A stretch of 46,505 nt of DNA, taken from the IMG/VR virus record IMGVR_UViG_3300009168_000058, positions 1-46,505 of that record; one strand, written 5' to 3'. The translations under genes and the position numbers were made by a program. The stretch is from a virus. Under the pieces are notes generated by a model. It ran no database searches. It saw nothing but the letters and a program-made list of their open reading frames with translations, and had not been told where the DNA came from. Numbering within the stretch: position 1 is the first letter of the stretch; every line of letters begins with the position of its first letter. Below, piece by piece: positions 1 through 46,505 of this stretch.

Positions 1-86
1 CCATAGTCAGACAGACCATACCCCATGGTCAGACAGACCATACCCCCATAGTCAGACAGACCATACCCCATGGTCAGACAGACCAT
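1..86 (+). repeat. Iteron-like tandem repeats, right part of array
   Basis: Four units of about 19 bp (CCATRGTCAGACAGACCAT) start at 1, 23, 46 and 68, with spacing alternating 22 and 23 bp. Units with G at the fifth base contain a perfect dyad, ATGGTC-AGACA-GACCAT. The array continues from 46433-46505 across the circular junction, where the 22/23 alternation is kept exactly if 46501-46505 and 1-5 are the same bases. It lies inside the initiator gene, as the iterons of phage lambda lie inside gene O, so it is the best candidate for the replication origin. The origin role is inference; the repeat structure is seen directly. Confidence 0.9.
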
Positions 87-506
87 ATAAAAAGAACTAT
101 TGAAAAAGAACTATTAGAAAAAGAACTAACTATAAATATAGACGGTTTTGATTTTGAAAAACTATGGGAACTATATCCTTTGAAAAGAGGAAGAGGCAAC
201 GTATCAAAAACAAAAATAAATGAGCTAAAAGAAATAGGATTTGAAACATTAAAAAAAGCAATAGAAAGATACGTAAAGGATACAGAATTGAGAAGAAAGG
301 ATTTTCCAGAGTTAAATTATAAAAATGGAAGCACATTTTTTAACTCTGGATATAAGGATTATGTAGATGACAACTTTGAATATTATAAACCAAAAGACAA
401 GGCAAATCAAAACCCAATACAAGCAACAAATTATGAACAGAGAGAATATGATGAAGATTATTACAACAGCCTTTATGACAATGTAACATTTGTAAAAACT
501 GAATAG
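6..506 (+). CDS. Replication initiator / replisome organiser, C-terminal part (continues from 46119)
   Basis: This is the second half of a gene that starts at 46119 and is split by the window ends. Joining with a 5-bp overlap gives about 295 residues. This part begins in the repeat-coded linker (15-residue period IVRQTIPHGQTDHTP), runs through a charged helix (IEKELLEKEL) and ends in a domain with FEKLWELYPLKRGRG, typical of phage DnaD-like or helix-turn-helix replication proteins that recruit helicase or its loader. The acidic, asparagine-rich tail ends at 506. The linker is coded by the iteron array, so origin and initiator share DNA. The count of repeat units may be collapsed by assembly. 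The family assignment is from general resemblance. Confidence 0.82.
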   Translation, partial: VRQTIPHGQTDHTPIVRQTIPHGQTDHIKRTIEKELLEKELTINIDGFDFEKLWELYPLKRGRGNVSKTKINELKEIGFETLKKAIERYVKDTELRRKDFPELNYKNGSTFFNSGYKDYVDDNFEYYKPKDKANQNPIQATNYEQREYDEDYYNSLYDNVTFVKTE

Positions 507-517
507 GAGGAGACAAA

Positions 518-601
518 ATGAAAGCTTTTATTATAGCCATGGCATTAATGTGCCTGCCGGGATTGGCGCATATAATAATATTTTGGAAGGAGTGTAAATA
601 A
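518..601 (+). CDS. Tiny membrane peptide, 27 residues
   Basis: ATG at 518 follows AGGAGG at 506-511 with good spacing. It codes for a 27-residue, mostly hydrophobic peptide (AFIIAMALMCLPGLAHIIIFW) that could span the membrane once. Its stop codon overlaps the ATG of the PP-loop gene (TAATG at 599-603), so the two are probably translationally coupled. No family is recognised. Its reality rests on the strong ribosome site and the overlap; it may equally be a leader that couples translation of the next gene. Confidence 0.5.
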   Translation: MKAFIIAMALMCLPGLAHIIIFWKECK

Positions 602-1326
602 TGAAACACATAGTATTATTTAGTGGCGGGGCAGCAAGTAGTTATTGCGCATACTTAGTATTACAAAAATATGATAAAAAAGATATTATACTTTTGCACA
701 CCCCCACACATTCAGAGGATAAAGATTCGGATAGATTTAGAAAAGATGTGTCTAACTATTTAAATACACCAATTACTGAAGAAAATTATGGAATGAATAT
801 ATGGGAATTGATTGATCACAAAAAACATATACCGGGTCAATTTATGCCATTTTGCACCCAGGTTTTAAAAATGCAAATGACGGAAAGATTTCTAAAAAAA
901 ATTAATGATGATTTTGTTTTATATATTGGCTATTCGAAAAACGAATGGCGAAGAGTACAAAAAACATATGCAAGAAATTTAAACATTGGAAGAAAAGTAG
1001 TATTTCCAGTTTTTGAGGCTGGAATAAGTGATAAAGAAATAAAACATATAATTCAAAATAGTTGGGGAATAAAACTGCCAGAGGCATATAAATATTTAAA
1101 GCATAACAATTGTATACCCTGTTTTAAGGCAGGTAAAGCAGAATGGAAATTGTATTGGCTACATTATCCAAAAGAATACGAAAAGGCAATGCAAAAAGAA
1201 AAAGAAATAGGATATACAGTATTTAAGGACTGTACATTGGAAGAATTGGCGGAAAAGTTTAGGCATAACAAAGATTTTGAAGATAGTCAAATTGCAATGG
1301 ATATACCTTGTATGTGTGCGTTATGA
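601..1326 (+). CDS. PP-loop ATPase of the PAPS-reductase / DndC-like superfamily
   Basis: 241 residues. The N-terminus has the PP-loop signature FSGGAASSYCA (residues 7-17; SGGxxS), which binds ATP for adenylylation in the adenine-nucleotide alpha-hydrolase superfamily. The C-terminal half carries a cysteine cluster (CIPCFKAGKAEWKLYW near residue 172 and a final CMC), suggesting a metal site or sulfur transfer. It starts at the ATG that overlaps the stop of the small peptide at 518. The radical-SAM gene follows 150 bp later in the same operon, so the two may act together, for example in base or tRNA modification; that is inference. True PAPS reduction for sulfate assimilation is less likely in a phage. 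Confidence 0.75.
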   Translation: MKHIVLFSGGAASSYCAYLVLQKYDKKDIILLHTPTHSEDKDSDRFRKDVSNYLNTPITEENYGMNIWELIDHKKHIPGQFMPFCTQVLKMQMTERFLKKINDDFVLYIGYSKNEWRRVQKTYARNLNIGRKVVFPVFEAGISDKEIKHIIQNSWGIKLPEAYKYLKHNNCIPCFKAGKAEWKLYWLHYPKEYEKAMQKEKEIGYTVFKDCTLEELAEKFRHNKDFEDSQIAMDIPCMCAL

Positions 1327-1341
1327 AAGGAGTGTAAATAA

Positions 1342-1476
1342 ATGATAACTAACGTATTGATAATAATATTATTTTTACTAATAGCTGTAAGAATAGTATT
1401 TGAAGTAGCTAAAGATATAAAAAGTATTAGCAAAAGCAATGTTATAAAAATAAAAGGAAGGAGGAGAAAGCAGTGA
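1342..1476 (+). CDS. Small single-span membrane protein, 44 residues
   Basis: ATG at 1342 is preceded by AAAGGAGTG at 1326-1334. The product has an N-terminal membrane segment (NVLIIILFLLIAVRIVF) followed by a short basic tail (KGRRRKQ). Its 3' end contains the ribosome site GGAGGAG for the next gene and overlaps its GTG start (1473), so it is coupled to the radical-SAM gene. No family is recognised. It sits between the PP-loop and radical-SAM genes and might anchor or support them, but nothing in the sequence proves this. Confidence 0.55.
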   Translation: MITNVLIIILFLLIAVRIVFEVAKDIKSISKSNVIKIKGRRRKQ

Positions 1477-2396
1477 ATGTAGGCTTAATTGATGTAGATG
1501 GTCACAATTTCCCAAATTTAGCACTAATGAAAATTAGTGCATGGCATAAAAGTATGGGAAATAATGTTGAATGGTGTAATACTTTGAAGAACTATGACAA
1601 AGTTTATAAGTCTAAAGTCTTTACATTTACACTAGATCACAATCAAATAATACAAGCTGATGAAATAATTAAAGGTGGAACAGGATATTCAATAAAATCA
1701 AAAATTCCTGATGAAATTGAATATATGTATCCTGATTATAGTATATACAATTGCAATGTTGCATATGGCTATTTAACAAGGGGTTGCCCTAGAAATTGTA
1801 ATTTTTGCATAGTTGGTGAAAAGGAAGGATTAAAAAGTTACAAAGTTGCAGACATAGAACAATTTTGGAATGGACAGAAAGAAATTAAACTTTTAGATCC
1901 AAATTTACTTGCATGCAAAGAACATTTAAATTTGTTGGATCAATTAATAAAAACAAATGCATATATTGATTTTACTCAAGGGTTAGATTGCAGATTATTA
2001 AATTCAAAAAATATAGAAAAAATACTACAATGTAAAATAAAAATGCTTCATTTTGCTTGGGATAAGCAGCAAGATGAAGAAATAATAATAAAAAAATTAG
2101 AAATGTTTAATAAATATTCAAAGTTATCTAATAGAAATAAGAGAGTGTATGTATTAGTTAATTTTGATACAACATTTGAATATGACATGTATAGAGTAGA
2201 AACTTTAAAAAAACTTGATTACGACCCTTACATCATGATCTACAATAAAGAAAATGCAGATATAAAATATAAAAGATTGCAGCGATATGTTAATTCAAAG
2301 TTTGTATTTTACTCGGAAACTAAAAGTTTTTTGGAATATACAAAAATAAGTAATATAAAAAATAAGGCAATGATAAATCAAATAAGCATGATTTGA
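1473..2396 (+). CDS. Radical-SAM protein with cobalamin-binding-like N-terminus
   Basis: 307 residues. The radical-SAM [4Fe-4S] motif CPRNCNFC (CxxxCxxC) is at residues 105-112, preceded by the GYLTRG strand usual in MiaB/B12-type enzymes. The first 100 residues (VGLIDVDGHNFPNLALMKISAW) resemble the B12-binding-like Rossmann domain of that group, although the cobalamin-ligand DxHxxG is not obvious. The start is GTG at 1473 after GGAGGAG; it overlaps the preceding stop. Such proteins occur in phage early regions without a proven substrate. Pairing with the PP-loop ATPase suggests nucleic-acid modification, by inference. The family call is firm, the reaction is not known. Confidence 0.8.
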   Translation: MNVGLIDVDGHNFPNLALMKISAWHKSMGNNVEWCNTLKNYDKVYKSKVFTFTLDHNQIIQADEIIKGGTGYSIKSKIPDEIEYMYPDYSIYNCNVAYGYLTRGCPRNCNFCIVGEKEGLKSYKVADIEQFWNGQKEIKLLDPNLLACKEHLNLLDQLIKTNAYIDFTQGLDCRLLNSKNIEKILQCKIKMLHFAWDKQQDEEIIIKKLEMFNKYSKLSNRNKRVYVLVNFDTTFEYDMYRVETLKKLDYDPYIMIYNKENADIKYKRLQRYVNSKFVFYSETKSFLEYTKISNIKNKAMINQISMI

Positions 2397-2411
2397 TGGG
2401 AGGAAAAAACA

Positions 2412-2708
2412 GTGATAATAATACATGATGAAATTATACAAAGATGGAAAGAAAAACAGGAAGAGATGTTTGAGCTATTAGTCCAAAAAGGAAGAAAAGT
2501 TCAGCAAATTAACGCAACAATCAAAACAGCATACATAACAATAAGAGAGTCAAATAATGTAAATGACATAAAAAATATAAATATTAAAATTAAAAATCTG
2601 GAAGAAAATTTAAGAAAAGTAAGAGATGAGATTGCATATTTAACAGGTGCTACAGAATACTTAAGAAATATATTGCATGACATAAACGAGAATAATAAAG
2701 GGAGTTAA
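2412..2708 (+). CDS. Coiled-coil protein, 98 residues
   Basis: Starts at GTG 2412 after GGGAGG at 2398-2403. The product is highly charged and predicted helical from the heptad-like pattern (IKNINIKIKNLEENLRKVRDEIAYLTGATEYLRNIL). It carries no catalytic motif that I can see. It lies in the early operon between the radical-SAM gene and a run of small regulators, with a 3-bp gap to the next gene. Function unknown. Confidence 0.65.
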   Translation: MIIIHDEIIQRWKEKQEEMFELLVQKGRKVQQINATIKTAYITIRESNNVNDIKNINIKIKNLEENLRKVRDEIAYLTGATEYLRNILHDINENNKGS

Positions 2709-2711
2709 GCT

Positions 2712-2924
2712 ATGGATATAGATTACAAAAGAATTGCAGAGGAAATGTGTGTAGAGATTTTTAACATAGGAGAAAATGATTTCTTTGCAATAATAGAAAG
2801 AGTTGTCCACCACATCAAAGCTGACACAGAAACTGCATTAAGACAGGAAACGCAATTTCTGATTGGACAAAGATACGACATAGAAATTAAAAAACTAATT
2901 GAAGAAAGGAATGTAACAGAATGA
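2712..2924 (+). CDS. Small acidic early protein, 70 residues
   Basis: ATG at 2712 follows AAAGGGAG at 2698-2705. The helical, acidic product (RIAEEMCVEIFNIGENDFFAIIERVVHHIKADTETALRQE) matches no family I can name with confidence. Its end overlaps the start of the next HTH gene by 4 bp (ATGA at 2921), so it is translated as part of the same operon. Confidence 0.65.
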   Translation: MDIDYKRIAEEMCVEIFNIGENDFFAIIERVVHHIKADTETALRQETQFLIGQRYDIEIKKLIEERNVTE

Positions 2925-3139
2925 AACAAAAGGGAAAAATAAACAATAATCTACAAAAGTATAGAGTATGGAAAGGTTTAAGCAGAAAAAAACTTTCAGA
3001 AGAAATTGGCATATCAGCAAGCTATTTGAGGCTGATAGAAAAAGAAAATCATTGTCCCAAGTGGATGATGAGAAAAAAATTATCAGATTTTTTTGAAGTC
3101 AGTCAAGAGCAAATGTTTAATTTAGGAAAGGATGAATAA
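2921..3139 (+). CDS. Xre-type helix-turn-helix regulator, 72 residues
   Basis: Contains one HTH_3/Cro-CI domain: RVWKGLSRKKLSEEIGISASYLRLIEKE at residues 12-39, with the typical L-S-x-x-x-L...I-x-x-S-Y-L pattern. It has no oligomerisation domain beyond a short tail (DFFEVSQEQMFNLGKDE). ATG at 2921 overlaps the stop of the preceding gene. It probably binds DNA as a dimer and tunes early transcription; the target is unknown. It is distinct from the CI/Cro pair at 45077-45792. Confidence 0.8.
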   Translation: MKQKGKINNNLQKYRVWKGLSRKKLSEEIGISASYLRLIEKENHCPKWMMRKKLSDFFEVSQEQMFNLGKDE

Positions 3140-3404
3140 AATGGATAAAGAATTTAAAGTTGTTGCATATGCACAAAATTTTCCTGTATTATCAACTAAA
3201 AATATACATTACGAAAAAGTGTTAATACTAGTTAAAATATCGCAAGCTCAAAAATATGGAGCAATTGCGACAAAAATTAGCAAGGCAACAAAGAAAGGAA
3301 CTAAAATAAAATTTAAAATTGCTAATGAAAATGATGTAGAAGAGTTTGAAAAATATTTAGAAAATATAATCGAAGAAGGAAATAAGCTAAGAAAGGGTGA
3401 ATAA
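3132..3404 (+). CDS. Small basic protein, 90 residues, unknown
   Basis: ATG at 3132 overlaps the 3' end of the HTH gene, with AGGAAAGG just upstream. The sequence alternates beta and basic segments (KVVAYAQNFPVLSTKNIHYEKVLILVKISQAQKYGA) and ends in an acidic helix. No recognised family. Tight packing in the operon supports it as a real gene. Confidence 0.6.
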   Translation: MNKMDKEFKVVAYAQNFPVLSTKNIHYEKVLILVKISQAQKYGAIATKISKATKKGTKIKFKIANENDVEEFEKYLENIIEEGNKLRKGE

Positions 3405-3406
3405 TT

Positions 3407-3559
3407 ATGAAATTTTTCATACATTGCAGAAATGATGAATGCAAATATTATTTTGAAGATGGTTGTTTTAATGCAGATATTAAAACAATCGTACTAGATG
3501 AAGATGGAAAATGTGAGAGTTTTGAAGAAGGAATTTTTGAGGGATACGAGGATGAATAA
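3407..3559 (+). CDS. Cysteine-containing small protein, 50 residues (DUF1540-like pattern)
   Basis: ATG at 3407, with GAAAGGGTG at 3391-3399 upstream. The product has cysteines in the order C6, C11, C19, C36 (HCRNDEC...DGCFN...GKCESFEEG), the spacing seen in small clostridial metal-binding proteins of the DUF1540 type. The tail is strongly acidic. Probably binds zinc; the role is unknown. Confidence 0.6.
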   Translation: MKFFIHCRNDECKYYFEDGCFNADIKTIVLDEDGKCESFEEGIFEGYEDE

Positions 3560-3580
3560 ACTAAGAAAGGGTAATAGTAT

Positions 3581-3829
3581 ATGATCTCACTGGATAGCAT
3601 AGATTTTAAAGAAATTTTAAGCGACAAAACATTAAACAGCACAGACAAAGTATTATTTGTCTGGATAGCAATTGAATTAATAAGTCATAACAAATGTGCA
3701 GCAACAAGAAAAAGAAATTTTGAATTAGGCTATGACTTATGCAGCGAAGAAACAGGAATACCTAAGTCTTGCATTAAATACAGTCTTAAAAAATTAGATA
3801 GATATATTTTATCTATAACAATAATTTAA
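3581..3829 (+). CDS. Winged-helix protein, 82 residues, initiator-like
   Basis: ATG at 3581 after GAAAGGG at 3564-3570. The protein reads STDKVLFVWIAIELISHN followed by DLCSEETGIPKSCIKYSLKKLDRYIL, the layout of the helix_turn_helix_36 domain in phage replication initiators (compare the gene at 46119). It has only this domain and stops after it. It may be a shortened relative of the initiator that competes for origin or helicase-loader binding, or an independent regulator. The fold call is moderate. Confidence 0.55.
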   Translation: MISLDSIDFKEILSDKTLNSTDKVLFVWIAIELISHNKCAATRKRNFELGYDLCSEETGIPKSCIKYSLKKLDRYILSITII

Positions 3830-3854
3830 GTAAAAAAAAATATGGAGGTGCAAC

Positions 3855-4004
3855 ATGACAGAAATAGAGTATTTAAACAAAATTAATAACGCTAAAGTAT
3901 GCACAGAACACCACATAAAATTTACAAAAGTTTGTCCTGTATGCAAAAGTAAAGGACAAGAATACATAAGGGAGAAAAAGAAATGTGCGAAATTGACAAT
4001 GTAA
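3855..4004 (+). CDS. Small zinc-ribbon-like protein, 49 residues
   Basis: ATG at 3855 after GGAGGTG at 3844-3850, a very strong ribosome site. It contains CxxC (KVCPVCKSKG) plus single upstream and downstream cysteines. No family name can be given. Its 3' end overlaps the next small cysteine protein in another frame (3983). Confidence 0.5.
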   Translation: MTEIEYLNKINNAKVCTEHHIKFTKVCPVCKSKGQEYIREKKKCAKLTM

Positions 4005-4114
4005 GAGCATTTTTACAACTATGCTGTGAAGATTGTACCCAGAGAGGAAAAGTCGGAAAATTGGAATGTAAAAATAGAAGCTACTCTTCCCCATTCAAGA
4101 GTAGCAACTATTAA
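3983..4114 (+). CDS. Small cysteine-rich protein, 43 residues
   Basis: ATG at 3983 follows AGGGAG at 3969-3974 and overlaps the preceding gene. The product has LCCEDC plus a later cysteine, so it may bind metal. The 3' part of the gene contains an inverted repeat, GCTACTCTT / AAGAGTAGC (4079-4104), that could act as an RNA hairpin. It is a weak call: short, no family, but the ribosome site and overlap fit the operon style. Confidence 0.4.
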   Translation: MCEIDNVRAFLQLCCEDCTQRGKVGKLECKNRSYSSPFKSSNY

Positions 4115-4199
4115 AAAAAACAACAACATTGCATTGCAACAAAATAATACCATAAATACGCCAAGATACCAATAAAAAAAATAAAAGGAGATATAGAAA

Positions 4200-5408
4200 A
4201 TGAAAAATAACAATCGTAACAACCAATATTTTATATATAGTTTAATTTGCTTGGTAGCAGGATTATTTATATCTACAATTTCTGGAGTGTATACATTTCA
4301 AATGTATTATGATTTAGGATTTAATACATTTGATAAACTATTAACGGGAATTGTAGGAATAATGTTCGACTTAGGAAAGGTAGTCTTCCCTATCCTGCTA
4401 GGGATAGCTTTTAGAAAAAAAGAACCAGCAAAAATTATAGTATTTGGATTGTTGTTGATATTTTGCTTGGTAAACAGTTTTATTGCCAGCCAAGGACGAG
4501 ATTTAAATGTTTCAGCAACTTATCAAGCCGAAGCAGATTCGCAGTCAACAGTTAAAAATAATAACGAAGTAGCAATAAAAGCAAAACAGAAAGAAATAGA
4601 AGCAATTTCGTCAAGCATAAACAGCATGATTGACGAAAAAAACAAGTTACCAAAAAATTATATTACAGCAAAAAATAATAAGCAAAAAGAAATAAATAAT
4701 ATGAACAATAAGTTGTCATCATTGACGAACGAATTAAAAATACTTACATCAATGAATTATTCAGGAACTGGAATAGTAACAAAAGGATTGTTCCAGCTTG
4801 CAAAGTATTTTAGTCCGGCTGAACCAGAAAAAATAATTGGCAAGATTGCTATTGTTAAAAATATTATGCAAGAAATTCTGGCTATAGCGTTTTTAATCGG
4901 ATTTTCTTTACTAAGGAAAATAGAAATTGAACCAGAGCCTAAAAAAGAAATTGAATTTAATAATAATAAAGATAACGATAGCAATAATCATGAAAACAAT
5001 GACAATGAAGAGAAAAAAGATGGTGGCTCTTCCCTACCTCAGAAAAATAAAAAGAAGTTTAAAATTAAAAGAAAATTAAAAGAAAAAAATAAAACCGTAG
5101 CAGCTGAAAATAAAACTGAAAAATCAACAACGATTAAACATGATAAACAGGTTGACGGCTCGGAAAATTTAATTAGATTTATGGAATATATTTTTGATGA
5201 AATTGATAAAGATAATTATTGCCCTGGTAAGAGAAAAATAAAAGAACATTTAGAGTTAACTTATAGGGAAATCGATCTGATTTGGGAAAAGTTAAGGCAA
5301 TTTAAAATAATAAAACTAGAGAAAGTAAATAACATAACAAAAACAAAAGCAATAAAGAATAGGGAAGAGGCCCTCAAGATTATTTCAAGAAAAGAGGAAA
5401 ACATATGA
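4200..5408 (+). CDS. Multi-span membrane protein with C-terminal winged helix, 402 residues
   Basis: ATG at 4200 after AAAGGAG at 4184-4190. The order is: three or so N-terminal membrane spans (IYSLICLVAGLFISTISGVY; VGIMFDLGKVVFPILLGIAF; IIVFGLLLIFCLVNSFIAS), a coiled-coil stretch (residues 115-185), another membrane segment (IVKNIMQEILAIAFLIGFSLL), a long Asn/Asp/Lys-rich linker, and a C-terminal winged-helix-like domain (LIRFMEYIFDEIDKD...REIDLIWEKLRQFKII). The same plan occurs in the reverse-strand gene 41842-42795 next to the FtsK-like translocase. That suggests a membrane-tethered DNA-binding factor. Function is unknown; conjugation-like DNA handling or prophage maintenance is conceivable. 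Confidence 0.7.
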   Translation: MKNNNRNNQYFIYSLICLVAGLFISTISGVYTFQMYYDLGFNTFDKLLTGIVGIMFDLGKVVFPILLGIAFRKKEPAKIIVFGLLLIFCLVNSFIASQGRDLNVSATYQAEADSQSTVKNNNEVAIKAKQKEIEAISSSINSMIDEKNKLPKNYITAKNNKQKEINNMNNKLSSLTNELKILTSMNYSGTGIVTKGLFQLAKYFSPAEPEKIIGKIAIVKNIMQEILAIAFLIGFSLLRKIEIEPEPKKEIEFNNNKDNDSNNHENNDNEEKKDGGSSLPQKNKKKFKIKRKLKEKNKTVAAENKTEKSTTIKHDKQVDGSENLIRFMEYIFDEIDKDNYCPGKRKIKEHLELTYREIDLIWEKLRQFKIIKLEKVNNITKTKAIKNREEALKIISRKEENI

Positions 5409-5560
5409 AACAGATGAAACAAAATGAAATAGATAAATTAATTCTTGATTATCAAGAAAATACGGAAAAATACAGTAAACAAATATTTTATGAAAAGTTG
5501 AAACAAGTTGAAGAAAAATCAAAAGAAATCGAAAAAATATTAAAAGAATTAAAAAGTTAA
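5405..5560 (+). CDS. Small coiled-coil protein, 51 residues
   Basis: ATG at 5405 overlaps the stop of the membrane/winged-helix gene (ATGA), so it is translationally coupled. The product is almost entirely charged helix (EKLKQVEEKSKEIEKILKEL). It may pair with the coiled coil of the preceding protein; this is a guess. It ends 7 bp before a hairpin that closes the operon. Confidence 0.55.
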   Translation: MKQMKQNEIDKLILDYQENTEKYSKQIFYEKLKQVEEKSKEIEKILKELKS

Positions 5561-5567
5561 GAAAATA

Positions 5568-5588
5568 GGGCTGGTTATTATCCAGCCC
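5568..5588 (+). terminator. Hairpin terminator after early operon
   Basis: GGGCTGG (5568-5574) pairs with CCAGCCC (5582-5588) around a 7-nt AT loop, followed by an AT-rich but not pure T tail. It lies directly after the stop of the 51-residue gene and before a new leader, so it is probably a rho-independent or partial terminator. Confidence 0.6.
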
Positions 5589-5608
5589 TAAATTTATAAT
5601 TAAATTTA

Positions 5609-5651
5609 CCATGACATAATTTTGATTCTGTTAATTTAAATTATATCATGG
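5609..5651 (+). promoter_or_regulatory. Leader hairpin that touches the ribosome site of the ArpU-like gene
   Basis: CCATGACATAATTT (5609-5622) is complementary, with one mismatch, to AAATTATATCATGG (5638-5651). The 3' arm ends at the first bases of the ribosome site GGAGGG (5650-5655), so folding would partly hide it. This would make translation of the regulator depend on leader structure. The pairing is seen in the sequence; the regulation is inferred. Confidence 0.5.
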
Positions 5652-5662
5652 AGGGCTTGAAA

Positions 5663-6211
5663 ATGGAGAATATATCTAAAATAAAAGAAATACTAAAAAA
5701 TTACAATGATGTAATTATGCAATGTAATTTACTCAAAATTAACATAAAACATTACGAAGAATTATTAAAACTATCAGATTTATCCGGATTTGATTATTAC
5801 AAAGAAAAAACCTTCTTAGGAATAAAATATTTAAGCCCAATTTTTAGCAGCGTAGAAAATGAAGCATTTAAGAAAGAAAAAATACATAAATTAAATTACG
5901 ATACAATTTTTGAACTGAAGATCCAAGAACAAAAAAAATTATTAAATTTGAAAAAGAAAATAAATATGATTAATTCTGCAATTGCAAGGCTACAAGAGCA
6001 GGATAGATTTATTATACAGTGCAAGTTTATAGACAATAGAAAACTTACATATCAAGACATAGTATGTAATTTTTATGATAAATATAAATTTTATCTAGAT
6101 ATAAGGACCATAAAGCGGAGGGTAAAAGAGGCTATAAAAAAAATAGAGAATAACTTGAACAATGTAGGAATAGACTTGAATAACACAATTAAATTCAGTC
6201 TATTATTTTAG
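5663..6211 (+). CDS. ArpU/sigma-70-region-4-like phage transcription regulator, 182 residues
   Basis: I place the start at ATG 5663, 8 nt after GGAGGG; an upstream in-frame ATG at 5648 lies before that ribosome site. The N-terminal half is a coiled coil. The C-terminal part has the sigma region 4-like pattern of ArpU/phage late activators: LQEQDRFIIQCKFIDNRKLTYQDI, then DIRTIKRRVKEAIKKIENNL as the recognition helix. Such proteins usually switch on late genes in phages of Gram-positive hosts. It stands alone between two hairpins, as expected for a regulator with its own control. The family call is moderate. Confidence 0.65.
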   Translation: MENISKIKEILKNYNDVIMQCNLLKINIKHYEELLKLSDLSGFDYYKEKTFLGIKYLSPIFSSVENEAFKKEKIHKLNYDTIFELKIQEQKKLLNLKKKINMINSAIARLQEQDRFIIQCKFIDNRKLTYQDIVCNFYDKYKFYLDIRTIKRRVKEAIKKIENNLNNVGIDLNNTIKFSLLF

Positions 6212-6213
6212 CC

Positions 6214-6263
6214 TGTCGTAAATCACGACAAACTAAAAGTATAAAACTATTTTCGAATAGTTT
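6214..6263 (+). terminator. Two hairpins after the ArpU-like gene
   Basis: TGTCGT / ACGACA (6214-6230) starts right after the stop codon. AAACTATT-TTCG-AATAGTTT (6244-6263), with a stable UUCG tetraloop, is followed by a T-rich stretch. Together they look like a terminator for the regulator gene. The region from 6264 to 6399 holds only AT-rich sequence with nothing else that I can recognise. Confidence 0.6.
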
Positions 6264-6399
6264 ACTTTATTATGTATTAATTTGAGCCTAGAATTGTTTT
6301 TAATTAAGCTTAAATATAAAAACGAATGATTGCACTATAAAAATTTAAAACGATTATAGATGTATTTTTATGTGTTTTAAATATATTACTAATTAGTAA

Positions 6400-6428
6400 T
6401 TGACGAATAAGTAAATTGCATATATAAT
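6400..6428 (+). promoter_or_regulatory. Promoter with embedded operator upstream of small regulator
   Basis: TTGACG (6400-6405) and TATAAT (6423-6428) are 17 bp apart. The spacer holds TGACGAATAAGTAA (6401-6414), which matches at 12-13 of 14 positions two copies at the next promoter (6706-6719 and 6727-6740). The regulator gene at 6449 lies between the sites, so autoregulation is likely. Confidence 0.7.
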
Positions 6429-6448
6429 AAAATTTGGAGGTGGTTGCA

Positions 6449-6664
6449 ATGAAAATAAAAAGTAATAAAACAATAAATGACTTTGTAACAATAAATGAAA
6501 TTGCTGAAGAAATAAAAACTACAACGGCAAATATTCGCATGCAAATAAAAAATAAGTCTATACCAGAACGTTTTTTTCGAAAGTTAAAAGGAACATATAT
6601 ATTTGATAAAGATTTCATAGAATACCACAAAGAATATAAATCTAAAAATAAATGTAAATTATAG
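6449..6664 (+). CDS. Small MerR/excisionase-like HTH regulator, 71 residues
   Basis: Start at ATG 6449, after TTTGGAGGTGG (6433-6442). The protein carries a helix-turn-helix of the MerR/Xis type (VTINEIAEEIKTTTANIRMQIKNKSIPERFFRKLKGTYIFDKDFIEYHKEY), where the last part resembles the wing plus the residue-choosing helix of excisionases. Promoters before and after the gene share a 14-bp operator-like motif, so it may repress both itself and the RecT operon. An excisionase role for the serine integrase is possible but less supported. Confidence 0.65.
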   Translation: MKIKSNKTINDFVTINEIAEEIKTTTANIRMQIKNKSIPERFFRKLKGTYIFDKDFIEYHKEYKSKNKCKL

Positions 6665-6683
6665 CCGAAAGGCTTATTTTTTT
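6663..6683 (+). terminator. Short rho-independent terminator
   Basis: AGCC-GAAA-GGCT followed by TATTTTTTT, beginning inside the stop codon of the HTH gene. The same short hairpin with the same GAAA loop is used again at 12621-12643. Confidence 0.8.
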
Positions 6684-6705
6684 GATATTAAACAGTAATT
6701 ATAAT

Positions 6706-6748
6706 TTACGTATAAGTAATTGACATTTACGAATAAGTAAACTATAAT
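6706..6748 (+). promoter_or_regulatory. Strong early promoter with two operator copies (RecT operon)
   Basis: TTGACA (6720-6725) and TATAAT (6743-6748) are both consensus and exactly 17 bp apart. One operator copy, TTACGTATAAGTAA (6706-6719), abuts the -35 box. A second, TTACGAATAAGTAA (6727-6740), fills the spacer. Each has TTAC...GTAA dyad ends. A protein bound here would block polymerase. The likely repressor is the HTH protein coded just upstream (6449-6664). Confidence 0.82.
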
Positions 6749-6756
6749 ATAAATAT

Positions 6757-6838
6757 AAAGTAGCTGCTGCAAACAACTACTTTATAACTTGGTACAAGAT
6801 AACAACTTTTTTTAACTAAGCTAAGTATATCTTGTACC
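6757..6838 (+). promoter_or_regulatory. Structured 5' leader of RecT operon mRNA
   Basis: Two stems fill the leader: AAAGTAG / CTACTTT (6757-6763 with 6777-6783) and GGTACAAGATA / TATCTTGTACC (6791-6801 with 6828-6838, 11 perfect pairs). The second one ends 15 nt before the ribosome site GGGAGG. A run of seven T inside its loop hints at attenuation or RNA stabilisation. I do not recognise a known riboswitch. Confidence 0.5.
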
Positions 6839-6867
6839 TCCAAAAAAATCAAGGGAGGTATATTTTT

Positions 6868-7164
6868 ATGACAGCAACAAAAAAACAAGCAGAATTAATT
6901 CTAGACATGTATAGGGTTCTCGATACAGAAATGGACTTTGGAACAATCGGAAAAAAGAAATTTTACACAACATCAGAAGCAAGTCAACTGATAAAACTCA
7001 ACAAAGATATTTACTTTGGAATTATGGACGAAGGTCAATGCACAGTTCGTCAATATAATCAATTAACTGCAATAGCAGGAAGAAAGCCTAAGCTGCCTAG
7101 ATATTTGATTGGTTATACAACTGCTAACGAATGGATAAGGAAATATAGCAAGAAAGTTGCTTAA
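6868..7164 (+). CDS. Phage early protein, 98 residues, unknown
   Basis: The start is ATG 6868, after GGGAGG (6853-6858); an upstream in-frame TTG at 6832 lies inside the leader hairpin and is rejected. The product (QAELILDMYRVLDTEMDFGTIGKKKFYTTSEASQLIKLNKD...) looks globular, alpha-rich and basic near the end (NEWIRKYSKKVA). First gene of the RecT operon; perhaps a recombination or DNA-binding accessory. No family recognised. Confidence 0.65.
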   Translation: MTATKKQAELILDMYRVLDTEMDFGTIGKKKFYTTSEASQLIKLNKDIYFGIMDEGQCTVRQYNQLTAIAGRKPKLPRYLIGYTTANEWIRKYSKKVA

Positions 7165-7165
7165 C

Positions 7166-7187
7166 AGAGAGGGCTTAAGCCTTCTCT
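7166..7187 (+). promoter_or_regulatory. Intercistronic hairpin 1
   Basis: AGAGAGGGCTT-AAGCCTTCTCT forms a near-perfect stem right after the stop codon, without a T tract. It is followed by CTCTCCAATAAAAATTA, which is repeated after the next gene. It may stabilise the mRNA 3' end or separate translation units. Confidence 0.5.
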
Positions 7188-7214
7188 CCAATAAAAATTA
7201 AAGGAGTGTCGAGG

Positions 7215-7463
7215 ATGATTTTATATTCAGTAGATATTATTCAAGGTTCAACAGGACTTTCAACAACAAATAATTTTGACAATGCTAATGATACAAGAGA
7301 ATTTGTAAATTTACATAAAAGTAATTATACAGCTGCAATAAAAGTTTATTCGTATAAACATAAAGATTTCGTGTACTGGAAAAATGAATTACAAGACAGC
7401 TTCAATGTTACAGGAGAAGACAACATGTTGTTTCACAGAGATTTTGATTTAAGGAGAAGATAA
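7215..7463 (+). CDS. Small early protein, 82 residues, unknown
   Basis: ATG 7215 is chosen because AAAGGAG lies at 7200-7206. The product (LYSVDIIQGSTGLSTTNNFDNANDTREFVNLHKSNYTAAIKVYSYKHKDFVYWKNELQDS in outline) is aromatic and polar with a basic tail and no known motif. It lies between two hairpins in the RecT operon, so it is probably co-expressed with the annealing protein. Confidence 0.6.
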   Translation: MILYSVDIIQGSTGLSTTNNFDNANDTREFVNLHKSNYTAAIKVYSYKHKDFVYWKNELQDSFNVTGEDNMLFHRDFDLRRR

Positions 7464-7465
7464 AC

Positions 7466-7483
7466 GAGAGAGTTAACTCTCTC
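7466..7483 (+). promoter_or_regulatory. Intercistronic hairpin 2 (perfect palindrome)
   Basis: GAGAGAGTTAACTCTCTC is an 18-bp perfect palindrome just after the stop codon, followed by CTCTCCAATAAAAATTA, the same sequence as after hairpin 1 (near 7184-7200). The stem sequence differs between the two, but shape and position are kept. Confidence 0.5.
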
Positions 7484-7511
7484 TCCAATAAAAATTAGGA
7501 GAGTGGAAAAT

Positions 7512-8174
7512 ATGGAAAATAAAAATTTAGTTGAAATTAAAAATATAGATATGATTCAAACCGATACAGGCAAAATAAAATTAACTCAACAATTAGTAAA
7601 GAAATTTTTAGTAAGAGGACAAGGAAATGTAACAGATCAAGAAGTAATGTTGTTTATTGCTCTTTGTAAACATCAAAAACTTAACCCATGGATAAATGAA
7701 GCATATTTAATTAAATTTGGTAATCAATCAGCAACAATGGTAGTTTCTAAAGATGTATTTACAAAGAGGGCTTTTAAAAATCCTAATTGCAATGGTTGGA
7801 AAGCAGGAATAACAGTTTATAATAAAGATAAAGGAGAAGTAATGGATAGAGAAGGAAGTGCATATTACAGAGAAAAAGAAGTTATAGTTGGAGGATGGTG
7901 TGAAGTTTGGTTTAAGGATAAGCAACAAAGCTTGAAACAATCAGTTGAAATAGGAGAATATATCAACTTAAAAAAAGATGGAACGCCTAATAAAATGTGG
8001 AGCGAAAAACCTGGAACTATGATAAGAAAAGTTGCAATAGTTCAAACTCTTAGAGAAGCATTTCCAGAAGATTTTCAAGGGTGCTACATGGAAGAAGAAA
8101 TGAAAGTTGATACTGAAGAATTTAAAACATTAGATGTTAAAAATAAATACCAAAATATAGAGGAAGCCGTATAG
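7512..8174 (+). CDS. recT: RecT/Bet-family single-strand annealing protein
   Basis: 220 residues from ATG 7512 (TTAGGAGAG at 7496-7504). It shows the RecT/Bet core: VTDQEVMLFIALCKHQKLNPWINEAYLIKF, then the GWKAGITVYNKDKGEV region, VGGWCEVWFKD and a basic stretch before KVAIVQTLREAFPEDFQG. It anneals complementary single strands during recombination and replication repair of phage DNA. Usually a 5'-3' exonuclease (RecE, YqaJ or lambda Exo) is next to it; none is visible here, so the host may supply it or a small neighbour may act instead. It ends in a hairpin. Confidence 0.88.
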   Translation: MENKNLVEIKNIDMIQTDTGKIKLTQQLVKKFLVRGQGNVTDQEVMLFIALCKHQKLNPWINEAYLIKFGNQSATMVVSKDVFTKRAFKNPNCNGWKAGITVYNKDKGEVMDREGSAYYREKEVIVGGWCEVWFKDKQQSLKQSVEIGEYINLKKDGTPNKMWSEKPGTMIRKVAIVQTLREAFPEDFQGCYMEEEMKVDTEEFKTLDVKNKYQNIEEAV

Positions 8175-8180
8175 GCTTCC
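8162..8180 (+). promoter_or_regulatory. Intercistronic hairpin 3 at the end of recT
   Basis: GGAAGCC / GGCTTCC (7 bp) overlaps the recT stop codon. It is the third such stem in a row without a T tract in this operon, so hairpins mark the end of each of the first three genes. Confidence 0.5.
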
Positions 8181-8196
8181 GGGGAGGATAAGTAAT

Positions 8197-8385
8197 ATGA
8201 CTATAAAAGAATTAATTGAGATACTCCAAGAGCATGGGAAAGAGCATGGATTTGAAAAGAAAGTTAAAGTTGAGTGCAATAATGTATGTTGCATTCATGA
8301 GGATGAATCAGAAATTTTAGACATAGACGGTATTAGGACGGATTACATAAATGGAAATAATTTTATAATAGAGGTGAGGGACTGA
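8197..8385 (+). CDS. Small protein, 62 residues, unknown
   Basis: ATG 8197 after GGGGAGG at 8181-8187. Short helical start (TIKELIEILQEHGKEHGFEKKVKVEC) with cysteines NNVCCIHEDE, then a beta-like tail with DGIRTDY. It resembles small phage proteins of unknown role; no firm family. Overlaps no other gene; the next begins 2 bp later. Confidence 0.6.
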   Translation: MTIKELIEILQEHGKEHGFEKKVKVECNNVCCIHEDESEILDIDGIRTDYINGNNFIIEVRD

Positions 8386-8386
8386 T

Positions 8387-8551
8387 TTGGAAGAACATAG
8401 AAAAGAGTATAATGAATTAATTGAAAGTTGGCAGCTTGGAGAGCTGCCAACTGATGAATTAGAAGAAAGATTAAAAGAAATTAATAAAAAATATAATACA
8501 AACTATAAAATTACAGGAAGGAGAATAAATTATGGAAACAATTATGATTGA
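8387..8551 (+). CDS. Small helical protein, 54 residues, TTG start
   Basis: A TTG start at 8387 follows GAGGTGAGGG (8371-8380). The product is helical and charged (EEHRKEYNELIESW...ELEERLKEINKKYNTNY), followed by a short basic tail. It overlaps the next gene by 20 bp. No family. Unusual start codon, but a strong ribosome site and tight spacing support it. Confidence 0.5.
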   Translation: MEEHRKEYNELIESWQLGELPTDELEERLKEINKKYNTNYKITGRRINYGNNYD

Positions 8552-8705
8552 TAAAAATAAAACTTATAAAATTATGTGTGATGATGTTGAATTTCAGATT
8601 AATATTAAGCTTAAAGAAAATGGAGACTTAGAAATAAATAAACCTATTGGAGAAATATTTATAAAACCTCAATACGCAAATCAAATATTGATTATAGCCA
8701 AATAA
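8532..8705 (+). CDS. Small protein, 57 residues, last gene of early operon
   Basis: ATG 8532 after CAGGAAGGAG at 8514-8523. The beta-rich product (YKIMCDDVEFQINIKLKENGDLEINKPIGEIFIKP) has no known family. It is followed by a rho-independent terminator and then by the small-RNA gene. Being next to the putative RNA anti-CRISPR makes it a candidate anti-defence protein, but that rests on position alone. Confidence 0.55.
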   Translation: METIMIDKNKTYKIMCDDVEFQINIKLKENGDLEINKPIGEIFIKPQYANQILIIAK

Positions 8706-8724
8706 TTTACGCAAAGTGTGCATT

Positions 8725-8747
8725 AAGACTCGAAAGAGTCTTTTTTT
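8725..8747 (+). terminator. Rho-independent terminator of early operon
   Basis: AGACTC-GAAA-GAGTCT followed by T7. It separates the early operon from the small-RNA promoter, whose -35 box begins only 2 bp later, so the RNA gene is transcriptionally independent. Confidence 0.88.
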
Positions 8748-8748
8748 A

Positions 8749-8777
8749 TTGACAAAATTTATTAAGAAGTATAAAAT
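8749..8777 (+). promoter_or_regulatory. Promoter of the CRISPR-repeat-bearing small RNA
   Basis: TTGACA (8749-8754) and TAAAAT (8772-8777) are separated by 17 bp. Transcription is expected to begin near 8784, which is exactly the first base of the clamp stem GCAAGGCA. No operator of the early type is seen, so it may be constitutive, acting at once on entry. Confidence 0.82.
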
Positions 8778-8790
8778 AATTTTGCAAGGC

Positions 8791-8815
8791 AATCCATCAA
8801 AATAAGGATTGAAAC
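8791..8815 (+). repeat. Solitary CRISPR-repeat-like unit 1 (ATTGAAAC handle)
   Basis: Arms AATCC (8791-8795) and GGATT (8806-8810) enclose a 10-nt AT loop; the tail reads ATTGAAAC, the 8-nt 5' handle of many type I-B and III crRNAs. Outer arms GCAAGGCA (8784-8791) and TGCCTTGC (8839-8846) are fully complementary and would close the unit with the following 23-nt AT-rich segment inside. Confidence 0.72.
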
Positions 8816-8884
8816 ATTTTTAAAATATTTAAAATTTATGCCTTGCTAATCATACCAAGATGGACTTGAACCTTAACACGTGGC

Positions 8885-8910
8885 GTTAATCTACCTATGA
8901 GGAATTAAAT
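8885..8910 (+). repeat. Solitary CRISPR-repeat-like unit 2 (type I-B-like)
   Basis: The 3' part TACCTATGAGGAATTAAAT agrees at the first 15 positions with a repeat family of clostridia such as Caldicellulosiruptor (TACCTATGAGGAATTGAAAC, from memory). Only a weak CCT-ATG-AGG stem is present, as in that family. Upstream, TTAAC / GTTAA (8873-8889) could pair. Single copy. Confidence 0.7.
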
Positions 8911-8931
8911 AAATAACTTATAAAAATATTG

Positions 8932-8955
8932 CTTACCTCGTCAGGGGACGGAAAC
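8932..8955 (+). repeat. Solitary CRISPR-repeat-like unit 3 (type III-A-like)
   Basis: CTCGTCAGGGGACGGAAAC differs at only two positions from the 3' part of the S. thermophilus CRISPR2 type III-A repeat (CTCGAGAGGGGACGGAAAC, from memory), including the crRNA handle ACGGAAAC. The unit is enclosed by a 14-bp perfect inverted repeat, AAAAATATTGCTTA (8922-8935) and TAAGCAATATTTTT (8976-8989). Confidence 0.8.
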
Positions 8956-8995
8956 GACAAATTGTTTTATTCCAATAAGCAATATTTTTGCATTA

Positions 8996-9033
8996 AAAAA
9001 GCTTTAGAAACTCTTTTATTCCTAAAGCTTTTT
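8996..9033. terminator. Bidirectional terminator between small RNA and reverse genes
   Basis: AAAAAGCTTTAG and CTAAAGCTTTTT form a 12-bp stem with a 14-nt loop; T-runs lie on both strands. It would end the small RNA on the + strand and the gene 9090-9689 on the - strand. Confidence 0.85.
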
Positions 9034-9089
9034 ATTTATATTTTAGATCCAAGAAAAAATTATTTTTTAACCTTCTTTCTTTCTTTAAT

Positions 9090-9689
9090 TTATTTTATTA
9101 AACTTAATAATCTAGTTATATCATCGGACTTGTGTCCGTCCCATTCTGGAGCAGTGAGTATTTCACCAACATTAAAATAATCCCAGTACTGCATATGATA
9201 ATGATAAGTAAATTGGCCTTCCTTTGTATTGATGCCGACGATAAAATAATTTTCAAACATTGTTCCATCATTATGAAGTTTACTTTTCCATGAAATATCC
9301 TTGTTTTGTTTACAAATGATTGAAAATAGTATCATTCTATGAAAATATAATTCTTCAAAAGTGTGGTATCCATCAGAAATTTTCTGTTTATCCAATCCAT
9401 CACAGTTTATATTTATTCTGTCATTATAATTATCATACTCAATAATTTTGCAAAAATTTAAATCTACCATTTGATAACCCTCCATTAATTTTTTCTTTTC
9501 TTTATCCGGCAGCCCTGAAACATATCGGATATCTATTATTTTCTTTATTTCATTAATAATATTATCTCTGTCATAATATCCAGAATCACCAAGACTAATA
9601 TCTCTCTCGATATTTTTTATCAAAAAATAAATTTGATAAAATTTATTTTTATATTCTTCAACAGTAAGCATTTTCTTTTCACAACCCAT
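9090..9689 (-). CDS. WDGH-motif phage protein, 199 residues
   Basis: The protein has the conserved pattern of a widespread phage protein family of unknown function: SDGYHTFEELYFHRMILFS, then WKSKLHNDGTMFENYFIVGI, QFTYHYHMQYWDYF and the end motif APEWDGHKSDDI. The start ATG at 9689 overlaps the upstream gene by 11 bp; an internal ATG at 9671 is an alternative. Histidines and acidic residues in the conserved blocks suggest an active or metal-binding site, but no activity is proven. It lies beside the small RNA and points toward it, ending in the shared terminator. Confidence 0.7.
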   Translation of the reverse strand: MGCEKKMLTVEEYKNKFYQIYFLIKNIERDISLGDSGYYDRDNIINEIKKIIDIRYVSGLPDKEKKKLMEGYQMVDLNFCKIIEYDNYNDRININCDGLDKQKISDGYHTFEELYFHRMILFSIICKQNKDISWKSKLHNDGTMFENYFIVGINTKEGQFTYHYHMQYWDYFNVGEILTAPEWDGHKSDDITRLLSLIK

Positions 9690-10104
9690 ATTCTTTCAAT
9701 AATTCATATTCTTTCAATAATTCAATTTCTTTTAATGTCATATTTGGAATTCTTTTTATTCTGATAGTTTCTTTAATTCTATCAAAATAAAATTCTATTA
9801 CATCATCTATTTGCATTCCTGATATCGTCTGAGTGATAAAAGTAATTTCTTTTTGATTTAAATCGTCACTTAATTCATATTCTAGACAAATTAAATCGTC
9901 AAAAATATATCTATTTGAATCAAGCCTTGAAATTCTCCAGCAATAACGCTTAATTAAATTACATCTTCCACAAATATTATTTTGTCGTGTAGAACATCTA
10001 TCTAAATCACTTCCAAAACTGTCTATACATTTTTGCGGAATTTCATAAATAATAGAAGATGTAATTGGATTTTTATCACTTACAAATTTTTGTTCAATAT
10101 CCAT
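9679..10104 (-). CDS. Cysteine-containing protein, 141 residues, unknown
   Basis: ATG at 10104 follows AAGGAGT on the reverse strand; a TATAAT box (10140-10145) lies upstream. The middle has CSTRQNNICGRCNLIKRYC, a likely zinc knuckle, then a beta-rich part and a helical end in which the unit LLKEYE is repeated by an 18-bp tandem duplication at 9689-9725. The upstream gene of a two-gene reverse operon with the WDGH protein. No family recognised; candidate anti-defence gene by position only. Confidence 0.55.
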   Translation of the reverse strand: MDIEQKFVSDKNPITSSIIYEIPQKCIDSFGSDLDRCSTRQNNICGRCNLIKRYCWRISRLDSNRYIFDDLICLEYELSDDLNQKEITFITQTISGMQIDDVIEFYFDRIKETIRIKRIPNMTLKEIELLKEYELLKEYGL

Positions 10105-10277
10105 AAAAATATTTACTCCTTGATTTTAATATTTTATTTATTATATCAAAAAGAAATACTATTATAAATTTCAAATTTAAAAAGCATTCACTTAGACTAG
10201 ACCATTACGAACTATATATTTACATATTCGATATAAATTGTAATACATATTTAACGAAAACTATTTTGCGTAAATTA

Positions 10278-10306
10278 TAGACATTTACGAAAACTTATTA
10301 TACAAT
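10278..10306 (+). promoter_or_regulatory. Promoter of the accessory operon 10342-12614
   Basis: TAGACA (10278-10283) and TACAAT (10301-10306) are 17 bp apart. The spacer contains TTTACGAAAACTTA, which shares TTACGAAwAA with the early operators but is not a full match. The rest of 10105-10340 is AT-rich with nothing else recognised. Confidence 0.6.
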
Positions 10307-10341
10307 ATGTACATAATAAATTTTGAGAGGGGATTAAAAAT

Positions 10342-11118
10342 ATGGATAATATAATTAACTTTGAAAGAAAAGGAATTAACATATCACTAAAAATAAAAGA
10401 ATTTACGGTAGATAATAATCTTGAAGTATATTGGAAAACAGAAGGCAAAAATGTTATAGATGGCACTAATAAATATGCTAATGATGGATTTTTTAGAAAT
10501 GGAACTTTTAATAAGGACAAAAATGCAATTATACTTAGAAATGGCTTTAGAGTTAATGGAGGAAAGAAAATAAATGGAATTACTCTAGAAGGAGAAATAT
10601 TAAAATATTTTAAGGAGAAATATGAAAAATTATACACAGAAAGAAAAAAATTATTTGATGAAACAGTAGAAAAAATAGTAAATGGGGAAGTAAAAATAAA
10701 ATGGTATGATACAACGGAATGGTTAGACGGATATGACTATCCAGTAAAAAGGTTCAAAATTGATATTTCAGAAGAATTAGATAGATGGAAAGTGCAAAAA
10801 GAAGTACTCAAAAAATTTGGTTTTGATGTAATAGAATCAAATACAACTGGATTTATCGAAAAATCATTAGGTGATGAACACAAAAATAGAGAAATGGCAG
10901 CAAAGGAAATATTTGCTGATAGATTAAAGAAGAAAATAGAAAAAGAAACAAGGTTAAATGAATTATTTCTGAAAGCGAAAGAAACAGGAGAAAAACAAGA
11001 AATTAAGCACTGGGCAGAAGAATGTAATGACGAAGATGAAGAATGTAATATTGATATGATTTATTTATATGCAATGCCAGACGGAAGTATAAAAGAAGAA
11101 AGAAGTCATACATATTAA
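10342..11118 (+). CDS. Unknown accessory protein, 258 residues
   Basis: ATG 10342 after GAGAGGGG (10324-10331). N-terminal half beta-rich and glycine/asparagine-rich (WKTEGKNVIDGTNKYANDGFFRNGTFNKDKNAIILRNGFRVNGG), followed by charged helices (KYFKEKYEKLYTERKKLFDE) and an acidic C-terminal end (ECNDEDEECNIDMIYLYAMPDGS). I do not recognise a family. It heads an operon of accessory genes right after the small-RNA locus. Anti-defence or host take-over roles would fit position but are unproven. Confidence 0.6.
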   Translation: MDNIINFERKGINISLKIKEFTVDNNLEVYWKTEGKNVIDGTNKYANDGFFRNGTFNKDKNAIILRNGFRVNGGKKINGITLEGEILKYFKEKYEKLYTERKKLFDETVEKIVNGEVKIKWYDTTEWLDGYDYPVKRFKIDISEELDRWKVQKEVLKKFGFDVIESNTTGFIEKSLGDEHKNREMAAKEIFADRLKKKIEKETRLNELFLKAKETGEKQEIKHWAEECNDEDEECNIDMIYLYAMPDGSIKEERSHTY

Positions 11119-11143
11119 GAGATGATAAGAGAGGAGAAATATT

Positions 11144-11647
11144 ATGAAATTATTTGAAGTAGGAAAGTTATTCGAAGAAGGAAAAACAAGGTACAACGAA
11201 GGTTGTATCTTTGATTTTGACAATACTGGTGGAGATTTATATATATTTTTTAATTCTCCAACACAGAAAGAGATTATTGACATAAAAAAAGGAAATTGCA
11301 AAATTGGCATAGTTGAAAAGAATAATATTATATTTATGTTATTTAAATTTGGTGCTCTAGAATGGATTGATTGCCCATACTCAAAGTACTTATCAAAAGA
11401 TTTTGCTATGAACTCTATTGAAGAAGGAATGGGGTATGCCATTAATATGCATCTAATTGAAGCAAATACAGGAATTTTAAAAGTATTAAGGTTGGTTAGC
11501 ATGACAACAAAATTTTCAAAAAAATTTGCTGATTTAATTATTAATCAGCAAAAAATTGATAATTATGATTTTGCTTTAAGTAATGTATATGCTAATTATA
11601 CTACAAATGATTTAGTTAAATTTGCTGAAATAATGAAAGTAGGTTGA
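11144..11647 (+). CDS. Unknown accessory protein, 167 residues
   Basis: ATG 11144 after GAGAGGAG (11129-11136). The first half has aromatic, beta-type segments (GCIFDFDNTGGDLYIFFNSPTQKE; CKIGIVEKNNIIFMLFKFGALEWIDCPYS), the second is helical. It resembles hypothetical proteins of clostridial mobile elements but I cannot name one. The next gene, a resolvase, begins 5 bp later. Confidence 0.55.
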   Translation: MKLFEVGKLFEEGKTRYNEGCIFDFDNTGGDLYIFFNSPTQKEIIDIKKGNCKIGIVEKNNIIFMLFKFGALEWIDCPYSKYLSKDFAMNSIEEGMGYAINMHLIEANTGILKVLRLVSMTTKFSKKFADLIINQQKIDNYDFALSNVYANYTTNDLVKFAEIMKVG

Positions 11648-11651
11648 TAAT

Positions 11652-12248
11652 ATGAACATAGCTTATGTAAGAGTCAGCACAATAGAACAGAATGAAGAGC
11701 GGCAAAAAGTCGCTCTTGAAAAGCACAATATTGACAAATGGTTTATAGAAAAAGTATCAGCCAAAGATACTAATAGACCACAATTACAATTAATGCTGGA
11801 ATTTGCAAGAGAAGGAGACTGTATTTATATACATGATTTTTCGAGACTTGCAAGATCAACAAAAGACTTACTTAGTATAGTTGAAGACTTACAAAGAAAA
11901 AAAGTTCAACTTGTATCTAATAAAGAGAATTTAGATACTAGCACTCCTACTGGGAAATTAATGCTTACTATGATAGCAGCAATTAACCAATTTGAAAGAG
12001 AAAATTTGCTAGAAAGACAAAGAGAGGGTATACAAATAGCAAAGTCAAAAGGACTTTATAAAGGAAGGCCATCAATTGAAAAACCCTATAACTGGAATGA
12101 AGTAATGGAACTATACAATAATAGAAAGATTACAGCAAGGGAAGCAATGAAACGTATGAAACTGAAAACTACTACTTTTTATAAACTACTTAAAAATGAG
12201 AAATTAAAAGAAGTTAAAGATTATTTAATATTAAAGGATGATGTTTGA
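11652..12248 (+). CDS. Small serine recombinase (resolvase/invertase), 198 residues
   Basis: The catalytic domain is intact: IAYVRVSTIEQN with the nucleophile Ser9, DRPQL-like TNRPQLQLML, YIHDFSRLARSTKDL (the conserved R-L-A-R-S) and the E helix TMIAAINQFERENLLERQREGI. The C-terminal 45 residues form a small HTH (ITAREAMKRMKLKTTTFYKLLKN). It could resolve multimers of a circular prophage or replicating genome, or invert a segment. No clear res site was found, although the inverted-repeat-rich gap 12649-12923 is close by. It is one of three recombinases here. Confidence 0.85.
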   Translation: MNIAYVRVSTIEQNEERQKVALEKHNIDKWFIEKVSAKDTNRPQLQLMLEFAREGDCIYIHDFSRLARSTKDLLSIVEDLQRKKVQLVSNKENLDTSTPTGKLMLTMIAAINQFERENLLERQREGIQIAKSKGLYKGRPSIEKPYNWNEVMELYNNRKITAREAMKRMKLKTTTFYKLLKNEKLKEVKDYLILKDDV

Positions 12249-12380
12249 GATTGGAAAAACAAAATTTTATGCATAATAAATAAATAATAAAGAAGAGTTT
12301 GAAAATCATTATTTAAATTTTAGCCAAGCACAAGAAGAAGTAATAATAAAAATAAACGAAATAGAAAGAAGGGTTTAATT

Positions 12381-12614
12381 ATGTATTTACAAGATTATAT
12401 AAATGTATGCATAGAAAAAATTAAAGAAGGCTTTGCAGTCGAAGAGATCGACTGCAATGTAGAAGATTATAATTATATATGGGATTCTCTAATAAAAGAA
12501 TTTGGAGGAGATGATAATATAATAAACTGCAAGTGTCAACACATATTTAATATTACAGAGAAAAAAAGAAAAGAATTAAATTTACCATGGAAAGATGAAA
12601 TTTATTATTTATAA
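12381..12614 (+). CDS. Small acidic protein, 77 residues, unknown
   Basis: ATG 12381 after GAAAGAAGGG (12366-12375). Acidic, with LQDYINVCIEKIKEGFAVEEIDCNVEDYNYIWDSL and no known motif. A hairpin lies in its 5' part (GCAGTCGA...TCGACTGC at 12436-12457). The gap 12249-12380 upstream contains an open stretch without a start codon and looks like a decayed small gene. Confidence 0.5.
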   Translation: MYLQDYINVCIEKIKEGFAVEEIDCNVEDYNYIWDSLIKEFGGDDNIINCKCQHIFNITEKKRKELNLPWKDEIYYL

Positions 12615-12620
12615 AAATAG

Positions 12621-12643
12621 AGCCGAAAGGCTTATTTTTTTTT
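12621..12643 (+). terminator. Rho-independent terminator of accessory operon
   Basis: AGCC-GAAA-GGCT followed by TATTTTTTTTT; same stem and loop as at 6663-6683. Confidence 0.85.
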
Positions 12644-12648
12644 GAAAT

Positions 12649-12826
12649 AAAAGTATAATTATAGAAATATAGCTGATAATTATACTTTTATGACACTTTT
12701 TTTGTACTATATTGTCACTTGTTTTAGTTTATGCTTGCTGCTATTATTAAGATGTCCAGCAGTGGACGAAAAAAATCTAAGAGAATAGGAAATATAAATT
12801 AAGTCGTCCTGAACGGCTATTTTTTT
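12649..12826 (+). ncRNA. Non-coding region with stacked hairpins, possible small RNA
   Basis: No credible gene. It holds a 14-bp perfect inverted repeat (AAAAGTATAATTAT 12649-12662 with ATAATTATACTTTT 12676-12689), a short stem GTCCA-GCAG-TGGAC (12754-12767), and a good terminator AGTCGT-CCTGA-ACGGCT plus T7 (12802-12826). A terminator with no gene before it suggests a small RNA ending there, but I see no convincing promoter. It could instead be recombination sites for the resolvase upstream. Confidence 0.35.
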
Positions 12827-12836
12827 GTGAAAATAT

Positions 12837-12923
12837 AGAGATATGTGTAATAGATATATTCCCGTTTCAAATACTAGACTTCCTATCCCAGTTCCTTTAA
12901 AAATATATAAAACACATATCTCT
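12837..12923. repeat. Long-loop inverted repeat (12-bp perfect arms)
   Basis: AGAGATATGTGT (12837-12848) and ACACATATCTCT (12912-12923) enclose 63 nt. The loop contains CCCGTTTCAAATACTAGAC on the + strand, which on the - strand ends in TTTGAAAC, vaguely like a CRISPR repeat handle. The arrangement (repeat-like core inside complementary arms) recalls units 1 and 3 of the small RNA at 8784, but the core matches no repeat that I know. Confidence 0.4.
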
Positions 12924-12934
12924 AATTAAAATAT

Positions 12935-13090
12935 ATGAGCATATTTTTAAATTGTGATAAATGTAAAAAGACAAGCAAAGCATGGACAATTATATGTCCT
13001 TTTTGTTTGCAGTCTAAAATTATAGATATAGATCAGGAATTAAAAAAGAATAAACAAAAATTAACAATAGATATAAACTGCAAAAATTAA
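12935..13090 (+). CDS. Small zinc-ribbon protein, 51 residues
   Basis: ATG 12935. CDKC at residues 7-10 and CPFC at 21-24 form a clear two-knuckle zinc ribbon; the rest is a charged helix. The ribosome site is poor, so expression may be low or coupled to the hairpin upstream. Similar small ribbons (3855, 3983) occur in the early region. Function unknown. Confidence 0.5.
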   Translation: MSIFLNCDKCKKTSKAWTIICPFCLQSKIIDIDQELKKNKQKLTIDINCKN

Positions 13091-13100
13091 AATTTTAAAA

Positions 13101-13143
13101 TTAATTACATGTGAACATATCCTAAATATTTACATGTAATTAA
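13101..13143. terminator. AT-rich inverted repeat, terminator-like
   Basis: TTAATTACATGT and ACATGTAATTAA are perfectly complementary (12 bp) around a 19-nt loop. It may end the transcript of the zinc-ribbon gene. The rest, 13144-13327, is AT-rich leader for the recombinase gene with no other element that I can support. Confidence 0.45.
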
Positions 13144-13327
13144 TTAATGATTACAACTTATTTTTTTACAGTTTATTAAGTAGCTATTATAGAGAATAGA
13201 GACAGTTTATATTGTTGTTATATATATATTTTACTAGAGCGTATTTACAAATAAATAAGTAATATAAGTTAATAATTATAAATAAATGTAACTGATGACC
13301 TTTTTTTATTTTGGAGGATTTTATTGA

Positions 13328-13864
13328 ATGATATGTTTTCCGATTATGCATAAACAGACAATTAAAAAAGTAATAAGATTATCATACAAAGTAGATACTA
13401 AATATGGAGTTATGGCAGAGCTTATGTTTAGCTGTGGATATAGAATGTGTGATGTCATAGATTTGAAAAAAATGCACATTTGTAATGGTTCAGTCGTGAC
13501 TCTTTTTTTTGAAGAGAAAAAAACTAAAGCAAAAAGGTGTTTCAATCACGCTGATATGCCGCAATCCGCAATTGAGTATATCTTAGGACTAGGGTCACGA
13601 GACTACTTATTTCCAAGAAGTTTGTATAGTAAAAAAGGTAAATTATATCATATATCAGCAAGTAGAGTAAAACAGGTATTTAGGGAAATATTTTCTAGTA
13701 TACCAAAACTACGCGGAGCATATGGAACGCATATATTTAGAAAAACATTTGCATATAATGAATTTAAAAAAGGTGATATATACAGAGTTAAGAGGAAATT
13801 AGGACATAAAAATATAAATTCAACAATAAAATATTTACCAGAGGAAATATTTATGAATGAGTGA
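13328..13864 (+). CDS. Core-only tyrosine recombinase, 178 residues
   Basis: ATG 13328 after TTGGAGGA (13311-13318). It holds the catalytic set of the phage-integrase/Xer family: the first Arg in CGYRMCDVIDLK, HIFR (H-x-x-R), the LGHKNINSTIKYL end with His and the nucleophilic Tyr. The N-terminal DNA-binding domains are absent (about 180 residues instead of 300-400). The gene overlaps TerS by 8 bp, so it belongs to the packaging operon. It may help late-gene control, concatemer or dimer processing, or be a shortened integrase; the large serine integrase at 43435 is the better candidate for lysogeny. Confidence 0.75.
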   Translation: MICFPIMHKQTIKKVIRLSYKVDTKYGVMAELMFSCGYRMCDVIDLKKMHICNGSVVTLFFEEKKTKAKRCFNHADMPQSAIEYILGLGSRDYLFPRSLYSKKGKLYHISASRVKQVFREIFSSIPKLRGAYGTHIFRKTFAYNEFKKGDIYRVKRKLGHKNINSTIKYLPEEIFMNE

Positions 13865-14345
13865 TTACATGAGATATGGGCAGAAATATAAAAAAAAATA
13901 TGACAATATAATGTTTGAACTAAAATTAAAAAATGTAAGTAATCAAATTATTTGGGAGACAATAGGAGTATCCAAGAATACTTTTTATACATGGTTAAAT
14001 AAATATAAAAGCTTTAGAGATTTATATAACAAAGCATTAAATGCCAAAACAGATGCAAAAAAGGCACTTATTAAAAAAGCAACAGGATTTAAAGAAAAAA
14101 TTGAAAAGATAACACATACAGGGAAGATTGTTGAATATGAGGAATATTATCCACCAGATACTCAAGCGATAAGGTATCTTCTAAGAAATATAAGTGATTT
14201 TGATAAAGAGCTTGAACATAAAATAAAAATCGAAAATGATAAAGCAGAAATAGATAAAATAAACAAAGTTATAGAAAATTATCAGGATGAGGTAATTGAT
14301 ATTATAAAAGATTTTTATGAAACTAAAATCAAAAACAATAGATAG
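13857..14345 (+). CDS. terS: Terminase small subunit, 162 residues
   Basis: The N-terminus has a homeodomain-like HTH (VSNQIIWETIGVSKNTFYTWLNKYKSFRDLYNKAL), followed by a helical, oligomerising centre and the YPPDTQAIRYLLRN motif common in Firmicute TerS proteins. It would recognise the packaging site and hand DNA to TerL. It overlaps both neighbours (recombinase upstream by 8 bp, TerL by 29 bp), typical of translational coupling. Confidence 0.82.
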   Translation: MSDYMRYGQKYKKKYDNIMFELKLKNVSNQIIWETIGVSKNTFYTWLNKYKSFRDLYNKALNAKTDAKKALIKKATGFKEKIEKITHTGKIVEYEEYYPPDTQAIRYLLRNISDFDKELEHKIKIENDKAEIDKINKVIENYQDEVIDIIKDFYETKIKNNR

Positions 14346-16050
14346 AATAAATAATACATATAAATATGTAAGGGCAAATGTTGAAGAAAATACAAAAATA
14401 GCAGAAACAAAATTATCTGACATAGATTTTATGTCAAGATATATATGGATTATAAATAAAGATAAGATAAGACAAACACTAAAATTAAACAAGACTCAAT
14501 TAGCAATTGAGGATAAGATAAATGAGCTAAAAAATGGAGGAACACCGCCAAGGATAGTAATTTTAAAAGCAAGGCAAGAAGGTGTAACTACATACTTTCA
14601 AGGTAAAATGATGGCTGATAGCAGTCAGAATCAGGATAGAAATAGCTTGATTGTTGCGCATGAGCAGGACTCAACAAATGCAATATTTGCAAAGTCTAAA
14701 TTTATGTATGAGAATCTTAATGATAATGTTAAGCCATTGCAAAGAGCTTCAAATGCAAGGGAACTTATTTTTAATACACCTCGAAACTATCAAGGTAATG
14801 AAAAAGGCTTAAATAGCAAGATTGTAGTAAAAATAGCAGGAAAAGAAAGCATAGGGCGTGGAGATACTTACAGTTATGTTCATATGTCAGAGTATGCATT
14901 TTGGAAAGGTAGTAATGACAATAGCCCATCCAACCAATTGACTGCAATTATGCAAGCAGTTCCCGAAAATATTAATACAATTGCAATAATAGAGAGTACA
15001 GCAAAGGGATATAACGATTTTAAAGATGTTTGGGATAAGGCAGTAGCTGGAGAGAACGGCTGGACTCCCTTGTTTTTTCCATGGTTTTTTATGGATGAAT
15101 ATTCAAAGGAATTTTCGTCAGAAGAAAAGAAAAGCTTTATACTATCCATGGACGAATACGAGAAAGATATAAAAGACAGGTTTAATCTTACTTTAGAACA
15201 ATTGAATTGGTATAGATATACTAAAAAAGTAAAGTGTAATAATAATCCTGACAAAATGAAGCAGGAAAATCCATCATTTCCAGAGGAAGCCTTTATATTC
15301 AGCGGAAAACCAGTATTTAACACAAACAAAGTTATGGCTAGAATAAATGTATTATTAAAGCAATATAAATTATTGTGGCAAGGCAAATTTGAATATACAT
15401 GGAATGATGAAGAAAACAAAGATTATATTATAGATAGCAGCATTAAGTTTGTCGCCAAAATAAATAGAAATGTTGAAGGTGAAAAGCTTGAAAATATAGT
15501 TATATATGAAGAACCAAAAAAAGGCTATCCATATTGCATAGGAGCAGACACAAAGGGCGAAGGTAAAGACTATTACACTGCTACAGTAATAGATAATATA
15601 TCCAAAAAACAAGTAGCAGTAATGAGGATGAAAATAAACAATAGTAAACCTTTTACACATCAACTTTATTGCCTTGGAAAGTACTATAACGACGCTTTAA
15701 TTGCAATTGAGATAAACTTTAATACCGCTCCTGTCGAAGAATTAGAAAGACTTAAATACTTCAAGATGTATCAAAGGGAAAAATATGACGATTTCACAGG
15801 CAGATATGAGAAAAAATATGGCTGGAAAACAGATGGAACTACAAGACCATTAATAATAGACAAAGAAATTGACCTGATTGAAAGCAATATTGACAAAATA
15901 GTACATATAGACACGCTCAGAGAAATGCTTACATTTGTAGAGGATGACAACGGCAGGCCCGACGCAATGAGCGGCAAGCATGATGATTTATTGTTCTCTG
16001 ACATGATTGCAAGGGAAACAAGCAGACAACAAATTACTTATATAGGATGA
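14317..16050 (+). CDS. terL: Terminase large subunit, 577 residues
   Basis: The ATPase has the atypical Walker A ILKARQEGVT (near residues 82-91), typical of T4/P22-type headful terminases, and Walker B TIAIIESTAKG (about 225). The nuclease domain shows IGADTKGEGKDYYTATVID and the late acidic motif GRPDAMSGKHDD. It pumps DNA into the prohead through the portal. The start overlaps TerS. A headful motor would yield circularly permuted DNA, which fits assembly of this genome as a circle. Confidence 0.93.
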   Translation: MKLKSKTIDRINNTYKYVRANVEENTKIAETKLSDIDFMSRYIWIINKDKIRQTLKLNKTQLAIEDKINELKNGGTPPRIVILKARQEGVTTYFQGKMMADSSQNQDRNSLIVAHEQDSTNAIFAKSKFMYENLNDNVKPLQRASNARELIFNTPRNYQGNEKGLNSKIVVKIAGKESIGRGDTYSYVHMSEYAFWKGSNDNSPSNQLTAIMQAVPENINTIAIIESTAKGYNDFKDVWDKAVAGENGWTPLFFPWFFMDEYSKEFSSEEKKSFILSMDEYEKDIKDRFNLTLEQLNWYRYTKKVKCNNNPDKMKQENPSFPEEAFIFSGKPVFNTNKVMARINVLLKQYKLLWQGKFEYTWNDEENKDYIIDSSIKFVAKINRNVEGEKLENIVIYEEPKKGYPYCIGADTKGEGKDYYTATVIDNISKKQVAVMRMKINNSKPFTHQLYCLGKYYNDALIAIEINFNTAPVEELERLKYFKMYQREKYDDFTGRYEKKYGWKTDGTTRPLIIDKEIDLIESNIDKIVHIDTLREMLTFVEDDNGRPDAMSGKHDDLLFSDMIARETSRQQITYIG

Positions 16051-16054
16051 TTAT

Positions 16055-16288
16055 ATGAAAGTAACAATAATAATAGAGAAAAACGGCAGCATAAACGACG
16101 CTACTATAAATATAGACAATATAAGTGAGCTAGATATTGCACTAGAGTACTTAAAAAGCAAGGCAGAAACTTTTATTTTCCAAACCAAAGAAAAACAAAA
16201 AGAGATCCAAGGCAAAATTAATCAAGAAGAAATTAACAAAATGTTTTACGAAGAAGTAACTAAGTATACGGAGGATTACAATGATTAA
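16055..16288 (+). CDS. Small acidic helical protein, 77 residues
   Basis: ATG 16055 right after the TerL stop. Short beta start (KVTIIIEKNGSINDATINIDNISELDIALEYL) followed by charged helix. It overlaps the next gene by 8 bp. Between TerL and portal; perhaps a packaging accessory. No family recognised. Confidence 0.55.
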   Translation: MKVTIIIEKNGSINDATINIDNISELDIALEYLKSKAETFIFQTKEKQKEIQGKINQEEINKMFYEEVTKYTEDYND

Positions 16289-16658
16289 ATATCTCAAAAT
16301 AATGCAGGCAATAAATAACAGAGTTAAACAAGTTAAAGATGATACCATAAGGGTTGAAGAAATAGAAGAAATTAGAAATATAATTACTGATATCTTGCTT
16401 GGTGAGTATGAAAATAAATTACCTGATACTAAAAAACCAATCGAAAATACAGTATATGTAAAACAACTTAAATGGGGAGGACTAAATGAAGATGTAAAAT
16501 ATAATGGATATAGTAAAGTGTTTTACATAGAGTCGGAAAAATACGGATATGTGCAGAGTGAAAACTTAGAAGACGCAATAAATCGATTCAAAATATTAGT
16601 TCGACAGAAGCAAATAGAAATACTTGACGAAAATGAAGAAAATACAAGCTTAGCATAA
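16281..16658 (+). CDS. Unknown protein, 125 residues, between terminase and portal
   Basis: ATG 16281 overlaps the previous gene; ribosome site GGAGG at 16270-16274. The sequence is helical and acidic with ENTVYVKQLKWGGLNEDVKYNGYSKVFYIESEKYGYVQSENLEDAI, which looks like a small alpha-beta domain. It closes this sub-operon with a terminator-like hairpin. No family recognised. Confidence 0.55.
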   Translation: MIKYLKIMQAINNRVKQVKDDTIRVEEIEEIRNIITDILLGEYENKLPDTKKPIENTVYVKQLKWGGLNEDVKYNGYSKVFYIESEKYGYVQSENLEDAINRFKILVRQKQIEILDENEENTSLA

Positions 16659-16680
16659 GCCTGATGGGCTTTTTATTTTT
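16657..16680 (+). terminator. Short hairpin with T-run before portal gene
   Basis: AAGCC-TGAT-GGGCTT followed by TTTATTTTT. Probably a partial terminator that lowers read-through into the portal gene. Confidence 0.7.
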
Positions 16681-16698
16681 GCATAAAAGAGGTATAAA

Positions 16699-19047
16699 AT
16701 GTCTGAAAAATTAATCGATAATGATTTTAAAAAGTTAATCAAACCTGAATCAGAGCAGCAAAAAAATATAAATGAATATACAGAAGCACAAAGAAAATTA
16801 TTATTTCTTATAGAAGATTGTCAAGAGAGAGCAGAGACAGGAAGAACTAGCACAACGGACGATTATGGAAGAACGTTGAGCGTTGGACTTGAAACACAAT
16901 GGCAGGATGAACACAAGATGTATAAAGGCGACCATTGGAATACGAGCCATGTAAATCGTTCTGTTACAACAATGAAAAAACGTCAAAACTCTGTAGACAA
17001 CTTTGTCTTTAATACTATAGAAAATGTAGTAAGCAATATTGCAGCAAATACGCCCGACGCAAAAATTGAATCGATAGACGATAACGAAATAGACAATCAG
17101 CAAGATATGCAGCAGCCAGAACAACAAGCTATGCAGTTGCAGCAGCAAGACATGGCAGAAGTAAAGCCTATTATACCAAATATGACAAGAACAGAAGTAA
17201 GCAAAAGACTTACTTTTATGTCGAAATTTAACGATAAAAGAAATAAGTTTAAGGCAAAGTGGAAAAGAATTGTAGGAGAATTTATAAAGCATGGCCCAGC
17301 AATTGCGGCCGTAATCTGGGATAATGATTGGATTGGCGGGAGAGGCCCGGAGCGTTGGATTGGTGATATTAAAATTGTAGTTGTAAAAAAAGAGGAATTT
17401 TACCCAGACCCTGCAATAGTTGACCTTGGAGAACGACTGCAAGAATGCAGTTTTATAAATAGAAAGTTTAGGAAGAAATTAAGCTATATTAAAAATAGAT
17501 GGAAAGATGGAAAGTTTGTAGCTGAAGAAGATAATGAGAGGGATATATACCAAGACGAAGGACAGAGCCACGAGCAAACCTGGCTTGTGGAGCACTGGCA
17601 TAGAGGAAAACCAAAATTTATGCCAGCAAATAGAAGAAATGAACTTTTAGAACTTTCCGAAAAATACAAAGATATCGACGAATATAAAAGTCAAGAATAT
17701 GCAGATATGGCAGAGGGAAAACTAGATGGAATACATCTAGCATATGCAGCGAATGGAATATTTTTGGAATATATTCCATATATCTATGATCATGGGAGAT
17801 ATCCATTTGTATTTAAATGTCGATATTATGACCAAGATAACCAGATGGGATTTGGTGAGATTAAAAATATAACAATCCCTCAAATTCTACACAACAAAGC
17901 GGACGAGCTTGAGATGGACGCATTTAGCAGACAAGGACTAGGACAAGAGTTTTATCAAAAAGGCTCGTTGAGTCCTACCCAAAAAAGAGCTATCTTAGAC
18001 AACTCTAGCAAAGGCGGCATGATGTTCGAGGTAGACAATATTAACCAAATTTTACCTCGTCAAAATGTAACAAGCCCAGCAAGCTTGGTTAATTATAAAG
18101 AACATAAACAGAGGATGATAGAGACAATAAGCTCTGTAACTCCTATACAACAAGGAATGTCGCCAAGTGCAAACATGCCATACAAGGCTATTGCAGAACT
18201 TGGAGCTAGAACAGATATAAGAACAAAATCAGCAAGTGATATTTTAGAAGATTTCCTAGTAGAAGTAAATGAGTTGAGAATTGAACTTTTTGCACAATTC
18301 TATACCCATGATAGATGGTATAGAGTAAAATCCGAAGATGGAAAAATGAATACTGGCAATTTTAATAATACAATGATGATGTTTGCATGGGAGCGAGACG
18401 GCAAAAGTGAAATATTTGTCCCTGAATTCGAAGTAAATGTTAAAATCATGGATGAAAAGCCGACTGATAGAAATTACTGGACTACAACAGCTTTTGAGCT
18501 ACAAAATAGACAAATATTTTTGCCGGAACATGTGTTGTATACTCTAGAAGAGGGTAAAATACCGCCTTTAGAAAAAGTTTTGGAAGATATAAAGGCACAG
18601 CAGCAGGCAATGCAAGAGGCAAATATGCAAAAAATGCAGTTAGAAGCCCAGCAAATACAGCACAAAATGAAAATGGAAGAAGAAAAATTAAACTTAGAAA
18701 AGATGAAAATAATACAAGATGGACAGCAAAAGCAAGTTGAAAATACATTTAGGCAGCAAGATACAGATTTGAATAAACAAAACATGCAGGAATCAAATAA
18801 AATGAAACAACAAGAAATGCAAATGAATCAAGGGCAACAGCAAGAAGAAACAAAGGATTATGATGGTTTTATGCAACAGCTTGAGCAAGACTTTCCAGAA
18901 TTTATCCAAATGCTCGGTCAAATTCCCGAAGAGCAACAAAGTGAAATTTTAGAATCTTTGATGAATTTGAATCCTGAAGAATTAGAGCAAACATTATTAA
19001 TTTTAAGTCAAACATTACAGACATTAAAAAACAAAGGAGAAAGTTAA
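16699..19047 (+). CDS. P22-type portal protein, 782 residues
   Basis: Long portal with the P22-like order: N-terminal helices and a GDHWN segment (MYKGDHWNTSHVNRSVTTMKKRQNSVD in outline), the wing/stem region (WKRIVGEFIKHGPAIAAVIWDND; EEFYPDPAI), then helices after QMGFGEIKNITIPQ, and a Q-rich coiled-coil C-terminus (about residues 630-782) that would form the barrel above the ring. Length fits P22 gp1 (725) plus a longer barrel. It forms the dodecameric DNA gate and supports the assignment to podovirus-like morphology. The codons for the glutamine tail are biased to CAG/CAA repeats. Confidence 0.85.
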   Translation: MSEKLIDNDFKKLIKPESEQQKNINEYTEAQRKLLFLIEDCQERAETGRTSTTDDYGRTLSVGLETQWQDEHKMYKGDHWNTSHVNRSVTTMKKRQNSVDNFVFNTIENVVSNIAANTPDAKIESIDDNEIDNQQDMQQPEQQAMQLQQQDMAEVKPIIPNMTRTEVSKRLTFMSKFNDKRNKFKAKWKRIVGEFIKHGPAIAAVIWDNDWIGGRGPERWIGDIKIVVVKKEEFYPDPAIVDLGERLQECSFINRKFRKKLSYIKNRWKDGKFVAEEDNERDIYQDEGQSHEQTWLVEHWHRGKPKFMPANRRNELLELSEKYKDIDEYKSQEYADMAEGKLDGIHLAYAANGIFLEYIPYIYDHGRYPFVFKCRYYDQDNQMGFGEIKNITIPQILHNKADELEMDAFSRQGLGQEFYQKGSLSPTQKRAILDNSSKGGMMFEVDNINQILPRQNVTSPASLVNYKEHKQRMIETISSVTPIQQGMSPSANMPYKAIAELGARTDIRTKSASDILEDFLVEVNELRIELFAQFYTHDRWYRVKSEDGKMNTGNFNNTMMMFAWERDGKSEIFVPEFEVNVKIMDEKPTDRNYWTTTAFELQNRQIFLPEHVLYTLEEGKIPPLEKVLEDIKAQQQAMQEANMQKMQLEAQQIQHKMKMEEEKLNLEKMKIIQDGQQKQVENTFRQQDTDLNKQNMQESNKMKQQEMQMNQGQQQEETKDYDGFMQQLEQDFPEFIQMLGQIPEEQQSEILESLMNLNPEELEQTLLILSQTLQTLKNKGES

Positions 19048-19051
19048 GAAA

Positions 19052-19225
19052 ATGTACAAAGTTAAAGATGAAATAGAAAGACACAAAGGATTAGAAGATA
19101 ACATAAACATAAGAATTGAAGAGATAAATAAACAAATAGAATCACTAAAGCAAGAAAAAAATAGCTTGCAAGATGAATCAAAACAGATAGCTAGAGTTAA
19201 GAAGGCACTTGAAGCCTTGCAATAA
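19052..19225 (+). CDS. Small coiled-coil protein, 57 residues
   Basis: ATG 19052 after AAAGGAGAAAG. Entirely heptad-like (IEEINKQIESLKQEKNSLQDESKQIARVKKALEAL). It lies between portal and scaffold, so it may aid head assembly or bind the portal barrel. A similar small coiled-coil protein occurs at 23634. Terminator hairpin follows. Confidence 0.6.
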   Translation: MYKVKDEIERHKGLEDNINIRIEEINKQIESLKQEKNSLQDESKQIARVKKALEALQ

Positions 19226-19232
19226 ATTTACA

Positions 19233-19255
19233 ACACTCACAAGAGTGTATTTTTA
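19233..19255 (+). terminator. Short terminator before scaffold gene
   Basis: ACACTC-ACAA-GAGTGT followed by ATTTTTAT; a small stem probably giving partial termination. Confidence 0.65.
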
Positions 19256-19291
19256 TGCCTAAACCAAGGCAGAACGAAAGGAATTGATACT

Positions 19292-20086
19292 ATGGATACA
19301 CCAATCCAAGATAATATCGAAGATGTAGAAACAAATGATATTGATACAGAGCTAGAAGATGAATTTTCCAACTTTGAATTGATTGAAGATGAACAGCAAG
19401 AAGAAGAAGAAAAATCAACAGAGGAAGAAAGTCAAGAAGAAGAATTTGACGAAATTGATTACAACAAAGAAAAAATAAAGATACCTGTTAAGGATCGTAA
19501 GGTATATTTACAAAAAGGATATAACTACGATAAAAAGGCGGCTCAAGCCGATGAATTATCAAGAAAGTTGATTGAGATAGAAAAAGTAACAGGTATGACA
19601 TATGAACAGATACTTGAGCAACAAAAGGAACAGGCCCTAAACCAAGAGGCTGAAAAGTTACAGGAAAAATATGGCATAGATGAAGACCTTGCGCTAGAAA
19701 TGGCAAGGCAAAGAAAAGACCTTGAGGAAATTAAGGCAGAGAAGGCAATATTAAAGCTAAATGAACAAAATAAGCAAGAAATTGATAGCTGGAAAAGTAA
19801 AGAAAATCCGGCTATTTTTAATGCTATCGAAAAACAAGCATATGAAGTTATGCAAGTAAACAATGTAAGTTTTGACATAGCATATAGACACGTTCGCGGT
19901 GGAATGACATACGACGAGCTGTCTAATATTGCAAACAAAAACGTTAAACAATCTGTTATTGCGGACGTGCAAGATAATTTAAGAAGAGGAAAAAGTGTAA
20001 TTACAAATGCAGACTCAAATAAAGCTGATGAAAAAACTGCAAAATCTAGTTTTGTCAAGGCTTTTAATAAGTTTGCAGGAATCTAA
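19292..20086 (+). CDS. Scaffolding protein, 264 residues
   Basis: ATG 19292 after GAAAGGAA. Residues 1-60 are extremely acidic (EDEQQEEEEKSTEEESQEEEF in part), followed by a helical, charged body and a basic C-terminal tail (KTAKSSFVKAFNKFAGI), the usual layout of phage scaffolds whose basic end binds the capsid protein. The position between portal and capsid genes is standard. No protease gene is seen, so the scaffold is probably released rather than cleaved. Confidence 0.8.
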   Translation: MDTPIQDNIEDVETNDIDTELEDEFSNFELIEDEQQEEEEKSTEEESQEEEFDEIDYNKEKIKIPVKDRKVYLQKGYNYDKKAAQADELSRKLIEIEKVTGMTYEQILEQQKEQALNQEAEKLQEKYGIDEDLALEMARQRKDLEEIKAEKAILKLNEQNKQEIDSWKSKENPAIFNAIEKQAYEVMQVNNVSFDIAYRHVRGGMTYDELSNIANKNVKQSVIADVQDNLRRGKSVITNADSNKADEKTAKSSFVKAFNKFAGI

Positions 20087-20113
20087 AATTTAAAAATAAG
20101 GAAGTGAATATAA

Positions 20114-20797
20114 ATGGGATTTAGTCCAGCATGGCAAAAGGGCGGAGTAGGAAGCCCAAACCCAAACGTTTATCAAATAGCTAGTGCCACAGCTATCGAA
20201 AAAGGCGAAATGGTAAAACTTTCGGCCGGGTTGGTCGTTGCTATTGGTGATGTTGACCAAGATGACCCACACTTGGGCGTTGCTGCAGAAAATCACGACG
20301 GTGCAACAGCTGATGGAAGACAAACAGGGACAGAAATACTAATATATGATGACCCTAACACAGTGTTTAAAATTAAACCTAGAGACCCACTTACAGCCAC
20401 AGGAGGTAGCACTACTACATTTGTAGATAGTTCAGTATTGCCAGAAACAGCAGATATTTTTAATGGTGGTGCTTTGATTTTAGTTAGCGTAGCGGCTAAC
20501 AGTGCATTAAACGGCAAAAAGGTTAATATATCTGATTTTGACGGCGCAAATGGAACTTTTACACTTAGCGAAACTTTGTCAGATGCAATTGCGGCTGGCG
20601 ACACAGCATATCTAATACCGGGCAAGCGTTGCAAAGGTCATTATGCGTGGAATCTAACAGCTGATGGGACAGACATAGATTTTGACAATACAGCAGCTGG
20701 AGAAGCAATATACGTAGAAGATGTAGACGTAGACAATGGTTTACTTTATGTAAGTTTTAGATTACACCAGAGAGGCAATCATCCGGCAGCACTATAA
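20114..20797 (+). CDS. Head decoration-type protein, 227 residues
   Basis: ATG 20114 after AAGGAAGTG. Beta- and alanine-rich with IASATAIEKGEMVKLSAGLV, PHLGVAAENHD and IKPRDPLTATGG, a pattern of small capsid cement or decoration proteins placed right before the major capsid gene. GC content is higher than in the early genes, as for other structural genes here. A second capsid-like role cannot be excluded. Confidence 0.68.
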   Translation: MGFSPAWQKGGVGSPNPNVYQIASATAIEKGEMVKLSAGLVVAIGDVDQDDPHLGVAAENHDGATADGRQTGTEILIYDDPNTVFKIKPRDPLTATGGSTTTFVDSSVLPETADIFNGGALILVSVAANSALNGKKVNISDFDGANGTFTLSETLSDAIAAGDTAYLIPGKRCKGHYAWNLTADGTDIDFDNTAAGEAIYVEDVDVDNGLLYVSFRLHQRGNHPAAL

Positions 20798-20826
20798 TTT
20801 AGGATAAAAGAGAGGTGAAAATATAA

Positions 20827-21735
20827 ATGAGTATATTAATAGCGAATTTTGTTGAACTAGAGGGAAGCATACAAAAGCTTTATGATAGATTCGACAAACA
20901 ACAAACAAAGTATTTGCCAATGTTTTTTAATGAAGAGATGACAGATAGAAATGTTGATGAGCATTTGGGTGTTGGAAGTATCGGAGAAATGGAAGCGTGG
21001 GCCGGTCAGGTAGCATATGAAGATTTTGACAAAGGTTATAAGACTACTTACAGACAAGGTAAGTTTTCTAAAGGTATACCTGTTGAAGAAGCCCTAATAC
21101 TTTTCAAAAATTTCTCTGAAATAAAAAAGAGGGTTAATAGATTGGCAATTTCTTCAGCCAAAACTTTTAATATAAAAAGTGCTTACTATTTTAACAATGC
21201 ATGGAATGCAGCAGTAAATGGTGGGAACGGGGAAGGGTTAAGCCTTGCAAATGCAAGTCACAGAATTTGCCCGGGCGATTCAGCTGGAGCACAAAGCAAC
21301 ACGTTTGCATTAGAAATGAATGTTGATAATATAGAAACAATGAGAAATGCAGGCAAAAAGTTTAAAGATGACAAAGGTCACATAATGAATATAAATCTTG
21401 ATACTATTGTGTGTGGCATTGACTGGGAAAAGACAGCTAAACAAATTTGCGGAAGCGACAAAGAGCCTTATGTCGCTGATAATCAAATAAATATATATAA
21501 ATCCGAATTAAAATACATTATTAATCCTTACGTCGATGGGAAAACATGGGGAATGGTAAATCAACAACTTATGAAGGGCGGAGATGGATTAAATTGGAAG
21601 TGGGCAAGAAAACCGGGCAGTCCTGAGTATGTGCAAGACTTTGATACAGAAGTTGGAAAGTATAAAATAACTGGTTGGTGGTCGCACGGATGGGATACAT
21701 GGTATTGGGTAGCCATGTCAACCGGAATAGAATAA
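20827..21735 (+). CDS. Major capsid protein, 302 residues
   Basis: ATG 20827 after AGAGAGGTG. Length and order fit an HK97-fold capsid: N-terminal arm (VELEGSIQKLYDRFDKQQ), E-loop like region (YKTTYRQGKFSKGIPVEEALI), spine helix and a C-terminal P-domain with WWSHGWDTWYWVAMS. It follows scaffold and decoration genes and is followed by a strong terminator, so it is probably the most expressed gene. The exact family was not identified from motifs alone. Confidence 0.8.
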   Translation: MSILIANFVELEGSIQKLYDRFDKQQTKYLPMFFNEEMTDRNVDEHLGVGSIGEMEAWAGQVAYEDFDKGYKTTYRQGKFSKGIPVEEALILFKNFSEIKKRVNRLAISSAKTFNIKSAYYFNNAWNAAVNGGNGEGLSLANASHRICPGDSAGAQSNTFALEMNVDNIETMRNAGKKFKDDKGHIMNINLDTIVCGIDWEKTAKQICGSDKEPYVADNQINIYKSELKYIINPYVDGKTWGMVNQQLMKGGDGLNWKWARKPGSPEYVQDFDTEVGKYKITGWWSHGWDTWYWVAMSTGIE

Positions 21736-21745
21736 GTAAATTTAC

Positions 21746-21776
21746 ATTGGCGTGCTGACTAGCTAGGCACGCCAAT
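21746..21776 (+). terminator. Terminator after capsid gene
   Basis: ATTGGCGTGC and GCACGCCAAT form a 10-bp perfect GC-containing stem, 11-nt loop, followed by AATTAGC. The T-run is weak; it may stabilise the capsid mRNA rather than end it fully. Confidence 0.72.
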
Positions 21777-21809
21777 TAATTAGCTAAGAAAGCAGGTGTA
21801 AATAGTAAT

Positions 21810-23534
21810 ATGAGTACAAAAAGTAAAAACGGCCGTCACTTTGGTCGAAAAGTTTCGCATTTTGGCAAGGACTTGCATGGACATGAAGTCAAAATATTTG
21901 GCAATACTACTGGAAAATATTTTCAGTGGGACAATGTAAATAATGAGCTAAATGTTAGTGGTGATTTTAACCCAACCGGTTACATAGGCAAGGAAGTTAT
22001 AATAGATGGGTTGGTTGACATAGCTGATAACCCTAATTATGACAATTCTGCAATAATAAATGCGGCGATTGCAGCAGCTCCGCATGGTGCAGTATTGAAA
22101 ATTACAAAAGCCGTAAAGGCTAATATAGAAATACTCAGAAGCAATATAACACTAAAAATGTACAGAGGAAACACGACATATGGTGTGTACGTGTATCCGT
22201 ATGACACTAGTAAACCAGCTTTATCCGTCGGCAACGGTAGTACGCTTGTAGAAAACATAGTATTAGAAGATATAAATATATATGGTACAAAAAATGAAGC
22301 AGATTCCAGTAGCCATGGCTTAAAAATAAATGGTGCATTGAGATGTATAATTAACAATGCCAAAATTGATGGCATGGGCGGCGATAATGTTCACATGACA
22401 TCCGGAACTAGAAGCACATCCTATATTTTTTACAACAACCTTATATCTGTTAATTGCAGAAAATCAGCCTTTTACGTGGAATACGGAAGCAATTACGTTA
22501 CTTCCACGTACCTCAACAATTGCGGAATACAAGGACACACAGCAACAAACGCAAAAGCTATGTATATCGGAACTAGCGTTCTATTGCATATGAATAATGC
22601 ATGGATACATGTTAGTGCAGATGATAAAGGAATACACAACTATGGCTCTCTAGTACTAACGAATGTAGACATAGACTCTGATGATTCTAGCTGGACTTTA
22701 GCCAAGAGCTATGGTTCTACTAGACCAACGATACGTGGCCTATTTAGCATGGATGGCTATCATAAAAATTCGGCTGATTTAAAACACAGAATATCAGGAA
22801 GTTTTTTCATATCATATAAGTCTACTTTATTTGCCCCAGTGGTTTTGGGACAAATTTATTTGAATGAGTACGACCCATCCACTGCGGACGAATACGCAGC
22901 CTCCGAAGATTACAAGATATCACGGTCTGGCGATAGAATAACCATAACTGCGGATGGGAAAGGCTGTTATTGGGATGGTGGAGACGAAAATTTCAAAGCT
23001 ACAAATTTTACAGCTGGGACAACAAGCGCAGCCGGAACGGCAACATTTTATGGCGCTACATCTGGAAAAAAATTCACATGGGATGGAGCAACAGATACGC
23101 TGAAATTGGATGGGCAACTTACAGTTGGAGTAAATGATACAGGATATGATGTTAAGTTGTTCGGTGCGACAGCAGGAAAATACTGGCTGTGGGACGAATC
23201 CGCTGATTCGATGATTGTTGTTGGAGGTACTATGTTTAGCGGACAAGTAACGGTTGGAGAAGACGGAATAGGCCATGACGTAATTTTCTATGGAGACACA
23301 GCCGGTTGCAATGCCATGTGGGATCAATCAGAAGACCAATTTAAAATTACTGGCCCGGCAGATGTGCCTGGGTTGAGATTGGCAGGAGAAGGAAGTTTTA
23401 GCCCGGCCGCATTTGCAGCAGAAGGATTAGCATGGGCAGACGGAGGAGCGCCGGCATTTGTTGCAGACCAAAAATATCTTATTATAGATTATGCAGGCAC
23501 ATTATACAGAATACCTGTATTTGCAAATGCATAA
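21810..23534 (+). CDS. Spike or head-fibre protein with right-handed beta-helix, 574 residues
   Basis: N-terminal 30 residues bear a short repeat (GHEVKIFGNTTGKYFQWDNVNNEL). The middle, about residues 50-320, is a pectate-lyase type beta-helix (alternating N/V/I ladders such as TLVENIVLEDINIYGTKN; HGLKINGALRCIINNAKIDG). The C-terminal third repeats the first motif three times (FYGATSGKKFTWDGATDTL; KLFGATAGKYWLWDESADS; IFYGDTAGCNAMWDQSEDQ). Such proteins bind or cut cell-surface glycans. Its place right after the capsid gene would also suit a head fibre. No catalytic residues can be assigned. Confidence 0.75.
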   Translation: MSTKSKNGRHFGRKVSHFGKDLHGHEVKIFGNTTGKYFQWDNVNNELNVSGDFNPTGYIGKEVIIDGLVDIADNPNYDNSAIINAAIAAAPHGAVLKITKAVKANIEILRSNITLKMYRGNTTYGVYVYPYDTSKPALSVGNGSTLVENIVLEDINIYGTKNEADSSSHGLKINGALRCIINNAKIDGMGGDNVHMTSGTRSTSYIFYNNLISVNCRKSAFYVEYGSNYVTSTYLNNCGIQGHTATNAKAMYIGTSVLLHMNNAWIHVSADDKGIHNYGSLVLTNVDIDSDDSSWTLAKSYGSTRPTIRGLFSMDGYHKNSADLKHRISGSFFISYKSTLFAPVVLGQIYLNEYDPSTADEYAASEDYKISRSGDRITITADGKGCYWDGGDENFKATNFTAGTTSAAGTATFYGATSGKKFTWDGATDTLKLDGQLTVGVNDTGYDVKLFGATAGKYWLWDESADSMIVVGGTMFSGQVTVGEDGIGHDVIFYGDTAGCNAMWDQSEDQFKITGPADVPGLRLAGEGSFSPAAFAAEGLAWADGGAPAFVADQKYLIIDYAGTLYRIPVFANA

Positions 23535-23551
23535 AAAATAAAATAAATTTT

Positions 23552-23608
23552 GCAATAGATGAGTAGGTTTTGAATTCCTCTAGAATATTTTTCCTACTCA
23601 TTTATTGC
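23552..23608 (+). terminator. Long-stem hairpin after spike gene
   Basis: GCAATAGATGAGTAGG and CCTACTCATTTATTGC pair over 16 bp with one mismatch around a 25-nt AT-rich loop, followed by TTAAAAAAATAT. Likely terminator or mRNA-stabilising stem. Confidence 0.65.
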
Positions 23609-23633
23609 TTAAAAAAATATCGGAGGATGAAAA

Positions 23634-23840
23634 ATGAATTTACAAGAGAAAATTAAAGAATATAAGCAACAATTAACACAATTAGAGTTAAGAAGCAACA
23701 ACATAAGAACACAAATTGCTAATTTAAAACAGCAAGGAGAACACATAACAGCAGAAGGAAACAAATTGTTTGGTGCTATAGAAGTGTTAGAAATGCTATT
23801 AGTAGAAGAAAGTGGGGCCAACATGGATGAAAATAAATAG
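23634..23840 (+). CDS. Coiled-coil protein, 68 residues
   Basis: ATG 23634 after CGGAGGATG. Continuous heptads (LQEKIKEYKQQLTQLELRSNNIRTQIANLKQQ), then a hydrophobic helix (LFGAIEVLEMLLVEES). Probably a trimerising or adaptor peptide of the tail or head; its 3' end overlaps the next gene. Confidence 0.6.
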   Translation: MNLQEKIKEYKQQLTQLELRSNNIRTQIANLKQQGEHITAEGNKLFGAIEVLEMLLVEESGANMDENK

Positions 23841-24000
23841 CCCTGCTGACAATACAGAGAAATTTTTGTACTTAATCTTAAAAGAACTAAAGGAAATAAA
23901 AGAACTACTTAAAGGTGGTGGACCGATTGAAAATAAGCAAGATAATACCAACTCTAACGATAACAAACTGGTTAGCGTTCGCAAATCAGCCCGCAAATGA
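23827..24000 (+). CDS. Small virion-region protein, 57 residues
   Basis: Start at ATG 23827, overlapping the preceding gene. A helix (NTEKFLYLILKELKEIKELLKGG) is followed by a polar, basic tail. The next gene overlaps it from 23927 in another frame, so the two share 74 bp. Moderate support: the frame is open and starts well, but the ribosome site is weak. Confidence 0.45.
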   Translation: MKINSPADNTEKFLYLILKELKEIKELLKGGGPIENKQDNTNSNDNKLVSVRKSARK

Positions 24001-24883
24001 TGGGATAGAAGTTATTTCAGATAGTGCGAATGATACCGGCTATTGTACTATATGGGGTATAGATGGAACTGGCATATTATCTTATGAGACAATAACATTA
24101 AACGGAACAACAGCAGTAAGCACAATTAAAACAAATTGGACTTATATATATGCGGTTTTTCTTGGTAAATCTGGTGGCTCTAATATTAAAAGAGCTGTTG
24201 GAACAGTAACAATAAGAGAAGCAAGTGGAAATCTAGCAATTACTACTATTGCAGCAGGAAATTTTAATTCAGGAATGTTAATTTTGAATATTCCAGGTTG
24301 TGTATATGAATTTGAAAATACAACAGGGATAACATATAGATCAACATTTGAAGTACCAGCAACAAGCCTAACAGGTATAAAAGAAACTGGTAGAGCTTAT
24401 GTACAGGGATTGTGTGATAAATTTCCCTTGTCTATTATAAGCGACAATACAGGTGCAACAGTGCAAGTAACAGTATATACAGAGTTAGGACAATTACCTA
24501 AGAAAAACTCTGACACTATATTATCATCAGCCGTGGACAGTATAGATATAGCGAAAATAAGCAAAGGAAGTTATTTGAACGCAGCTACTACAGGCATAAG
24601 CGCAGTAACAGCAACGACAACAAGCAACGAAATAAATGCAAGTGGATATAATACAGTGTTAATAGAAGCAAGTATATCAGTAGCTGTAAAGAATTGGACT
24701 TTTAAGATTCAAGGGTGCTTTGTTAGTGCCGGAACTTTTATAGATATTTTAGATATGAGCTACCAAACAAATGTATCTAAAATATTTATGTTCAAAGGAA
24801 TTCCGGACTATATTAAGATCGTGGCAACAGAAGACGAGGATGGGGCAACAGTTAGCGTAAAAGCGCAACTGCTAAACACATAG
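23927..24883 (+). CDS. Beta-rich structural protein, about 318 residues
   Basis: I favour TTG 23927 (AAAGGTGG at 23911-23918); GTG 23915 is an alternative. The protein is rich in T, S, G, I and N (VISDSANDTGYCTIWGIDGTGI; ATTTSNEINASGYNTVLIEASISVAVKNW), with a C-terminal jelly-roll-like part (FKIQGCFVSAGTFIDILDMS). No named family. Probably a spike, fibre or decoration component, as neighbours are virion genes. Confidence 0.6.
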   Translation: MKISKIIPTLTITNWLAFANQPANDGIEVISDSANDTGYCTIWGIDGTGILSYETITLNGTTAVSTIKTNWTYIYAVFLGKSGGSNIKRAVGTVTIREASGNLAITTIAAGNFNSGMLILNIPGCVYEFENTTGITYRSTFEVPATSLTGIKETGRAYVQGLCDKFPLSIISDNTGATVQVTVYTELGQLPKKNSDTILSSAVDSIDIAKISKGSYLNAATTGISAVTATTTSNEINASGYNTVLIEASISVAVKNWTFKIQGCFVSAGTFIDILDMSYQTNVSKIFMFKGIPDYIKIVATEDEDGATVSVKAQLLNT

Positions 24884-24891
24884 GAGGGCGT

Positions 24892-25146
24892 ATGATTAAT
24901 CAAAAATTGTTAGGAACATTAGGCTACCATGGTGGGAAATACATAACAACAACAAGTGCAACAACGCCCGACAATGGTAAAAAGTTTTTTGCAATACAAG
25001 CTATTACAGACACTGTAATTAACCAAGTTTCCGGGAATATAAATGTTGCAAGTATCAGTCTGAGCGCTGGAATCACAATATATGGAGAGTGGACAAGCAT
25101 AACGCTAACATCCGGGAGTGTTATTGCTTATCAAGTCGTTGATTAA
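24892..25146 (+). CDS. Small beta protein, 84 residues
   Basis: ATG 24892 after GGAGGGCGT. Short repeated strands (KKFFAIQAITDTVINQVSGNIN...ITIYGEWTSITLTSGSVIAYQ), a pattern common in small phage head or tail-adaptor proteins. Overlaps the next start by 1 bp (TAATG). No named family. Confidence 0.6.
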   Translation: MINQKLLGTLGYHGGKYITTTSATTPDNGKKFFAIQAITDTVINQVSGNINVASISLSAGITIYGEWTSITLTSGSVIAYQVVD

Positions 25147-25988
25147 TGTTAGGTTTAGGACTTGGGATAAATAAAATAAGCAAAATAACACACAGTGTTT
25201 CAAATCCAGACTTAATCTTAGATAATATTTCGGGGGCAAAACTTGCATTTTCACTACATAAACTTTATAAAGATTATGCTGGAAACTGCTTAAAAGTTCG
25301 AAGAAGTAGTGACAATGCAACGCAAGACATAGGATTTACACTGAGTAATTACGTTGATTCGTCTGCAATAGCTTTATTTTGCAGTGGTACGGATGGATTT
25401 ATAGATACTTGGTATAACCAATATCCCGGGGGCAATAATGCAACACAAGCAAGCACAGCTAATCAACCCAAAATATGCAGTTCTGGAACGTTTATAAATG
25501 ATGGAATTTTATTTAATGGAGCAGATAGTTTTTTAGTTATTAGCAAGTATGCAGACATAAACATAACTACTAGCCCACTTGCTATTTATGCAAGCCATGC
25601 AAATACGACTAGTACGGCCGGATATGTAATTACTTGTAATACAGACAATTATAACACTCAGCAATACGGAGTAAGATATAGTTCAACAACATCATATTTT
25701 TACCTAGCAGACTCTATTAAGGTTCAAGGGGCGATTAATAGTGGTAATAATTTATTATTTGTTTGGAAAAGCACAAGCGCAAGCCAAACAAAAATAAAAA
25801 ATGACAATGGAGAGCTTACAGGAACGAATTCCAGTAATTTGTCACAAAGAAATTTTGTTGTGATAGGAGCAAGAAGCAACAATGCCACAGCAACAAGTTT
25901 TTCTAATTTTTTCGCAGGCAATTTAAAGACAGTTATTATTTTTAATACAGATGTAGAAAGCGAATTAACTGATTTGCAAAATTATTAA
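25146..25988 (+). CDS. Glycan-binding virion protein, arabinofuranosidase/LamG-like, 280 residues
   Basis: Contains the typical pattern of phage proteins with an alpha-L-arabinofuranosidase B-like or concanavalin-type fold: LAFSLHKLYKDYAGNCLKVRRSSDNATQDIGF (in outline), FIDTWYNQYPGGNNATQASTANQP and a LamG-like end (NNLLFVWKSTSASQTKIKNDN...GARSNNATATSFSNFFAGNLKTVII). It probably binds cell-wall sugars; no catalytic acid can be assigned. ATG overlaps the stop of the 84-residue gene. Confidence 0.72.
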   Translation: MLGLGLGINKISKITHSVSNPDLILDNISGAKLAFSLHKLYKDYAGNCLKVRRSSDNATQDIGFTLSNYVDSSAIALFCSGTDGFIDTWYNQYPGGNNATQASTANQPKICSSGTFINDGILFNGADSFLVISKYADINITTSPLAIYASHANTTSTAGYVITCNTDNYNTQQYGVRYSSTTSYFYLADSIKVQGAINSGNNLLFVWKSTSASQTKIKNDNGELTGTNSSNLSQRNFVVIGARSNNATATSFSNFFAGNLKTVIIFNTDVESELTDLQNY

Positions 25989-26002
25989 CAGAGGTAAAAA
26001 AA

Positions 26003-26644
26003 ATGGCTACAATAGCAGAAATAATCACATATGCAAAAAGAAAAAAATATAGTTCTGAATCGGACGCGAATTTAATGATTGACTTAAATACAATCCAGGA
26101 CGAAATATATCTACAACTCAAGGAATATGAGACATTCGGCAGCTATAGCATAAAAGAAAATACAAGCGTAGTTAGTCAACTCGAATACTCCATGGCAACA
26201 GATCAGAAATGGGAGAATACTTTTTTAGTCAGAATGTCGGAAGATACAACAGAAGAAAATTGGTATGTATTTGAATTTACAGGAGAAAAAGAAAGTATCG
26301 ATTATGATTACAAGTGGCAAAGACAAACAGCTTCTAAGATTGCCTTATATGTAAATGGACAAGCAGTCCAAACAGCAGGTCTGACAATACAATTTTACTA
26401 CAACAAAACTCCTACAGCTATTACAGCAACAAGCCAAACTCCGGATTTAGAATTAAGATATCATAATTTATATAAATACGCCCTAATACAGTCCATATGC
26501 GAGCAAGGAGACAACCCGGACATAGAACTAGCAAACCTGTATAAGCAGAAATATTTTGAATTTTTAGATTTTGTTAAAACAGATTTAAGTCAGAAATCAA
26601 ATTCATTGCCATATCAAGCCAATCAGAAAAGGGAAGATTTTTAA
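26003..26644 (+). CDS. Head-completion / tail accessory protein, P22 gp4-like, 213 residues
   Basis: ATG 26003 after AGAGGTAAA. Helical start (IAEIITYAKRKKYSSESDANLMIDLNTIQDEIYLQL), a central beta part with KIALYVNGQAVQTAG, and the conserved end ELRYHNLYKYALIQSICEQGDNPDIELANLYKQKYFEF typical of gp4-like connectors. It would form the ring under the portal. The stop overlaps the next start by 1 bp. Family call from pattern and position. Confidence 0.7.
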   Translation: MATIAEIITYAKRKKYSSESDANLMIDLNTIQDEIYLQLKEYETFGSYSIKENTSVVSQLEYSMATDQKWENTFLVRMSEDTTEENWYVFEFTGEKESIDYDYKWQRQTASKIALYVNGQAVQTAGLTIQFYYNKTPTAITATSQTPDLELRYHNLYKYALIQSICEQGDNPDIELANLYKQKYFEFLDFVKTDLSQKSNSLPYQANQKREDF

Positions 26645-28056
26645 TGCCAAGTTTATATAATCAAATTAACTTCAAAAGTAAGCAATTTAATCATTTTGGA
26701 GATGGCCTAAATAGCTTTACATCTCCACTGTATCTGAAGCCAAGCGAAGCCAGTTATTCCAAAAATATGTTTTGCGAATACTATCCAGAGATTAGGACAA
26801 GATACGGTTTATATCCATATGCTACTCCTTTGGCAAGCATATATGGAGCAGGTTCTAGGCTCTTTAACGCTTTGCACGTCTTAAACACAACGATTTGGCA
26901 AACATGGAATGCAAATACTAGTAGCTGGGATAATGTACAAACAGGATTAACGGCCACAAGATGTACATTTATAGATTTTATGACATCTAGTAAAAACTAT
27001 ACATATTTTTCGAATATTCTGCAACACAGGGTTTGGGATGGTGCAGCGATAACAAGTGTTACAGCCCCACTGACTAGATTTTTAGCAGTTGATGACTACA
27101 GAATGTATGCAGGACTAGATTTTAAAATATATTGGACGGATTTGAGCGACCCGACTAATTGGAGTACCGGAGAAGCTTCAAATTTGGTTATTGCAGGCGC
27201 GAAGGGCTCAATAAACGCAATAACAAAATTTGGGCAAGACCAAGTAATTGCATTCACGGACAAATCTATGCATGTGCTTTATGGAGATGACCCGGATAAT
27301 TTTCAACTTCTTGACCCAATTTATGCTGGTTGCCTTGGACAAGAAGCCATGGCGGAATTGGATGGAGTATTATATTTTTTAGACAATAGAAATATAAAGA
27401 TGTATGCGGGCGGAAACCCTGTTATAATGCCAAATTCTGAAAAAATACAATACTATCTAGATAGAATGTATGTTAAACCAAATTCGCAGGTATATACACA
27501 TGTTATGGCTAGCTTTGGCAAATATTTATTATTATCAATCCCTTATTCATCCAGTACGCAAAACGATATGACATTTGTATATGACACTATACTCCAACGC
27601 TGGGATATGTGGTATTTTGGATTTAGAAATTTTACAGAAATCCAAGATACAAACAATAGATGGTTAATTGGTATAGGGACAAACGAATATATATATTCGC
27701 TTTTTAACATATCCATAACACAAGATAACAACGAAACCGGAATAGCTTGGGAGCATATTACCGGAACATTTAATTTTGGAACACTTAGCAGCAAAAAAGT
27801 GTTAAGTGCTATTTGGGTGCACTTTTATTATTTACTAGAAGACGCAGAAACAGACTATTTTAAATTAGACTACATGGATGGAAACGGAGCATACACAAAT
27901 ATAAAAATATTTAGTAGTTCCAGCTCAGATCAGATTATAAAGGTAGACGTGCCAAACAATGTAATATGTGATTCAAACTTTTTTAAATTAAAATTTTACG
28001 GAGTCGGACAAGTAAAACTAAAAGGTTATGAATTAGAATATAGGGTGAAGTCATGA
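26644..28056 (+). CDS. Tail hub / DNA-stabilisation protein, P22 gp10-like, 470 residues
   Basis: ATG 26644. Opens with a segment that lists positions of parameters (YLKPSEASYSKNMFCEYYPEIRTRYGLYPYATPL), followed by repeated beta blades (WDGAAITSVTAPLTRFLAVDDYRMYAGLDFKIYW; ITKFGQDQVIAFTDKSMHVLYGD; LDNRNIKMYAGGNPVIM), as in gp10-like beta-propeller hub proteins of podoviruses. C-terminal half has more strands. It follows the gp4-like gene, the same order as in P22 relatives. Confidence 0.75.
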   Translation: MPSLYNQINFKSKQFNHFGDGLNSFTSPLYLKPSEASYSKNMFCEYYPEIRTRYGLYPYATPLASIYGAGSRLFNALHVLNTTIWQTWNANTSSWDNVQTGLTATRCTFIDFMTSSKNYTYFSNILQHRVWDGAAITSVTAPLTRFLAVDDYRMYAGLDFKIYWTDLSDPTNWSTGEASNLVIAGAKGSINAITKFGQDQVIAFTDKSMHVLYGDDPDNFQLLDPIYAGCLGQEAMAELDGVLYFLDNRNIKMYAGGNPVIMPNSEKIQYYLDRMYVKPNSQVYTHVMASFGKYLLLSIPYSSSTQNDMTFVYDTILQRWDMWYFGFRNFTEIQDTNNRWLIGIGTNEYIYSLFNISITQDNNETGIAWEHITGTFNFGTLSSKKVLSAIWVHFYYLLEDAETDYFKLDYMDGNGAYTNIKIFSSSSSDQIIKVDVPNNVICDSNFFKLKFYGVGQVKLKGYELEYRVKS

Positions 28057-28535
28057 AATGGATAAATATTCCCCCAGAAACAATAACAACAATTCAAGAC
28101 TTAATAATAAATCTAAATAAAAAATTAAGAATGGCCTTTAATTCTATTGAATCTTCCTCTAATAAATCTGTAAATGCGACAGATTTTACGGTAAACGAAT
28201 CTATTTCAGCAGGGGCAACGGTAGAGAAAGAAATAACAATAGGAAATGGCTATACAAACGGTAATTTAATCTTGAAAGTAGCTTCTAACTATGGTTATAA
28301 CATTCTTTTTAATACAATAGAAAATGGCTGCATTTTGCAAAATGGCAACACCATAAATGCTTATCAGGTTGAAGGTTATTTATTTCCAGGCAGTGCTGGA
28401 AGTACGCTTGGTGCTTATATACAGTTAAATTCTATTTATATTTCAGGAGATAAGATAAAAATTAAACTTTCCAACACTGACACATCCGCACACACTTGTG
28501 TTATTGTTGCTTGTGTATGGCAAGTTTTTAAATAG
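28053..28535 (+). CDS. Small virion protein with helical start and jelly-roll end, 160 residues
   Basis: ATG 28053 overlaps the gp10-like gene by 4 bp. Residues 1-45 are helical (TITTIQDLIINLNKKLRMAFNSIESS), the rest beta-rich (ITIGNGYTNGNLILKVASNYGYNILF; GSTLGAYIQLNSIYISGDKIKIKLS). It may be a plug, needle knob or capping protein at the tail tip. No clear family. Confidence 0.55.
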   Translation: MKWINIPPETITTIQDLIINLNKKLRMAFNSIESSSNKSVNATDFTVNESISAGATVEKEITIGNGYTNGNLILKVASNYGYNILFNTIENGCILQNGNTINAYQVEGYLFPGSAGSTLGAYIQLNSIYISGDKIKIKLSNTDTSAHTCVIVACVWQVFK

Positions 28536-28544
28536 AGGTGAAAT

Positions 28545-30044
28545 ATGGCTACAAAACTATATAATCTTAATACAGATTATCAAGCTCTTATAAATGCTGA
28601 AAAAGCTAAAGGGGCGGCAGCGAGTCAGACAGACATAGATAAATGGACAGCAGCAAGACAGACTAAAATTGCAGATAACCCAAGCATGCAAAGTCAATGG
28701 AAATTAAGTAACTTAGCTGAAAGTCAAAAAAGTACCTTGGCAACACCTACTTTTAGGGAGTATATTACAGGCGGTGGACTTACAGGCGACAAAAAATATG
28801 AACTTAGCAATATTGGCTCTACTCCTACAATAAATGGAATTGCCGTAGACCCCAAGGCATACGGAATGCAACTTGTAAATGGTTCTTGGACTGGAACACA
28901 AGACCAGTACAATAATTTATTAGCACCACTTGATAAATTAAATGCAAATCAAGCAACATCCAAACAATCCTTAGTGCCAACAACTCAAGATACTCCTTAT
29001 TCAAGTGCACTAAACGACCAACTTATGAGACTTATGAGCTATACGCCTTTTAACTATGACTCTACACAAGACGCAGCACTAAAAACAGCTCAAACACAAG
29101 CAAGTAATACAGCGATAGAAGCAGTGCAGAAAGCAGCAGCAAGAAGAAATATGCTATATAGCGATAGTACGAATAATGCAGCAGCACAAGCAGCAGCACA
29201 AGCAGCGATAAACCTTGTGCCTACATATAGACAACAAGCACTAGACCAATACAATACAAATCTTGGAGCAGAACAGCAAAAATTGTCAAACTTGCAACTG
29301 CTTGATGAAACAAGATACGGAAGAGGACAAGATACCTTTGCAAATAAAGTCGTAGAGGCTGGATTGACCGGAAATTGGGGAGACCTAAGAACCATGGACG
29401 GTTCTAATATAGACATGGCTAAAGAACAACAAAGCTGGAATCAAATGTATCAAAATAAAACTTTTGATTATCAGAAAACAAGAGATACAGTATCAGACTT
29501 ACAATTTGGACAACAATACCAATTAGAACTTGATAATTTTTTATGGAACAAATCAGCTAATAATCCTAATGTGCAACGGCAGATACTAGAGAATAAAGTA
29601 TTGGATACCGAACTAGATTATTTAGCCCCAGCAAAACAAGCCGAACTTGCCAAATTGTGGCAAGATGTTGAGGCTGGTAAAATAAGCATGGATACAGCAA
29701 AGAAGAACATAGAAGCCTTGCAGGCAGAAATAGAAAACACAAAAGCAAATACAGGACTAACAAAAGCAAATACAACGGCTACAAAAGAAAAGACAAGCCA
29801 ACTTAAAAACCAAGGTACATCAAGTACTGCTAGTACATTAACTTACAAAGAAGCAGATACAACATTTGTTAACAAAGTAGCTGGAAGCAGCGCAATAAAA
29901 AGCAACTCCAAGGAGCAAAAGAAAAAAGCAGCAGCAGAATTTTTACGACTATACAATAGCGGTGTCAGTCCAGCGTTTTTATATCAATTATCCATCAAGT
30001 ATAGTTTTGACTTGCCTGATGATATAGAAAAAACTTTGACATAG
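28545..30044 (+). CDS. Internal / ejection protein, 499 residues
   Basis: ATG 28545 after AGAGGTGAAA. Rich in Q, A, N and T, and helical throughout: LKTAQTQASNTAIEAVQKAAARR; AAAQAAAQAAINLVPTYRQQALDQ; LAKLWQDVEAGKISMDTAKKNIEALQAEIENTKAN in outline. This is the look of P22 gp7/gp20-type proteins that are packed in the head and ejected to form the trans-envelope conduit. It precedes a cell-wall peptidase and the giant ejection protein, supporting that role. Confidence 0.68.
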   Translation: MATKLYNLNTDYQALINAEKAKGAAASQTDIDKWTAARQTKIADNPSMQSQWKLSNLAESQKSTLATPTFREYITGGGLTGDKKYELSNIGSTPTINGIAVDPKAYGMQLVNGSWTGTQDQYNNLLAPLDKLNANQATSKQSLVPTTQDTPYSSALNDQLMRLMSYTPFNYDSTQDAALKTAQTQASNTAIEAVQKAAARRNMLYSDSTNNAAAQAAAQAAINLVPTYRQQALDQYNTNLGAEQQKLSNLQLLDETRYGRGQDTFANKVVEAGLTGNWGDLRTMDGSNIDMAKEQQSWNQMYQNKTFDYQKTRDTVSDLQFGQQYQLELDNFLWNKSANNPNVQRQILENKVLDTELDYLAPAKQAELAKLWQDVEAGKISMDTAKKNIEALQAEIENTKANTGLTKANTTATKEKTSQLKNQGTSSTASTLTYKEADTTFVNKVAGSSAIKSNSKEQKKKAAAEFLRLYNSGVSPAFLYQLSIKYSFDLPDDIEKTLT

Positions 30045-30055
30045 TAGGTGTGATT

Positions 30056-30817
30056 ATGCTAAATAATTTAATGCAAAACGATACTATAACAAAAATAAAA
30101 GAAATGCAGCAAATAAGAAGAGAAAGAGTTAACAATATCATTACTCAACAAAACATAAATAAACCCTTGCAAATACAGCAACAACCTATAAACAATATAA
30201 ATCCTCCTACAATGCAAAATAATCAAAGTAAATTAAATAACTCATATTTTTCTACTGATTTGCAAAAAAATAAAATAAATAGCATTCTTGGCTCAAATAA
30301 AAGTAATATAAGCCAAGGCATTAATATGAGTCAAAATATTGTCGCAAATCAAAACAATACCACTCAAGACATGTTAAGTAGATTAAGAAGCATAAATAAT
30401 CAATCTCAAACAAGTTTTGGCGATAATTACAATAATGAAAATATAAATAAATCTGCAATATTGCAGGAAGGGCAAAAATATATAGGCACTAAGTATGTAT
30501 GGGGCGGAAACAATCTTTCGAAAGGCGTAGATTGTAGTGGATTGACTCAGCAATTATTTAAACAGCAAGGTATAAAATTACCAAGGACAGCCGCAGAACA
30601 ATCAAAAGGCGGAAAAACTGTTAATTACTCAGACTTGCAACCTGGCGATCTTGTATTTTTTAATACAATAGAAGGAAATAACAAGGAAGTTGACCATGTC
30701 GGAATATATCAGGGAAATGGACAAATGTTACATGCAAGCAGCTCTAAAGGCGTAAAAATAGAAGACTTTACGAAAAAGTATTGGCAATCCAAACTTGTTA
30801 AAGCAAAGAGGTATTAA
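30056..30817 (+). CDS. NlpC/P60 peptidoglycan hydrolase, virion-associated, 253 residues
   Basis: ATG 30056, 5 nt after TAGGTG. The first 130 residues are Q/N-rich and flexible; the C-terminal domain is NlpC/P60: KYIGTKYVWGGN, GVDCSGLTQQLF (Cys160 nucleophile), DHVGIYQGN (His214) and LHASSS (His226). It cuts peptidoglycan stem peptides, here probably to let DNA pass during entry since it lies among ejection genes and far from the lysis amidase. The start of the next gene follows by 1 bp. Confidence 0.85.
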   Translation: MLNNLMQNDTITKIKEMQQIRRERVNNIITQQNINKPLQIQQQPINNINPPTMQNNQSKLNNSYFSTDLQKNKINSILGSNKSNISQGINMSQNIVANQNNTTQDMLSRLRSINNQSQTSFGDNYNNENINKSAILQEGQKYIGTKYVWGGNNLSKGVDCSGLTQQLFKQQGIKLPRTAAEQSKGGKTVNYSDLQPGDLVFFNTIEGNNKEVDHVGIYQGNGQMLHASSSKGVKIEDFTKKYWQSKLVKAKRY

Positions 30818-30818
30818 G

Positions 30819-33800
30819 ATGGCTAAAAAAGATACTTTTAATTATAACAATAAAAAATACTTAGAATTTGTTGGTAAATTAGACAGGTTAAATATGCAAA
30901 GAGAGCAATTAAAAAAGAGAGAAGAAAATGAAAAGAAAATACAAACAGGATATGCAGGCATAGAAGCCGTTAGGGCGCAACCAAAGATAAGCATAGGAGA
31001 GAAAGAAAAAAAGACCAGGACTAAAAAAATACAAAGAGATTATGCAGGCATAGAGAGTATTAGAGCTACTCCTAAAAAAAACGATATAAATAAAATGACA
31101 TCTGAAGAATTTTTAGGAGAAAAATTAAATCCTGTACAAAAATTTTTGAGATATGGATTTGGAAAGACTTCGACGATAGGTGAAAAGCAACAGAGATATA
31201 ACACTGAGGCAAAAAGAAAAAGAAAAGAACTAGATACAACATTCGGACAAATAAAAAGCAATTTCGATGAATATTTGATGGCAGCAACAACAGGAGAACA
31301 GGCAAAAGCAATTAAACCGACCGGAAACAAAGTTATAGATGTTGCTACCGCAATAACAGGAAGTTTGGCAGGATATTTAGCCCCGGTTGGAGGAATAGGA
31401 AGTAGCATAGGCGGAGTAACGCAAACTATTGCAGATAAAACAATTGCAAAAATCGGAACAACTAAAATAGCAAATAATATACTTCAAAAACTTAATCCAA
31501 CATTAGCTAAATATATAGCACCTGTAACAAGCACAATTTCGGAAGGCGTTTTAACATCAGCCCCAATTACGGCTTTACAACAGCAAAAACAAGGATTAAA
31601 CGTAAAAGAAACACTGCAAAGAGGATTGGTAGACGCTATATTTAGTACTGGCATTTTAGCCGGCGTAAAAGGTGTAAAATTTGGAGCTGGAGCGATAAAA
31701 AATGGATTAGACGAGGGTTTAACTATGCCAGAAACATCAAATATGGCAGATGTCAAAACCGGCCTACAAGACACCCCAAACTATAGGGGAAATATAAAAG
31801 TAAATAGAGGATTAGGACTAAAACAAAAAGTATTAGATACAAATAATGCGGAAATAGAAGGATTCAAAACGCAACCAAGGATTGACTTGGAAACAAATAA
31901 AATTAAACCAATTATAAATAAAAATAAAACTTGGACCGGCCGATCTGCAACAACAAAAAAAGAAATAACTAAAATATATACACCTGAAGAACTAAAAAAA
32001 TATGGCAGAGTACCAGCAGATTACTACAAAGCAAAACCAACACAAAATGACTTGGCTAAAGTTTATCAATCAATAGTAGATAACCCTAAAAGTTCTGAAA
32101 CTCAAATAAAAAAAGCTCAAGAACAAATTAAAAAGGTTAGTAAAATAGAATCTTTGTACACTATTGAACAAAAAAATATATCTGAAAAACAAATTAAAAA
32201 ACCTGAAGTAAAGAAAACAAAATTAAATATATCTGAAGAAGTTTTAAAAGATAAAAATAAATTTGACAGTTATTATAATTTAGATAAAAAGTTAGATAAA
32301 GACAATAGAATAAAGGCGATTGATAGACTTACAAAAGATATAGGAAACAGAATAATTAATAAATCTAATTCTCGAACACTTGAAGATGTGGTTAATTATT
32401 ATAAACAGAAATATAACCTTCCTAACAATTTTAAAATAAATAGATCACTGAGAAGTAATAATAAATATGCTAAAATAATAATGCCGAAAGATGGCATTAA
32501 AACGGATACAGAAATAAGAATAAGCATAAACCCCTCTAAATCCTTCGACAATCAAGTTGGTGCATTAAGGCACGAACTTGAACACTGGAAAGACAGCATA
32601 GAAGGATACAAAAGCACAGAGCCCAAATATGCAGTAGGAGATACACTCCGCAAAACATATGGAGGCAAAGGAAGCCATAAAAACTATGACTTTTTTGAAC
32701 CTGACTATTTGAGACAGGCATATATAAAAGATTTTGAAAAAGGCAGGCTAGAAACTACAAAACCTATAGATACTACAGTTTCAAAAAGTAAAATAATAGA
32801 AGAAACAAATGTAAAAGAAGTAAAAAGAGAATCTGTTAAAGTCGAAGAACCTACAAAAACAGAGCAAAGTAAAGTTACTCAGCCAAAAAGTAAAAATATA
32901 TATAAACTCGTGAAAGAAAAAGGCAAATTTAAGCTCAAAAAATCTGGCATTGATTACTCGAAAATGACAATACAGCAAATCAAAGGAGTTGCCGAAGAAT
33001 CTAAGCTAAGCAAAAAATATGTTATGGATAGCCACATAAATAAATATTTAAAGCCAACCATGAAACTTGGATATGAAAAAGGCGGCTTAAATGTAGATAT
33101 GCATGGAGATGTAATTGGTAGAACCGGCACAGTATCTTACAAAGAACCTTGGTATGTAGAATTTGTAAAGAAAAACAATAGACCTCCAAGCAAAAATGAC
33201 TTGGTTGAAATTGCAGAAATGCACTTGAGAGAAGGTTTTACAACTTCGCAAGGATTTGAACAACCAAGCAAAATATGGAAAGAATTAGACTTTACAGAAA
33301 AAGAAGCAACAAATTATATTAACTCCAAAAACATCAAAAAAGCTTATGCACCACCAAAACAAGCTCCATATACAAATAAAACTATAAAAAATAATCCAAC
33401 GAAAGAATCTAGGCATGAACAAACTGTTTTGAATTCCGATAAAACAGATCCCGAATTCAAAAAATACCTTAGTGAAAAACGCCCGACCGAATATGAAACT
33501 ACAGTAAATCAGCAGGATTGGGACAATGCAAGGGAAAGACTAAGCAAAAATAATCCGGACAAGATTTTTACAAATATAAAGAATAAAAATGCACTTACAG
33601 CAGATGACGCACACGATCTTATGGCTTTGCATGAGTACCATACCAAAAAAGGCGATTTAGATAAAGCAAATGAAGTCTTAACAGAATTAACACTAAAAGG
33701 CTCTAAGTCAGGTCAATTCATACAAGCAATGGCAGTATGGGATAGACAGACAACAGAGGGCATGTTAAAACTTGCTACATCCAATAAAGTTAAAGCTAAT

Positions 33801-35942
33801 GCACCTGAATACCTGTTAAATAAAGAATCTAATCTTAAAACAGAAGTGCAAGAACTTAAAAGCACCATAAAAGAATTAGAAAAAAATAAAACTGCAAACA
33901 AAAATGAAATAGAATTAAATCTTAAAATTTTATCTGGAAAAGAAAAAAGATTATCTGATGTAACAGCAAAAGTAAAGGACGCTTATGCCCTAGGAAAACT
34001 TACACAAGAAGAATATAACTATATAAAAACTAGGTATGACAATGCTAGGTCAAAAACATTCTATGATAATGTTTATCAATCTAAGCTTAAAAATTTACAA
34101 GGTAATAAGCAAAATCCTAGTCCAAAAGATATATATAAGGCTACTCAATATGCAGATAGACAAGTATTGCTAGAAAAAACTAGAGCAATGCAGAAAATAA
34201 GCGACCTTGAAGGCTCAACCGGTAGGGAAAAATTTCGAGCATTCCAGCGCATAACAATGCTTTCTACTCCATCTACAACAGCGCGAAACAATATATCTAA
34301 TGCTTTGACTAGCTTGGTTGACATAGGAATAAGAGAAAACTTTGTTGCTGCGCCAATCGACTATTTAACCGCAGCAGTAAGAACAAAAAGCCTTGTTGCT
34401 CCAATAAAATATAAAGCTGCAAGCGGAAGAACAACAATAATGTCTCCTAGTAAATATATTGCCTATGGAAAAGGATTTGGAAAAGGTATAGCAGACATAG
34501 GAAGAGATATAAAAGACAGCATTAAATATAAAGAGTGGATAGACACCAACCCAGCAAGAGAAAATTTTGAACTAGCTGGAAAAAGAGTATATAAAAACAA
34601 AGTGCTTAATGCAGCCGATCAGATCGTCAGAAAAATGGTTACTGATAGGCCATTCTATGAAGCAGCTTATCAGGCTAGATTAAAAGAATTAAGTATTATT
34701 AATAAAACTAAAAAAAATACACCAGAAATGATTAATAATGCTAAATTATATGCACTTGATAAAGTATTTCAAAACAATAGTACAATTGCAAAAACTATGA
34801 CAACTATTCGAAAAAAAGTACCACCACTTGACTTGATTATGCCTTTTACCCAAACTCCATCAAATTTGATGGATAAGTTAATTGACTATAGTCCAGTCTC
34901 TTTGGCTAAGCTTACTAAGCAAATAGCACAAAGCAAGTCAAAACCAATTGATACAAAATTATTTATAGATAGACTGTCAAGAACGATGACTGGTGCAGGA
35001 ATAGCAGTATTAGGGTATAACCTAGCTGAAAAGGGAATATTAACCGGAGCTTTAGACAAAAAATCTGAAAAGAAAAGAGAATTTCAAAAGGCCAAGGGCG
35101 AGCAATATTATTCAATCAAAATTGGAGATAATTATTATTCTTATGACTGGTTAAGTCCTGTAGGAAACATCTTGGCAGCAGCTACAGACTTTTATAAAAG
35201 TGGACAAGGAAAGGAATCCTTTATAGACAAGCTTGAAACTAGCACTATTGGAGGAATCGATACGGTTATGAGTCAATCAATGCTGAAAGGATTATTAAAT
35301 CTTTTCTCTGGCTATTCCCCTGCGACTGGAATGATAAAAAGCTTTTCTGAATCCACAACACAAGCTAATCCAACTATAATTAAAAAAATAGCAGCTTCTA
35401 TGGATGGATACGAGAGAGAAACTCAAGCGGAAGGATTTTTGAAAACTGCAAAAAATAAATGGATATCTGGAATTCCTAAAGCTCGTGAAAATCTAGGCAT
35501 AAAACGAGATGTATTTGGACAACCTCTAAAATCCAAGGACATTGTAACTAACCTTTTTGCACCTGCCAGAAGCACGAAAGCAAGCACAGATAAGGCTATA
35601 AAAGAAATAGATAAATTATATCAGAAAACTAAAAATAGTGATGTATTGCCCAAGGTTGCTCAAAATACAATATCTTATACCCCTAAATTTAAAAATTTCG
35701 GAAGAACAATTGAAGGCGAAAAAATATCATACAGCTTAAAAGATGGCAAAGATAAATCCGAATACATCAAAATGCTTGGAGGTGAGCAAAAAAAAGCTAT
35801 TGAAAATTTATTTAGGTCTGATGATTATAAGTACGCAGAATCCGACGACGAAAAAGTAAAAATAATAGCAAAAACATACAAAGAAGCAAAAGACAAAGCA
35901 GTATACAAATTTTTGAAAAATAAAAAATTAATAACTGAATAA
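30819..35942 (+). CDS. Giant internal virion protein with HELEH protease motif, 1707 residues
   Basis: Start ATG 30819 (AAAGAGGT at 30805-30812). Order: basic N-terminus with twin AGIE(A/S)xRAxP repeats; alanine/glycine-rich hydrophobic stretches (about residues 165-300) that may insert in membranes; linker; HELEH at residues 585-589 (LRHELEHWKDS), a zinc-metallopeptidase motif; more linkers; a helical body; and a C-terminal half with hydrophobic parts (TMTGAGIAVLGYNLAEKG). It resembles large polyvalent/ejection proteins of podoviruses. It probably forms part of the DNA conduit and may process host envelope or virion proteins. The protease role is inferred from the motif only. Confidence 0.72.
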   Translation: MAKKDTFNYNNKKYLEFVGKLDRLNMQREQLKKREENEKKIQTGYAGIEAVRAQPKISIGEKEKKTRTKKIQRDYAGIESIRATPKKNDINKMTSEEFLGEKLNPVQKFLRYGFGKTSTIGEKQQRYNTEAKRKRKELDTTFGQIKSNFDEYLMAATTGEQAKAIKPTGNKVIDVATAITGSLAGYLAPVGGIGSSIGGVTQTIADKTIAKIGTTKIANNILQKLNPTLAKYIAPVTSTISEGVLTSAPITALQQQKQGLNVKETLQRGLVDAIFSTGILAGVKGVKFGAGAIKNGLDEGLTMPETSNMADVKTGLQDTPNYRGNIKVNRGLGLKQKVLDTNNAEIEGFKTQPRIDLETNKIKPIINKNKTWTGRSATTKKEITKIYTPEELKKYGRVPADYYKAKPTQNDLAKVYQSIVDNPKSSETQIKKAQEQIKKVSKIESLYTIEQKNISEKQIKKPEVKKTKLNISEEVLKDKNKFDSYYNLDKKLDKDNRIKAIDRLTKDIGNRIINKSNSRTLEDVVNYYKQKYNLPNNFKINRSLRSNNKYAKIIMPKDGIKTDTEIRISINPSKSFDNQVGALRHELEHWKDSIEGYKSTEPKYAVGDTLRKTYGGKGSHKNYDFFEPDYLRQAYIKDFEKGRLETTKPIDTTVSKSKIIEETNVKEVKRESVKVEEPTKTEQSKVTQPKSKNIYKLVKEKGKFKLKKSGIDYSKMTIQQIKGVAEESKLSKKYVMDSHINKYLKPTMKLGYEKGGLNVDMHGDVIGRTGTVSYKEPWYVEFVKKNNRPPSKNDLVEIAEMHLREGFTTSQGFEQPSKIWKELDFTEKEATNYINSKNIKKAYAPPKQAPYTNKTIKNNPTKESRHEQTVLNSDKTDPEFKKYLSEKRPTEYETTVNQQDWDNARERLSKNNPDKIFTNIKNKNALTADDAHDLMALHEYHTKKGDLDKANEVLTELTLKGSKSGQFIQAMAVWDRQTTEGMLKLATSNKVKANAPEYLLNKESNLKTEVQELKSTIKELEKNKTANKNEIELNLKILSGKEKRLSDVTAKVKDAYALGKLTQEEYNYIKTRYDNARSKTFYDNVYQSKLKNLQGNKQNPSPKDIYKATQYADRQVLLEKTRAMQKISDLEGSTGREKFRAFQRITMLSTPSTTARNNISNALTSLVDIGIRENFVAAPIDYLTAAVRTKSLVAPIKYKAASGRTTIMSPSKYIAYGKGFGKGIADIGRDIKDSIKYKEWIDTNPARENFELAGKRVYKNKVLNAADQIVRKMVTDRPFYEAAYQARLKELSIINKTKKNTPEMINNAKLYALDKVFQNNSTIAKTMTTIRKKVPPLDLIMPFTQTPSNLMDKLIDYSPVSLAKLTKQIAQSKSKPIDTKLFIDRLSRTMTGAGIAVLGYNLAEKGILTGALDKKSEKKREFQKAKGEQYYSIKIGDNYYSYDWLSPVGNILAAATDFYKSGQGKESFIDKLETSTIGGIDTVMSQSMLKGLLNLFSGYSPATGMIKSFSESTTQANPTIIKKIAASMDGYERETQAEGFLKTAKNKWISGIPKARENLGIKRDVFGQPLKSKDIVTNLFAPARSTKASTDKAIKEIDKLYQKTKNSDVLPKVAQNTISYTPKFKNFGRTIEGEKISYSLKDGKDKSEYIKMLGGEQKKAIENLFRSDDYKYAESDDEKVKIIAKTYKEAKDKAVYKFLKNKKLITE

Positions 35943-35959
35943 AGGAAGGACTAATAAAA

Positions 35960-36097
35960 ATGGAATTGGCGCTAATAATAATCGGAAGTATCGCAGTAGT
36001 AACAGGAAATTTAATTGCAAAAAACAATAAACATAAAAGGAATGGTAGCAATGAACGAAACAAAAGAAATAATTATCGCAGTAATAATTTTAGTTAG
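35960..36097 (+). CDS. Small membrane protein, 45 residues, overlapping holin gene
   Basis: ATG 35960 after AAAGGAAGGA. One membrane span (MELALIIIGSIAVVTGNLIA) and a very basic Asn/Arg/Lys tail. It overlaps the next small membrane gene by 47 bp in another frame. Position before the amidase suggests a lysis role such as holin regulator; proof is lacking. Confidence 0.5.
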   Translation: MELALIIIGSIAVVTGNLIAKNNKHKRNGSNERNKRNNYRSNNFS

Positions 36098-36221
36098 TTG
36101 TACCATCCTTGGCTGCATGAAAATAATAACTGGGGAAAGCATAACTTGGATAATAGGCATGATTGCTGGTTATGTCTGGGGCGCAGGCAAGAATAAAATC
36201 GAAAACAAGAATACATCATAA
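36051..36221 (+). CDS. Holin-like membrane protein, 56 residues
   Basis: ATG 36051 is preferred, since AAAGGAATGG lies at 36036-36045. Two spans (EIIIAVIILVSCTILGCMKI; SITWIIGMIAGYVWGAG) and a charged tail (KNKIENKNTS) give a class II/III holin layout. It lies upstream of the amidase. It would open the membrane at lysis. The small size and lack of a known family limit confidence. Confidence 0.62.
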   Translation: MNETKEIIIAVIILVSCTILGCMKIITGESITWIIGMIAGYVWGAGKNKIENKNTS

Positions 36222-36320
36222 CATCTAAGAAGTATCGATATAATACTTATGCATATTTTTATTTATTCTTTTATATGTTAATTTTATGTAAAATAATAAA
36301 TAAAAAGGGTGAATAATAGA

Positions 36321-36617
36321 ATGTATAATTTTGTAATAAGTGCGTTATATATTGCAATAATAATTGTTTCTATGTGTGCTACAAGTGCGCTTATAGCTGT
36401 TTTGATATACTTGTATAAAGTTACAAGCAGATTTTTCGAAATTTTAAAAGTGATAAAATATTATAGTTTTGAAAACTCAAAAAAACTTAAAAATATGAGT
36501 CAAGAAATTGCAAATATTAGAATTAAAGCAGAAAATTTAAATAATGAAGAAAATACAGTAATTGACTATGACAAAGAAATCAAAAGAAATGCAAATATTA
36601 GAAAGGTGATAAAATGA
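36321..36617 (+). CDS. Membrane protein with cytoplasmic helix, 98 residues
   Basis: ATG 36321 after AAAAAGGGTG. One or two N-terminal spans (FVISALYIAIIIVSMCATSALIAVLIYLY), then a long charged helix (KKLKNMSQEIANIRIKAENLNNEEN). It overlaps the amidase start by 4 bp, so it belongs to the lysis cassette; perhaps a second holin or spanin-like regulator. The gap 36222-36320 holds a leader with AT-rich direct repeats only. Confidence 0.55.
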   Translation: MYNFVISALYIAIIIVSMCATSALIAVLIYLYKVTSRFFEILKVIKYYSFENSKKLKNMSQEIANIRIKAENLNNEENTVIDYDKEIKRNANIRKVIK

Positions 36618-37285
36618 AATCAGTATATTTGAGTCCATCAACACAAGAAAAAAACATAGGTTATGGCAATTATGGAACTGAAGAGTATAGAGCTAACCAA
36701 ATTGCCGATATAACAGAAAAAATATTAAAAGAATATGGCATAACTGTATACAGAAATAAACCTGAGATGACATTGACTCAGGTTGTTACTGATAGCAATA
36801 ATAAGAATCCAATTATACATTTTGCTATACATACTAATGCTAATGCTGGCAAATCTCGAGGTTGTGAAGTATTTTGTCACAAAAGCACTGGGGAAGGTCA
36901 TAGACTAGCAAAAGAAATTTACACAAAAATATCTAATCTTACTCCAAGCTCTGATAGAGGAATTAAGCAAGGACATAATTTCTATGGACAGGGAAAACAT
37001 ATGTACGAATTATATAGTACAAATTCCCCAGCTGCTTTGGTAGAAGTTGCTTTTCACGATAATAAAGATGATTCTGAGTGGATTATTGAAAACATAGAAA
37101 AAATAGGCATAGAACTAGCAAAAGGAATTCTTGTGTATTTTGGCATAACTTACAAAGAAAAGGCAGAAAAAAATATTAAATACAGAATAATTGCAGGTAC
37201 TTACAGCAACAAAAATAATGCAGAAAATCAAATTAAAACGCTCAAAAATGCTGGATTTGATTGTTTTATTGAGGAGTTAAAATGA
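36614..37285 (+). CDS. N-acetylmuramoyl-L-alanine amidase with SPOR-like tail, 223 residues
   Basis: Amidase_3 family of the clostridial LSPSTQ subtype: VYLSPSTQEKN, the metal-binding Glu in YGTEEYRAN, HFAIHTNAN, and the catalytic Glu in ALVEVAFHDN. Residues 187-223 form a SPOR-like repeat (KYRIIAGTYSNKNNAENQIKTLKNAG), which binds bare glycan strands at septa. It is the endolysin that cuts the bond between muramic acid and L-alanine. It overlaps the membrane protein gene upstream and the MazG-like gene downstream. Confidence 0.9.
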   Translation: MKSVYLSPSTQEKNIGYGNYGTEEYRANQIADITEKILKEYGITVYRNKPEMTLTQVVTDSNNKNPIIHFAIHTNANAGKSRGCEVFCHKSTGEGHRLAKEIYTKISNLTPSSDRGIKQGHNFYGQGKHMYELYSTNSPAALVEVAFHDNKDDSEWIIENIEKIGIELAKGILVYFGITYKEKAEKNIKYRIIAGTYSNKNNAENQIKTLKNAGFDCFIEELK

Positions 37286-37593
37286 AAAATCTTAACCAAC
37301 TTTTTAAACTTCCAGTATTAGATTATGCAAAAATGAATTTAGATAAAGATAATTTTGAATCTGCACAAATAAATAAACTCTTTGAAGAGATCGAAGAGTT
37401 TAGATCAGAGACAAGTATAATTAAAAAATGTTGTGAACTTTTTGATATTATTCAGGTTGTATTTTCTCTTTTAAATATATTTAGCCTGGACGAGATTGAC
37501 CAGGCTTTTAGATTAAACATTGAAAAACATAATAATAGAGGTATATTTAAAATACTTGGATTTTTTGAAATATTTAAATTGATGAAAAAATAA
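37282..37593 (+). CDS. MazG-like nucleotide pyrophosphohydrolase, 103 residues
   Basis: ATG 37282 overlaps the amidase stop by 4 bp. The helix pair KLFEEIEEFRSE and CCELFDIIQVVFSLL carries the ExxE12-28ExxD metal-binding signature of all-alpha NTP pyrophosphatases. It may clean or lower (p)ppGpp-linked or modified nucleotides during infection. It is the last gene of the late operon; the location beside lysis genes is unusual but seen in Firmicute prophages. Confidence 0.68.
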   Translation: MKNLNQLFKLPVLDYAKMNLDKDNFESAQINKLFEEIEEFRSETSIIKKCCELFDIIQVVFSLLNIFSLDEIDQAFRLNIEKHNNRGIFKILGFFEIFKLMKK

Positions 37594-37758
37594 TCACTCA
37601 TATTCACTATTTCCTTCCTTTTCTTCGAATTCAAAGTCATCAATTTCAAAATCATCAATATCTTCTAAATCTTCAATAAATTTTTCGAAGTATATTATTA
37701 GCGCCAATATCGAAAAAGCACCAGCTAACACAAATATAGCAATGTATTTTGAAGTCAT
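37594..37758 (-). CDS. Small membrane protein with acidic tail, 54 residues
   Basis: ATG at 37758 on the reverse strand, overlapping the stop of the upstream gene (37755). One span (YIAIFVLAGAFSILALIIYF) followed by a tail made almost only of E and D (EDLEDIDDFEIDDFEFEEKEG). It shares its end with the late operon in convergent orientation. Function unknown. Confidence 0.6.
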   Translation of the reverse strand: MTSKYIAIFVLAGAFSILALIIYFEKFIEDLEDIDDFEIDDFEFEEKEGNSEYE

Positions 37759-37943
37759 AATTTTATACCATCCTTTTCAAGATTATACAAAACTTTTTCT
37801 ATAGTTTTTATATCTATTTCAAGCTTTTTTATCCTGTCTGTGTTAGAAATAACCCTATTCTGTATATCGTTAATTATCATAACATTGCTTATTATAATTA
37901 ACGATAAAACAAATAGAGGTATTAACACTTCTTTGTACTTCAT
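37755..37943 (-). CDS. Small membrane protein with coiled coil, 62 residues
   Basis: ATG at 37943, 9 nt after GGAG on the reverse strand; a TTG one codon earlier is less likely. One span (VLIPLFVLSLIIISNVMII), then heptads (NTDRIKKLEIDIKTIEKVLYNLEKDG). It forms a two-gene unit with the acidic membrane protein. Superinfection exclusion is a possible role for such small prophage membrane proteins, but this is a guess. Confidence 0.58.
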   Translation of the reverse strand: MKYKEVLIPLFVLSLIIISNVMIINDIQNRVISNTDRIKKLEIDIKTIEKVLYNLEKDGIKL

Positions 37944-38066
37944 CAATTTTTTCTCCTTCTTTTGTTACAAAATATTTTTTCTTGTAATAATATATCAAAA
38001 ATCATAGAAAAATAATATAATATTTGTACGATAAAAACAAATTAGCTATAAAAAATACATTAAATA

Positions 38067-38185
38067 TTAACGGGGGATTAAATATTGTGAAATTATAATT
38101 GAATACTTGTCAAATCGAGAAATTTATCTCGAATGCACTATGTGGGTGTATACGGATAGACAAGTTTAAAATAAATAGCCGTTAA
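38067..38185 (+). ncRNA. Nested stem structure in a gene-free gap, possible RNA
   Basis: The gap 37947-38377 has no gene. Nested pairs are TTAACGG / CCGTTAA (38067-38073 with 38179-38185), ACTTGTC / GACAAGT (38105-38111 with 38159-38165) and TCGAGA / TCTCGA (38115-38120 with 38127-38132); the inner loop holds TGCACTATGTGGGTGTATAC. A TATAAT box is at 38016-38021 and a terminator at 38290-38333. It resembles no riboswitch that I know. It could be a small RNA or a DNA site such as an attachment or replication site. Confidence 0.45.
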
Positions 38186-38289
38186 TAAAAGAATATAGGA
38201 TTTAGTTTTATTAAAAAAGCATAATATTAGAATTACATTAGCATTTAAATTTTAAAAAAGAAGATTAAAAAGAAGATTAATTGGAATTA

Positions 38290-38333
38290 AAAAAGCATAC
38301 GTTGTCAAAAATTATTGACATTGTATGCTTTTT
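38290..38333. terminator. Bidirectional terminator in gene-free gap
   Basis: AAAAAGCATAC / GTATGCTTTTT with an inner TGTCAA / TTGACA stem form a long, nearly perfect hairpin with A- and T-runs at both ends. No coding gene ends here, which supports a non-coding transcript upstream. Confidence 0.82.
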
Positions 38334-38377
38334 GTTATAAAATTACATTACCAAACGGAAATAGACTAAACTAAAAC

Positions 38378-38399
38378 GGAGTAGCTTTTGAGCTACTCC
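38378..38399 (-). terminator. Terminator of the FtsK-like operon
   Basis: Read on the reverse strand: GGAGTAGCT-CAAA-AGCTACTCC followed by GTTTTAGTTT. It lies 10 bp after the stop of the gene at 38410-38601. Confidence 0.85.
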
Positions 38400-38409
38400 C
38401 TCCTTATGT

Positions 38410-38601
38410 CTATTTTTTTACTATTCCTTTTATTTTGCTAATTGGTATAAAATTGTCTTCCTTGTCGCTCAAAATAGCAACTATTGCACCAACTATTATA
38501 ATTAAAATCATTATTTTCCAATGTTCTACAAATATTTGTATTCCTTTTCTGAGTATTGCACTTTCTTTTAATAAGTTTAAAACTTCTTTTAATTCTTCCA
38601 T
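38410..38601 (-). CDS. Small membrane protein, 63 residues
   Basis: ATG at 38601 on the reverse strand, directly after the translocase stop (1-bp gap), with GGAAGGAATG as ribosome site inside that gene. A helical start (EELKEVLNLLKESAILRKG), one span (IMILIIIVGAIVAILS) and a short basic end. Last gene of the reverse operon; may support the translocase. Confidence 0.6.
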   Translation of the reverse strand: MEELKEVLNLLKESAILRKGIQIFVEHWKIMILIIIVGAIVAILSDKEDNFIPISKIKGIVKK

Positions 38602-38602
38602 T

Positions 38603-40648
38603 TTAAATCATTCCTTCCAAAAAATTATCCCATTTTTCGTTATTCAAATTGATTAAAAATTTTGTTCCATTTGCAATTATTAAATTTTCTTCTTTTGCTT
38701 TTCCTAATAATACATCTCTTTCGTATTCTCCAAAATTATCCATATAATCATTAATTATTTTTGATGATGGTATGATGTTTTTTTCATTTCTGAACTGGAA
38801 AATCACGTTAAGAAATTTCAAATATCTGGAATCTGTATTGGCTGGGTTAGTTTCCGAATCAGAAAATGTATTCTTTTCTAAGGATATTTTGTTTTCATCG
38901 TGTAGATTTTTAAACCTGTTAACGCAGTCTATTACTTCATTTGAAAATGGTTTTATAATTAGCATATTTTTTTCTAAGTTAGCAGAAACCGCTAACACTT
39001 CTCCTTTACCTTTGTTAATTTTTGTTAGTAGTATTTTACTAAACAAATTATATATATGACTAAAATAATTGACATTTTTCTTATGTTTTTTAGACTTTTG
39101 TTTAATTATATTTCCAACTGCAATAATACATTCGTCTTTGTTGTTTTCCAAATATTCGTTATCTTTTGTCATTAAATTGCTTAACTTTTCAAAAATTTTA
39201 TTACATTCTGGGAGACCCTCTTCTTCATCTGCTTCCTCTTGAATTAGCAAACCTTTATATATATCGCTATATTTCTTAAAATTTGTCATAAATTCAGCTG
39301 TTTTGAGTTCTTGCGTTCCTGTTACTCCTGTCATTTTTTGCGTTTCAATTGCTTTTCCAACATTAGTACTAATTTTAAAAGGCACTAACCTTCTAATATC
39401 AGTATCTAATATTTCTCCGCTTGGTGTTTGAGTTGCCATTACAACGCTTATTCCTAATGCCCTTGCAATTGTAAGCAATTTTTTAAGCTTATCAATTACT
39501 GTCGTGTTATCATCTTTTGATTTTTCCTTGTCTAATTTTAGATCTCCAATTTCGTCAATAACTAAAATTATGAATGGCATTTTTTTAGATGAAAATCTTT
39601 TATTATATTGATTTATGTCTGAAACATTATTTTTCTTTAAAATTTCTGCCCTATCTTTCATTTCTTCAAATAGTAAATCAAGTATTTTCTTAAATTCTTT
39701 TTGATTACTTACAGTTACACAGTTTCTAAACTTAGAGTATTTGTACATTTCTATTTCATATTTAAAATCAACAAGTATGCATACAACATTGTTATCAAAA
39801 CAAAATAAGCTTTGTAATATCATATTTATTAAATTGCTTTTTCCTCCACCAGTAACGCCAGAGATAAGCATATGTTTTATTTCTGCAAAATCAATAACTA
39901 ATAGTGCTTCATCTTCTTTTATTCCAAACAAAAACGGAACTTTTGTTTTGCTAGTATCAGCACATGCAACATAATCTTGAAACCTATAAAATTTTTTAAA
40001 TTTAGTATCAATTTTAAATACTATGTTCATGTATTTAAAATTTCCTGTTTGCCTACTTATATTGTTTATATCCCTATTTAATTTTATTTCTAGTATTTCT
40101 TTTTTATCTATTAAATGTTTACAAGTAAAATCCGAGCTAAAAGCTGTCAAAATATTTTGTTGCTCTTTTACTATCTGTAACCTATTATCAAACATTTCAC
40201 AAATATACTTATATTTATTACAAAGCATATCTATTTTTTTCTTTTTAATTGTCGAAATTATTAAATCATTAATAGAAATTAACACTCCTTTTAATAAAAA
40301 ATAACTTAATAATCCTATTATTAAACATATATAAAACCTATAACCTTTGTACAACAGTAATCCTAAGCTAATAATTGCAAGAGAGATAAATAAATATCTC
40401 TCTTTAGTTGCAAGTAATTGTTTCAAATTACTTGGTTTAAGCTGGATTAACATATTTATTACAATTTTTTTTATCATAAAAATTACTGCATTTAAAAATA
40501 TTTTGAGTAAATTACATATTTGTTTTTTTAGCTTATCCATACCTTTTCCAATTAATTTACTTATTAATTTACTTACTTCTTTTCTTCCTGTCTTTGTTGC
40601 TAATATAATTATTATTCCAATAATTAATAATCCAATTATGCTATCCAT
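38603..40648 (-). CDS. FtsK/SpoIIIE/TcpA-like DNA translocase, 681 residues
   Basis: Membrane spans in residues 1-125 (SIIGLLIIGIIIILA; YLFISLAIISLGLLLY; FYICLIIGLLSYFLL). Motor domain with Walker A GVTGGGKS (264-271) and Walker B ILVIDEIGDL (361-370), the sensor stretch VMATQTPSGEILDTDIRRLVPFKI in outline. The end (about 600-681) forms a winged-helix-like part (FLNVIFQFRNEKNIIPSSKII; GKAKEENLIIAN). It is nearest to coupling proteins of Gram-positive conjugative elements (TcpA/Orf21) and to FtsK. It could move phage or prophage DNA, or be a plasmid-derived remnant. Unusual in a podovirus-type genome. Confidence 0.85.
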   Translation of the reverse strand: MDSIIGLLIIGIIIILATKTGRKEVSKLISKLIGKGMDKLKKQICNLLKIFLNAVIFMIKKIVINMLIQLKPSNLKQLLATKERYLFISLAIISLGLLLYKGYRFYICLIIGLLSYFLLKGVLISINDLIISTIKKKKIDMLCNKYKYICEMFDNRLQIVKEQQNILTAFSSDFTCKHLIDKKEILEIKLNRDINNISRQTGNFKYMNIVFKIDTKFKKFYRFQDYVACADTSKTKVPFLFGIKEDEALLVIDFAEIKHMLISGVTGGGKSNLINMILQSLFCFDNNVVCILVDFKYEIEMYKYSKFRNCVTVSNQKEFKKILDLLFEEMKDRAEILKKNNVSDINQYNKRFSSKKMPFIILVIDEIGDLKLDKEKSKDDNTTVIDKLKKLLTIARALGISVVMATQTPSGEILDTDIRRLVPFKISTNVGKAIETQKMTGVTGTQELKTAEFMTNFKKYSDIYKGLLIQEEADEEEGLPECNKIFEKLSNLMTKDNEYLENNKDECIIAVGNIIKQKSKKHKKNVNYFSHIYNLFSKILLTKINKGKGEVLAVSANLEKNMLIIKPFSNEVIDCVNRFKNLHDENKISLEKNTFSDSETNPANTDSRYLKFLNVIFQFRNEKNIIPSSKIINDYMDNFGEYERDVLLGKAKEENLIIANGTKFLINLNNEKWDNFLEGMI

Positions 40649-40851
40649 TACTTAATCCCACCTTTCAAAAGTTCTTTAGCTAGATCAACAACACTATTTC
40701 CAGCAAGGTATAACAAACTAATATCATTCATAACAGCTAATAATACGCAACTACAAAGCACTAGTATTCCGGCATCTTTAAATTTTCCTTTTACAATATT
40801 CCAAAAAGCAACTAATAATACTAATGTTGCTATCAAATTTGTCATAATCAA
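40648..40851 (-). CDS. Two-span membrane protein, 67 residues
   Basis: ATG at 40851 overlaps the upstream gene's stop by 4 bp, and its stop shares a base with the translocase start. Two spans (MTNLIATLVLLVAFWNIV; AGILVLCSCVLLAVMNDISLLYLAG) and a short amphipathic end. The size and place recall small partner proteins of TcpA-type operons. Function unknown. Confidence 0.62.
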   Translation of the reverse strand: MIMTNLIATLVLLVAFWNIVKGKFKDAGILVLCSCVLLAVMNDISLLYLAGNSVVDLAKELLKGGIK

Positions 40852-41144
40852 TTCTCCTCCCCTGTTTTCACTACTAATCTTCCATTTACTTTAATAATCT
40901 CAAAATTGCCTTTTTCAATCGCTGCCTTCTCAATTGCTATTTTTTCTTGTTTTTCTTTTAATTCTTTTCTTTTATTTTTAATTCTAACTATTTTCCAGTA
41001 TACTGTTTCCATCAAATCCTTGTGCTTACCATTCGTAAAAAAATATACTGAGTAAAAGAGTATTCCAAAACCTATGAAGAAAGGCGACATTGCAAGTATT
41101 ATCATTAGTGTTGCTTGTACCAGTAAGTTTAATAAGTCTAACAC
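40848..41144 (-). CDS. Membrane protein with charged helix, 98 residues
   Basis: ATG at 41144 overlaps the upstream stop (41138). Two spans near the start (LLVQATLMIILAMSPFFIGFGILFYSVYFF), followed by a charged helix (RIKNKRKELKEKQEKIAIEKAAIEKG) and a short beta end (IIKVNGRLVVKTGEE). Part of the reverse operon; no family recognised. Confidence 0.6.
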   Translation of the reverse strand: MLDLLNLLVQATLMIILAMSPFFIGFGILFYSVYFFTNGKHKDLMETVYWKIVRIKNKRKELKEKQEKIAIEKAAIEKGNFEIIKVNGRLVVKTGEEN

Positions 41145-41344
41145 TTCCCTAACCTCCCTACCATTACACAGTATTTCTTTTTTATCTTATCAATTGCCTC
41201 ATTACTTGTTATCTTTCCTTCGAGAAACTGACGATTTATTTCAATTGCTGCTTCACTTGGTTGTAAAAATTCATGATTCATTGTTGCGAGTGTTTGCCTT
41301 TCTATATCTTGTATTTCCTTATCTGTCAAATTATTAATTTTCAT
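41138..41344 (-). CDS. VbhA-like antitoxin-domain protein, 68 residues
   Basis: ATG at 41344 preceded by GGAGGG on the reverse strand; an earlier TTG at 41359 is less likely. The helices AIEINRQFLEGKITSNEAIDKIKKKY match the VbhA antitoxin domain pattern (xxE(A)xxxxxxFxxGxIsxxEAixxIkxxY), known as the inhibitor of Fic toxins but also present alone in Gram-positive mobile elements. No Fic gene with HPFx(D/E)GNGR is in this window, so it may act on a host Fic protein or have another role. Confidence 0.65.
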   Translation of the reverse strand: MKINNLTDKEIQDIERQTLATMNHEFLQPSEAAIEINRQFLEGKITSNEAIDKIKKKYCVMVGRLGKC

Positions 41345-41375
41345 TACAATTCCCTCCAAATTTTTATTTACTTTT

Positions 41376-41422
41376 GCCCTTGGAGGAACTATAATAAAAA
41401 TATCTATAGTTCTTCCAAGGGC
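41376..41422. promoter_or_regulatory. Long hairpin in front of the VbhA-like gene
   Basis: GCCCTTGGAGGAACTATA (41376-41393) pairs with TATAGTTCTTCCAAGGGC (41405-41422): 18 bp with one wobble. On the + strand it is followed by TTTTTAG, like a terminator. On the - strand it lies in the reverse operon between two genes and contains a buried GGAGGAAC-like ribosome sequence, so it may tune expression of the downstream part. Confidence 0.6.
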
Positions 41423-41449
41423 TTTTTAGAGATTAGGAAATGTTTTTGC

Positions 41450-41641
41450 TTACAGGCTGGCATTTCCTTTTAATATTGCACAAATACTATCTAGCTCATT
41501 GTCACTTAAATTAACATTTATGCTATGTACATAATTCCCATTAATTTTTACATATAGAGAGTTATTTGTTACTTTGTACTGTTTTTTATCAATGCTAAAT
41601 TCAAAATTGTTATTTTTATTAAGTATTTCCTTCATTGTCAT
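41450..41641 (-). CDS. Small protein, 63 residues, unknown
   Basis: ATG at 41641, 7 nt after GGAGGTG on the reverse strand. Beta-type pattern (FEFSIDKKQYKVTNNSLYVKINGNYVHSINVNLSDNELDSICAIL in outline) and a final small helix. Overlaps the upstream gene by 23 bp. Probably structural partner in the reverse operon; no family. Confidence 0.55.
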   Translation of the reverse strand: MTMKEILNKNNNFEFSIDKKQYKVTNNSLYVKINGNYVHSINVNLSDNELDSICAILKGNASL

Positions 41642-41864
41642 TGTTTACACCTCCTGTATTCAAACTTTCAAGCACATCAATTTCAGTATCATTGTAGTAA
41701 TCTAATATCCATCCAATCAATTTTAATGTTTCTGTACTTAAGAAATTTATTCTATAAAATGCTTGATTATTGTGAAATATTTTAGGCAGTATATTTGCCG
41801 TATCAAATAGTGCTTTGTTTATTACCTTGAAATTTGATTCATTAGTTCTTAATCTTAGATACAT
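41619..41864 (-). CDS. Small protein, 81 residues, unknown
   Basis: ATG at 41864 after AAAGGAG, overlapping the upstream membrane/winged-helix gene by 23 bp. It shows LRLRTNESNFKVINKALFDTANILPKIFHNNQAFYRINFLS in outline and an acidic tail. Both overlaps show tight coupling in the reverse operon. No family recognised. Confidence 0.55.
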   Translation of the reverse strand: MYLRLRTNESNFKVINKALFDTANILPKIFHNNQAFYRINFLSTETLKLIGWILDYYNDTEIDVLESLNTGGVNNDNEGNT

Positions 41865-42795
41865 TTTTCTTGTTCTCCTTTGTATTTACAAAAGTTGTTT
41901 TTCCTTTTGTTGTAATAAATCCTTCTTCTTCCAACTTTTTCTTTGCTGACTGGATAACTTTTCTTTTTAATCCAGCCAGTTCCATTAAAGCTGTTACACT
42001 TGGGGCTATATCGACATCCTTATAGCTCCAAATTGTATTTCTTATCAATTCCAAATCTTTGTTCGAACAAAGATTATCAATATTTTCATTCTCATTATTT
42101 GTTATATTTTCTATATTTTCAATTTCTTCTATTGCTGTTTCTTTTTGTTCTACCAAAGATTCAGGAAATTTCAATAACTTTAAATCTGGTTTTTGCTGTA
42201 TTTCTTTCATTTCTTTTACTTTAACTTCTTGTGCATTTTCTTGTACATTCTTTGTATAATCAATATTTGCTAGTTTCATATTTTCTAAGTATTTTTGCTC
42301 TATCCTGTATTTCCATCCAAATATCAAATTACTAAAAAGCTTTGATACAATACTTTTGTCATTATCATTATTGTCACTCCTGAAAGAATAATTCAAAAAT
42401 ATTCTATCTACAGCTAATTTAAGACCTACAATTGTTCCATATTCAACAAGTATGCACATTATGAAAGTTATTATTTTTATTAACAGTCCATTTTTGCCAA
42501 GATTTATAAAGAAGAATTGGCTATTTAAAAATATAATTACAATTAAAAGTCCATACTGCAATAATTTTGCCTGCCTATAGTGCCTATTAAAGTTGTTTTT
42601 AATTGCAGTTTCGAAACTGCTAACCATAAAAATTGATATCTGCACATATATTGTAAATGCAATGAATGCATACATTTCGCTACCTGTAAATAATTCTAAT
42701 TCTGAAAAAATTGAAACTGCACAACTGGCACAAGCACCAGCCAAACAAACAATAAATAATATAATTCCACTCATTACAGTAAAGATTTTACTCAT
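41842..42795 (-). CDS. Multi-span membrane protein with C-terminal winged helix, 317 residues
   Basis: ATG at 42795 after GTGAGAAAATG context (GGTGAG on the reverse strand). About four spans (TVMSGIILFIVCLAGACASCAV; MYAFIAFTIYVQISIFMV; LLQYGLLIVIIFLNSQFFFI; IKIITFIMCILVEYGTIVGL), a charged linker rich in E and N, and a winged-helix end (IRNTIWSYKDVDIAPSVTALMELAGLKRKVIQSAKKKLEEEGFI in outline). The plan matches the forward gene 4200-5408. As first large gene of the FtsK-like operon it may be its membrane or DNA-docking partner. Confidence 0.68.
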   Translation of the reverse strand: MSKIFTVMSGIILFIVCLAGACASCAVSIFSELELFTGSEMYAFIAFTIYVQISIFMVSSFETAIKNNFNRHYRQAKLLQYGLLIVIIFLNSQFFFINLGKNGLLIKIITFIMCILVEYGTIVGLKLAVDRIFLNYSFRSDNNDNDKSIVSKLFSNLIFGWKYRIEQKYLENMKLANIDYTKNVQENAQEVKVKEMKEIQQKPDLKLLKFPESLVEQKETAIEEIENIENITNNENENIDNLCSNKDLELIRNTIWSYKDVDIAPSVTALMELAGLKRKVIQSAKKKLEEEGFITTKGKTTFVNTKENKKNVSKIKN

Positions 42796-42920
42796 TTTCT
42801 CACCTCATTTTTTTATTTCTATTTTGCACATATCCTTAACCGTCCTTTAAATTTATGATATAATTACACTTACTTTGCTAAAGTAAATGTAAGCACAAAA
42901 GACTTATTGGTTTATGGTTC

Positions 42921-42955
42921 AGAAGATAACTCCGTAAAAGGGGTTATCTTCTTTT
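42921..42955 (+). terminator. Hairpin at the border of two reverse operons
   Basis: AGAAGATAAC and GTTATCTTCT (10 bp) around a loop with CC/GG pairs, followed by TTTT on the + strand. It lies between the 42-residue gene (ending 42959) and the reverse operon start. The gap 42796-42958 also holds a TTACTTTGCTAAAGTAA dyad (42871-42887) near a TATAAT-like box and is probably the promoter area of the FtsK-like operon. Confidence 0.55.
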
Positions 42956-42958
42956 ACA

Positions 42959-43087
42959 TTAGGCAAATTCCTTGATTGTTACATTTTTTCTGCCTTTACT
43001 TTCCCATTCTCTTTTTAATTCCTCTGCCTCTTCCAGCGTCGGACGTTCTTCTAATGTACCATTTCCATCATCAACCATGTAACACAT
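42959..43087 (-). CDS. Tiny charged protein, 42 residues
   Basis: ATG at 43087, after AAGGAGGTGG on the reverse strand, among the strongest ribosome sites in the window. The product (YMVDDGNGTLEERPTLEEAEELKREW) ends with a basic turn and FA. Probably a small regulator or inhibitor. No family. Confidence 0.55.
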   Translation of the reverse strand: MCYMVDDGNGTLEERPTLEEAEELKREWESKGRKNVTIKEFA

Positions 43088-43147
43088 ATTATCCACCTCC
43101 TTGTTATTATAATTATTATGTGGACTCTCTCCCATAAATTATAATAG

Positions 43148-43351
43148 CTAAATATTTTGAACCCCGATTTTTGAGTATAAATCAATCATTCCAAACTCTC
43201 TTATCGCCCTTCTCATTAGCCATTTTATAAATTTCGTTTGATCTGTTTGCATTGCAAGCATATCCAAAACATCTTTATCTAGTATTGGATTACATTTAAA
43301 TGTTTTATATATTACTTTTGGCTCTCCGTCTTGTTTTTTCTTACTTGCCAT
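43148..43351 (-). CDS. Ribbon-helix-helix-like small protein, 67 residues
   Basis: ATG at 43351 after TTAGGAGGAAAATT on the reverse strand. The pattern KVIYKTFKCNPILDKDVLDMLAMQTDQTKFIKWLMRRAIREFG (in outline) gives strand-helix-helix, like small RHH proteins of plasmids that act in copy control or partition. It leads the reverse block together with the 42-residue protein. Could keep an extrachromosomal prophage stable; not proven. Confidence 0.55.
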   Translation of the reverse strand: MASKKKQDGEPKVIYKTFKCNPILDKDVLDMLAMQTDQTKFIKWLMRRAIREFGMIDLYSKIGVQNI

Positions 43352-43434
43352 TTAATTTTCCTCCTAACGTTTTCCTAATTATAACATATGTGATTACAAA
43401 AGTAAATACTAAATTATAAAAAAAATAAAATAGG

Positions 43435-44850
43435 CTATAACGCCCTTTTATCCACAAACACAATTTCCATTATTCCATTTTTGTCTATATAAATTTTTTC
43501 TACTACACTTTTTAAAATTTCTCTTTTCTGGCAAATATCATCTGTAAAAATAAAAGTATCCCAAATGGATAATAAATTTTCTTTTGGATCCTCAATATCA
43601 AATTTATGTTCACCCATATTTTTAAGTTCAATTTCAATCTGGACTTTTTCATTCTCCAACTGCAACTTTTTTTCTTTTGCTTCAGCAATCGAAAAAATTC
43701 CTGCCAAAAATCCATCTTGTACCCTCGAAATTTCTGCAGGTATTTTGTCCAATCTTCTTTCTAAAATATCCCTTGTATTATCAGTGTTAATTTTGGGAAC
43801 AAAGTTTATAATTCCGTCTAAGAATTCTTTTAAAATACATTCAATTTCATGTTCTATTTTTTCTACTCTATATAATTTGGTGCAATCACAAGCACCAGTA
43901 TATCTCAATGCCCTTCCACAGCAATAATATTTAACCTGTTTATTCCCACTCTGAGTAATTCGCATATTAGCACCACATTTGCCACAATACAATATTGTCA
44001 ATAAGTAATAATTGTACCATCTTTCAGAACGGCGACTTATAATAGGCCCGTCGTGATTTATATAATTACAACATCGTCTTTCTCTTAATTCTCGTTGGAC
44101 TCTACCAAATATTTCTTTACTAATAATAGCCTGGTGTTCTCCTTTATATATTTCATTATTATATTGTAACTTACCTATATATTTAGGATTTTTTAAAATC
44201 CTTCGAATTGTTGGAGCTTCAAATATTTTCCCTTTTCTAGTGTAGATATTATTATCTAACAGATACCTTATTATTTTTTGAATACCAACCCCAGATAGAT
44301 ACTTTTCATATATCAATTTAATAATTCTTGCTTCATCTTCATTTATGACTAATTTTTTATCTATCATATTGTAACCATATACACTAGCGCCGTGATTTAA
44401 TCCTTTTTCAGCTACCATGTACCGCTGAGATTTTTTCACATGCTGTGCTAAATTCAATAGTCTCCATTCTGCCAGTCCTTGCATAATTAATTTTTGAAAG
44501 AATCCTGATGGACTATTATCGATTTTTTCAGTTATGGAGATAACTGTTATATTATTTTTCTTCAATTTATCTTCTAAAGACTTTGATAATTCATAATTTG
44601 AAGCAAATCTACTATATTCATGAACTAGAATCATGTCAAAGCATTTATTTTCTGAATCCTGTATCATCCTCTTAAATCCTGGTCTTTTGTCATTTTTTGA
44701 ACTGTATCCCTCGTCTATATATTTTTTGAATATCTCTATATTATTTTTTAAACAATAGTTTTCTAATTCGTTTAATTGTGCAGCTATTGAAAAATTATCA
44801 ATTTGCATTTCAGAACTTACTCTTGCATAAATTGCAGCTTTCATATTCAT
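43435..44850 (-). CDS. int: Large serine recombinase (integrase), 471 residues
   Basis: Start chosen at ATG 44850 (MNMKAAIYARVSSEMQ); a TTG at 44898 lies in a palindrome. Catalytic domain: AIYARVSSEM (nucleophile Ser), QLNELENYC, YSRFASNYELSKSLE. Recombinase domain with GVGIQKIIRYLLDNNIYTRKGK and the PTIRRILKNPKYIG stretch; zinc ribbon CGKCGAN...YYCCGRALRYTGACDC; coiled-coil end. Integrates phage DNA into a host att site without a need for supercoiling. The attP should lie near; the reverse-strand operon ends here, so it is expressed alone from a promoter near 44940. Confidence 0.9.
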   Translation of the reverse strand: MNMKAAIYARVSSEMQIDNFSIAAQLNELENYCLKNNIEIFKKYIDEGYSSKNDKRPGFKRMIQDSENKCFDMILVHEYSRFASNYELSKSLEDKLKKNNITVISITEKIDNSPSGFFQKLIMQGLAEWRLLNLAQHVKKSQRYMVAEKGLNHGASVYGYNMIDKKLVINEDEARIIKLIYEKYLSGVGIQKIIRYLLDNNIYTRKGKIFEAPTIRRILKNPKYIGKLQYNNEIYKGEHQAIISKEIFGRVQRELRERRCCNYINHDGPIISRRSERWYNYYLLTILYCGKCGANMRITQSGNKQVKYYCCGRALRYTGACDCTKLYRVEKIEHEIECILKEFLDGIINFVPKINTDNTRDILERRLDKIPAEISRVQDGFLAGIFSIAEAKEKKLQLENEKVQIEIELKNMGEHKFDIEDPKENLLSIWDTFIFTDDICQKREILKSVVEKIYIDKNGIMEIVFVDKRAL

Positions 44851-44892
44851 ATTTTGTAAAAATTTATCCTTTCTTGTAATATTTTTGAGATT

Positions 44893-44906
44893 GTGCAAAT
44901 TTGCAC
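44893..44906. promoter_or_regulatory. Perfect palindrome upstream of integrase gene
   Basis: GTGCAAATTTGCAC, 14 bp, with a CATAAT-like -10 element close by on both strands. It could be an operator for the integrase gene or a part of attP. No repeat of it was found elsewhere by eye. Confidence 0.45.
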
Positions 44907-44961
44907 ATAAATTATGTTATTATGTCATTAATAATGAATAATATTGCACGGAGGAGAACAA

Positions 44962-45114
44962 ATGAAAAATATATATGAATATACTGATTTTGGTGATAAA
45001 TTTAAATATTTACCTGGAATCATAGATAGCAGTAATAAAAAAATATATATAAACAAAAGATGTTCTAATAAAAAAATTAATTTCTTTCTCTTAAATTTTT
45101 TAAAAGTTCAATGA
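44962..45114 (+). pseudogene. Short ORF, possible remnant of an ImmA/IrrE-type gene, 50 residues
   Basis: ATG 44962 after GGAGGAG (44950-44956), a strong ribosome site. It reads DFGDKFKYLPGIIDSSNKKI followed by YINKRCSNKKI, similar to the stretch that precedes the HExxH helix in ImmA/IrrE metalloproteases, but it stops before any such helix. Its end overlaps the repressor gene on the other strand by 38 bp. It may be a remnant, or a small gene of its own. Confidence 0.35.
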
Positions 45115-45400
45115 TATTATCTATGTCATTAACCGTGACCTTTTCTTTTTTTGCTTTATCTATGACCGCAATAAAATCCACATTTTTATTTAATTCTCTT
45201 ATATTAGTATTTCCAAGTAGATAATCAATTGACACATCAAAAAAATTTGCTAATTTTATTATTTTATCTAAATCAGGCTCTCTTTTGCCTATCTCATATC
45301 CCGTAATTGTATGCCTGCTTACTCCGATTTTTTTAGCCAAGTCTTCCTGTCTCATTTCCTTTTCTAACCTTAATTCTTTTAATCTATCTTTGAAGTCCAT
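45077..45400 (-). CDS. CI-like phage repressor, 107 residues
   Basis: ATG at 45400 on the reverse strand with TAGGAGT upstream. HTH_3 domain at residues 3-60 (LKELRLEKEMRQEDLAKKIGVSRHTITGYEIGKREPDLDKIIKLANFF in outline), then a short dimerisation helix (VNDIDNIIELLKNL). It lacks a LexA-type peptidase domain, so induction is not by RecA self-cleavage. Its promoter (TTGCAA, 16 bp, TATAAT) lies at 45434-45461. It is divergent from the Cro-like gene and would keep lysogeny. Confidence 0.85.
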   Translation of the reverse strand: MDFKDRLKELRLEKEMRQEDLAKKIGVSRHTITGYEIGKREPDLDKIIKLANFFDVSIDYLLGNTNIRELNKNVDFIAVIDKAKKEKVTVNDIDNIIELLKNLRERN

Positions 45401-45433
45401 AGTATACTCCTAGAATTATTATTTTATATACAA

Positions 45434-45461
45434 ATTATACTACACAAAGATTAAATTGCAA
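45434..45461 (-). promoter_or_regulatory. Repressor promoter (PRM-like)
   Basis: On the reverse strand TTGCAA (45456-45461) and TATAAT (45434-45439) are 16 bp apart, about 30 bp before the repressor start. An operator (45474-45495) lies just upstream of its -35 box. Confidence 0.7.
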
Positions 45462-45473
45462 AATATGAATATT

Positions 45474-45495
45474 AAATATGTAAAAAAACATATTT
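45474..45495. promoter_or_regulatory. Operator 1 (AAATATGT-N6-ACATATTT)
   Basis: Perfect 8-bp arms around AAAAAA in the divergent promoter region. The ATGT...ACAT core is shared with the two 19-bp operators downstream. Confidence 0.65.
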
Positions 45496-45499
45496 AGTA

Positions 45500-45528
45500 T
45501 TGACATGTGGCAAAATCACACATATAAT
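45500..45528 (+). promoter_or_regulatory. Early rightward promoter (PR-like)
   Basis: TTGACA (45500-45505), 17-bp spacer, TATAAT (45523-45528), both consensus. The spacer is entirely occupied by operator 2 (45505-45523), so repressor binding must block it. It drives the Cro-like gene and probably the initiator. Confidence 0.88.
45505..45523. promoter_or_regulatory. Operator 2 in PR spacer
   Basis: ATGTGGCAAAATCACACAT; matches operator 3 at 16 of 19 positions, with ATGTG...CACAT dyad ends. Confidence 0.75.
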
Positions 45529-45539
45529 ATTAATAAAAT

Positions 45540-45558
45540 ATGTGCCATAAACACACAT
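45540..45558. promoter_or_regulatory. Operator 3 downstream of PR
   Basis: ATGTGCCATAAACACACAT; same layout as operator 2, placed just past the transcription start. The two centres are 35 bp apart. Confidence 0.75.
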
Positions 45559-45579
45559 AATTTGAAAGGAGATATATTA

Positions 45580-45792
45580 ATGGATTATACGAATAATATA
45601 AAGGCCGAAATAATGCGAATTGGCTCAACACAAAAAGAAATTTCAAAATTAATGGGAATGTCAGAATACAGATTTTCAAAAAAAATTAATTGCAAAAACG
45701 GAAGTTCCTTGTCAATTAATGAGGCAATTGAACTTTGTAGGTTACTTAGTGTCTCATTAGATAAAATTTTTTTACCTAGCGAGGTGGCTTAA
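45580..45792 (+). CDS. Cro-like HTH regulator, 70 residues
   Basis: ATG 45580 after AAAGGAGA (45565-45572); a longer frame from 45505 would start inside the promoter and is rejected. Single HTH (RIGSTQKEISKLMGMSEYRFSKKINCKNGSSLSINEAIELCRLLSVSLDKIF in outline). Divergent from the repressor with shared operators, hence a Cro-type role: it lowers repressor synthesis and favours lytic growth. Stop overlaps the next ATG. Confidence 0.82.
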   Translation: MDYTNNIKAEIMRIGSTQKEISKLMGMSEYRFSKKINCKNGSSLSINEAIELCRLLSVSLDKIFLPSEVA

Positions 45793-45926
45793 TGTCTCAT
45801 AAAAAATACATCAAATCTATTAAGTTTAGCATTGGAGAAAAAGGCAACTATGTCACAAAAGAAAAAGTTTTGCAAATGCTCAAAAAGCATTATGCAAAAC
45901 AAAAAGAAGTGTCCCAGCCAAGGTAA
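45792..45926 (+). CDS. Small basic protein, 44 residues
   Basis: ATG 45792 overlaps the Cro-like stop (TAATG), with GCGAGGTGGC upstream. Very basic (SHKKYIKSIKFSIGEKGNYVTKEKVLQMLKKHYAKQKE in outline). Translationally coupled to the Cro-like gene. Unknown function; its own 3' end forms part of a terminator stem. Confidence 0.52.
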   Translation: MSHKKYIKSIKFSIGEKGNYVTKEKVLQMLKKHYAKQKEVSQPR

Positions 45927-45937
45927 TCACTTCTTTT
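45902..45937 (+). terminator. Terminator / attenuator after Cro-like operon
   Basis: AAAAGAAGTG and CACTTCTTTT pair perfectly over 10 bp around a 16-nt loop, with a T-run at the 3' end. It would limit read-through into the initiator gene, so antitermination or a second promoter is expected. Confidence 0.75.
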
Positions 45938-46013
45938 CAAAACTTTTTTCAAGACATCCAGGGCTTAAATTTATTTATTGCATGAATTCTTTACATAAAT
46001 TATTCCCTGAGAT

Positions 46014-46052
46014 ATATTCCCTTTTTCAAATATAACACATATTCCCTTTTTC
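46014..46052 (+). repeat. Direct repeats in initiator leader
   Basis: ATATTCCCTTTTTC occurs at 46014-46027 and 46039-46052, 25 bp apart; a shorter copy (ATTATTCCCT) precedes at 45999-46008. They lie in an AT-rich leader of the initiator gene and may be protein-binding sites or an easily melted origin segment. The rest of 45938-46118 shows no gene. Confidence 0.5.
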
Positions 46053-46118
46053 TGCAAGACAAGAATATCTGTAGCTATATTTGGAAAAGTCAGAAAAATT
46101 ATTAAGGAGGTAAATCTT

Positions 46119-46505
46119 ATGGCAGACAAAATAAGAATGGAAGTACCATTTTTTCAAACACCTAACAGAATTTTTGAAGTTGATGGATTAACAGAACATG
46201 AATTAATTACCTATATGTACTTATGTAGGTGTGGAAATAATGGTGGAGCTGCTTTCCCGTCTTATAATGATATTGGGAACAAAACAAAAACATCTCAAAA
46301 AACAGCACAAAGAGCAATAGAAGGACTAATAGACAAAGGTCTTATAATTAAACATAATCGAAAAGGAAAAAGCAAAAATGGCAATATTGTTAATATTTCA
46401 AACATTTATGAAGTAAATATAAATTTAGATACCCATGGTCAGACAGACCATACCCCCATAGTCAGACAAACCATACCCCATGATCAGACAGCACATACAC
46501 CCATA
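46119..46505 (+). CDS. Replication initiator / replisome organiser, N-terminal part (continues at 6)
   Basis: ATG 46119 after AAGGAGG (46104-46110). Residues 1-95 form a winged helix of the helix_turn_helix_36 kind: PNRIFEVDGLTEHELITYMYLC, FPSYNDIGNKTKTSQKTAQRAIEGLIDKGLI and a basic wing. The frame stays open to the last base of the window (129 codons) and enters the tandem repeats at 46433. It continues at base 6 when the 5-bp overlap is removed. It binds the origin iterons inside its own gene and recruits helicase; the role is inferred from domain and context. Confidence 0.85.
   Translation, partial: MADKIRMEVPFFQTPNRIFEVDGLTEHELITYMYLCRCGNNGGAAFPSYNDIGNKTKTSQKTAQRAIEGLIDKGLIIKHNRKGKSKNGNIVNISNIYEVNINLDTHGQTDHTPIVRQTIPHDQTAHTPI
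46433..46505 (+). repeat. Iteron-like tandem repeats, left part of array
   Basis: Units at 46433, 46456, 46478 and a partial one at 46501, spaced 23, 22 and 23 bp. The third is degenerate (CCATGATCAGACAGCACAT). The partial unit (46501-46505) is identical to bases 1-5, which gives the circular junction. With 1-86 the array has seven units. Confidence 0.9.

Follow-up and report, generated by a model that had tools for sequence, protein, structure and literature searches.

FtsK-type motors are found in many phages (of 50 records followed up from a motif scan, all 50 were confirmed to have one), and the literature searched yielded no paper that tests the role of such a motor in a phage. The closest described arrangements come from plasmids and phages of Gram-positive hosts: FtsK cassettes in which a short gene accompanies an FtsK gene encoding about 380-430 aa, with a replication-relaxation gene next in several of them. 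Those compared here are from pBac41 (L011), pLW1071 (L014), Eoghan (L015), Priestia (L106) and a prophage (L024). The pairing is not general, at the sensitivity of the search made, because only 2 of 50 FtsK-bearing viruses carried a replication-relaxation gene. Related motors also occur in the FtsK/SpoIIIE chromosome translocases, in long FtsK-like proteins of Bacillus Herelleviridae and in TcpA, the conjugation coupling protein of pCW3. Bacillus Tyroviruses carry a plasmid-like block, gp11-18, with ParM, a possible RHH protein, a T4SS-type protein and a replication-relaxation protein (PMC9703825). Here I describe a ten-gene cassette around an FtsK/TcpA-superfamily translocase that belongs among these systems but departs from each.

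The phage genome

The window, by which I mean the whole 46,505-nt stretch analysed, is the genome, probably circular, of a temperate podophage whose host is likely a low-GC Gram-positive bacterium. Profile matches show that this 46.5 kb genome encodes a P22-type portal and a terminase. Both record ends carry 23-base repeats, and removing a 5-base end overlap leaves a single 295-aa open frame across the joined ends; since the ends meet within one frame, the record looks circular. This frame is the replication initiator, similar to proteins on plasmid records, with its first part at 46119..46505 on the + strand and the remainder at 6-506 beyond the record ends. No partition gene was seen in the genome.

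The region of interest is flanked on one side by the lysis module, whose endolysin lies at 36614..37285 on the + strand (phrog_435, E 1.5e-32). On the other side, and outside the cassette, are a large serine integrase of 487 aa (43435..44898, - strand; PF00239, PF07508, PF13408) and a CI-type, RstR-like repressor (45077..45400, - strand; PF01381, E 6e-19) that matches NF041951 with E 7e-22, slightly below that model's cut-off. Searches with the terminase found no related podophage in genome_contigs, while viral_contigs held three, a weak one and two that are short and match at 66%; the integrase found the same phage only. A sibling contig is the same phage with one end divergent. An integration junction was considered for that end and judged less likely than mosaic variation in the early region.

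Cassette layout and slot

The cassette comprises ten reverse-strand genes in three blocks (38410-43351), with the lysis genes on one side and the integrase on the other. The sequence-only reading had described eight tightly overlapping reverse genes; the strand and positions stand, but the genes number ten, and the blocks are set apart by intervals of 163 and 105 bases that both contain a strong hairpin. After start correction, a purine-rich ribosome-binding site precedes all ten.

Block 1 holds a 67-aa gene, RHH-like by eye (43148..43351, - strand; ribosome-binding site AGGAGG), and a gene for a 42-aa acidic protein (42959..43087, - strand), whose start was moved from 43135 to ATG 43087 by its ribosome-binding site, a strong AGGAGGTGG upstream. 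The hairpin that follows (42921..42952; 13 pairs, RNA fold z -4.9) is terminator-like on the + strand. Block 2 comprises genes for proteins of 317 aa (41842..42795), 81 aa (41619..41864) and 63 aa (41450..41641), all on the - strand with 23-base overlaps; profile scans gave no known family for the last two, and hydropathy predicted no span in either. A long hairpin (41376..41422; RNA fold -27.6 kcal/mol, z -6.2) separates it from block 3, also on the - strand, which encodes a 68-aa VbhA-like protein (41138..41344, start corrected to ATG 41344, preceded by GGAGGG), a 98-aa protein (40848..41144), a 67-aa protein (40648..40851), the 681-aa translocase (38603..40648) and a last protein of 63 aa (38410..38601). 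Its junctions are overlaps of 7, 4 and 1 bases and then a 1-base gap.

A terminator-like hairpin lies 3' of the last gene (38378..38399, - strand; z -6.1). In the 83-base gap between the integrase and the first gene there is a promoter-like site (43378..43406, - strand; 10/12 match, extended -10), a weak candidate, as the sequence holds no excess of such sites over shuffles (69 vs 62). Together the hairpins and this site suggest that the cassette may be its own transcription unit.

In the distant relative L111, 39 bp separate the end of the amidase gene from the integrase, and the slot holds no cassette. The cassette therefore looks accessory, a comparison that involves one relative and a match of 26% in the single large protein compared.

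The translocase

The sequence-only reading was borne out for this gene, a 681-residue motor with Walker motifs of the FtsK/TcpA superfamily. The protein matches PF01580 (E 3e-18; 66.5 bits against a cut-off of 24), and its Walker A (GVTGGGKS) and Walker B (VIDEIGDL) motifs are intact, with the invariant residues kept. In the AF2 model the motor, residues about 221-450, is the sole confident domain (pLDDT mostly about 90). The four N-terminal spans are predicted by hydropathy only. Structure comparison, in a VIA-align fold list made with residues 184-459 only, fitted the motor equally to E. coli FtsK (Z 26.6) and the conjugation protein TcpA (Z 25.6), with viral packaging ATPases among the weaker matches (STIV B204, Z about 12.7). 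A PDB sequence search gave TcpA entries as the best match (65.5 bits, against 52.4 bits for FtsK). At profile level, a Pfam scan up to E 1 found no FtsK_4TM, FtsK_alpha or FtsK_gamma match in the translocase; the same tool does detect FtsK_alpha in other viral proteins.

Close relatives of the translocase were absent from genome_contigs, and viral_contigs held one contig, of the same phage. In a tblastn search of the phage collection, phages of the Bacillus Herelleviridae type gave the best matches. In the motor tree, where L013, L018 and L020 are chromosomal SpoIIIE regions and were treated as such, three chromosomal SpoIIIE proteins form a starred clade. The translocase falls outside it on a very long branch, although joining it was not rejected (p 0.14). 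A grouping with Orf21 was unsupported (p 0.07, in a tree without a TcpA row), and for joining the long Bacillus Herelleviridae FtsK-like proteins there was neither support nor rejection (p 0.35). With two long rows left out, a single clade of the translocase and the replication-relaxation FtsK group was not rejected (p 0.54); an earlier rejection of that clade disappeared after two rows were added to the group and the two long ones dropped, and is not used. The tree leaves the translocase unplaced. Known FtsK/SpoIIIE guide octamers (KOPS/SRS-like) are almost missing, the count being too small to judge.

Partner genes

The remaining cassette genes appear to be orphans as far as they were searched, and here less of the first description survives. 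The first gene had been called RHH-like, a label now by eye only, as it has no profile match. The 317-aa protein had been called a membrane/winged-helix protein: it does have four predicted spans, but its C-terminal helix-turn-helix is weak (HTH_36, E 9e-4, below the cut-off). A fold claim from its model was set aside at pLDDT 45, and it has no relatives beyond the same phage. When the possible winged helices of the FtsK C-terminus, the 317-aa protein and a 402-aa protein were compared, the FtsK/402-aa pair alone clearly exceeded shuffles (4/500), a signal insufficient for a claim of homology. The proposed small two-span proteins reduce to one, the 67-aa protein; the 98-aa and last 63-aa proteins have one predicted span each by hydropathy.

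The VbhA antitoxin carries the inhibitory motif [ST]xxxE[GN]. The VbhA-like protein lacks this motif and reaches 21.4 of the 25.9 bits that PF18495 needs (E 2.5e-4). A search of plasmids gave it no match, and six frames of the whole window contain no Fic motif. A search for the VbhA family in 50 FtsK-bearing records also gave no match, a negative without weight because that search produced no signal anywhere. By the Pfam cut-off, the motif and the missing Fic partner the protein does not qualify as a VbhA antitoxin, and the VbhA-like domain first reported is a sub-threshold match.

What the cassette might do

The sequence-only reading took the set for a conjugation- or plasmid-like operon and suggested a phage-plasmid or phage-ICE hybrid, or else a prophage that segregates or moves its DNA with a pump of its own. 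The relaxase families PF02486 (Rep_trans), PF03432 (Relaxase) and PF01076 (Mob_Pre) have no match in the genome, nor does the replication-relaxation protein PF13814. A six-frame scan of the window found one GxxxxGK[ST] P-loop, that of the translocase, so a VirB4-type or other second P-loop ATPase was not seen. With three relaxase families searched, conjugation by the cassette is not supported by the sequence, and the phage-ICE hybrid gained nothing further. The signs of phage-plasmid status are mixed: the record looks circular, yet the serine integrase is complete and a partition gene was not seen. Finding an FtsK/TcpA-like gene in a phage does not by itself give evidence of conjugation.

The explanation I prefer, though tentatively and at somewhat less than even probability, is an accessory moron-type cassette whose products form a membrane-anchored pump, made in the lysogen and serving to handle phage DNA, as in segregation; it is the last of the suggestions made from sequence alone. 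The cassette shares its strand with the repressor and integrase and so is probably expressed in the lysogen. The translocase would be an FtsK/TcpA-type pump for double-stranded DNA, anchored in the membrane and presumably a hexameric ring; the small membrane proteins may act as its partners, and the 317-aa protein, with its possible winged helix, may tether or select DNA. The pump would act on circular phage DNA in the host, perhaps clearing it from a division or spore septum that is closing, or segregating it across. Against segregation, the complete serine integrase means that the lysogen may be integrated and segregation unneeded. The missing partition gene, the near-absence of guide octamers, the lack of FtsK_alpha, gamma and 4TM matches and the orphan partners were likewise counted against it.

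Integrative mobilisable elements offer an analogy for a different role, in which the translocase would serve as coupling protein: phage DNA, once excised, would be delivered by it to the mating channel of a co-resident conjugative element. The preference for TcpA in the PDB sequence search, the TcpA fold match and the Tn916-type neighbours, where a motor of this sort occurs together with MobT (L107), speak for this; but the genome has no Rep_trans, Relaxase or Mob_Pre protein, structure does not prefer TcpA over FtsK, and the Orf21 grouping is unsupported, so that I consider mobilisation unlikely. Superinfection exclusion or defence, with membrane proteins and motor blocking or diverting incoming phage DNA in the lysogen, seems to me improbable to the same degree. 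The slot is typical for lysogeny genes, several small proteins have predicted membrane spans, and the PADLOC models SspH, mad8 and HerA match the motor; those matches, however, span only the shared motor domain, and the partner proteins scanned gave 0 defence-model matches.

FtsK works with XerCD at dif, and the translocase might likewise resolve genome dimers with the phage's small tyrosine recombinase (13328-13864), which has a Phage_integrase domain (E 1e-12). A gene resembling it by eye adjoins terS in L004 and L005, but the recombinase lies about 25 kb from the cassette beside the terminase genes, and no FtsK was found within the short pieces of L004 and L005 examined, which makes multimer resolution distinctly improbable. 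A part in virion assembly, packaging or DNA ejection is the least probable of all, and very much so: the weaker fold matches to packaging ATPases point that way, but the cassette is opposite in strand to the late genes, the phage already has a terminase and P22-type portal, and L111 does without the cassette. The earlier view that there is no evident virion role agrees with this.

Returning to the pump acting on the phage's own DNA, a narrower form of it, in which a dedicated membrane partner recognises that DNA and the genome is pushed through the division or spore septum of the lysogen, is less probable than mobilisation or exclusion, if less remote than dimer resolution. If true, it would be a further route of prophage inheritance besides integration and ParA/ParM-type partition. 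Compact, apparently optional, provided with membrane partners and free of conjugation genes, the cassette would allow its effect to be tested by adding or removing it alone.

Comparison with known systems

Like the FtsK/SpoIIIE chromosome translocases, the protein has their motor fold and four predicted N-terminal spans, but it lacks their accessory-domain profile matches and falls outside the starred SpoIIIE clade. It is closest to TcpA among PDB sequences, whereas the window, unlike the TcpA system, has neither a relaxase of the three families nor a mating-channel ATPase. Bacillus Herelleviridae encode long FtsK-like proteins of similar length (P59, L017), but these are large lytic-type phages, unlike this temperate podophage. 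The Tyrovirus block, by its description, also places plasmid-type DNA-handling genes and a possible RHH gene in a temperate phage, yet has ParM and replication-relaxation genes, neither of which was seen in the window (PMC9703825).

The compared FtsK cassettes share the FtsK-type motor with the window. They differ in that the window's motor protein has 681 aa with predicted spans against their about 380-430 aa, and that the window lacks the PF13814 protein of several of them; the protein after FtsK has no Pfam match in L024 and is annotated hypothetical in L106. In L011 and L024 the FtsK genes lie 3' of lysis genes; L011 also has an integrase after its cassette. Because FtsK cassettes thus occupy a similar slot in other Gram-positive elements, the window cassette is a divergent version of a cassette type already seen in Gram-positive phages.

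Results

The virus contig (46,505 bases, about 25-38% GC) has both record ends within 23-base repeats inside one gene. The replication initiator runs across the ends as a single 295-aa frame once an exact 5-base end overlap is removed, and I take the genome to be either circular or terminally redundant, with assembly having cut it open within the repeats. The initiator's N-terminal portion is similar to helix-turn-helix proteins encoded on plasmid records, 17 of 26 of them from Clostridioides. The portal matches profile PF16510 (E 2.5e-19) and the small terminase is Sf6-like below the cut-off; judged by sequence, the head genes belong to the P22 type. The genome also encodes RecT, an endolysin, a serine integrase and a CI-type repressor. 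Between the repressor and the next forward gene, divergent promoter-like sites (45434-45528), including a 12-of-12 site at 45500-45528, together with an inverted repeat have the appearance of a canonical lysogeny switch. A 178-aa tyrosine recombinase domain (13328-13864) adjoins terS, and L004 and L005, two comparison records, carry a gene similar to it by eye in the same place.

A second contig, IMGVR_UViG_3300027743_000068, encodes the window's proteins throughout the cassette. From window position 12642 onward the two contigs are identical over at least 13.4 kb, and the integrase end of the second one matches too. It is the same phage, and provides no independent evidence on the cassette. 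Left of 12642, just before the inverted repeat AAAAGTATAATTAT ... ATAATTATACTTTT, it differs sharply, and the early region thus looks mosaic. This variable region encodes a WDGH-domain protein (9090-9689, reverse strand; PF25311, E 1.5e-42). At 601-2396, a PAPS-reductase-like protein just under the cut-off is followed by one carrying CxxxCxxC; the two may form a modification pair. A 402-aa early protein (4200-5408), assigned to no family, seems to contain membrane spans and may carry a helix-turn-helix at its C-terminus, a layout resembling that of the 317-aa cassette protein.

The cassette (38410-43351) lies between the lysis genes, which reach about 37.6 kb, and the reverse integrase (43435-44898); on the lysis-gene side it is preceded by a pair of short open frames (37.6-37.9 kb, reverse strand). 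The sequence-only reading described eight tightly overlapping reverse genes; the strand holds, but there are ten genes, all with a ribosome-binding site after start correction, in three blocks rather than a single run. Gaps of 163 and 105 bases, each with a strong hairpin, separate the blocks, and a terminator-like hairpin closes the last. A candidate promoter with an extended -10 lies between the integrase and the first cassette gene; it is weak, since the scan yields such sites equally often in shuffled DNA.

The 681-aa motor (38603-40648, reverse strand) matches the FtsK_SpoIIIE profile far above the cut-off; among solved structures, the nearest to it in sequence is the coupling protein TcpA, with FtsK and YukB behind. 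In a structure model built on an alignment of 47 other viral sequences, residues about 221-450 reach pLDDT values mostly near 90 and the remainder is modelled poorly; FtsK and TcpA are its equal-best fold matches. Hydropathy predicts four spans in the first 125 residues, and no relative was found for the protein beyond the motor domain. In phylogenetic trees the translocase sits on a very long branch with no supported home.

Searches gave no relative of any partner beyond this one phage; they covered phages, plasmids and viral contigs for the 317-aa protein (41842-42795, reverse strand), plasmids for the VbhA-like protein (41138-41344, reverse strand) and profile libraries only for the others. 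Of the partners scanned with PADLOC, none matched a model. The supposed VbhA-like domain amounts to a sub-threshold likeness, with neither the inhibitory motif nor a Fic gene.

L111, a distant relative recognized through its large virion protein (26% identity over residues 815-1713, E 3e-41), shares the order virion protein, short membrane-type genes, amidase, reverse serine integrase and reverse repressor. Only 39 bases separate its amidase end from the integrase, an empty slot that in the window holds 5 to 6 kb, and its 20-kb contig contains no FtsK domain. From this one relative, therefore, I read the cassette as accessory.

Discussion

What might such a cassette do? The conjugation-type operon proposed from sequence alone was not borne out: the genome has no match to any of three relaxase families or to the replication-relaxation family (control genomes match only weakly for some of them), and a six-frame scan gives just one GxxxxGK[ST] P-loop. 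Thus, as far as tested, the phage does not encode its own conjugation machine. The motor domain and the layout are observed; beyond them, I favour a translocase that would be made in the lysogen and would have the phage's own DNA as its substrate, with segregation as the simplest purpose. I hold this segregation-type reading tentatively, at somewhat below an even chance, and mobilisation of the phage DNA by a helper element, exclusion and multimer resolution are all live rivals to it.

Three viral contigs (L031:4753-6747, L065:4603-6672, L099:4627-6645) encode a fusion of a PD-(D/E)XK nuclease with FtsK_alpha and the FtsK motor domain; the preceding gene in L065 is RecT by Pfam, and a nearby upstream gene in L031 and L099 is RecT-like by eye only. 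These fusions are possibly the motor-driven exonuclease of a recombination pair. In L013, L018 and L020, records labelled plasmid or bacteriophage, the FtsK match is a chromosomal SpoIIIE amid host genes. A plasmid-like block described by its authors in Tyroviruses includes a replication-relaxation protein as well as one of T4SS type (PMC9703825). In pBac41 and the L024 prophage the FtsK gene likewise follows the lysis genes, and in pBac41, pLW1071 and phage Eoghan it adjoins a replication-relaxation gene. From these last cassettes the window's differs by its long membrane-type motor, its orphan partners and the lack of a PF13814 gene.
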